From Armatimonadota bacterium (GTDB lineage Bacteria > Armatimonadota > Armatimonadia > Armatimonadales > Armatimonadaceae): DNA of 34,863 nucleotides. Below are positions 1-34,863 of the stretch, one piece after another (positions within the stretch are counted from its first letter, which is position 1; each line of letters begins with the position of its first letter). The DNA lies in the NCBI GenBank assembly GCA_026392155.1, contig JAPLCP010000132.1, positions 1 to 34,863 on the forward strand. Reading direction: 5' to 3'. Under the pieces are notes generated by a model. It was not told the DNA's origin and ran no database searches. It saw only the letters and a program-made list of their open reading frames with translations. The translations under genes and the position numbers were made by a program.

Positions 1-597
1 CAAGACCGCAAGATAGGCTTCCATGCGCGGGTCGGGCAGCGCGACGTCCATGTCCGTCAGAAATGCGATGCGCTTTGCTCCTTGCGCAATCAATCGCCGG
101 AGTGCGGTCTCCAGGGAGGGCTTTAGGTCAATGCCCACATAGTCCACTTGAGCGCCAGGATGGTAGGCACCGATTGCCACCATGGGGACACCGAGCCGTG
201 CGGGGATCGTATCGCTGTAGAACATGTCACAGGAGATCACGGCATCAAACGTCCAGGGAAACGCACTGTGGAGGTCCGCGTCATCTCGCGGGATTGTCTG
301 GGTGCTGAGCAGTAAGTGGTAGCCATGCCGCATCGCCTCATCACTGAGCTGACGCGCAAGCCCCGTATAGTAGGGCAAGAGTGAGTCTGCACACCAGAAC
401 GCCACACAAAACGAGGCTCCCTTAACCAGCGAGCGTCCCAAAAGATTAGGACGGTAGCCTAGCCTCTCTGCTGCAGACTGTACTTGAAGCCGAGTCGCCG
501 GGGAGACGAGCAAACTATCTTCGCGATGCAAAGCCCGCGAGACGGTCGCCACCGAAACCCCAAGATCTTCCGCAATATCGCGTAGCCGTGTCTTCAT
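1..597 (-). CDS. LacI-family transcriptional regulator, C-terminus cut by window edge
   Basis: An open frame of 199 codons starts at 597 and runs off the left edge without a stop. Residues 4-24 (RLRDIAEDLGVSVATVSRAL) form the LacI/GalR helix-turn-helix, followed by the hinge region with RPNLLGRSL. The start of the periplasmic-binding-protein-like sensor domain follows (YYTGLARQLSDEAMRHGYHLLLS, then DAVISCD and PMVAIG). Proteins of this family usually have about 330-350 residues, so roughly 60% is visible. It is divergent from the PhyH dioxygenase gene at 689, which is its most likely target besides itself. The ligand, probably a sugar or related metabolite, cannot be told from this fragment. 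Family assignment is secure; the target is inferred. Confidence 0.93.
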   Translation of the reverse strand, partial: MKTRLRDIAEDLGVSVATVSRALHREDSLLVSPATRLQVQSAAERLGYRPNLLGRSLVKGASFCVAFWCADSLLPYYTGLARQLSDEAMRHGYHLLLSTQTIPRDDADLHSAFPWTFDAVISCDMFYSDTIPARLGVPMVAIGAYHPGAQVDYVGIDLKPSLETALRRLIAQGAKRIAFLTDMDVALPDPRMEAYLAVL

Positions 598-598
598 T

Positions 599-610
599 GC
601 AAACGTTTAC
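599..610. promoter_or_regulatory. Candidate LacI-family operator
   Basis: GCAAACGTTTAC contains the perfect palindrome AAACGTTT (601-608) with a central CG. This is the shape of LacI/GalR and CcpA-type operators. It lies one base upstream of the lacI-type start codon and in the spacer to the divergent dioxygenase gene. Autoregulation plus control of the neighbour is inferred from position and motif only. Confidence 0.5.
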
Positions 611-659
611 TATTTCCCTTAATCAGAGATCATACCAGTCCCTTTTTCTTTAAGCAAGG

Positions 660-665
660 TATACT
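660..665 (+). promoter_or_regulatory. -10 box of PhyH gene
   Basis: TATACT lies 23 nt before the ATG at 689. No convincing -35 is seen at 16-18 bp. A Shine-Dalgarno-like AGGAAG (675-680) lies between, so this transcript would have a short leader, unlike several other genes here. Confidence 0.35.
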
Positions 666-688
666 TTTCCGCAAAGGAAGTTGTAATC

Positions 689-1570
689 ATGCAAGTACAA
701 CCATCAGACATTGAAGTCTTCGCAGAGTCGCTGGATATTGCGAAAGCGGCAGCGATCTACGCCGAGCACGGCTGCTTAGTCGTGCGCGGGTTGATGAAGC
801 CCTATATCGAGGCGATTGCCCGCGAAGTCGAGCAAGTAGCCGACACGGCACGCTCGCTCTATGAGCAGGCAAAAGAAGTGCCGGGAATTGGGTGGACAAC
901 GCCGGACGGGACGCTCTGGATAAAAGCCCCCGGCAGCTACAACCGTGATAAACAGATCATGGTACTTGCGCTGCGCTACACCACCAGCGGCGCTTTTTTA
1001 CAGTCTGCTATGGATAAAACCACCGTGGATCTTGTCGAGGCCGTACTTGGTCCCAATATCGAGCTCTTTTTGGACGGCCAGTGCCTCTACAAAGAGCCCG
1101 TCGGCGGGCACACGAAGAACCTCCATCAAGACAGCGCCTACTTCGAGCACCGCTTTGAGGGCCCGATGGCGAGCCTGAACTATGTTGTGGATACGGACTT
1201 GGTCAACGGGGCGCTCCATGTGGTGCCCGGCTCCCACAAGCTCGGGCAGCTCACGCACATTGACACATTCTCGCACTTGGGCCTCGACCCAGACGAGTGG
1301 CCGTGGGAAAAATCTCTCCCCATCTGTGGCAAGGCAGGCGATGCGATCTTCTTTCACTACCGCTGCATTCATGGAAGCAAAGAGAACCACTCGGAGAAGC
1401 CAAGGCCTGTCTTTATCCACCGCTACCGCCGCCCCGATGACTATGTCACGATCAGCGCCGCAACGGCATCTGCCCGTGAGGAAGCGGAGAAGCACGCCGC
1501 TGAGGTCAAGAAGCAAAACCAGCAGGGGCTCATGGTGCGTGGCGTGCGAAAATGGGAGCCTCCGACATAA
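689..1570 (+). CDS. Phytanoyl-CoA dioxygenase (PhyH) family protein
   Basis: This is a 293-residue non-haem Fe(II)/2-oxoglutarate dioxygenase of the PhyH superfamily. The iron ligands are visible as H146-x-D148 in NLHQDSAYF and H228 in IHGS. R239 (EKPRP) is the likely 2-oxoglutarate-binding arginine. GALHVVPGSHKLG (about 174-186) is the typical PhyH strand-turn. Length is normal for bacterial members. AGGAAG precedes the ATG. The substrate is unknown; such genes beside LacI-type regulators often act on small secondary metabolites or sugar derivatives, which is only context. The last 41 bp overlap the convergent HD-domain gene, so the 3' ends of the two genes are antisense to each other. Confidence 0.9.
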   Translation: MQVQPSDIEVFAESLDIAKAAAIYAEHGCLVVRGLMKPYIEAIAREVEQVADTARSLYEQAKEVPGIGWTTPDGTLWIKAPGSYNRDKQIMVLALRYTTSGAFLQSAMDKTTVDLVEAVLGPNIELFLDGQCLYKEPVGGHTKNLHQDSAYFEHRFEGPMASLNYVVDTDLVNGALHVVPGSHKLGQLTHIDTFSHLGLDPDEWPWEKSLPICGKAGDAIFFHYRCIHGSKENHSEKPRPVFIHRYRRPDDYVTISAATASAREEAEKHAAEVKKQNQQGLMVRGVRKWEPPT

Positions 1571-2078
1571 GCCCCACTCGTTCTGCCTGAAGGCTCGTGC
1601 GTGCTCGCGCTTCCCGCTCGGGAAACGTGCCGAAGTAGAGCCGAGGTCGCTGTAAAAATCGCTCCAGCACGGCGGCACGCCCTGCTCGGTAGGCATCGTC
1701 AGGCACATGGCAGTACTCTTGGCGAATGAGACGGGCATAGCACCGGTAGGTTCGGGGTGGCGCTCCGAGAATCCAGAGGTCGGCGTCTAAAAGCAGGCGC
1801 ATGTCCTCACCGTCGTCTAAAGGCTCGTGCTTTTTGGTGGCAAGAATAAGCTGCTGCGCCCGCGGGTCGGAGACTAGTGCGGCGCTCTGCTCCTCATTGT
1901 CGTGGGCCTTTGGGTCGTAGACCGCATCGTGCCAGAGTGCCGCCAGAAGTAGCGAAGGCGGGAGTGTTGGGCCACACCACCGAGTCAGTGCCCCCAAAAC
2001 GGCTCGCAGGTGCCGCACGGTGTGGTAGCACCGGTGCGGCTCCGAGTAGCGCTGCAAAACCTCAGGAGGGATCTGCAT
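1530..2078 (-). CDS. Predicted metal-dependent HD-superfamily phosphohydrolase (COG4339-like)
   Basis: The 182-residue protein has the signature blocks of this family. RYSEPHRCYHTVRHL is near the N-terminus (metal-binding His around 19-23) and the HD doublet is H50-D51 in LWHDAVYDP. DNEEQSA and DADLWILG follow, then a Y-x3-IRQEY helix. HD proteins hydrolyse phosphomonoesters or nucleotides using divalent metals; the substrate of this subgroup is not known. A GAGGAG Shine-Dalgarno lies 9 nt before the ATG at 2078, in the 24-nt gap after the nuclease/esterase gene. It is therefore probably the last gene of the 4724-1530 operon. Its 3' end overlaps the convergent PhyH gene by 41 bp. Confidence 0.85.
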   Translation of the reverse strand: MQIPPEVLQRYSEPHRCYHTVRHLRAVLGALTRWCGPTLPPSLLLAALWHDAVYDPKAHDNEEQSAALVSDPRAQQLILATKKHEPLDDGEDMRLLLDADLWILGAPPRTYRCYARLIRQEYCHVPDDAYRAGRAAVLERFLQRPRLYFGTFPEREARARTSLQAERVGLMSEAPIFARHAP

Positions 2079-2102
2079 CGGGATACTCCTCAGCGGATAT
2101 CA

Positions 2103-3842
2103 CTACTTCTCCGTGGGAGCCGCCACGTGGCGCATCGTGAAGTTGAGAACATCGCGCAGGTGCTCGTCCCAGTACGGCCAGGTGTGGGCACCATCGAACT
2201 CGGAAAACTCAAACGGGAGGCCCTTTTCCAGAAGACGGCGCTCCATGTCGCGGTTCATCTGGATCAAAAAATCGTCCTTACCACAGTCGAAGTAGAGCGC
2301 CGGGCCACGCCACTCGCCCTTGCTTCCCGTGAGCTTGGCAATTTTCGGCCAGATCGCACCGGTGGTGTACAGTGTGTCGGTGTTGGTGGGGAACATCTTC
2401 TGGACAAAGTTCATGATCGGCTTGCCCTCTCCCCACTCGACCACACCCGAGAGCGATGCTGCTGCGCAGAACTTGGTCGGGTTGTCTATTGCCAGGTGCC
2501 AGGAGCCGTAGCCTCCCATCGAGAGACCGGCTATGGCGCGGCCCTCGCGCTTGTTGATCGTCCGAAACGTGCCCTCCACTTCGGGCATCAGCTCTTTCTC
2601 AAAATAGGTCTGCCAGCTTCCAAAGCCGGGTGAGTTCTGGTAGAACGAGTCGCCCTGGGAGTCAGGGAGCACCACGATCAGCGGCAGGTCGGCCAGATAC
2701 GCGGCGGTTCCGGCGTTCTTGAGCCAGTCCGTGTGCTTCCCAAACGCGCCATGCAGTAAGTACAGCACCGGGTAGCGCTTGGTATTGCCCGACTCCCAGT
2801 ATCCTTTGGGCAGAAGCACGGTGCACGGGACAAACTTGCCCAGCGCCTCCGACTCGATATGGAGTGTGATCGCCGTTTTTCGCGCCACCGCTTTTTGCTC
2901 ATCGGTGACCACGGGCATGAACGGCGGTGGGGTCTGGCCGCGAGGGGTGAACTCGGGAGCGTAGGGCAGGCTGCTGTTTTTCGCTTGGAAGCCTGCGGGT
3001 GGCACCGGGCGCCCCGCCTCTTGCCACGCGCTTTCGAGCAGGCTTGCCAGCGCCACCCCACCCATTTCGAGCCGCCTGATGGCAATCGGCTTGGCTGCGG
3101 GCGTAAAAGCACTCCAGTAGGCATCGCTAAACGTATCCCCCGCCGCCGCCGCACTGGCTTTCTTGTCAATAGCCAGGATAGTGGGAACTTCGTTGATGCT
3201 GGCTTGCAAGATCGAAAACATGGTCGCGACGGAGTCTTTGTCTTTCGTCAGCGAGATTCTGCCTGGCTTCAGCTCGGAATACGCCACGCTTTTCTCCAGC
3301 ATCACGGACTCAAAGCGGGCGTGGATGCCTTTCTGCGAGGGCTCTGAGAGCTGGCCGTCGTAGTTTTCGGTGGCATGAAACGGTACATGGGCATCGCCGA
3401 CATAGTGCGAGAGATAGGCTGCCTGCACCATGGCATCGTCCCAGCGCTTCTCACGCATCGCCATGACCAGCAGGCCGTAGACCCGCCGCACCGTCCACGG
3501 GTTCATGCCATCGCTGCGCAGCTTCATGTAGTCGCTGATCTTTTGGACGGCGGCAAAGTCTTGGGGGATTTTACTGAGATCGGAGCCAAAGCCAAAGCGC
3601 TCGCCGTCTAAAAAATGCCGTCCTGCCTCGGCATGATCGGGCCGGTTGCGCCAGCGATCTGGGTGCGACGAGGAGGCGGCAAACCAGTCTTTATTGAGGA
3701 GCATCAAGGTCTTGAGTGGGGAGGCAGGCAGCGTGTCCACCGCGAGCTTGGCAACATAGGTATGGCCGACTCCGCCCCAGGCATGGGAAACCGAAGCGAC
3801 CGCAACGGTCGCCAAAAGCGAAAAAGCGAGTTTTTTTATCAT
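2103..3842 (-). CDS. Secreted fusion: S1/P1-nuclease or phospholipase C-like domain + esterase (alpha/beta hydrolase)
   Basis: This 579-residue, two-domain exported protein has a signal peptide (1-21) that would be cut to leave W22 at the mature N-terminus. An N-terminal Trp is itself a zinc ligand in S1/P1 nucleases and bacterial phospholipase C. Further putative ligands are H27 (VGH), D62 (HPDRW), H76 (RHFLD), H146, D150 and H156 (SHYVGDAHVPFH), and H174/E178 (HARFE). From about residue 325 an esterase-D/feruloyl-esterase-like alpha/beta hydrolase follows. It has YLLHG, nucleophile S441 in GLSMGGYGS, acid around D523, and H553 in DGAHTWPYW. Either domain alone is common, but their fusion is unusual. 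It overlaps the upstream gene by ATGA (3839-3842). Substrates are inferred: phosphodiesters for the first domain, carboxylic esters for the second. Confidence 0.88.
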   Translation of the reverse strand: MIKKLAFSLLATVAVASVSHAWGGVGHTYVAKLAVDTLPASPLKTLMLLNKDWFAASSSHPDRWRNRPDHAEAGRHFLDGERFGFGSDLSKIPQDFAAVQKISDYMKLRSDGMNPWTVRRVYGLLVMAMREKRWDDAMVQAAYLSHYVGDAHVPFHATENYDGQLSEPSQKGIHARFESVMLEKSVAYSELKPGRISLTKDKDSVATMFSILQASINEVPTILAIDKKASAAAAGDTFSDAYWSAFTPAAKPIAIRRLEMGGVALASLLESAWQEAGRPVPPAGFQAKNSSLPYAPEFTPRGQTPPPFMPVVTDEQKAVARKTAITLHIESEALGKFVPCTVLLPKGYWESGNTKRYPVLYLLHGAFGKHTDWLKNAGTAAYLADLPLIVVLPDSQGDSFYQNSPGFGSWQTYFEKELMPEVEGTFRTINKREGRAIAGLSMGGYGSWHLAIDNPTKFCAAASLSGVVEWGEGKPIMNFVQKMFPTNTDTLYTTGAIWPKIAKLTGSKGEWRGPALYFDCGKDDFLIQMNRDMERRLLEKGLPFEFSEFDGAHTWPYWDEHLRDVLNFTMRHVAAPTEK

Positions 3843-4234
3843 CGTCGTAGTCCCTGCTGGGTGATCGTTAATCGGAGGCGCTGGAGCGTGGTTTCATTGT
3901 GGCGGATTTCGAGAGTATGGATTCCAAAACTATGGAAAGTGAGATCTAGTGTCGGCAAGAGCTTCGCCGTCACGGCTTCGTCATCGGTAGGAAGCGTGAA
4001 GTCCAGCCAGTTCGGTGAGTCGAGTGCGAGGCCGTTGGGCGAGAGCAGGTGGAACTCCAGGCGGCACGCTTGCCCCCGGTCGGCCTCGTCAAGCTCTAAG
4101 TTGAGAAAGAGTGGCATCTTCTCCAGCGTGACCGGCAGGCCCGGAAACCCAAAGCCCTCCGAGAGTCCGCAGAGGTCAATCCCATTCTCCCCCTGCCGCA
4201 CGCCGTCCACAAAAACCGCACAGGAAATCGTCAC
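3839..4234 (-). CDS. Small beta-rich protein, DUF6941-like
   Basis: This 131-residue protein probably starts at GTG 4234, which overlaps the upstream stop as GTGA. A longer in-frame reading extends to 4531 but runs through two clearly real small membrane-protein genes in another frame. The sequence begins TISCAVFVDGVRQG, then has GFPGLPVTLEKMPLFLNLEL, a central FHLLSPNG and a C-terminal FHSFGIHTLEIRHN beta block. No signal peptide or catalytic motif is seen. The layout resembles DUF6941-type proteins of unknown function, a weak family call. It is the third gene of a chain in which each start overlaps the previous stop by 4 bp, so it is probably made in step with the secreted nuclease/esterase. 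Confidence 0.75.
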   Translation of the reverse strand: MTISCAVFVDGVRQGENGIDLCGLSEGFGFPGLPVTLEKMPLFLNLELDEADRGQACRLEFHLLSPNGLALDSPNWLDFTLPTDDEAVTAKLLPTLDLTFHSFGIHTLEIRHNETTLQRLRLTITQQGLRR

Positions 4235-4482
4235 TTCTTCTCCCCTCCATAGCGCTGCCGGTAGCGGATCAAGTTCTTCACCAGGATCGTTCCCGTCACA
4301 GCGGCGTAGGCCACGGCAATAAGTAGCACCATCCAAGCAAAGTGCGGCTCGGCCTGAAAAGCGGCAAACGTGATCCAGCCAAAAGCCCCCAATCCCACCA
4401 GGAAGCGCAGAGAAAATGCCATCAGGATCATCTGATCTCCGGCCTTGGTGGGCTTTGGCCGTGCTCGCTGTGGGCGCATCAT
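4231..4482 (-). CDS. Small membrane protein, two predicted TM helices
   Basis: The 83-residue protein has a basic N-terminus (MRPQRARPKPTKAG). Two hydrophobic segments follow, at about 18-43 (MILMAFSLRFLVGLGAFGWI) and 49-68 (WMVLLIAVAYAAVTGTILV). The basic tail is RYRQRYGGEKK. It starts with ATGATG, overlapping the preceding stop by 4 bp, and its own stop overlaps the next GTG by 4 bp. I do not recognise a family. Position between another small membrane protein and a secreted enzyme suggests a linked envelope role, inferred from operon structure only. Confidence 0.75.
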   Translation of the reverse strand: MMRPQRARPKPTKAGDQMILMAFSLRFLVGLGAFGWITFAAFQAEPHFAWMVLLIAVAYAAVTGTILVKNLIRYRQRYGGEKK

Positions 4483-4724
4483 TGTCGCTGTGCCTCTCGC
4501 TGCTGGGCGAGCTTCTCGACACGCTCCGCACTCAGCTTTTTCCAGAGCACGATGGTCGTCCGGTGGAGCCAGAGCGAGCCCAGCGAGAGTACCACCACAG
4601 AAGTCCAGCTTTTTTGCACCAGGCTAAAGACCACCATGATATTGACCACGAGGCAAAGAAAGAAGCGTCCCAGCAGATGCAACAGATCCGCCGGGTCAGT
4701 GATAGGCTCAGCACGTTTTGGCAT
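4479..4724 (-). CDS. Small membrane protein, first gene of the nuclease/esterase operon
   Basis: The 81-residue protein has a short soluble start (MPKRAEPITDPADLLHLLG), hydrophobic stretches at about 20-37 and 43-60 (FFLCLVVNIMVVFSLV; SVVVLSLGSLWL), and a charged C-terminal helix (KKLSAERVEKLAQQREAQRQ). No family is recognised. It heads a chain 4724-4479, 4482-4231, 4234-3839, 3842-2103 in which every junction is a 4-bp overlap, followed after 24 nt by the HD gene. No Shine-Dalgarno is visible. TACCAT/CATAAT sits 4-7 nt before the ATG, so the mRNA may be leaderless. Confidence 0.75.
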   Translation of the reverse strand: MPKRAEPITDPADLLHLLGRFFLCLVVNIMVVFSLVQKSWTSVVVLSLGSLWLHRTTIVLWKKLSAERVEKLAQQREAQRQ

Positions 4725-4728
4725 GGCT

Positions 4729-4737
4729 ATTATGGTA
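4729..4737 (-). promoter_or_regulatory. Leaderless-type -10 region of the 4724-1530 operon
   Basis: On the minus strand GGTACCATAAT precedes the ATG at 4724. TACCAT (4732-4737) leaves 7 nt and CATAAT (4729-4734) leaves 4 nt before the start codon. The same GGTACCAT plus 7 nt arrangement precedes the aldo/keto reductase gene at 15043. No -35 was found. Confidence 0.45.
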
Positions 4738-4746
4738 CCGCATTGC

Positions 4747-5610
4747 CTACGCCGCGTCCCACGCTTCTTGGGCGAGACGGGTCATCAGGAGGCCCTGCTC
4801 CCAGCGGTCGGAGATCTCTTTACCATCGGGGGTGGTGATGGCGTAGCGCGGGGGGCCAAGCTCCGATGAGAATGGCAAGATATCCCCCGGGCCTGCGCCC
4901 GCTTTCCAGCTCGTCATTGCCAGGGTCCAGAGCTTCACGAAAAAGCGTGCCCAGGGCGTGGTACCATCGCCGCAGTCCACTTGTACCTGCTCACCATTGC
5001 TGATACGCCCATGGACATGCGCGACGCGCTCCAGAATCGGCAGCATCCGCTCGTGGGCTCTTTCCTCCTCCCAGCCGTAGAACTCACCAACCACCACGAA
5101 GTGCGATAGATCCGCCGTGATACGAATCTCGGGGACGCGCTCGATCAGAGCAAGTGTTTGGGGGATCGTCTCCGTGAAGTTCCCTCGGTGCGTCTCCACA
5201 AAGTAGCAGAGCCCGGCCTCATTGGCGACTTTCCGGCCTTCGGTGACCAGCTTGGCGACGGTATCTACAGGCGTGTAGGCATCGGCGGGCTGCGCCATGA
5301 TATAGTCCGCCCCGACCCGAACGGCCCGCGCAATCAGCTTCTGCGTGTCTTCGATTTTATAGGGCCGGTGCCCCAGCGCGAGCCGCAGCCCGTGACGTTT
5401 GAGTGCCTCGGTGACCTCTTTCTCGTTTTCGTCACTGAGCCAGCACTCGACTCCCTCGAGCCCTGCCGCCTTGCAGTGCGCGAATTTTTCGTCAAGCGTC
5501 CACTCCGTCGCCGCGTTCATCGGGAGCTTTGTCATCCCCCAGAGTGTCTGCTGCACCCGCAAGCGCGGAGCGTGGCTTGAGCCATCGTTGAGCCTCTCAA
5601 AAGCTGCCAT
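4747..5610 (-). CDS. Sugar phosphate isomerase/epimerase-like TIM-barrel protein
   Basis: The 287-residue xylose-isomerase-like (AP endonuclease 2 superfamily) barrel has likely metal ligands E139 (FVETHRG), D167 with H170 (TADLSHF), H198/H200 (AHVHGRI) and E250 (SSELGPPRY). These proteins isomerise or epimerise keto-sugars, or act on inositol derivatives; the substrate is not evident. Length is typical. GGAGGA lies about 11-12 nt before the ATG at 5610, supporting this start over the internal Met26. It is divergent from the small acidic-protein gene at 5648 across only 37 bp. It is followed by the 4724 operon, which has its own promoter candidate overlapping this gene's end. Confidence 0.88.
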   Translation of the reverse strand: MAAFERLNDGSSHAPRLRVQQTLWGMTKLPMNAATEWTLDEKFAHCKAAGLEGVECWLSDENEKEVTEALKRHGLRLALGHRPYKIEDTQKLIARAVRVGADYIMAQPADAYTPVDTVAKLVTEGRKVANEAGLCYFVETHRGNFTETIPQTLALIERVPEIRITADLSHFVVVGEFYGWEEERAHERMLPILERVAHVHGRISNGEQVQVDCGDGTTPWARFFVKLWTLAMTSWKAGAGPGDILPFSSELGPPRYAITTPDGKEISDRWEQGLLMTRLAQEAWDAA

Positions 5611-5632
5611 CGTTAAAATCGTCCTCCGGAGT

Positions 5633-5642
5633 GAGTATACTC
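5633..5642. promoter_or_regulatory. Palindromic -10 box between divergent genes
   Basis: GAGTATACTC is a perfect 10-bp palindrome containing TATACT (5636-5641), 6 nt before the ATG at 5648. This is a leaderless-type -10 for the plus-strand gene. Its symmetry also makes it a possible operator, and it sits just upstream of the GGAGGA site of the divergent isomerase gene. Confidence 0.5.
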
Positions 5643-5647
5643 GCTAT

Positions 5648-6055
5648 ATGGATGACTCCGCAGAGGTAGGGCACATCGGGGAGCCCGAGCTAACCGACGA
5701 GCAGCAAGAACAAGTCCCGCCGACCGCCGCAGAGCTGGTGGTGATGGGACTGGCGACACTCTTAGATGCCTTTGAGAAAGAGCTAGCCGAGGACGAGTCC
5801 ACGCAGGCGCTCGTCACGACTCCCACGGGCGAGATTCTAGATGTAGACGGCTTTGGCTCCGCGCTCCCGGACTTTGTCTACTTCGATGGCCGTGACGAAG
5901 AGGGCCGCAAGACCCGCACCATTCTCACTAGCAGCACAGCAACACTCACCCTCAAGGCGATCCACACACCGGAAAATCACGGCACCGAAAGCCGCGGGCG
6001 CGTGGGTTTCCGCATCCGCACCGCCCTCCCCGAAAACACACCACCAGACGTCTGA
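5648..6055 (+). CDS. Small acidic protein of unknown function
   Basis: The 135-residue protein starts at ATG 5648. The open frame extends further upstream, but that part is the reverse strand of the isomerase gene. It is very acidic at the N-terminus (MDDSAEVGHIGEPELTDEQQEQ), followed by a helix (AAELVVMGLATLLDAFEKELAEDE) and a strand-rich segment (LPDFVYFDGRDEEGRKTRTILTSSTATLTLKAI). No signal peptide, TM helix or known motif is seen. The -10 TATACT lies 6 nt before the start and there is no well-placed Shine-Dalgarno. I do not recognise the family; the call as a real gene rests on codon pattern and promoter position. Confidence 0.7.
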   Translation: MDDSAEVGHIGEPELTDEQQEQVPPTAAELVVMGLATLLDAFEKELAEDESTQALVTTPTGEILDVDGFGSALPDFVYFDGRDEEGRKTRTILTSSTATLTLKAIHTPENHGTESRGRVGFRIRTALPENTPPDV

Positions 6056-6169
6056 AAAACCCTAAACCGTCCGCATCTGTGAGCCACACGCTCCGCTTAA
6101 TGATTACGGCTGCAACCAGATAAAAGGAAAGACTGTCTGAGTTAGTGAACACACTCTCAGGAGAACAAT

Positions 6170-7234
6170 ATGGGACTTTTTGATGCGATTCGCGGCCAGT
6201 TTGTCGATGTCGTTGAGTGGCTTGATGACACGCAGGATACGCTCGCCTTTCGCTTTGAGCGGCAGGGCAACGAGATTAAGAACGGCGCGAAATTAATCGT
6301 CCGCCCGGGACAGACCGCCGTCTTTGTCAACGAGGGCCAGGTTGCCGACGAGTTTGGTGAGGGAACCTACACGCTCTCGACCCAGAACCTGCCGATCCTC
6401 ACGACCCTGAAATCTTGGCCACACGGCTTCAACTCTCCGTTTAAGGCCGAGGTATATTTCTTCAACACGCGCCAGTTCACCGGCCTCAAGTGGGGCACGC
6501 CCCACCCGATCACGCTCCGTGATCCGGAGCTTGGCCCCGTGCGCCTGCGCGCTTTTGGCACCTACTCGATGCGCATCGGCCACGCCGCCACGCTCCTGCG
6601 CCAGCTGATCTCCACCAACCCAAGCTTCGAGACCGACGATGCCGCCGACCAGCTCCGGGCGTTCATGACCACGCACTTTGCCCAGTGGATCGGCAAGGGC
6701 GAGATCGGGGTCTATGACTTAGCCGCGCACTACACCCAGATCGGGGATGCGATGCGGGTCGCGCTCCAGCCAGACTTTGCGCAGTATGGCCTGGAGGTGA
6801 TGCACATTCTCATCGAGAGCGTGAGCCTGCCGCCCGAGGTCGAGGCCGCGATTGATAAGCGCACCCAGATGGGGATCTTAGGCGACATGAACCGCTACAC
6901 CCAGTTCCAGGCCGCTAACGCCATTGAAGCCAGCGCCAACAACCCCGGTGGGGGCAATCCCGCACTCGATCTGGCAATGGGAATCGCCATGGGCAACCAG
7001 CTTAATAACAGCATGCAACCACCCTCCTCTCCGCCCCCTCTGCCACAAGCCGCGTGGTTTATCGGCGTGGACGGCAAGCAGGAAGGCCCGTTTGATCTCA
7101 CGGCGCTGGCGCAGAAAGGCATCGGGCGAGAGACTCTCGTGTGGAAGCAGGGCATGGCGGGCTGGGAAGCGGCGGGAGGTGTCACCGAGCTGGCAAGTGT
7201 CTTTGCCAATGTCCCCCCGCCCCTGCCGAAATGA
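6170..7234 (+). CDS. SPFH-domain protein (virion-core-protein-like, YdjI type) with C-terminal GYF_2 domain
   Basis: This 354-residue protein has an SPFH/Band-7-like domain covering about residues 20-245. Examples are KLIVRPGQTAVFVNEGQVADEFGEGTYTLSTQNLPIL split over two strands, and RLRAFGTYSMRI. It is the subgroup often annotated virion core protein. A proline-rich linker (PPSSPPPLPQ) follows, then a GYF_2-type domain at about 292-345 with WFIGVDGKQEGPFDL and VWKQGMAGWEAAGG, ending in another PPPLPK. No TM helix is seen, so membrane scaffolding probably needs a partner. CAGGAG precedes the ATG. The stop overlaps the next gene's start as ATGA, tying it to the zinc-ribbon membrane protein. The scaffold role is known for SPFH proteins; this pair's client is unknown. 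Confidence 0.88.
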   Translation: MGLFDAIRGQFVDVVEWLDDTQDTLAFRFERQGNEIKNGAKLIVRPGQTAVFVNEGQVADEFGEGTYTLSTQNLPILTTLKSWPHGFNSPFKAEVYFFNTRQFTGLKWGTPHPITLRDPELGPVRLRAFGTYSMRIGHAATLLRQLISTNPSFETDDAADQLRAFMTTHFAQWIGKGEIGVYDLAAHYTQIGDAMRVALQPDFAQYGLEVMHILIESVSLPPEVEAAIDKRTQMGILGDMNRYTQFQAANAIEASANNPGGGNPALDLAMGIAMGNQLNNSMQPPSSPPPLPQAAWFIGVDGKQEGPFDLTALAQKGIGRETLVWKQGMAGWEAAGGVTELASVFANVPPPLPK

Positions 7235-8334
7235 GATACCCGTGCCCCGGTTGCTCCGCCGACTTAGAGTTCGATCCGAAGGCGGGGCAGCTCAAGTGCC
7301 CGTACTGTGGGACGGAAGTCTCGGTGCCGACGGAGAATACGGCGCGGGTGATTCGTGAGAATGACCTGCATGCCTATCTCACACCCGATGCCGCACGCCT
7401 AGCACGCCTGGCCGAGAACGCGGTCGAGGTGGCGTGTGAGAGCTGCGGCGCGGTCACGGAGTTCACGCCGCCGGAAGTGGCGGGATTCTGCCCGTTCTGC
7501 GCTGCGAAGATCGTCGCGCAGCCCATTGCCGCCGATCCCCTGATTGCGCCAGAGGCTGTCTTGCCTTTTGCGGTTCCCAAGAAAGATGCCCAAGTCGCCG
7601 TCAAAAAATGGCTAGGGTCGCGCTGGTTTGCCCCGAGTGCGCTAAAGAACATGGCCCGCCAAGACGGCATTGCCGGGGTCTATCTCCCGCACTGGACCTA
7701 TGACTCCCAGACCCAGAGCCGCTACCGAGGCCAGCGCGGTGAGCACTACTGGGAGACCGAGCGCTATAGCGAGACCGATCAGAATGGGCGCATTGTCTGG
7801 AAGGAGCGCCAGGTTCAGAAAACGCGCTGGTACCCTGCCTCAGGAACCGTTGCTCGCTTCTTCGATGATATTCTCGTGGCCGCCACAGGCTCGGTGAGCG
7901 AGACCCGCCTGCGAGGCTTGGAACCCTGGGATCTCAACGCGTTGGTTTCTTATGAGCCTGCCTACCTCTCTGGCTTTAAAGCGCAGCGCTACCAAGTGGA
8001 TCTCGGAACGGGCTTTGAGAGTGCCAAGGAGATCATGTCCGGCGTGATCCACTCCGACGTCTGCTCCGATATCGGCGGCGATGAACAGCGCGTCCACAGC
8101 ATCCAAACCGCCTACTCCGACGAGACGTTCAAGCATATTTTACTGCCTGTCTGGATTGCGGCCTACCGCTTTGAGGGCAAGGTCTTTCAAGTGCTCATCA
8201 ACGCCCGCACCGGCGAAGTCCAAGGCGAGCGCCCGTACAGCATCTGGAAGATCGCCGGAGCGGTGCTCTTTGTTATCGCCGCCATCGCGCTGTTTGTCTG
8301 GTGGCAACAGGGGCAAGAAAAACCGCAGGTGTAG
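7231..8334 (+). CDS. Zinc-ribbon membrane protein, partner of SPFH protein
   Basis: This 367-residue protein begins with a TFIIB-type zinc ribbon (C5, C8, C23, C26: CPGC ... CPYCG). A second four-Cys ribbon follows at about 75-95 (CESCG ... CPFC). The middle is a conserved beta-rich region (YLPHWTYDSQTQSRYRGQRGEHY, split by Trp/Tyr residues), and LLPVWIAAYRFEGKVFQVLINARTGEVQGERPYS appears in pieces near the end. One TM helix lies at about 340-358 (IAGAVLFVIAAIALFVWW). Start ATG 7231 overlaps the SPFH stop by 4 bp. Such proteins are often mislabelled as primosomal helicase because of the ribbons; no helicase motifs exist here. The TM helix could anchor an SPFH-zinc ribbon complex, an inference. 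Confidence 0.85.
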   Translation: MRYPCPGCSADLEFDPKAGQLKCPYCGTEVSVPTENTARVIRENDLHAYLTPDAARLARLAENAVEVACESCGAVTEFTPPEVAGFCPFCAAKIVAQPIAADPLIAPEAVLPFAVPKKDAQVAVKKWLGSRWFAPSALKNMARQDGIAGVYLPHWTYDSQTQSRYRGQRGEHYWETERYSETDQNGRIVWKERQVQKTRWYPASGTVARFFDDILVAATGSVSETRLRGLEPWDLNALVSYEPAYLSGFKAQRYQVDLGTGFESAKEIMSGVIHSDVCSDIGGDEQRVHSIQTAYSDETFKHILLPVWIAAYRFEGKVFQVLINARTGEVQGERPYSIWKIAGAVLFVIAAIALFVWWQQGQEKPQV

Positions 8335-8347
8335 TCCCCCGTTGGAG

Positions 8348-8374
8348 AGTCCCGCCCGTTGGAGGGGCGGGACT
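8348..8374. terminator. GC-rich hairpin after zinc-ribbon gene
   Basis: AGTCCCGCCC (8348-8357) pairs perfectly with GGGCGGGACT (8365-8374) across a 7-nt loop. It lies 14 nt after the stop of the zinc-ribbon gene. There is no following U-run, so termination is possible but not proven. It is the first of three consecutive hairpins before deoB. Confidence 0.45.
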
Positions 8375-8393
8375 AACGAGCCTCGTCCCTCGG

Positions 8394-8450
8394 CTACAAA
8401 GGCCGTTCCGGCCATACCGAATTTTCTCATGGCCGGAACGGCCTTTGTAG
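8394..8450. repeat. Perfect 22-bp inverted repeat, REP-like candidate
   Basis: The arms 8394-8415 (beginning CTACAAAGGCCG) and 8429-8450 (ending CGGCCTTTGTAG) are exact reverse complements over 22 bp. They are separated by a 13-nt AT-rich loop (8416-8428). This is far stronger than a normal terminator and has no coding role. It could be a REP/BIME-type dispersed repeat or a very strong mRNA stabilising or terminating stem between the zinc-ribbon gene and deoB. Confidence 0.8.
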
Positions 8451-8465
8451 CGCCGCGCTCTCCAG

Positions 8466-8488
8466 CCACCCCGTTCCAACCGGGGTGG
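8466..8488. repeat. Hairpin next to deoB promoter
   Basis: CCACCCCG (8466-8473) and CGGGGTGG (8481-8488) form a perfect 8-bp stem with a 7-nt loop. The right arm abuts the -10 hexamer of deoB (8489-8494). It could be an operator or the last of three structural repeats; no data separate these. Confidence 0.5.
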
Positions 8489-8494
8489 TACCCT
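8489..8494 (+). promoter_or_regulatory. Leaderless-type -10 box of deoB operon
   Basis: TACCCT, in the context GGTACCCT, lies 5 nt before the ATG at 8500. No Shine-Dalgarno fits in that space. It resembles the GGTACCAT boxes at 4732-4737 and 15051-15056. Confidence 0.45.
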
Positions 8495-8499
8495 AACGT

Positions 8500-9636
8500 A
8501 TGCGTCGTTTTTTCTTGATCGTTCTCGATGGCTGTGGCTGTGGCGAGCTCCCTGATGCGCTTGACTATGGGGCGGGCGATCTGGGCTCCCACACGCTTGC
8601 CAATACCGCAAAGGCCGTGGGTGGCGTGCGCTTGCCTACTCTGGAGCGGCTCGGTCTAGGGAATCTTGCCGAGCTGGCCGGGGTTGCGGCGATTCCCGAT
8701 GCGCCAAGCCACTGGGGGCGACTGGCAGAAATCAGCAAGGGCAAGGACACGGTCACGGGCCACTGGGAGATGATGGGCGTGATTACCAATCCCGCGTTTC
8801 CGATCTACCCCAACGGCTTCCCAAATGACCTAATCGCAGCTTATGAGGCGGCGATTGGCACCAAAACCCTGGGGCACTACCCGGCATCCGGAACGGAGAT
8901 TCTGAGGCAGCTTGGCGAGGAGCATCTGCGCACGGGCTATCCCATTGTCTACACATCGGCGGACTCGGTCTTTCAAGTGGCGGCGCACGAGACACACTTT
9001 GGGCTGGCGCGGCTCTACCAAATCTGCGAGATTGCGCGGGCGACCCTGCCGCTCTGCCGGGTGATCGCACGGCCTTTTGTGGGCGAAAGCAGCGAGACAT
9101 TTCGGCGCACCGAGAATCGCAAAGACTGGCCCCTGCCGCCGCCTCACCCCACCACGCTCGACCGGCTCTCGGAAGCGGGCAAGAGAGTGCACTTTATCGG
9201 CAAGACCTGCGAGCTGTTCCCCGAAGCGCCTGACCAGCGCCGTGAGCTGACGACCAACAACCCCGCCCACTGCGCCGCGCTGGTAAATGCCGTTCAGCAC
9301 TCCGACGCGGACTTTATCTTCGCCAACCTCGAAGACTTCGACATGCTCTATGGCCACCGCAACGACCCGGTCGGCTTTGCAAGATTACTGGAGGAGCTCG
9401 ATGCGTGGCTCGGCGCGGACTTTCTGCCACACCTGCGCCCTGGTGATCTCGTCGGAATCACCGCAGACCACGGCAACGACCCCACCACGCCCTCCACCGA
9501 TCACAGCCGCGAGTATGTCCCGCTACTGCTCTTCGGCCCCAGCATCACCGCCCCACAAAACCTCGGCGATATTCCCTGTTTTAATTGGTGGAGCGATGCA
9601 CTTCTGAGGTATCTTGTAGACGGAGAGATGCCTTGA
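8500..9636 (+). CDS. deoB: Phosphopentomutase DeoB
   Basis: This 378-residue alkaline-phosphatase-superfamily enzyme interconverts (deoxy)ribose-1-phosphate and (deoxy)ribose-5-phosphate in nucleoside salvage. Metal and active-site features are visible: D10 in FFLIVLDGCGCGE, the phosphorylatable Thr (T84) in GKDTVTGHWE, NLEDFDMLYGHRND, and the C-terminal TADHGNDPTTPSTDHSREYVP. Length is close to the family norm of about 390. It is the first gene of a three-gene chain: its stop overlaps the TTG start of the lipoprotein nuclease as TTGA. The context suggests it processes deoxyribose-1-phosphate from DNA taken from outside. The enzyme call is firm; the nutrient-DNA role is inference. Confidence 0.95.
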   Translation: MRRFFLIVLDGCGCGELPDALDYGAGDLGSHTLANTAKAVGGVRLPTLERLGLGNLAELAGVAAIPDAPSHWGRLAEISKGKDTVTGHWEMMGVITNPAFPIYPNGFPNDLIAAYEAAIGTKTLGHYPASGTEILRQLGEEHLRTGYPIVYTSADSVFQVAAHETHFGLARLYQICEIARATLPLCRVIARPFVGESSETFRRTENRKDWPLPPPHPTTLDRLSEAGKRVHFIGKTCELFPEAPDQRRELTTNNPAHCAALVNAVQHSDADFIFANLEDFDMLYGHRNDPVGFARLLEELDAWLGADFLPHLRPGDLVGITADHGNDPTTPSTDHSREYVPLLLFGPSITAPQNLGDIPCFNWWSDALLRYLVDGEMP

Positions 9637-10631
9637 AACGCTATATTTTCTGTTTGCCTCTAATAGGTCTGTTCCTCACAGGCTGCCCTAAGTCTGCACC
9701 GCCGCCGCCGCCGAGCACGACGATAACAAACAGCCGTCCGGCGAACTCAAAGCCGGGGGATCTTTTGGGGAAGTCTTCGCAGCCTTCGTCGGGAGGCGCA
9801 AGTGCCACTGCCGACGATCCCCTGACGGTTCTGGGCAACCCAGACGACGCCACGGAGTCGCCGCGCAACCAAGATCACTTTCTGATGGCGCGGCCTCAGA
9901 TGACGCTCTCTTATAACAACACGCTTCGCTTTCCCAACTGGGTCGCCTGGCACTTAAAAGCAGGTGATATTGGGGAGGCGGAGCGCAGCAACTTTATCCC
10001 TGACCCGAATCTGCCCGCAGGGTTTGAGGCCATCACCACACGCGACTACAGTGGCTCTGGCTATGACCGTGGTCATAACTGCCCCAGCAAAGATCGCACA
10101 GCGAGTGCCGAAGATAACCAGGTGGTGTTCTACATGACCAACATCACCCCGCAGTTTCACGAGATGAACGGTGGTCCTTGGGAATCTTTGGAGTCCTACT
10201 GTCGCAAGCTCGCACAGGAGGGCAATGAGCTCTATATTCTCTGTGGCCACGGTTTTGAAAACAAGCGCTTCAAGACCATCGGAAAAGATGATATCGCGGT
10301 GCCGGACTTTGGCTGGAAAGTCGTGCTCGTGCTCCCCGAAAAAAGTGGCGATGATCGGGCACGCATAGATGAAAACACGCGGGTGATCGCCGTTAAGATG
10401 GAGAATACCAAGAGCATCTCGGGGCCTTGGGATAACTTTATTACGACGGCGGCGGAGCTGGAGCAAGCCACGGGGCTTCGGTTCTTCAAGGGCTTGCCGG
10501 ACTCGGTTGCCACTGCACTAAAACAAAAGCGTGATGAGGGAGTCAATAGCTTCACGTCGGGGCCGGGTGGTTTTAAGAAAAGCAATCGGCGCAGCAGTGG
10601 CGGCAGCTTTGGCTCAGGAGGGCGACGATGA
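9633..10631 (+). CDS. Lipoprotein DNA/RNA non-specific endonuclease (NucA/Serratia type)
   Basis: This 332-residue protein starts at TTG 9633, where the start overlaps the deoB stop (TTGA) and GGAGAG sits just upstream. An upstream ATG at 9585 would put 16 residues ahead of the signal peptide, so it is rejected. The signal peptide KRYIFCLPLIGLFLTGC has lipobox LTGC with C18, predicting a lipid anchor. A Pro/Ser-rich linker leads to the beta-beta-alpha-metal nuclease domain. It has the DRGH motif (D145-H148, H148 catalytic) in GYDRGHNCPSKDRT and the metal-binding Asn in FYMTNITPQ. The tail is basic and Gly/Ser-rich (KKSNRRSSGGSFGSGGRR). Its stop overlaps the inhibitor start by ATGA. It probably degrades extracellular or periplasmic nucleic acid. 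Confidence 0.92.
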   Translation: MKRYIFCLPLIGLFLTGCPKSAPPPPPSTTITNSRPANSKPGDLLGKSSQPSSGGASATADDPLTVLGNPDDATESPRNQDHFLMARPQMTLSYNNTLRFPNWVAWHLKAGDIGEAERSNFIPDPNLPAGFEAITTRDYSGSGYDRGHNCPSKDRTASAEDNQVVFYMTNITPQFHEMNGGPWESLESYCRKLAQEGNELYILCGHGFENKRFKTIGKDDIAVPDFGWKVVLVLPEKSGDDRARIDENTRVIAVKMENTKSISGPWDNFITTAAELEQATGLRFFKGLPDSVATALKQKRDEGVNSFTSGPGGFKKSNRRSSGGSFGSGGRR

Positions 10632-11017
10632 GTCTTTTAAGCGAGCTTCGTAGCGCCGTGCGTGGACTGATTTTCATGAGTGAGTCGGACGCGCCGCTCA
10701 AGCCCTTTGTCTGGAAAGGCGTGGTGATTGACTCGGCGGCGGCGCTGCTGACACACCTGGAAAAAGATGCCACCCTACCGGTTCAGGAAGTGGCATTAGA
10801 GAAGTTCTTCGCCCCGATGACCACGCCCCAAAGCGGGGATGACGACGAAGCCAAGGCAGATCGCGTGCGCTTCCAGGCACTGGTCGCTCAGCTCGCCACG
10901 CTGACCGAGACGCGTGTCTTTCGGCTAGGTTCCGGGCCGGAGATCACGGTCTATGTGGTGGGAAAGACCCACGACGGTAGCGCCGCCGGGGTCTCCACAC
11001 AGCTCACGGAAACCTAA
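10628..11017 (+). CDS. NuiA-like nuclease inhibitor
   Basis: The 129-residue protein has no signal peptide and so is probably cytosolic. It has the pattern of the cyanobacterial NucA inhibitor NuiA: an N-terminal helix ending GLIFMSESDAP, then PFVWKGVV, EKFFAPMTTPQ, RVFRLGSG, VYVVGKTHDGSAAGVSTQLTET. In the Anabaena NucA-NuiA complex, a Glu of the MSES segment and the C-terminal Thr reach the nuclease active site. The equivalents here are E19 and the final T129. It overlaps the nuclease gene by 4 bp (ATGA), so enzyme and inhibitor are translationally coupled. It would guard the cell against nuclease not yet exported. The family match is from memory of NuiA sequence features; pairing is seen directly. 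Confidence 0.88.
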   Translation: MSLLSELRSAVRGLIFMSESDAPLKPFVWKGVVIDSAAALLTHLEKDATLPVQEVALEKFFAPMTTPQSGDDDEAKADRVRFQALVAQLATLTETRVFRLGSGPEITVYVVGKTHDGSAAGVSTQLTET

Positions 11018-11035
11018 TTGTCCCCCCGTCCGGGT

Positions 11036-11053
11036 ACCCCGCGAAGCGAGGGT
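11036..11053. terminator. Small GC hairpin between convergent genes
   Basis: ACCCCGC (11036-11042) can pair with GCGAGGGT (11046-11053), with one bulged A and a GAA loop. It lies between the inhibitor gene and the convergent Gfo/Idh gene in a 55-bp gap. There is no T-run, so this is a weak terminator candidate. Confidence 0.3.
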
Positions 11054-11072
11054 GGTGGGGTTAGGGGGGAGG

Positions 11073-12062
11073 TTAGTTCATTGTCACGGGAGCGCCGCCG
11101 AGCTTGGCGCTCTCCCAGGCAGCTTCGGTCATCTCGATGGTGCGCAGGCCACAGAGCGGCGGTGCACCGACATCGTTCTTACCCAGAATCGCACCGACAA
11201 AGTTCTCGTCGATGTTCTGTGTTCCGGGCAGGTTGTTGCCGTCCATGATAGTCCGCACGTTCTTGTCATCCACAATCGTCAGCTGGCCGTTGCGGTAGAA
11301 GAACGCCCCACGCTCACACCAGATTGAGATATCCTCGTGCCAGCCGACAACCGTATCGCCAATGACTGTGACATTGCCCAGCGCGCCATTGGTAAAGCGG
11401 ATCGAGAGCGCGGAGTCAATGTCCACCGGCGTGCCTCTAAAGTCTTGGAACGCCGCCACTTGAGCGACCGTCAGGCCCGTGGTGTAGAGCAGAATATCCA
11501 CAAGGTGCGAGCCCGAGTCGTTGATCTGACCACCACCCGAGAGCGCGGGGTCTTGGCGCCACGAGCCCGCCGTTCCGTTCTTCCAGCTCTGCGACTGGAG
11601 CGCATTGAGCGAGGTCACCTGGCCCATCTCACCGCTGGCGATCTTGTCACGGATCAGCTTGAACTGCCCCATCGAGTGCCGTTGGTACGCCAGCGCGAAG
11701 ACTTTCTCATAGCCTTCGAGGGCCGTGAGGAGCGTGTGTGCCTCTTGGACATTGCTGACCATCGGCTTCTCTAAGAGCACATGCTTCTTGGCCGCGATGG
11801 CATCGAGCGCCTGTGGCCCGTGTTGCGTGTGGGGCGTGCAGATCTCCACGGCATCTACTTCGTCCAGTGCCAAGAGCTCTTTCCAGTCCGCCGTGTTGAG
11901 TACTTTTGCGCTGGCGAGCTTGGGGAAGCTTGCCACACAGCGCTTGATTTGCTCTGCATCGGGGTCCTGAAGCGCCACAACTTCCACGCCCTCAATGCGT
12001 GCCAGCTGCCCTAAGTGGTGCCGCGCAATCCCGCCGCATCCGATCATTCCAATACGGATCAT
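11073..12062 (-). CDS. Gfo/Idh/MocA-family oxidoreductase
   Basis: This 329-residue NAD(P)-dependent dehydrogenase has the N-terminal Rossmann motif IGMIGCGGIARHH (4-16), the conserved VLLEKPMVSN (EKP) and the C-terminal beta-sheet domain with GGGQINDSGSHLVD. Start ATG 12062 is chosen because GGAGGA lies 9 nt upstream and MIRIGMIG is the normal family start. The frame stays open 28 codons further but without a better signal. These enzymes oxidise or reduce sugars and cyclitols; the substrate is unknown. It is divergent from the phosphatase/galU operon and convergent with the nuclease-inhibitor operon. Confidence 0.9.
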   Translation of the reverse strand: MIRIGMIGCGGIARHHLGQLARIEGVEVVALQDPDAEQIKRCVASFPKLASAKVLNTADWKELLALDEVDAVEICTPHTQHGPQALDAIAAKKHVLLEKPMVSNVQEAHTLLTALEGYEKVFALAYQRHSMGQFKLIRDKIASGEMGQVTSLNALQSQSWKNGTAGSWRQDPALSGGGQINDSGSHLVDILLYTTGLTVAQVAAFQDFRGTPVDIDSALSIRFTNGALGNVTVIGDTVVGWHEDISIWCERGAFFYRNGQLTIVDDKNVRTIMDGNNLPGTQNIDENFVGAILGKNDVGAPPLCGLRTIEMTEAAWESAKLGGAPVTMN

Positions 12063-12139
12063 TCCGTTGTTCCTCCACACTCCCTCTTCGGCACGCTTTG
12101 GGGAAGTTCCTGCTCGCTCTCCGTAGCGCTCTAGAGAAC

Positions 12140-12168
12140 TAGACAAAATGTCTAAAAAAGGCCATAAT
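12140..12168 (+). promoter_or_regulatory. Promoter with palindromic -35, phosphatase-galU operon
   Basis: TAGACA (12140-12145), a 17-bp spacer and CATAAT (12163-12168) form a good sigma-70-type promoter, with the -10 ending 9 nt before the ATG at 12178. The -35 is half of a perfect inverted repeat TAGACA-AAA-TGTCTA (12140-12154), a likely repressor site. Confidence 0.65.
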
Positions 12169-12177
12169 ACGTAAAGT

Positions 12178-13182
12178 ATGTTAAAGAAATCACCGGAGCA
12201 CTATGTCGAGCGGCTACGAAGCTTGCAAGACGCGATGCAGACCCGGCTGCTCGCCGATGTAAAAGCCCAAGAGGAAGCCGCTACAGAAGCACTCTCTGGC
12301 GTTGCAGATGTCCGTGGCGGGGACACGATCTACCAGATTGATGCCCACGCCGATGAAGTCCTGCATGAGTTCTGCACCGAGTGGGCAAGAGAAGCGCCCT
12401 TGGTGCTGATCTCCGAGGGGATCGAGGGCGCGGGCTGGCAGGTCTTCCCCGAAGGCGCTGATGAAGCCGAGGCCGAGTTCTTGCTGATTGTGGACCCGAT
12501 TGATGGGACGCGCAATATCATGTACAACAAGCGCTCCGCTTGGGCACTAGCCGGGATCGCACCCAATAAGGGCCGCGCGACCACACTCGCCGATATCGAA
12601 GTTGCCGTCATGACCGAGCTCCCCACGACCCGGGCGCTTCTCGCAGATCAGCTCTGGGCGATAAAAGGCCAGGGAGCGCACCGTGAGACGAAAAATCTTG
12701 TGACCGGCGAGCGCAGAGAAGTGCCGATAAAGCCGTCGCGCTCCGAGTCACTAGCACATGGTTTTGCCAGCCTGGCCAAGTTTTTCCCGCCTGCCAAGGG
12801 TGCCACCGCAACACTGGAAGAGAAGCTGATGCTCGCTGTGGCCCCAGAAGACGGTGAGAACCCGGTGGTCTTCGATGACCAGTACATGTGCACCGGCGGA
12901 CAGCTCTATGAGCTCATGGTGGGCCATGATCGTTTTATCGCGGACCTGCGGCCCGTGTTCTTTGGCGTACTTGGCCTGCCCCCCAAGCTTGTCTGCCACC
13001 CGTATGACATCTGCACCGAGCTAATCGCTCGCGAGGCTGGTGTCTTTGTTACGGATGAGATTGGTGCGGCTCTCTCTGCCCCACTGGACATCCGTGCGGC
13101 AATAAGCTGGTGTGGGTATGCAAACTCAACACTGAAAGATCAAATTGAGTCCAAGCTACAAAGGCTTTTGGAGGAGCTCTGA
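12178..13182 (+). CDS. Inositol monophosphatase/fructose-1,6-bisphosphatase superfamily protein
   Basis: The 334-residue protein of the lithium-sensitive phosphatase superfamily has E80 in VLISEG, the metal motif VDPIDGTRN (D106, D109) and a C-terminal PYDICTELIAREAG (metal Asp plus helix). Length is greater than typical inositol monophosphatases (about 260-280). This, together with insertions around 120-200, makes the exact substrate uncertain: a sugar or inositol phosphate. The stop overlaps galU's start as TGATG, and a GGAGGAG site for galU lies inside its last codons. Cotranscription with galU suggests a role in hexose-phosphate or nucleotide-sugar supply, by context. Confidence 0.85.
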   Translation: MLKKSPEHYVERLRSLQDAMQTRLLADVKAQEEAATEALSGVADVRGGDTIYQIDAHADEVLHEFCTEWAREAPLVLISEGIEGAGWQVFPEGADEAEAEFLLIVDPIDGTRNIMYNKRSAWALAGIAPNKGRATTLADIEVAVMTELPTTRALLADQLWAIKGQGAHRETKNLVTGERREVPIKPSRSESLAHGFASLAKFFPPAKGATATLEEKLMLAVAPEDGENPVVFDDQYMCTGGQLYELMVGHDRFIADLRPVFFGVLGLPPKLVCHPYDICTELIAREAGVFVTDEIGAALSAPLDIRAAISWCGYANSTLKDQIESKLQRLLEEL

Positions 13183-14153
13183 TGGGAATTGTGCGTAAGG
13201 CGGTGATTACGGCGGCGGGACGGGGAACCAGGCAGTTTCCAGCTACCCGCTCCATTCAGAAAGAGATGCTCCCACTGGTGGACCGCGATGGCGTGACCAA
13301 GCCCACCATCCAGATCATTATCGAAGAGTGCCTGGCATCGGGGATCGAGGATATTTGTATCGTCGTCTCGCCGGGCGGTGCCAAGCCTTTCAAAGACCAC
13401 TTCACGCGCCTCAGGGACGATGAGCGCAAGATTTTTAAGGGCAAAGAGTGGGCACTAGCGCAAGCGGACTCCTTGCGTCGGATTGAGGAGCGCATCACCT
13501 ATGTCGAGCAGCCGACTCCGGAAGGCTACGGCCACGCGGTCTACCAGGCTAAAGACTTCGTGGGCGACGAGCCGTTTCTGCTACTACTGGGTGATCATGT
13601 CTATATCTCCAATAGCAAGAAGCGCTGCGCCCAGCAGGTGATGGACACCTATGCCGTGACTCAGTGTGCCGTCTCTGCCGTCCAGCAAACCCCCGACGAC
13701 CACCTGCACCTATTTGGAACGGTCAAGGGCACACGCCTTGGGCAGGGCGACCCCCCCATCTACGAGGTGGAACAGATCATGGAAAAACCTTCCATTGACT
13801 ATGCCGCCGAGCACCTTCAGACGTCTGGTGTGAAGCGTGGCTACTACCTCTGCTTCTTCGGGATGCATGTCTTCCCGCCCACACTTTTTGACTGCCTCGC
13901 GCACCATATTGACAACAATATCCGTGAGAAAGGCGAGATCCAGCTTACCAGCAGCCAGGAGATGCTACGCTCGCAGGAGCGCTATGTTGCCGTCGAGACC
14001 AGCGGCGAGCGCCTGGATATGGGGGTGCCGCTGGGCTACATCGAGACCCAGACCGCCCTCGCCCTCTCGGGTGTGGACCGCACCGAAGTCCTCGCGACGC
14101 TGCTGCGGCAAGTCGCCAAGTCCGCTGCCAAAGAGCCCTTCGGCCAGGTTTAA
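13182..14153 (+). CDS. galU: UTP-glucose-1-phosphate uridylyltransferase GalU
   Basis: The 323-residue nucleotidyltransferase makes UDP-glucose from UTP and glucose-1-phosphate. The N-terminal nucleotide-binding signature is AVITAAGRGTRQFPATRSIQKEMLPLVD in two blocks (GxGTRxxPxT then KEMLP). GalU-type KPTIQIIIEECL, LLLGDHVYI, EQIMEKPS and the late ETSGERLDMGVPLGYIE follow. Start ATG 13182 has GGAGG 7 nt upstream inside the preceding gene. The stop TAA lies at the centre of a 20-bp palindrome shared with the convergent aldo/keto reductase stop. Slightly longer than the typical 300 residues. UDP-glucose feeds envelope polysaccharide and glycogen-type pathways. Confidence 0.92.
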   Translation: MGIVRKAVITAAGRGTRQFPATRSIQKEMLPLVDRDGVTKPTIQIIIEECLASGIEDICIVVSPGGAKPFKDHFTRLRDDERKIFKGKEWALAQADSLRRIEERITYVEQPTPEGYGHAVYQAKDFVGDEPFLLLLGDHVYISNSKKRCAQQVMDTYAVTQCAVSAVQQTPDDHLHLFGTVKGTRLGQGDPPIYEVEQIMEKPSIDYAAEHLQTSGVKRGYYLCFFGMHVFPPTLFDCLAHHIDNNIREKGEIQLTSSQEMLRSQERYVAVETSGERLDMGVPLGYIETQTALALSGVDRTEVLATLLRQVAKSAAKEPFGQV

Positions 14154-14161
14154 ACCTGGCC
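14142..14161. terminator. 20-bp perfect palindrome over two convergent stop codons
   Basis: The 20 bp from GGCCAGG (14142-14148) to CCTGGCC (14155-14161) are an exact palindrome with centre TTTAAA. Both galU (TAA 14151-14153) and the opposing aldo/keto reductase (TAA, 14152-14150) end inside it. As RNA it gives a 7-bp stem with a 6-nt loop on either strand, a compact bidirectional terminator candidate, though without a long U-run. Confidence 0.5.
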
Positions 14162-15043
14162 TGACCAGTCATCCTGCGCCACGGCTTGCCAGTGGGTACG
14201 GATGGCTTCGTAGTCGGCGGCGGGGAGCGGGCCTTTTTGTGCTAGTGCCGCATTGCCCACCCAGCGCTCGGGGTTCTTCGTTCCCACAATCGCCGTTGTC
14301 ACTCCGGGCACAGTGAGCGTGAAGCGCAGGGCACGCTCGATACTCAGGTCTTCATAGGCAAGGGTTTGGAGGCGCTGCCAGTAGGGCCTAGAGTAGGCGG
14401 GGCACTCGTCCTCGGTGGGCCACTTCCAGCAGGCATTGGCGATGGGACGCTTGGCGATAATCCCAAGCCCCACTTCTGCCGCTGACTTCACCCAGCGCGA
14501 AATTCCCCGCTGATCGGCGAGATTGATGCTGGTTTGGAGCGTGTCAAAAGCGCCGCAAGAGACAGCGTACTCAGCGGCCTCGTTCTCACCGCTGTAGCCG
14601 ATAAAGCGCGTCTTTCCAGCCGCTTTGGCCGCTTGCAGCGCCGCGATCACATCACCTTGCTGGAGAATCGATAAACCGCAGGAGTGGAGCTGCACCAAGT
14701 CTAGGTAGTCGGTCTTGAGGCGTGTGAGACTCCGTTCGATGCCAGCGGTGATTAGCTCAGGTGTCCAGTCGTCGTGGTCCAGCCCCGCCCTATGGCCGCC
14801 CTTGGTAAAGAGAAAAAACTCGCTACGGCGGTGGCTTACGGCCTGACCAATAAGAGACTCGCTGGCCGTCTCGCCAGAGCCGTAGCACTCTGCCGTGTCA
14901 ATCACATTCAGCCCCGCATCCAGCGCCGAGCCCAGGAGCCGTGCCGTCTGCTCCACGCTCGCCTGCTCAAAGCCAATCTCCGCGCCCCCAAATCCCAGCA
15001 CGGAGATCGGCATTCCCGTACGACCCAAAACTCGCATTTCCAT
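14150..15043 (-). CDS. Aldo/keto reductase
   Basis: This 297-residue (beta/alpha)8 NADPH-dependent oxidoreductase shows the catalytic tetrad: D49 and Y54 in NVIDTAECYGSGE, K81 in FTKGG and H120 in LVQLHSCG. The C-terminal cofactor segment TTAIVGTKNPERWVGNA is also present. Substrate unknown. Start ATG 15043 has a GGTACCAT -10 box 7 nt upstream and no Shine-Dalgarno. The next in-frame ATG is two codons later. It converges on galU; the two stop codons overlap. Confidence 0.9.
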   Translation of the reverse strand: MEMRVLGRTGMPISVLGFGGAEIGFEQASVEQTARLLGSALDAGLNVIDTAECYGSGETASESLIGQAVSHRRSEFFLFTKGGHRAGLDHDDWTPELITAGIERSLTRLKTDYLDLVQLHSCGLSILQQGDVIAALQAAKAAGKTRFIGYSGENEAAEYAVSCGAFDTLQTSINLADQRGISRWVKSAAEVGLGIIAKRPIANACWKWPTEDECPAYSRPYWQRLQTLAYEDLSIERALRFTLTVPGVTTAIVGTKNPERWVGNAALAQKGPLPAADYEAIRTHWQAVAQDDWSGQV

Positions 15044-15050
15044 AGAGTCT

Positions 15051-15056
15051 ATGGTA
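15051..15056 (-). promoter_or_regulatory. Leaderless-type -10 box of aldo/keto reductase
   Basis: On the minus strand GGTACCAT ends 7 nt before the ATG at 15043, the same spacing as at 4732-4737. No clear -35 is present; the clpX terminator lies just upstream. Confidence 0.45.
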
Positions 15057-15060
15057 CCGC

Positions 15061-15097
15061 GAAAAACAAAAAGCCCCTGCCAGAGGGCAGGGGCTTT
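15061..15097 (-). terminator. Rho-independent terminator of clpX operon
   Basis: The arms 15070-15081 and 15086-15097 are perfectly complementary over 12 bp (core GCCCCTGCC/GGCAGGGGC) with a 4-nt loop. On the minus strand the stem is followed by TTTTTGTTTTT. It starts 15 nt after the clpX stop: a textbook intrinsic terminator. Confidence 0.92.
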
Positions 15098-15111
15098 GGG
15101 AGAGATAGTTT

Positions 15112-16368
15112 CTATGCGGCGCGGTTGAAGTAGCGGATATCGGGGGCATGCTTGTCACGAATGGTCTCCTCGGTGATCACGACTTCCTCGATCTCACGCT
15201 GCGAGGGCACTTCGTACATGATGTCCAGAGTCGCCTCTTCGATAATGGTTCGGAGGGCACGGGCACCGGTCTTGCGCTCAATGGCCTGGCGGGCAATCTC
15301 CGTGAGAGCGCCGTCCGTGAAGCGCAGATCCACCCCATCCAGCTCAAAGAAGCGGCGGTACTGGCGGGTCAGGGCGTTGCGTGGCTCGGTGAGGATTCGC
15401 ACCAGAGCGGCTTCGTCGAGCGGGGCCAGAGCAGCTGTCACCGGGAGCCGTCCGATAAACTCGGGGATCAGGCCGTAGCGCTGAAGGTCATCCGGGAGCA
15501 CATGGGAGAAGGGATCGTCCTCAATGGAGTCCACCTCGGCGGCCAAGCTGGCACGGAAGCCTAGGCTCTTGCGGTTGCGCCGCTGCTCGATAATCTCACT
15601 CAGGCCATCAAACGCGCCCCCGCAGATAAAGAGAATATTGCTCGTGTCAATCTGGACATACTCTTGCTGGGGGTGCTTGCGGCCTCCCTGCGGCGGGACA
15701 TTGGCCAGCGTCCCCTCTAAAATCTTAAGAAGTGCCTGCTGGACCCCTTCGCCCGAGACATCACGGGTGATCGAAGGAGAGTCGGACTTGCGAGCGATCT
15801 TATCAATCTCGTCAATGTAGATAATGCCCCGCTCGGCACGCTTGATAATATTAGGAAGTGTGTCGCCGTTATCAGCGGCCTGGATCAGCTTAAGGAGAAT
15901 GTTCTCCACATCTTCGCCCACATAGCCCGCCTCGGTGAGTGCGGTGGCATCAGCGATGGCAAAGGGAACATTGAGCACACGGGCGAGGGTCTGGGCCAGA
16001 AGAGTCTTACCGCTTCCGGTGGGCCCCAGCAAGAGAATATTGGACTTCTGGAGCTCAACATCACTGGTGGGAGCCTGGATGCGCTTATAGTGATTATAGA
16101 CCGCGACGGAAAGAGCGCGCTTGGCACGCTCCTGCCCGACAACATAGCTACTGAGCTGGCGATGAATATCACGCGGCTTGGGCAGCTGTCCCTCGGGAAG
16201 AGTATCTTCCTGTGTGTTCTCTGTTCGGATAATGTCGTTGCAGAGCCCCACACAGTCGAGGCAGACGCCTCCATGAACCCCCAGGATCAGCTTCCGAACC
16301 TGCTCACGGCTCTTACCACACAACACACAGCGGTTGTCGTGGCGATCATAACCTCCAATACGCGGCAT
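15112..16368 (-). CDS. clpX: ClpX, ATP-dependent unfoldase of ClpXP protease
   Basis: This 418-residue AAA+ protein has an N-terminal C4 zinc-binding domain (C14, C17, C36, C39), Walker A GPTGSGKT (115-122) and pore loop GYVGED. Walker B follows in [12 protein letters not shown], with sensor GRLPV and the late [15 protein letters not shown]. It unfolds tagged proteins and feeds them to ClpP. Start ATG 16368 ([11 protein letters not shown]) is preferred because GAAGGGGG sits 6 nt upstream. A GTG five codons earlier (16383) lies in that site. It is last in tig-clpP-clpX, 64 nt after clpP, and ends at a strong terminator. Confidence 0.97.
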
Positions 16369-16432
16369 CCAAGCCCCCTTCACTTACAGATAGGCGTGTT
16401 CAAGGGACTTGCACGAAAACCCTTCACACCCA

Positions 16433-17023
16433 CTAGCGTTTGTCACGAACCAGGACTTCATCAATCAGCCCATACGCCACCGATTCCTCCGAGGAGAGGA
16501 AGTAGTCACGCTGGATATCGTGCTTGATTCTATCGAGATCCTGATTGGTATGCTTCTGCAAGATACGCGCCAGTTGATCATTTGTCTTTAATATTTCTCG
16601 GGCTTGGACATCAATATCGCCTGCGGTACCTCGGAAGCCTGCGCTGACTTGGTGGATCATCACACGGGCATTGGGGAGAGCGAAGCGCTTGCCTTTTGCA
16701 CCACCTGCCAGAAGCACCGCTCCCATTGAGGCGGCCATCCCCATACAGATCGTGGCCACATCACAGCGCAGAAGCTGCATCGTGTCATAGATAGCGAGCC
16801 CTGCGGTCACAGAGCCACCGGGGGAGTTGACATAGAACTCAATATCACGATCGGGGTCTTGCTTCTCCAAGAAAAGTAGTGATCCAACAATAATGCTTGC
16901 TTGCTGATCATCTACTTCTTCGCCGAGGATGATGATCCGGTCTTTCAGAAGGCGGGAAAAAAGATCCTGCTCGCGGCTACCGCGAGCATCTTGCTCAATA
17001 ACACCAGGAATGTTTAGTGGCAT
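16433..17023 (-). CDS. clpP: ClpP, protease subunit
   Basis: This 196-residue serine peptidase (family S14) has catalytic S99 (GMAASMGA), H124 (RVMIHQ) and D173 (QRDYF), with normal spacing. [20 protein letters not shown] is present in the usual place. After the catalytic His, the common PLGGFQGQA segment reads VSAGFRGTA, a mild divergence at the handle region. It forms barrel-shaped heptamers that degrade substrates delivered by ClpX. GGAG lies 5 nt before the ATG. Upstream, 57 nt separate it from tig and contain an imperfect 11-bp hairpin. Confidence 0.97.
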
Positions 17024-17038
17024 GGTACTCCTACTTAA

Positions 17039-17065
17039 ATGGCCCCGGTTCTAGACCAGGGCCAT
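17039..17065 (-). promoter_or_regulatory. Hairpin in tig-clpP gap
   Basis: The arms 17039-17049 and 17055-17065 (ATGGCCC...GGGCCAT with one mismatch) form an 11-bp stem with a 5-nt loop. It stands just upstream of the clpP Shine-Dalgarno and lacks a U-run. It may be an attenuator or a processing/stability stem that sets tig versus clpPX levels. Confidence 0.5.
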
Positions 17066-17079
17066 CTCTCTATATTACA

Positions 17080-18594
17080 TTATGACTCAGCGGGTGGTTC
17101 CGCCTCAGCCTTTTTTGTTTTTCGCTTGGGTTTGGGCTCCTCAGCGGGAGCCGCTTCGAGCTCAGCTGCAGGCTCCTCAGCCTTCTTCTTGGTCGCGGCT
17201 CGCTTCTTGGGCTTGGCCTCTTCGAGCTCGGCAGGAGCCGCAGAGGCATTCTCACTGGCTTTGCTCGCCTCTTCGGCTTCTAGCTCTGCGGTCGTGACGA
17301 TGCGCTCGGTGATCTTGCTGATTTCTTTGAGGAAGTTTAAGATCTTCTCGGTGAGAGCCTGATCCCGGAAGCGATCCAGGCTCCCCTGCGACTCGACATA
17401 GGCACGAATCGCGGAGACACTCACTCCAGACTCACCAGCACGCTCGGCGAGCTTGGCATCTATGTCCGCATCCTCCACCGTGATCCCCTCGGCACGGGCT
17501 ACCTCAGAGAGTACCAAGGAGTTCTTGATGCGCTGGGTTGCCCCAACGGCCATCTCGGACTGAAGCTGCTCAACACTCTTACCAATCGAGGCAAGATACT
17601 GCTCCGGGGTTACTTTATTCTGCTCCAGGGTCTGGGCGAGCTGGTTTAGCTCGGCATTGACCTCGGCCTTGAGAAGAACCTCGGGGAAGTGAATCTGGCT
17701 GGTCTCGACGATCTTACTGACGAGATGGAACTCCACCTCGTTCTCGCTGGCCTCGACCGCATCGTTTTCAAGCTGCGTACGGACATCGGTCTTGAGCTCC
17801 TCGACCGTGCTGATCTTCGGGCGAGCACGCTGTGCCAGCTCGTCGGTCAGCTCGGGAAGGACACGAGCGCGGACTTCTTTGACATCCACCGTAAAGACAC
17901 CACGCTTGCCGCGCAGTCCCTCATTCTCAAAGGTCTCTGGGTAGGTCGCCTCGATACTCTTGGAGTCGCCTTTTTTGAGCCCCTGAAGCCCCGCATCCAG
18001 ATCGGGGATATTCTTCCCGACCTCGATCATGGTGGCCTTGGGCTCGGCGAGCTCGGGCAGATCCTGTCCTTCGACAATGGCGGTGAGGTCCACCATCAAA
18101 AAATCGCCGGTTTCGGAGGCGCGATCCTCGATCTCAGGGTACTCCGCGAAGCGAGCACGGATATTCTCCAGCTCTTTTTCGACATCAGCATCGGCTAGGG
18201 CGATCTTGCGACGCTCCAGCTCGAGTCCTTTGTAGAGCCCCAGGGTGATCTGAGGACGCAGAGGGACGAGTGCCTTGAAGACCAGAGGACCGTTATCGTC
18301 CATGGAGACAAGCTCCATCTCGGGCTCAGCGAAAGGCTCGACGCTGGCTTCCGTGAGGGCTTCACGGTAGGCATCGGGCACGAGGACTTCGGCGGCGCGT
18401 TGCTTCACACGGGCATCGTCCACGTAGTTCTTCGCGATATGGGGGGGAACCTTTCCGCGGCGGAAGCCGGGAAGCTGAAGGCTACCCACGGCCTGCTGGA
18501 AGGCTTTCTTGCGTGCGACTTCGACTCGCTCCGGGTCAACGGAGATGGTCAGCGCGATGTTGCAGGGGTCAAGCTGCTCAGTCGTCACCTGCAT
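17080..18594 (-). CDS. tig: Trigger factor, ribosome-associated chaperone
   Basis: The protein has 504 residues from ATG 18594. The N-terminal ribosome-binding domain carries the signature GFRRGKVP (43-50). A FKBP-type prolyl-isomerase domain lies at about 145-235 (GDFLMVDLTAIVEG, IEVGKNIPDLDAGLQGLKKGD), followed by the helical chaperone domain. The last ~65 residues are a low-complexity Ala/Glu/Lys tail (KPKKRAATKKKAEEPAAELE and similar), longer than in E. coli (432 residues). An upstream in-frame GTG at 18609 is abutted by AGGA; the ATG has AGGAGT about 13 nt away. The start is thus slightly uncertain, and MQVT is favoured by family habit. It is first gene of tig-clpP-clpX. Confidence 0.95.
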   Translation of the reverse strand: MQVTTEQLDPCNIALTISVDPERVEVARKKAFQQAVGSLQLPGFRRGKVPPHIAKNYVDDARVKQRAAEVLVPDAYREALTEASVEPFAEPEMELVSMDDNGPLVFKALVPLRPQITLGLYKGLELERRKIALADADVEKELENIRARFAEYPEIEDRASETGDFLMVDLTAIVEGQDLPELAEPKATMIEVGKNIPDLDAGLQGLKKGDSKSIEATYPETFENEGLRGKRGVFTVDVKEVRARVLPELTDELAQRARPKISTVEELKTDVRTQLENDAVEASENEVEFHLVSKIVETSQIHFPEVLLKAEVNAELNQLAQTLEQNKVTPEQYLASIGKSVEQLQSEMAVGATQRIKNSLVLSEVARAEGITVEDADIDAKLAERAGESGVSVSAIRAYVESQGSLDRFRDQALTEKILNFLKEISKITERIVTTAELEAEEASKASENASAAPAELEEAKPKKRAATKKKAEEPAAELEAAPAEEPKPKRKTKKAEAEPPAES

Positions 18595-18648
18595 CGGTGG
18601 AATTTTCACTCCTAAAGTTCAAATAGATTTAGATTTGGATTAGCCAAC

Positions 18649-18698
18649 AAAAAAGGCACCGGAGATGCTACTGCTCCAGTACCCTGCCTCGGTCTTTT
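18649..18698 (-). terminator. Probable terminator of tRNA transcript
   Basis: On the minus strand an outer stem (18688-18693 with 18658-18664, one bulge) encloses a perfect TACTG-CTC-CAGTA hairpin (18669-18681). It is followed by GCC and six T residues (18654-18649). It lies between tRNA-Gly and tig. Being flanked by A- and T-runs it may work both ways. The stem is imperfect, so confidence is moderate. Confidence 0.55.
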
Positions 18699-18712
18699 GG
18701 ATGAGATCGAAG

Positions 18713-18784
18713 AGCGGGAGAAGGGGTTCGAACCCTCGACTTTCACCTTGGCAAGGTGACACTCTACCACTGAGTTACTCCCGC
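18713..18784 (-). tRNA. tRNA-Gly (anticodon GCC)
   Basis: Read on the minus strand, the acceptor stem GCGGGAG/CTCCCGC, D arm with GTGGTAGAG, anticodon stem TCACC/GGTGA with loop TTGCCAA, and T arm GAGGGTTCGAACCCC fit a complete cloverleaf. The anticodon is GCC (glycine). CCA is not encoded. It is the second tRNA of a two-tRNA transcript, 20 nt after tRNA-Leu. Confidence 0.96.
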
Positions 18785-18804
18785 ATATTCTACCGCTCGG
18801 CAAG

Positions 18805-18885
18805 TGGGCGAGAGGGGATTTGAACCCCTACGCCTTGCGGCACTGGTTCCTAAGACCAGCGTGTCTGCCATTTCACCACTCGCCC
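18805..18885 (-). tRNA. tRNA-Leu (anticodon UAG)
   Basis: On the minus strand the acceptor stem is GGGCGAG/CTCGCCC and the anticodon stem CTGGT/ACCAG has loop CTTAGGA, giving anticodon UAG. A class II variable arm (GCC-GCAA-GGC) and T arm AGGGGTTCAAATCCCCT follow. The long variable arm and A discriminator fit leucine. CCA is not encoded. Confidence 0.96.
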
Positions 18886-18912
18886 TTACCAGGTAACAGG
18901 CCGACACGGGAT

Positions 18913-18941
18913 ATTCTAGCTTAAAGATGCCCTTTTGTCAA
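18913..18941 (-). promoter_or_regulatory. Sigma-70 promoter of tRNA-Leu-tRNA-Gly
   Basis: On the minus strand the consensus -35 TTGACA (18941-18936), a 17-bp spacer and -10 TAGAAT (18918-18913) predict a start near 18906. That is about 20 nt before tRNA-Leu. It is one of the two clearest promoters in the window. Confidence 0.85.
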
Positions 18942-18951
18942 GAGCCCTCCC

Positions 18952-19857
18952 CTACTTCCCCGTATACTTACGCAAAAACTGGATCGCGGTGGGATCATCG
19001 GGGTAGCGCTGTAGGCACTCCTGGGCAAGAGAGCGAGCCATCCCGTAGAGTGCACGCGCCTTTTCGGCCTCCCCCTTCTTGGCCTGCTCGTCCCCAAGAT
19101 TTCGGTAGAGAATCACCAGCCAGCGGTAGGCGGAGTTCGCATCCTCTTTTTCGTCTAGGCTCAGGGTTTGTGGGTCACGCGTCGCCAGGAGCTCTAGCGC
19201 CTTACGGCCATGCGGCTCGGCCTCTAGAGGGCGTGAGAAGTGCACCAGAAAGAGCTCACAGAGCGTGGTCTGGATCGAGAGGCTCTCCGGGTTATTGCGC
19301 TCACCCTCTTGTAAGAACACCAGGGCTTCGTCGAGCTTGTCGGGTTTCGAGGCCATCTGCATCGCGCCCTGAACATAGCCCTGAACAAAGCGTGGGTTGC
19401 TCCAGGTCATTAGCCTAAAGAGGGGTAGCGCCTCTTTGGCATCACGCTCTTTATGGCGAGACATGTCCATGTAGGGCTGGGTCTGGCGCTCGATATGCCC
19501 TAGAATCCCACGCCAGTCCGAAGCTGCGCTGGGCACCACCGTTGTCTCGTCGTGATGAGTATCATGCGCAACCACTCCCTGAACTTTCCCGACTTTTTTG
19601 TCTTTTTTCTCCGACTCCAGCCGCCCCCGCGTCCCCACCCCAAAGTGAAGATAACGATCCGACTCCAGCCAGAGAAAATCGGCGAGTGAGGCACGAAACT
19701 CCCCAAACACCGAGGCAACCGCGGACTCTTCCAGCGCCTCTTGCTGGTGCAGTGTCAGCCCTGCAGGAGCCTTGAGCTGTGGCTGAACACTCTGGGCGAG
19801 CTTTCCCGCACCCACGAGAGCCACAAAGCACAGCCCCACCACCATGCCCTCTCTCAC
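18952..19857 (-). CDS. Membrane-anchored TPR-like protein
   Basis: The protein has 301 residues if started at GTG 19857, which overlaps the permease stop as GTGA. ATG 19845 is an alternative. One N-terminal hydrophobic segment (GMVVGLCFVALVGAGKLAQ) would anchor or export it. EFRASLADFLWLESDRYLHFG follows. The C-terminal half is alpha-helical with TPR-like repeats (ALVFLQEGERNNPESLSIQTTLCELF; ARALYGMARSLAQECLQRYPDDPTA, split in pairs). An acidic/His stretch (HDTHHDETT) lies between. No enzyme motif. Coupling to an ABC-2 permease suggests a joint envelope function, but no ATPase gene is adjacent. Confidence 0.75.
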   Translation of the reverse strand: MREGMVVGLCFVALVGAGKLAQSVQPQLKAPAGLTLHQQEALEESAVASVFGEFRASLADFLWLESDRYLHFGVGTRGRLESEKKDKKVGKVQGVVAHDTHHDETTVVPSAASDWRGILGHIERQTQPYMDMSRHKERDAKEALPLFRLMTWSNPRFVQGYVQGAMQMASKPDKLDEALVFLQEGERNNPESLSIQTTLCELFLVHFSRPLEAEPHGRKALELLATRDPQTLSLDEKEDANSAYRWLVILYRNLGDEQAKKGEAEKARALYGMARSLAQECLQRYPDDPTAIQFLRKYTGK

Positions 19858-20636
19858 AGTGCCACCTTTCGGAAACGAACTGCCCCCACCGAGAGTGCCA
19901 CCAGCGTGTGGATCAGCGCGTAGCCCAAGAGAGCCGCCAGCACCCAAGTGGGAATGGGATTCCAGCCGTGGCTCACTTTCCCTGAGAGATCAAAGAGATT
20001 GAGCTCCGGGATCACAAAGTAGAGCCCTCGAAGAAGCACCTGCCCAAAACCACTGCTGGTCTTGTCGAGCAAAAGCGTAGACTGCGAGAATGCCTGAGAG
20101 CCGACTGCCATCAGAAGCGTAATCGTGACCGTGGCCTGCGGGGTCAGAAACACCGATGTGGTCACGGTCACGGCACAAAGCAGCATCAGGACAAAGAGCC
20201 GGAGCACTAAATACTGCCAGAAAATCACCCCGGGATGCATCCCATACACACTCAGAGTCCCCCAGCCGATCAGCCCAAAGACCAGTAGCCCCAGCCCGGC
20301 CAGACAGAAGACGCCTAGGAACTTGCCAATCAGCAGATCGGTGCGGGAGATAGGACGAGCCAGCAGCGGGTAGATCGTCCGGCGCGAGATCTCCTCCGGG
20401 AGCTGGCGCGCGGAAAACACCACCGCCAAGATCACCGAGAGCAGGTTGATGACGGTCAGTGTGGCACTCTTGAGGAAAATATCCAGTCCCTGAACCCCAA
20501 AGCGCCCCACGAGCGCTGCCATTCCGATCATCAAGAACGACAGAATCATCGCCACGTAAAGATCTTTACGCCGCACCGACTCCAGCACCGTCGCCTGGGA
20601 AAGCGCTCCCCAGATCACCCATTTTCGTCGCAACAT
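19854..20636 (-). CDS. ABC-2-type transporter permease
   Basis: The 260-residue integral membrane protein has about six hydrophobic helices. The ABC-2 permease cytosolic signature is REIS-like: FSARQLPEEISRRTIYPLLARPISRTDLLIGKFLG, read in pieces. It contains LSVILAVVF, the typical first periplasmic-side helix pair and a C-terminal TM helix ending FRKVAL. The partner ATPase is not next to it. The stop overlaps the TPR-like gene start. An AATAAT -10-like box lies 6 nt before the ATG, with a 10-bp palindrome in the promoter. The substrate is unknown. Confidence 0.85.
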   Translation of the reverse strand: MLRRKWVIWGALSQATVLESVRRKDLYVAMILSFLMIGMAALVGRFGVQGLDIFLKSATLTVINLLSVILAVVFSARQLPEEISRRTIYPLLARPISRTDLLIGKFLGVFCLAGLGLLVFGLIGWGTLSVYGMHPGVIFWQYLVLRLFVLMLLCAVTVTTSVFLTPQATVTITLLMAVGSQAFSQSTLLLDKTSSGFGQVLLRGLYFVIPELNLFDLSGKVSHGWNPIPTWVLAALLGYALIHTLVALSVGAVRFRKVAL

Positions 20637-20642
20637 GCTCCG

Positions 20643-20659
20643 ATTATTGGTAGATCTAC
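20643..20659 (-). promoter_or_regulatory. -10 box and palindromic operator of permease operon
   Basis: On the minus strand AATAAT (20648-20643) ends 6 nt before the ATG at 20636. Immediately upstream is the perfect palindrome GTAGATCTAC (20650-20659), in the spacer region where a repressor could block polymerase. Confidence 0.4.
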
Positions 20660-20664
20660 TAGCT

Positions 20665-20694
20665 TACTTCACCCACTTTTCTCTACTTCACCCA
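20665..20694. repeat. 11-bp direct repeat, period 19, at the end of the PD40 gene
   Basis: TACTTCACCCA occurs at 20665-20675 and again at 20684-20694, exactly 19 bp apart. The second copy encodes the last codons and stop of the PD40 protein (WVK-stop on the minus strand). The first lies just beyond the stop. Confidence 0.7.
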
Positions 20695-21762
20695 GTCGGC
20701 GACAAAGATATTGGTCTCATGGTCTTTCCCATTGCGATTGCTTGCCCAGATGAGCTGCTTGCCATTGGGGGAGAACATGGGAAACGAGTCAAACTGTGCG
20801 CCATAGGTCACTTGCTCTAGCCCCGTGCCATCTAAGTTAACCAGATAGATCTCAAACGTCCGGCGCTTGGGATCGCCACTGTTCGACGCAAAGATCAGCT
20901 TTTTGCCATCGGGTGTAAAAAACGGCGCGAAGTTGGCCGCCCCGTTGCGGGTCACCTGCTTGGCGTTCTTGCCATCCGCATCCGCAACCCAGAGCTCCAT
21001 AGAAGTCGGGCGCACGAGATTTTGCTTGAGGAGCTGCTTGTAGTCCGCGACGGCTTTCGCATCCGGGAGCGCCGAGGCACGCCAGACGATCTTCTTGCTA
21101 TCGGGCGAAAAATACGCCCCGCCATCGTAGCCGACCCGGTTGGTGAGGCGCTTCAAGTCCGAGCCATCGGCCTGGATGGAGTATAGCTCCAAGTCGCCAT
21201 CACGCGTGGACGTAAAGATAATGCGCTTGCCATCGGGGGAGACCGTCGCCTCGGCGTTGTAGCCACACTCCTTGCCCGGCTCCACTTTCGCAGGCACCAA
21301 GGGACGTATATTGCTCCCGTCCGCGTTTGCCTTGTAGATGGCATAGTAGGGATAGAGGGGCCAGACATAGCCCTGCGAGCGATCTGGCTCGGGCGGAATC
21401 GCTGCGCTATAGCCGTGGGTCGAGGCAAAGACGATCTCTTTATCACCCTTCAAAAAATAGGCGCACGTGCAGCGGCCCTTGCCCGTCGAGACCATTTTCT
21501 TGCCACTACCATCAGGGCGCATGGTGTAGATCTGGTCGGCATCCCCGCCCCCCTTCATGTACTGAAAGATCACTTTTTTACCGTCAAAGCTCCAGTACGC
21601 CTCGGCGTTCTGCCCACCAAACGTGAGCTGACGCACGTTCTTAAGATGCACCTCACGAGGATCACGGAGGCTAGGTAGTGGCCCCGCTCCAGGCGTTGAG
21701 GGCGGCTGGGCCAGCGCAAGAGTGGCGAGCCCCAAAGTCAAGAAAGCAACACGCATTCGCAT
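20683..21762 (-). CDS. Secreted PD40/TolB-like beta-propeller protein
   Basis: The protein has 359 residues from ATG 21762, giving a proper signal peptide MRMRVAFLTLGLATLALAQ. Longer in-frame starts (21825) add an unlikely preface. At least five PD40 blades are visible: YWSFDGKKVIFQ, VSPDGKRIIFTSTRDGDLELY, FSPDSKKIVWRAS, FTPDGKKLIFASNSGD and FSPNGKQLIWASNRN. They carry the usual DGS/DGT-x-LxRLT links. Such propellers bind proteins or ligands in the periplasm; no peptidase domain follows, so this is not a DPP-IV-like enzyme. It is divergent from the DUF4058 gene across 40 bp. ACAGGG lies close before the ATG. Confidence 0.88.
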   Translation of the reverse strand: MRMRVAFLTLGLATLALAQPPSTPGAGPLPSLRDPREVHLKNVRQLTFGGQNAEAYWSFDGKKVIFQYMKGGGDADQIYTMRPDGSGKKMVSTGKGRCTCAYFLKGDKEIVFASTHGYSAAIPPEPDRSQGYVWPLYPYYAIYKANADGSNIRPLVPAKVEPGKECGYNAEATVSPDGKRIIFTSTRDGDLELYSIQADGSDLKRLTNRVGYDGGAYFSPDSKKIVWRASALPDAKAVADYKQLLKQNLVRPTSMELWVADADGKNAKQVTRNGAANFAPFFTPDGKKLIFASNSGDPKRRTFEIYLVNLDGTGLEQVTYGAQFDSFPMFSPNGKQLIWASNRNGKDHETNIFVADWVK

Positions 21763-21787
21763 AGCCCTGTTGTACCCAAAAACACGA

Positions 21788-21793
21788 TAAAAT
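21788..21793 (+). promoter_or_regulatory. Leaderless-type -10 box of DUF4058 gene
   Basis: TAAAAT ends 9 nt before the ATG at 21803. No Shine-Dalgarno is present. The short intergenic region is shared with the divergent PD40 gene. Confidence 0.4.
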
Positions 21794-21802
21794 AGGCACG
21801 TT

Positions 21803-22603
21803 ATGCCCTCCCCCTTTCCCGGCATGGATCCCTACTTAGAAAACCCATCCCAATGGCGGGGCGTACACCAGCGCTTGTTAACGGCCCTCACGCAGCTCCT
21901 CAATACGGACTTACCAGCGGGTCTCTATGCCGATTCCGAAGACCGTGTCATCGTTTCTCCTGGCAGAAATATCTATCCTGATGTCGGCGTTCTTCGGTTC
22001 GGCACCGCTCCCAATCGCCCCTTAGACTCAGGACGTGGTGGGGTGGCAACACTCCTCGAGACAAGTGCAGACCCTTCCTTCTATGTGCGTCATGAGACAC
22101 AACCACCCCAGCAACAGATCACCATCCGGACGGTGGACAGTAAGGAGCTCGTGGCAGTCATTGAGCTACTGAGCCCTACCAACAAGCGTCGAGGAAAAGA
22201 TCGCGAGGAGTATCTTGCAAAGCAAGCGGAGCTTCTGGCAAGTGATGTTCATCTGATCGAGATAGACCTTCTTCGTGAAGGTGCGCACTCCGTGGCGGTG
22301 TCTCAAGAGGACATTCAGACACGTGGTGAGAGCGATTATGTGGTCTGCCTACACTACGGAGGCAGTGGCGAAGAGTTCGAGTTCTGGCTGAGTACACTTC
22401 GCCAGCGGCTACCACGCATCCGCATTCCTCTCACCGATGGCCTCCCGGACCAAATCCTCGACCTCCAGCGTGCTCTTGACCAAGCCTACGACAGTGGCCC
22501 ACACCGACGTGGCACCGACTACCGCCTCGCTCCCATCCCTCCCCTCTCAGAAACCGACGCTGACTGGGCCGATAGCCTCCTACGAAACGCAGGGCTCCGA
22601 TGA
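21803..22603 (+). CDS. DUF4058 family protein
   Basis: This 266-residue protein has the hallmark start PFPGMDPYLE (4-13), then IYPDVGV and the central AVIELLSPTNKRRGKDREEYLAKQAELL block (as AVIELLSPTNK, then GKDREEY.AKQAELL). VHLIEIDLLREGAH, YVVCLHYGG and a C-terminal ALDQAYDSGPHRRGTDY follow. DUF4058 is common in cyanobacteria and planctomycete-like genomes; no function is established. The E-x-SPTNK ... K arrangement is reminiscent of PD-(D/E)XK folds, as in Uma2-type proteins, but I cannot confirm this. The stop overlaps the next gene start as ATGA. Confidence 0.88.
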   Translation: MPSPFPGMDPYLENPSQWRGVHQRLLTALTQLLNTDLPAGLYADSEDRVIVSPGRNIYPDVGVLRFGTAPNRPLDSGRGGVATLLETSADPSFYVRHETQPPQQQITIRTVDSKELVAVIELLSPTNKRRGKDREEYLAKQAELLASDVHLIEIDLLREGAHSVAVSQEDIQTRGESDYVVCLHYGGSGEEFEFWLSTLRQRLPRIRIPLTDGLPDQILDLQRALDQAYDSGPHRRGTDYRLAPIPPLSETDADWADSLLRNAGLR

Positions 22604-23619
22604 AAACCCGCCACGCGGCACTCCTCCTGGTAAGTGTCACGTGTTTGGGCTGTCGTACCGCACAGCCCGGCTGGCATCGGGAGTTTGTCCCTGCTCTGGA
22701 GGGAAGCCGCGAAATATCCGGCTGGCTCTCGCAGGATACTGTTGTGATACGCGACAAAGACTCCCGCGAGCGTGCCGTCTCGCCCACAGGCCGTTCCGCG
22801 CCGTCGCTGCCTACGCTCCCACCACTGGGTGGCCCTGAACCCGCTCCTAACCGCTGCTTTCTCTCCCGCTCTCTGGCCTATCCCTCGCCCGACGGCAAGT
22901 GGCTTCTCTACTGGGAGCAAGAGCTTCAAACGGGCACCGACACCACAACACCCACTGGTGAGCGCTGGCGGCTGGTGAGCCGACGCGGTGAGAAGACTCG
23001 CCTCTGGCCGCCCGATGGCAAGCTCTCCCGCAAGCCACAGCCCACCCTCTATATGTGGCACCCCGAAGTGCTCTGGCTCCCTGATAGCTCTGGCTGGTCG
23101 GTGCTTCGTAGCGCCTCGGGGCCAGCGGAGCTCTATCGTGTGAGCACAGTAGAGAAAGGCTCTCAGCAGCTTCCGCTGCCTGAAAAAGAGGTAGACACAC
23201 TACTGGGACAGCGGCGTGATGGTACCTGGCTCTGGCTCCCGGAAGGCTCCAATGGAAGTCAGCGCCTCCATTTCCTCACGACCAACGCGTCCACTCCTCT
23301 CCCCCTGAGCATCCCCGGTGACCTCAGTGCGGCACTGAGCTGGCCCTACACCTTGAGCACCGCCACAGATACTCTGGCGATCACAGTGAGCCGACGAGCA
23401 GCGCTTTGGAACAAGTTCCTTAAACAAGAGGAAATCACCGAGATCGGGCTATTCCCACTCTCTGGTGGAGTGCCTCTCTTCCTAACTTTCCCAGATAAAA
23501 TCGTCTGGGTGCAATCGCTCCACTGGTCGCCTGATGGCAAGCGCCTGCTCTGCCTAATCAATGCACAGACCACCCCCAACGCTCCCATGGTGAGCAAAGC
23601 CTATCTGTTCAGACGATAA
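22600..23619 (+). CDS. Putative lipoprotein with PD40-like repeats
   Basis: The 339-residue protein starts at ATG 22600, overlapping the DUF4058 stop by 4 bp. The N-terminus KTRHAALLLVSVTCLGC is a signal peptide. C18 is a possible lipidation site, although Cys at -3 is not canonical. PD40-like blades are seen at YPSPDGKWLLYWEQE, VLWLPDSSGWSVL and LHWSPDGKRLLCLINA. It resembles a degenerate beta-propeller. Function unknown; coupling with DUF4058 is the only context. Confidence 0.72.
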   Translation: MKTRHAALLLVSVTCLGCRTAQPGWHREFVPALEGSREISGWLSQDTVVIRDKDSRERAVSPTGRSAPSLPTLPPLGGPEPAPNRCFLSRSLAYPSPDGKWLLYWEQELQTGTDTTTPTGERWRLVSRRGEKTRLWPPDGKLSRKPQPTLYMWHPEVLWLPDSSGWSVLRSASGPAELYRVSTVEKGSQQLPLPEKEVDTLLGQRRDGTWLWLPEGSNGSQRLHFLTTNASTPLPLSIPGDLSAALSWPYTLSTATDTLAITVSRRAALWNKFLKQEEITEIGLFPLSGGVPLFLTFPDKIVWVQSLHWSPDGKRLLCLINAQTTPNAPMVSKAYLFRR

Positions 23620-23627
23620 ATGAAACC

Positions 23628-23859
23628 ATGCAACAACAGAAACGCACCTGGCTCTCTCTGTTAGAGATCTTTGCTTCGATGGTCTGCCTATGTTCGGCAG
23701 ACACAGGGCATCGGTATTGGGATGTTGCTGATCGCCCTACTGGGCTTCTTGCGCCTGAGAATGCTCTCCCAGTGGCTCCACGTCCTGCTGAGCGTAGAGC
23801 TTCCACGGATATATCTCGGGGCCGAGGCGGCAGGGTATGGAGAAATGGAATGCCCTTAG
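23628..23859 (+). pseudogene. Possible frameshifted remnant of a small membrane protein
   Basis: No intact gene is convincing between 23619 and 23912. One frame starts MQQQKRTWLSLLEIFASM at 23628. The next frame, from about 23671, reads QTQGIGIGMLLIALLGFLRLRMLSQWLHVLL, a good TM segment, then LPRIYLGAEAAGYGEME. The third frame continues with LSGILILGGRLGAAVER before the oxidoreductase. Coding-like sequence passing through three frames suggests indels in a former membrane-protein gene. An alternative is chance. Sequencing error cannot be excluded. Confidence 0.28.
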
Positions 23860-23911
23860 CGGGATATTAATTTTGGGAGGAAGATTAGGGGCGGCTGTCG
23901 AACGAAGCGAT

Positions 23912-25174
23912 ATGGACTCAATGAAGCGTGTGGACTCATTTGCGACGATCTTTCCACAGAACCCCAAAGGGGCGAACGAGAAAATTATCTACGGGCACAT
24001 CGGGGTGGGCGGTATGGGCAGCAGCCATATCGTCGCCGACTCGTGCGCGGCGATCTGTGATGTGGATGCAAATCACCTGAAGAGTGCGGCGGCCAAGGTG
24101 AAAGGCTCGCCGTTTCTCACCGACGACTACCGCCGGTTGCTGGAGCGCAAGGACATTGATGCGGTCACGATTGGCACGCCGGATCACTGGCACGCCCTAA
24201 TGACCGTGCATGCCTGCCAGGCAGGCAAAGATGTCTACTCCGAAAAACCGACCTGTAAGACGATCGAAGAAGGCCGCGCGATGATCGAGGCGGCGCGGCG
24301 CTACAAGAGAGTGGTGCAGATCGGCTCACAGGGGCGCTCCAACCCCGGTGCCGCGATGGCCTACGACTACATCCGCAATGGGCAGCTCGGCACGGTCAAA
24401 GAGGTGATGGTCTGGCATCCCAATAACTTCGTGGACAAAAATAGCTTTGGCAAGGAAGGCCCGCCGCCCCCTGAGCTTAACTGGGAGATGTGGCTCGGTC
24501 CGATTGCCTGGCGACCCTATAATCCCGATATTGTCCACTTTAACTTCCGCTGGCTCATGGACTCGGGTGGCGGCTTTATCCGAGATCGCGGCAATCACGT
24601 CCTCTCGGTGGTCATGTGGTGCCTGAACCAGGACGGCTGGGATTCCCCCGTGACGGTCGAGGCGACAGGCCAGACCAACCCCAACTCGGTGTACGATGCG
24701 CCGCTGACCATGCAAGTGAAGTGGGAGTTCTCTAACCCCAAGTGGACCATGACCTGGGATCAGCCCGGAGTCGCTCCCGAGCGCTTCGAGGGGCCGTGGG
24801 GTGCGCTCTACAAAGGGGATAAAGACGATCTCATCGTGCTGGGAGGCGACGGTGGGTGCACCACAGAAGAGAAAGCGCGCTTCTACAAGCCCCCCACAGG
24901 CGGCGTCAAAGCCTTTATGGAGCCCGAAGATACGGATCCGACCGAGCGCCACCGACGGAACTGGCGGCGCTGCATCCGAACCCGTGAGAAACCCGTCATG
25001 GACGTAGAAATTGGGGTAAAAGTGATCGTCCTGCCCATTATCGCCAATATCGCCTATGTTCTAGGCCGTAAGCTCACCTACGACCCCCAAAAATGGAAGT
25101 TCATCGGCGATGACGAGGCCAATAAGCTCCTCTACGAACCGTACCGTGCGCCCTGGAGCCTCAAAGGAGTCTGA
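23912..25174 (+). CDS. Gfo/Idh/MocA-family oxidoreductase
   Basis: The protein has about 420 residues. The Rossmann motif GHIGVGGMGSSH is followed by GTPDHWHALM, the conserved YSEKPTCKT (EKP) and VQIGSQGRSNP. The substrate domain carries GGGFIRDRGNHVLSVVMWCL. The subgroup with HxxW/DHWH features is abundant in Planctomycetota and Armatimonadota and acts on sugars or glycosides. The start is uncertain: ATG 23912 or 23921 are chosen, since the frame remains open to 23837 but that part belongs to doubtful sequence. A GGAGGAA at about 23876-23882 has no start codon at the right distance. It is followed after 7 nt by a HEAT-like gene. Confidence 0.85.
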   Translation: MDSMKRVDSFATIFPQNPKGANEKIIYGHIGVGGMGSSHIVADSCAAICDVDANHLKSAAAKVKGSPFLTDDYRRLLERKDIDAVTIGTPDHWHALMTVHACQAGKDVYSEKPTCKTIEEGRAMIEAARRYKRVVQIGSQGRSNPGAAMAYDYIRNGQLGTVKEVMVWHPNNFVDKNSFGKEGPPPPELNWEMWLGPIAWRPYNPDIVHFNFRWLMDSGGGFIRDRGNHVLSVVMWCLNQDGWDSPVTVEATGQTNPNSVYDAPLTMQVKWEFSNPKWTMTWDQPGVAPERFEGPWGALYKGDKDDLIVLGGDGGCTTEEKARFYKPPTGGVKAFMEPEDTDPTERHRRNWRRCIRTREKPVMDVEIGVKVIVLPIIANIAYVLGRKLTYDPQKWKFIGDDEANKLLYEPYRAPWSLKGV

Positions 25175-25181
25175 TAAAGAT

Positions 25182-25505
25182 ATGCGTGAAACCCTTCTCT
25201 CACTCGCCGATACGATGAGTGGCTCCGATCGGGTCAAGGCCAAGGCTGCCAAGGCAATCATGGCCCAGCAGGTGCACGCCGCCTGCGCTCCTGGTGGAAG
25301 CGCAAAACTGCGTGCGGAGCTGCTCCGCGAGCTCATGGCCATTCTCGTCAGCAAGCGCCCGCGCCTTGTGCGCGCCCATGCCATCGAGCTGATTGGCTTT
25401 CTTGGTAGCAAGAGCGATGATAAAGCACTCGCCCGCTTCGCCGCAGACCCCGAGCTGAAAGACAATATCAAGATGGCCCGCGAGCGGCTACAGCGCGGGA
25501 GCTAA
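25182..25505 (+). CDS. Small all-helical HEAT-like protein
   Basis: The 107-residue protein starts at ATG 25182, with AAAGGAGT about 10 nt upstream, spanning the stop of the oxidoreductase gene. It is made of helices with HEAT-type spacing (GSDRVKAKAAKAIMAQQV; RPRLVRAHAIELIGFLGSKSDDKALARFAADPELKDNI, in two helices per repeat). There is no signal peptide or catalytic motif. Being 7 nt after the oxidoreductase gene, it is probably cotranscribed and may bind that enzyme; this is inference. Confidence 0.72.
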   Translation: MRETLLSLADTMSGSDRVKAKAAKAIMAQQVHAACAPGGSAKLRAELLRELMAILVSKRPRLVRAHAIELIGFLGSKSDDKALARFAADPELKDNIKMARERLQRGS

Positions 25506-25512
25506 AAAGCCC

Positions 25513-25564
25513 GAGAAACTCAGGCAGGCGGCGATACAATAGGAACATGCTGCCCGAGTTTCTC
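25513..25564. promoter_or_regulatory. 15-nt inverted repeat enclosing the pgl -10 box and start codon
   Basis: The arms 25513-25527 (GAGAAACTCAGGCAG) and 25550-25564 (CTGCCCGAGTTTCTC) are complementary with one mismatch. The 22-nt centre holds TACAAT (25535-25540) and, 6 nt later, the pgl ATG (25547). It may be an operator pair or the terminator of the HEAT-like gene. Confidence 0.55.
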
Positions 25565-26245
25565 ACTTTCCCTGATCCCGATGCTGTCGCTGCCGAGGCT
25601 GCAACGCGTTTTCTCACTCTTGCCAAGGCCGCAATCGCCGAGCGCGGACAGTTCGTGGTGGCGCTGGCAGGTGGCTCAACGCCTGAGCGACTCTACAAGC
25701 TCCTGGCCACGCGAGAGCTAGACTGGGAAAAGATCTCTGTTTTCTTCTCCGATGATCGGTTTCTCTCCCCGGCGAGCCGTTTTAGCAATGCTGGGCTCGC
25801 GCTCCGCCTGCTTCCCCTAAGTCCCAAGCTGACCTTCCCGGTGCCTGCCGAGACGACGCTGGACGCGGCGGAGTGCGCCGCAGAGTATGAGCGAGAGCTG
25901 CTAGCAGCACTGGGGCCCGAGCCGTGCTTCGATCTTGTTCTCCTGGGCATGGGCGACGATGGCCACACGGCATCGCTCTTTCCAGGAAAACCGGCGCTGA
26001 CGGCAACGAGCTGGGTGACGCACTCGACGCCGGGAGTCTTGCCGCCACCGGTGGATCGTGTGACGTTCACTTTTGCGCTGATCAACGCTGCACGAAATGT
26101 GCTGTTTCTGGTGACCGGGGCGAATAAGAGAGAAAAAGTCGCACGGTGGCGAGCAGGTGTGGGAAGTGTCCATACGCTTCCGGTGCTCGGTGTTGCGCCC
26201 ACGGAGGGCACACTCACGGTGCTTCTCGACGAGGCAGCGGGCTAA
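25547..26245 (+). CDS. pgl: 6-phosphogluconolactonase (Pgl/DevB type)
   Basis: This 232-residue protein hydrolyses 6-phosphogluconolactone in the oxidative pentose-phosphate pathway. NagB/RpiA-like motifs are clear: VVALAGGSTPERLYKLL, VFFSDDRFL, LVLLGMGDDGHTASLFPG and a C-terminal LFLVTGANKREKVARW. Length is typical. TACAAT lies 6 nt before the ATG, and AGGA in between is too close to be a good Shine-Dalgarno. The stop TAA shares its last base with the start of the next gene (TAATG). No glucose-6-phosphate dehydrogenase is nearby. Confidence 0.93.
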   Translation: MLPEFLTFPDPDAVAAEAATRFLTLAKAAIAERGQFVVALAGGSTPERLYKLLATRELDWEKISVFFSDDRFLSPASRFSNAGLALRLLPLSPKLTFPVPAETTLDAAECAAEYERELLAALGPEPCFDLVLLGMGDDGHTASLFPGKPALTATSWVTHSTPGVLPPPVDRVTFTFALINAARNVLFLVTGANKREKVARWRAGVGSVHTLPVLGVAPTEGTLTVLLDEAAG

Positions 26246-26844
26246 TGCGACGTGGGGGGAAGATCAATCGCCTGGGCATTGACATGGAGCGGGTGCTGGG
26301 TGGACGTGAGATGCTGCGCAAGCTCAAGGAGCACACTGCCCCGATAGTCTGGGCAGAGGTGGTCGGGGAGCAGCTTGCGGCGGCGACAGAGGTTCTGGGG
26401 GTAAGTGGGGGTGTCCTGCGCGTCTCCGCGAAGTCGTCGGTGTGGGCCAATGAGCTGACGTTCTACAAGACCGATATTCTCAAGCGCCTCAACGCCAAGC
26501 TCGGCGCGCCTCGGGCCTATGTCATCACCGACATTCACTTTCAGAGCCGTGGGGTCAAGAAAAGCGCGGACGAGAGTAAGACGCTAGAGCCCGAGGTCGA
26601 GATTGACTCCATCGAACTCTCCGTGCGCGAGCGCCAGCAGATCGAGGAGAGTATCTACATGATCAAAGACCCCGACCTGCGCGAGCGCCTACGCAAGACA
26701 CGTTTCTCTGAGGTGCGCCTGCGGAACTGGCGGCTGGACAATGGCTGGGCTCCCTGCCTGCACTGTGGTGAGCTGGTGGCCCCGTTTCTCGGTGGCAATG
26801 GCATGAGCTGCCCCCGCTGCCGCCTGCTGGGCGATAAGGGCTAA
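26245..26844 (+). CDS. dciA: DciA/DUF721-family protein with C-terminal zinc ribbon
   Basis: The 199-residue protein starts at ATG 26245 (TAATG overlap with pgl). Residues about 5-95 match DUF721/DciA: LGIDMERVLGGREMLRKLKEHTAPIVWAEVVGEQLA (in pieces), GGVLRVSAKSSVWANELTFYKTDILKRLNAKLG. DciA loads the replicative helicase DnaB in bacteria without DnaC/DnaI. Unusually, an acidic linker and helix are followed by a four-cysteine ribbon, CLHCGE ... CPRCRLLG (about 172-193), absent from most DciA proteins of 100-150 residues. Cotranscribed with comEC, linking it to DNA handling. Confidence 0.8.
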   Translation: MRRGGKINRLGIDMERVLGGREMLRKLKEHTAPIVWAEVVGEQLAAATEVLGVSGGVLRVSAKSSVWANELTFYKTDILKRLNAKLGAPRAYVITDIHFQSRGVKKSADESKTLEPEVEIDSIELSVRERQQIEESIYMIKDPDLRERLRKTRFSEVRLRNWRLDNGWAPCLHCGELVAPFLGGNGMSCPRCRLLGDKG

Positions 26845-26848
26845 GCGG

Positions 26849-28333
26849 GTGCGAGTGCGCCCCCTCTTCACGGCCCTGGCACTTGTGGTAGCAGGGATTC
26901 TTACCGCCTCGCTACTTCCTGAGGAGCCACGACTCTTCGAAACCCTCGCCCTCGTCAGCGCTCTTGCGGGGATCGCGCTTCTGCGCCGTCCGGCTCTGGC
27001 CACAACACTCTTACTTCTGCCCTTCCTGTTTTTCTCCCTCGCCCAAACCCAGCGGGTGCTCCCGCCCGATGCGCTGACACAGCTCGCGGGGCGCTACCAA
27101 ATCCTGAGTGGGCGCGTGGAGACAGCGCCAGAGCCGACGCGCCAAGGGGGCTTGCGTTTCATCTTGGCAAACCCGCAAGGCCAGACCCAGGTCACGACGC
27201 GCACGGCTCTCCCACTCCACCGTGGAGATCAAGTCATCGTGCACGGTCGCTTGGAGCTTCCGCCCCGCGCCACCAACCCCGGCGAGTTCGACTACCGCGC
27301 CTATCTCCAGCGTCACGGGATTCACACGGTGCTCTATGCCAACCGGGTCGAGACGCAGCTTCTGCTACGCCGCGCCACACCGGCCGAGCGGCTCCGCGTG
27401 ACGATCCGAGAAGCCTGCTATGCTCATCTCGCGCCGGAGAGTGCGGGGCTGCTCTCCGGCCTGCTCGTCTCCGACCGTAGCCAGCTTCCCGCCAGCCTGC
27501 AAGATGCCTTTGCACGCACCGGCACGATCCACATTCTCTCGACTTCGGGGCTCCATCTGAGCGTCTTTGCCGCTGTTCTCGTGGCGCTCTTTGGCCGAGG
27601 AAAGCCGCTCCCGACCCTTCTGGCGCTGGCACTGCTCTGGATCTACGCGCTAGCGGCAGGGACGGGCGGGGCGGTGATGCGCTCTGCTGTCATGACCACA
27701 GTGATGCTCCTCGCCCCGCTTCTCAAGCGTGAGGCAGAGCCGCTCCACACCCTCGCCTTCGCCGCGATCCTCATCCTCCTCCCCGAGCCCCTCGCCCTCT
27801 ACGATCCCGGCACGCAGCTCTCGTTTGCCACGGTCGCCACGCTTGTCGCCTGGGCAAGGCCGCTCGAAAATCTCCTCTGGCCGTGGGAGCCTGACCAGCG
27901 CCCCCTCACGCGGTTCTTCCGCGCCTGCACCATCGGCCTGCTGATCGGCGTCCTCGCGCAAGTCGGCTCCGTGCCCCTCGTGGCCTACCACTACAATCTC
28001 TTTTCCTGGGTCGCCCCCCTCGCCAACCTGCCCATCGCCGCCCTCGCCGAGCTGCTTTTACTTACGGGCCTCGCCGCCGTCGCGCTTCCGTTTCTCGCAC
28101 CGCTCTGGTGGCTTATTGGCCTAGGACTCACGCTCCTCAAAACCCTCGCGCTCGCCTTCGCCGCCCTCCCCTACGCCGCGCTCTCCGTCGCCTCGCCCCC
28201 CGCCGAGCTGGTCGTCCTCTGGTATGCGCTCTTGCTACTCCCTGCCCCCTATGTTCGCGTTCGCCTCAACCGCAAGCGGTTTCGGAGAAATGACTTTGGG
28301 TCTGCGGCAGGAAATGGCATGCTTCTGCCATAA
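26849..28333 (+). CDS. comEC: ComEC/Rec2-family DNA-uptake channel lacking the metallo-beta-lactamase domain
   Basis: This 494-residue membrane protein starts at GTG 26849 with AAGGG about 9 nt upstream. Two N-terminal helices precede a DUF4131-like OB domain (about 70-170, with GRVETAPEP, GDQVIVHGRLELPPRATNPGEFDYRAYL in segments). The competence domain follows: AGLLSGLLVSDRSQLP, HILSTSGLHLSVFAAVL, then many hydrophobic helices. Full ComEC proteins have roughly 700-800 residues with a C-terminal nuclease-like metallo-beta-lactamase domain; that part is missing here. It may be encoded elsewhere or be absent. Its stop overlaps the -10 box of the following cytochrome gene. Confidence 0.88.
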   Translation: MRVRPLFTALALVVAGILTASLLPEEPRLFETLALVSALAGIALLRRPALATTLLLLPFLFFSLAQTQRVLPPDALTQLAGRYQILSGRVETAPEPTRQGGLRFILANPQGQTQVTTRTALPLHRGDQVIVHGRLELPPRATNPGEFDYRAYLQRHGIHTVLYANRVETQLLLRRATPAERLRVTIREACYAHLAPESAGLLSGLLVSDRSQLPASLQDAFARTGTIHILSTSGLHLSVFAAVLVALFGRGKPLPTLLALALLWIYALAAGTGGAVMRSAVMTTVMLLAPLLKREAEPLHTLAFAAILILLPEPLALYDPGTQLSFATVATLVAWARPLENLLWPWEPDQRPLTRFFRACTIGLLIGVLAQVGSVPLVAYHYNLFSWVAPLANLPIAALAELLLLTGLAAVALPFLAPLWWLIGLGLTLLKTLALAFAALPYAALSVASPPAELVVLWYALLLLPAPYVRVRLNRKRFRRNDFGSAAGNGMLLP

Positions 28334-28334
28334 T
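28329..28334 (+). promoter_or_regulatory. -10 box of the PSCyt/DUF1501 operon
   Basis: CATAAT, overlapping the comEC stop codon, ends 9 nt before the ATG at 28344. GCCATAAT followed by 9 nt is the same arrangement seen at 12161-12178. No -35 match was found. Confidence 0.4.
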
Positions 28335-28343
28335 GAAGCAATC

Positions 28344-31300
28344 ATGACTGAAACACGTCCGCTCCGTGGCGCTCTCCTCGCGCTGACATCCCTCGCCGTC
28401 GCTGGTGCCGCTCTGTTGCCCGCACGGTCGTCCAGTCAGATCAAGGCACCCACCGCCCAAGGCCCCGACTTCGCCAAGGAGATCCAGCCCCTCCTGCGCG
28501 CCAAGTGTATGCCGTGCCATGGCGACATCCAAGCCGCAGGCGGGCTGAAGCTGACCCAGCTCAAGAGTGCCATGGCAGGCGGGAGCAGCGGGGCGCGCGG
28601 CCTCGTGCCGCACGACCCCGATGCCAGTGCGGTCATCCAACGTGTCTCCACCACCGACACCGATCTGATCATGCCGCCCAAGACCAGCGGCAAGACCCCG
28701 CTGACGCCCACCGAGGTGGCAACCCTGCGTAGCTGGATTCAGTCCGGCCCCTCCTGGCCCGAGGCGAGCGCCGCGACGCCCACCGGGGACACGCACTGGT
28801 CGCTCTTGCCGATCAAGAAGCCCGCACTCCCCGCAGGCAAGGCAACGCACCCCGTGGATCGTTTTCTGGAGGCGCGCCTCGCGGCCAAAAAGCTGGGGTT
28901 CTCGCCCGAGGCCGATAAGCGTACCCTGATCCGCCGCATCACGTTCGATCTCATAGGCCTCCCACCCACTGAGGCGGAGATCGCCGCCTTTATCAATGAC
29001 AAGGCGCCGGGGGCTTATGAGCGCGTCGTGGATCGGCTACTGGCATCGCCGCGCTATGGCGAGCGCTGGGCCCGCCACTGGCTCGATACCATCCACTACG
29101 CCGACTCCCACGGCTCTGAGCACGATATGGGCCGTAAAAACGCTTGGCCGTTCCGCGACTATGTCATACAGACGTTTAACAGCGATGTCCCCTACGCCCG
29201 CTTCGTGCGCGAGCAGCTGGCCGCCGACGCCCTCTACCCTGATCGCCCGGACCTCACCCCCGCCCTGGGCTACCTGAGCGCCGGCAACTTCGACCTGAGC
29301 GCCTACTACACCGCCCCCGTCCCGTTCCAGATCCTCGACCGCGACGATATGGTCAATCAGGCGATGTCCACTTTTGTCAGCACCACCGCCAACTGCGCGC
29401 GATGCCACGACCACAAGTTCGACCCCGTCCCCACCTCCGACTACTGGTCGCTGCAGGCCGTGTTCGCAGGGGTCATCAAGGGCGATGTCACCTACGACGA
29501 GAAGCCCGATATCGCGGAGCAGCGCGCCAAGTGGAACAAGCTGAAGGAAGTCGCCGACAGCAAGAATGCCACACGGATCCTGGCCACCGAGCACAAACCG
29601 GTGGTGGATGCCTTCGTGTCGGCACTGCAGGGCTTTGCCGGCTGGAAGCCGCTGCGCGTGACCAAGGCCAGGAGCACGGGTGGGGCGACGTTCGCCCTCA
29701 CCGACGATGGCCGCGTCGCGGTGAGTGGCCCTCGCCCGGCCAAGGACACCTACACACTCCTCGTTAACCCTGGCGCCGGGCGCATCGGTGCCCTGCGAGT
29801 AGATGCGCTGGCATCGCCTGACCTACCTAAGGGCGGTCCCGGCCGCGCCGATGACGGTGGCTACCTGCTCCACGAGCTCACCGTCGAGATCGTTCGTGCA
29901 GGCGGCAAGCGCGAGAAGGCAAAGATTGTCCGGGCCAGCGCCGATTATGCCCAGCCCAAAGGGGATGCTGTAGGAGCGGCCGACGGCAACTCCGGCTCCG
30001 CCTGGGGCATCGGGTCTGAGGTTGGCAAGGATCACCACCTCGTGCTGGCCTTCGCGGAACCCCTCGAACTCGCCGATAATGACACGCTTGAGGTGGTTCT
30101 TGAGCAAAACGACGGTGCTGCCCACGTGCTAGGACGATTCCGTTTGAGTGTCGCCGACGCCCCCCGTGCGACTCTCTGCGCCGTGCCCCCAAAAATGGCC
30201 GAGCTCCTGAAGGCACCTGCACAAGACCAAGCCGCCCGTGTGGAGCTCGCCACGTTCGCGCTACGGGAAACGGCCGCTGACGGGATCGCATCCCTCCCCC
30301 CGCTCAAGCGTGTCTACGTCGCCGCAAAAGCCGCTGATGTGGCCGATGTCGGTTTCGTCAAGATCGACAAGCCCCGGGAAATCCATGTGCTGGAGCGGGG
30401 CGAGATGAGCCGCCCCAAGCAGCTGGTCGGGCCCGGAGCACTCTCGGTGCTCCCGGAGCTTGGGCTCTACTTCAAGCGCCGTGACATGACCCAAGAGAGC
30501 CAGCGCCGCGCCGCGCTCGCGGAGTGGGTCGTGGACCGTCGCAACCCTCTCACCTGGCGCAGCATTGTCAACCGTGTCTGGCACTACCACTTTGGCAAGG
30601 GCATTGTCGACACGCCCGGCGACTTCGGCCGCATGGGTGGCGCACCGAGCCACCCCGAGCTGCTCGACTATCTGGCGGCGTGGTTCAAGGACGATGCACA
30701 GGGGTCGTTCAAGAAGCTGCACCGGCTACTGGTGACAAGCCAAGCCTACAAGCAGAGCTCAGCCAGCCGCCCCGAGGCAACCAAACACGACTCCGACAAC
30801 CGGCTACTCTGGCGAGCCAATCGCCTCCGTTTAGATGCCGATCAGTACCGGGACGCCACGCTCCAGACCGCCGGGCGGCTCGACTTCACCATGGGCGGAC
30901 CGGGCGTGAATCATTTCAAGCAAGGCCCCGGGCCGCAGATGACGCCCGCCCTAGACTACGCCGCGTTCGACTGGGAGAGCCCCGCCGCCAACCGGCGCTC
31001 GGTCTACCGCACGGTCTGGCGCTCCATTCCTGACCCCTTCATGGACTCGCTGGACTTCCCCGACCTGACCCTGCTCTCCCCCACCCGGGGCACGAGCGTG
31101 TCGGCCCTGCAGGCCCTGACGCTCTACAACAACAACTTCGTGCTCTCGTGCGCCCAGTCCTTGGCGAAGCGTGTCGTGGCTGAGGGTGGCACTGCTGAGC
31201 GCCAGATCGAGCGGGCGGCGACTCTGGCGTGGGGCCGAGCCCTCACCGACAAAGAGCGGAAAGTGCTACAAACCATGGCGAGTTCCCATGGGCTTGAGGC

Positions 31301-31349
31301 GGCTTGCCGCGTTATCCTGAACGCGAATGCGTTTCTTTTTATAGACTGA
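28344..31349 (+). CDS. Planctomycete-type cytochrome c (PSCyt1) with DUF1549 and DUF1553 domains
   Basis: This 1001-residue exported protein has a signal peptide at about 1-27 ([17 protein letters not shown]). A PSCyt1 haem domain follows with C55-x-x-C58-H59 in AKCMPCHGD and LIMPPK. DUF1549 has [41 protein letters not shown] and a second CxxCH near 351 ([19 protein letters not shown]). After a beta-sandwich insert comes DUF1553 ([31 protein letters not shown] in pieces, [35 protein letters not shown]). Start ATG 28344 is chosen for the signal peptide; an upstream frame overlaps comEC. It pairs with the DUF1501 gene 12 nt downstream. The role is unsettled, probably surface or periplasmic redox/carbohydrate breakdown. 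Confidence 0.92.
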   Translation: [1001 protein letters not shown]

Positions 31350-31361
31350 TAGGTGCGATAG

Positions 31362-32804
31362 ATGAACGATGATCACTGGGGTTTCCCCACCAACCGGCGG
31401 GAGTTCTTAACTGGACTCGGTGGGGGCTTCGCAGGCCTCGCACTGACCAGCCTGCTGGCCAAGGACAGCCAAGCGACGCCGACGGATCCAGCGGGGCAGG
31501 GCTCGCTGCACCTGCAGCACCATCCACCTAAAGTGAAGCGGATCATCCAGCTGTTCATGAACGGCGGCGCAAGCCCGATGGATCTCTTCGACTACAAGCC
31601 CGCGCTGATCAAGTACCACGGCCAAAAGCTGCCGGATCACATCCGGCCCGAGGGGTTGGCCAGTGCCCCGGGTCTATGTCTCAAGAGCCCATTCACGTTT
31701 AAGCAGTACGGTCAGTCGGGACGCTGGGTCAGTGAGGTGTTCCCCGAGCAAGCAAAACTCGTGGACGAAATGGCGTTCTTCATGGCGATGGCCAGTAAGT
31801 CCAGTGTCCATGGGCCAGCCTCGTACATGATGAACACAGGCTTCATCCAGCCAGGATTTCCGTCGATGGGGGCATGGATCTCGTACGCGATCGGGAACCT
31901 GCGCGACAACTTGCCCACTTTTGTGGTGCTCCCGGATGCGCGCGGCCTGCCGTACAACCAGCGGGGGAACTTCAGCAGCGGGTTCCTGCCGGTGGTGCAC
32001 CAGGGGACAATGATCAACGGCACGGGGCCAGGCGCAGTCTCTGACCTCTTCGCTGGTAGCCGCTACAAGTTCGCCAACCCCGCCTCCGACAAGGCAGGTC
32101 TGGACGCCTTGAGCCAGCTGAACAAAGCGCATGCGGCGTCCCATCCCGGCGACTCCCGTTTGGATGCCCGCATCGCCAGCTACGAGCTAGCGGCCCGGAT
32201 GCAGCTGAGCGCACCAGAGGCATTCGATCTCTCACGCGAGTCGCAGGCGCTGAAAGACTCATATGGAATCGGGGCGCAGCCCACCGACGACTTCGGCAAG
32301 CGCTGCCTACTCGCCGCGCGGCTGGCGGAGCGGGGCGTACGCTTTGTCCAGGTGTGGAGCGGGCCACAGGGCGCGGTGAACAACTGGGACAATCACGGGA
32401 GTATCAAGAAGGAGCTGGTGCCGATGGCGGCGCAGGTGGACAAGCCGATCGCGGCGCTGCTGCGCGACCTTAAGGCCCGCGGGCTTGACAAGGACACGCT
32501 GGTGATCTGGACCACGGAGTTTGGCCGCACCCCCACCGCGCAGAGCGGCGACGGCCGCGACCACAACGGCGGAACCTTCGTGAGCTGGCTCTGGGGCGCA
32601 GGCGTCAAGCCGGGCGTCGCGTATGGTGAGAGCGATGAGCTGGCGTTCAAGACCGCTGTGAACACGACCTACTCCTACGACTTCCACGCGACCGTGCTAC
32701 ACCTGCTGGGCATTGACCACACCAAGCTGACCTGGCGTCAGAACGGCATTGATCGCCGCCTCACCGATGTGCACGGGCACGTGGTGAAAGAAGTTCTCGC
32801 TTAG
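31362..32804 (+). CDS. DUF1501 family protein, Tat-exported
   Basis: This 480-residue alkaline-phosphatase/sulfatase-fold protein has a twin-arginine signal TNRREFLTGLGGGFAGLAL near 10-28. IQLFMNGGASPMDLFDYKP, SVHGPASYMMNTG, SMGAWISYAIG, VWSGPQGAVNNWDNHG, WTTEFGRTPTAQSGDGRDHN and a C-terminal YDFHATVLHLLGIDH follow. DUF1501 genes regularly follow PSCyt/DUF1549/DUF1553 genes, as here, and both products would act outside the cytoplasm. AGGTG lies 6 nt before the ATG. The stop codon lies inside a 15-bp sequence that is a copy of the end of the convergent SDR gene. Confidence 0.92.
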   Translation: MNDDHWGFPTNRREFLTGLGGGFAGLALTSLLAKDSQATPTDPAGQGSLHLQHHPPKVKRIIQLFMNGGASPMDLFDYKPALIKYHGQKLPDHIRPEGLASAPGLCLKSPFTFKQYGQSGRWVSEVFPEQAKLVDEMAFFMAMASKSSVHGPASYMMNTGFIQPGFPSMGAWISYAIGNLRDNLPTFVVLPDARGLPYNQRGNFSSGFLPVVHQGTMINGTGPGAVSDLFAGSRYKFANPASDKAGLDALSQLNKAHAASHPGDSRLDARIASYELAARMQLSAPEAFDLSRESQALKDSYGIGAQPTDDFGKRCLLAARLAERGVRFVQVWSGPQGAVNNWDNHGSIKKELVPMAAQVDKPIAALLRDLKARGLDKDTLVIWTTEFGRTPTAQSGDGRDHNGGTFVSWLWGAGVKPGVAYGESDELAFKTAVNTTYSYDFHATVLHLLGIDHTKLTWRQNGIDRRLTDVHGHVVKEVLA

Positions 32805-32834
32805 CCGCGCATGTCTCTATTAGCCGCGCATGTC
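32801..32834. repeat. 15-bp direct repeat, period 19, covering two stop codons
   Basis: TTAGCCGCGCATGTC occurs at 32801-32815 and 32820-32834, exactly 19 bp apart. The second copy is the native 3' end of the SDR gene (DMRG-stop, minus strand). The first supplies the stop codon of DUF1501 (TAG 32802-32804). Confidence 0.85.
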
Positions 32835-33575
32835 CATGCCGCCATCTACCGTGAGGGTCATGCCGGTAACAAACTTCGCTAGGTCGGAGAGTAGAAAGAC
32901 CGTAGGCCCGGCGATATCGTCGGGCTGACCGATCCGGCCCAGGACGAACTTCTTGCCCTCACTCTCACGGCCCAGCGCGTCCAGCGACGGTGCGGCCATG
33001 TCGGTGTCCGTCCAGGCGGGCGCGATGCAGTTGACACGAATTTGATCCACTCCCAGCTCTTTTGCCATCGAGCGCATGAAGAGAATCTGTGCGCCCTTGC
33101 TGGTGGCGTAGGCCGAAAAAATATCGCTGCCGCGCTGGCCCGCCGTGCTGGTGTAGATCACAATGCTTCCGCCATTTTGCTCGCGCAGATGGGGAACGGC
33201 GGCTTTTACGGTCAGAAATGTTCCCGCAAGGTTGATCTCCATCGTTCGGTTCCAAAACGCCAGATCCATCTCCTCCAAGCTTGCACCCTCGAAGATTCCG
33301 GCAGAGACCACCACGCCGGTCAGTGGCCCGAGTGTCGCCACAGCAGCATCAATGGCTCTCTCTGCCGCGCCCTCTTGCGCGACATCCGCCTGGAACGCCG
33401 CTGCCCGTCCGCCTGCCGCCACAATCGCATCCACGGTCGCGTGGGCCGCCGCCGAATTGCTCAGATAGTTCACCGAGACCGCCGCACCCGCCTTGGCCGC
33501 CATAATCGCGGCTGCCCGCCCAATCCCGCGCGAGCCACCCGCGATAAAGACATGTTGGTTTGAAAGATCAATCAT
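32820..33575 (-). CDS. SDR-family oxidoreductase
   Basis: The 251-residue classical short-chain dehydrogenase has cofactor motif GGSRGIG (13-19), N115 (MEINLAG), catalytic S143 (YTSTAG), Y156 and K160 (YATSK). It ends with TVDGGMDMRG. Start ATG 33575 (MIDLSNQHVF) is preferred over one 7 codons upstream (33596). It is the normal family start and has TAGAAT 7 nt before it. It is probably NADPH-dependent; the substrate is unknown. It is convergent with the DUF1501 gene and divergent from the AT-rich gene. Confidence 0.93.
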   Translation of the reverse strand: MIDLSNQHVFIAGGSRGIGRAAAIMAAKAGAAVSVNYLSNSAAAHATVDAIVAAGGRAAAFQADVAQEGAAERAIDAAVATLGPLTGVVVSAGIFEGASLEEMDLAFWNRTMEINLAGTFLTVKAAVPHLREQNGGSIVIYTSTAGQRGSDIFSAYATSKGAQILFMRSMAKELGVDQIRVNCIAPAWTDTDMAAPSLDALGRESEGKKFVLGRIGQPDDIAGPTVFLLSDLAKFVTGMTLTVDGGMDMRG

Positions 33576-33582
33576 ATAAAGT

Positions 33583-33588
33583 ATTCTA
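33583..33588 (-). promoter_or_regulatory. Leaderless-type -10 box of SDR gene
   Basis: On the minus strand GGTAGAAT ends 7 nt before the ATG at 33575. There is no room for a Shine-Dalgarno and no -35 match at 17 bp. Confidence 0.5.
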
Positions 33589-33646
33589 CCCAGCAAAGCC
33601 GCCCATTCTAGCAGACTGGCAATCAGTCAATGATGCAAAAAGAAAA

Positions 33647-33675
33647 TTGACATGTCACTCAAAACATAATATACT
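33647..33675 (+). promoter_or_regulatory. Consensus promoter with operator palindrome, AT-rich gene
   Basis: TTGACA (33647-33652), a 17-bp spacer and TATACT (33670-33675) are near consensus and predict a start near 33682. TGACATGTCA (33648-33657) is a perfect 10-bp palindrome over the -35, a likely repressor site. Confidence 0.8.
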
Positions 33676-33688
33676 CTAACTGAGCATA

Positions 33689-33754
33689 TTGAGAGGCCCC
33701 TCCGACATTGAGAGGCCCCTCCGACATTGAGAGGCCCCTCCGACATTGAGAGGC
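33689..33754 (+). repeat. 19-nt tandem repeat in mRNA leader, Shine-Dalgarno-like units
   Basis: TTGAGAGGCCCCTCCGACA is repeated exactly three times (33689, 33708, 33727). A partial fourth copy, TTGAGAGGC (33746-33754), follows. All copies lie between the predicted transcription start and the ATG at 33761. The GAGAGG of the last copy stands 7 nt before the ATG and is the natural Shine-Dalgarno. The CCCCTC of each unit can pair with the GAGAGG of the next with one mismatch. Confidence 0.9.
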
Positions 33755-33760
33755 TTTTGC

Positions 33761-34863
33761 ATGACATCTAGGGTAGAAAAAGCGTTCGTCGATAATATTT
33801 CGAAGTTTATCTTGGTAGTTGGCCTTAGTCTAATACCAAATTTGGCTTTTGCAGGTGAGTGGGAAGTCGTTTACTCCCGTGGGACTATCACTTCAACAGG
33901 TCCAACAGGAACTACAACTTCGCAAACAATGCCAGGGGGAGGATATGTTGCAACAGGGTCGCAGCCTGGTGGTCCAGTCATGTCAGTATCTATATCCGGC
34001 CCTATAACAGCTACGTTTACTTGGAAGCGTAGGGTCATCTATGGGCCGGGTTATCCAATGACAGATCCTAATGATAATCCGCCATCACAAATAACAATTC
34101 GAGATGCAGGAAACGTAAGTAGTTTTGGTATTGGTTGTACTGCCTCCACTGGATTTGCGAATAACACTGTTAGTGGTGGTCAGACAGTCGTTAATGGTGC
34201 CTCATTTGGGATGTGGGCAGAAGGAAGTCGCTTAACCTCAATTGATAATCCAGCAGACAGCTTCGAAATTTCTTCCCCAAGTCTGAATGCGAGCACTTCG
34301 AGTAATCACCAATATGGTGGTGGGTATAGTGTTGGACTAGGTTATAGCGCTTCAATAGTGAAAGTATCTGTGAGTCGCGATGGGGCAGAAGGCGATACGG
34401 ATTATGCAGGTGCTATTCATGGACATACAACGTATTCATTCTACCATACTACTGCTGGGCATAGTAATTTTCCTGATAACACTTCTTCCGTTGTCAACTG
34501 GCAAGAGTTTTCTGGAGATTGGGGAAATATTGCTTGGGGGCCGCTAACTACCGCTTCATGGTCTCCCTCATATAGTGGAGCAACTTCGCATTGGAATAAA
34601 TGGTCTATGCCTTTCGGTAATCAAAATATGTATAATGGCGAATGGAAGGGGACTACAGGGGAAAGTACATACGCATTGACATATATGGTGACTGATCCTA
34701 ATCAAGGAAGTGCAACTGCCAAATATATTATGCATGTACATGATACCTTAGAAAAAGTAACAGAGTTTTGGGATGATAATGCAGAAAGAAATGCTCACGC
34801 GAGCGGATCAGCTGAAGTAAAAAATATATCATATACTGATCCCTTGGATGCTGACGGGGCATC
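33761..34863 (+). CDS. AT-rich gene for a large secreted protein of unknown family, 3' end cut by window
   Basis: An open frame of 367 codons runs from ATG 33761 to the window edge without a stop. The first 31 residues form a signal peptide (KFILVVGLSLIPNLAFA, cleavage after AFA). The mature part is rich in Ser, Thr, Gly, Asn and aromatic residues (TSTGPTGTTTSQTMPGGGY, YGGGYSVGLGYSASIVKVSV, WGNIAWGPLTTASWSPSY), as in beta-rich exported proteins. Cysteine is nearly absent. Codon third positions are mostly A or T, in sharp contrast to all genes to the left, suggesting transfer. It has a consensus promoter and a repeat-containing leader. I do not recognise any domain. Confidence 0.85.
   Translation, partial: MTSRVEKAFVDNISKFILVVGLSLIPNLAFAGEWEVVYSRGTITSTGPTGTTTSQTMPGGGYVATGSQPGGPVMSVSISGPITATFTWKRRVIYGPGYPMTDPNDNPPSQITIRDAGNVSSFGIGCTASTGFANNTVSGGQTVVNGASFGMWAEGSRLTSIDNPADSFEISSPSLNASTSSNHQYGGGYSVGLGYSASIVKVSVSRDGAEGDTDYAGAIHGHTTYSFYHTTAGHSNFPDNTSSVVNWQEFSGDWGNIAWGPLTTASWSPSYSGATSHWNKWSMPFGNQNMYNGEWKGTTGESTYALTYMVTDPNQGSATAKYIMHVHDTLEKVTEFWDDNAERNAHASGSAEVKNISYTDPLDADGA

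Follow-up and report, generated by a model that had tools for sequence, protein, structure and literature searches.

The window analysed here, a stretch of 34,863 nucleotides from an Armatimonadota bacterium (contig JAPLCP010000132.1), encodes a non-specific nuclease of the NucA type directly followed by a NuiA-type inhibitor, and this nuclease-inhibitor pair is real and conserved. The phosphopentomutase gene deoB, which overlaps the nuclease gene on its upstream side, is not part of the conserved pair. Very probably, the nuclease is secreted, the inhibitor is synthesised right after it and stays in the cytoplasm, where it disarms enzyme that has not yet been exported, and the attachment to deoB is a recent event at the level of the genus.

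Three overlapping genes

All three genes are on the forward strand. The first, deoB (8500..9636; ATG at 8500, stop codon at 9634-9636), encodes a phosphopentomutase of 378 residues, which passes the TIGR01696 equivalog model (352.3 bits, cut-off 341.2) and matches NF003766 (404.9 bits, cut-off 256) and PF01676. The nuclease gene (9633..10631) starts with a TTG at 9633, ends with a stop codon at 10629-10631, and encodes 332 residues. Its product belongs to the DNA/RNA non-specific endonucleases (PF01223, E 3.5e-48, 164.6 bits against 23), and its best match among solved structures is Anabaena NucA (2o3b_A, E 5.4e-54), with EXOG (1e-24) and the Serratia nuclease (9e-21) both far behind. Read from the TTG, the N terminus is MKRYIFCLPLIGLFLTGC; the leader, judged by eye, is hydrophobic and contains the lipobox LTGC18 (LAGC in the congener G001). 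The protein is predicted to carry an export signal and to be a lipoprotein. As the initial annotation had it, the lipobox cysteine is at position 18 and a DRGH motif is present. The motif lies at residues 145-148, and the active-site set is complete (R118, D145-R146-G147-H148, N179, E187, R191). We take R118, D145, R146, H148, N179, E187, and R191 to have the roles of NucA R93, D121, R122, H124, N155, E163, and R167, respectively. Besides Cys18, the mature nuclease contains cysteines at 150, 190, and 204, none of which is invariant across the family.

The inhibitor gene (10628..11017; ATG at 10628, stop codon at 11015-11017) encodes a protein of 129 residues that is predicted to be cytoplasmic. 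It matches PF07924 over residues 3-129 of 129 (E 7e-32, 110.9 bits against a gathering score of 22.1) and the solved NuiA structure 2o3b_B (E 1.3e-18). The Foldseek search with its AlphaFold model (pLDDT 71) returned 2o3b_B as top match (TM 0.88, rmsd 1.8) and 1j57 as second. Nuclease and inhibitor thus match the two partner chains, A and B respectively, of one solved structure, 2o3b. The MSES segment is found at 17-20, and Glu19 within it aligns with NuiA Glu24; the C-terminal end is Glu128-Thr129, with Thr129 aligning with Thr135, the last residue of NuiA. All 17 aligned NuiA homologues, which come from the phylum, Hymenobacter, and cyanobacteria, share Glu19, Glu128, and Thr129 without exception. 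None of the 17 extends past the threonine, and every intact end stops exactly at Glu-Thr. The family and fold matches place the third protein firmly in the NuiA family, as had been proposed from its MSES segment and C-terminal threonine, and the two residues named as key at that time, Glu19 and Thr129, are among the invariant ones. NuiA Glu24 and Thr135 presumably act at the nuclease active site.

The reported overlaps of the three genes were confirmed with all their coordinates. The nuclease start codon and the deoB stop codon share TTGA (9633..9636), and the inhibitor start and the nuclease stop share ATGA (10628..10631). Stretches resembling ribosome-binding sites precede the nuclease TTG (GGAGAG) and the inhibitor ATG (AGGAGG, just upstream). 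In the sister species G001, from the same genus, the TTG start and both overlaps are the same and the Shine-Dalgarno-like stretches are similar, whereas protein identity between the two species is down to 89% (DeoB), 78% (nuclease), and 57% (inhibitor). Because they were kept despite this divergence, the overlaps are not due to chance. Short overlaps of neighbouring genes are common in the window (e.g. at 22600-22603 and 13182), and an overlap alone would therefore not prove functional coupling. A scan with promoter and terminator consensus sequences found no consensus promoter, the consensus being uninformative for this phylum.

Between the window and G001, dN is 0.07 for deoB, 0.11 for the nuclease domain, and 0.38 for the inhibitor, and dN/dS is about 0.08, 0.08, and 0.31, respectively, with synonymous sites near saturation. 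These values indicate that the inhibitor is under purifying selection, yet is the fastest-changing of the three.

Distribution and gene order of the pair

In a phylum survey of 291 genomes, NuiA was found in 13 genomes, and a NucA-type nuclease (counted at E<1e-50 against the nuclease of the window) in exactly the same 13. Six more genomes lack NuiA and have only remote relatives of the nuclease (E 1e-4 to 1e-31). If the genomes were independent, two identical sets of 13 would have a chance probability of about 8e-23, a value that overstates the case because the genomes are related. The protein distances of nuclease and inhibitor correlate as well (r 0.475, reached in 0 of 5000 shuffles), which is weak evidence, the shared species phylogeny still being included in this figure. 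The claim that the nuclease is paired with a NuiA-type inhibitor is thus borne out by genuine homologues of both proteins that occur in the same genomes and are usually adjacent.

The 13 genomes contain 14 NuiA genes, nine of which adjoin a nuclease gene. Four are co-directional with, overlap, and lie behind the nuclease gene (the window genome G000, G001, G007, and G008); this overlap reads ATGA in G008 and TGATG in G007. Five are adjacent and convergent (G022, G029, G060, G068, G200), and two more are convergent with one gene in between (G036, G052). The NuiA gene of G086 is about 4.7 kb away from the nuclease gene on the same contig, and two NuiA genes are unlinked to it (G003 and the second copy of G060). 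The coupling of the two genes is therefore not obligatory, the inhibitor gene having moved away in G003 and in the second pair of G060. In a plasmid collection, 21 of 22 nuiA records are adjacent to and convergent with nucA (tail to tail), and all 22 are cyanobacterial; for the 22nd, on a Pseudanabaena plasmid, no nuclease is annotated nearby. The usual layout is thus convergent, and the co-directional overlapping layout is the variant of one clade. A single clade (support 99/97) unites the nucleases of the four co-directional cases, and this layout therefore probably arose once. The co-directional clade is not apparent from the inhibitor tree alone, which is poorly resolved, with a single starred branch.

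For cyanobacteria and Bacteroidota, the sample consisted mainly of plasmids. A scan of the contig collection with the inhibitor returned one relative only, in Hymenobacter, and the viral contigs and phages scanned contained no inhibitor relatives. The relative in Hymenobacter sp. BT770 (L043:3542-4372) is a fusion with the NuiA domain (PF07924, E 2.2e-33) C-terminal to a HIT domain (PF01230, E 1.6e-18), and a NucA-type lipoprotein-like nuclease is encoded convergently at a distance of 1.2 kb. The NucA-like nucleases on plasmids of Hymenobacter tibetensis (L092:3446-4765) and Spirosoma rhododendri (L093:3938-4762) have no annotated inhibitor nearby.

Several homologues in the phylum deviate from the pair in the window. 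The NuiA homologue of G036 (L077:7904-8380) has a signal-peptide-like N terminus, MRPFFALFGLILASLTPANA, which suggests an exported inhibitor, and thus not every NuiA need be cytoplasmic. The unlinked nuiA of G003 (L082:3956-5995 region) follows a gene resembling that of sigma-54 (RpoN, recognised by eye) by a few bases, and nuiA of G086 follows a gene resembling an M42 peptidase, also by a few bases. In the G008 nuclease (L074:2202-3314), DRGH is replaced by SRGH and the lipobox cysteine is missing; its C-terminal VWVNT.SG.Y extension is present in the nuclease of G022 as well.

Linkage of deoB to the pair

Of 61 sampled genomes, 42 gave a DeoB match, which was marginal in a few, and nine genomes (G000, G001, G003, G007, G008, G022, G036, G052, G060) have strong matches to DeoB, nuclease, and NuiA. 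Among these nine, each with all three genes located, deoB adjoins the pair in the window genome and its congener G001 alone; the two species, which belong to one genus, share both overlaps and the flanking genes. In the other seven, deoB is on a contig other than that of the pair, for example beside a lepA-like gene (by eye) in G007. In three genomes outside the 61-genome sample (G068, G086, G200), the regions fetched around the pair contain no deoB. The operon of deoB, nuclease, and nuiA is therefore a genus-level arrangement, known from the window and one sampled congener. The initial annotation had expected the order of all three genes to recur in other genomes, which holds for nuclease and NuiA but fails for deoB outside the genus.

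Function of the pair

The biology of related enzymes provides the background for how the pair may work. Nucleases of the NucA type are secreted and cut without specificity. Induced expression of NucA lacking the signal peptide is lethal to Synechocystis, and NuiA was included to counter leaky production of the nuclease (PMC4890671). The NucA-NuiA pair has a pKd of 11.49 (PMC5374557), and residue 121 of one partner has been inferred to be hydrogen-bonded to residue 24 of the other, with the protein labels apparently swapped (PMC5374557). The nuclease of the window would be exported via Sec as a lipoprotein and cut DNA and RNA outside the cytoplasm. The inhibitor would stay in the cytoplasm and plug the active site; by homology, Glu19 would lie close to the catalytic Asp145, and Thr129, as the free C terminus, at the metal. 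In this way the inhibitor would disarm any nuclease that folds before export. The overlapping start and stop codons could ensure that the inhibitor is synthesised right after the nuclease from a shared mRNA. By its attachment to deoB, probably a recent, genus-level event, the pair may have acquired the expression of deoB. Use of external DNA would be a possible, secondary role. That the inhibitor protects the cell from its own secreted nuclease has already been published for NucA/NuiA.

It had been proposed that the three genes constitute a dedicated DNA-scavenging operon, in which the surface nuclease digests external DNA, the nucleosides are imported, DeoB is co-induced for the conversion of deoxyribose-1-phosphate, and the inhibitor protects the cell itself. 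The three genes do overlap in two species that clearly differ in sequence, genes for DeoC, a PNP-family protein, and a pyrimidine phosphorylase are present in the genome, and NucA-type nucleases are believed to have a role in nutrition and, in some cases, to act as bacteriocides (PMC4890671). However, the DeoC, phosphorylase, and PNP genes are scattered on other contigs, a search for the CNT family found no CNT nucleoside transporter in either species, and the enzyme family cuts RNA too. The separation of deoB from the pair in the seven other genomes does not agree with a unit of three, and we regard such an operon as possible but doubtful. A nutritional use of DNA as such is plausible. It is unlikely that the NucA-NuiA pair was recruited into deoxynucleoside salvage behind deoB, with the ATGA coupling setting the inhibitor dose and the whole being regulated as a nutrient-acquisition operon.

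The combination of a secreted nuclease with a tight, specific inhibitor would also fit a toxin-immunity pair directed against competitors or serving plasmid maintenance. The pair is found on plasmids in many cyanobacteria, a count that cannot show enrichment because the collection holds plasmids only, and the inhibitor, judged by dN, changes more quickly than the nuclease domain. However, the nuclease is a lipoprotein of a single domain and has no delivery or polymorphic-toxin domain, the window genome has one copy each of nuclease and inhibitor gene in an ordinary gene setting, and the dN/dS of the inhibitor is in the purifying range. Such a function is thus improbable. That the inhibitor no longer acts on the nuclease of the window and has another partner, as the separate nuiA genes of G003 and G086 and the fusion to a HIT domain in Hymenobacter might suggest, is very hard to reconcile with the perfect co-occurrence with the nuclease, the invariant contact residues, and the conserved overlap.

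Comparison with known systems

The closest known system is NucA-NuiA of Anabaena/Trichormus (PDB 2o3b, 1zm8, 1j57). The nucleases belong to the same family and have the same catalytic residues, the inhibitors share the family, the glutamate of MSES, and the C-terminal Glu-Thr, and the genes are side by side. The leader of the Trichormus nuclease is lipobox-like (IVGC), as is that of the window nuclease. In contrast to Anabaena/Trichormus NucA, the window nuclease has a long Pro/Ser linker and a basic Gly/Ser-rich tail, and while the cyanobacterial nucA and nuiA are convergent, the genes of the window are co-directional with an ATGA overlap and lie behind deoB. Bacillus NucA/Nin similarly consists of a non-specific nuclease gene next to the gene of a proteinaceous inhibitor, both proteins being unrelated in sequence to Anabaena NucA/NuiA (PMC5758888). 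The nuclease of Serratia marcescens (PF01223) is secreted and belongs to the same superfamily, but has no NuiA; inside the cell it remains inactive for lack of its disulfides, which form only outside (PMC8924478).

The pair is ordinary in kind; its layout is unusual, being co-directional and overlapping and, in one genus, placed behind deoB. With this pair, the known range of NucA-NuiA widens beyond cyanobacteria to another phylum of bacteria, and the exact co-occurrence across 291 genomes supports NuiA as the dedicated partner of the NucA-type nuclease. In addition, one clade with an overlapping co-directional layout against the usual convergent one is a clean case in which the role of translational coupling in self-protection could be tested.

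Other elements in the window

About 6 kb from the pair, the reverse strand encodes a protein (2106-3842) with an S1/P1-nuclease-like domain (PF02265, E 1.8e-10, residues 22-271) fused to an esterase domain (PF00756, E 5e-27). It has a signal-peptide-like start and might be a second secreted nuclease or phosphoesterase. The 165-nt gap before deoB folds far better than shuffled sequence (z -9) and contains, outside the operon, a repetitive palindromic element with a 23-bp hairpin (8385..8455, unstranded). This hairpin family has dozens of copies per genome, with 74 matches (both orientations) in the window genome and 52 in the congener.
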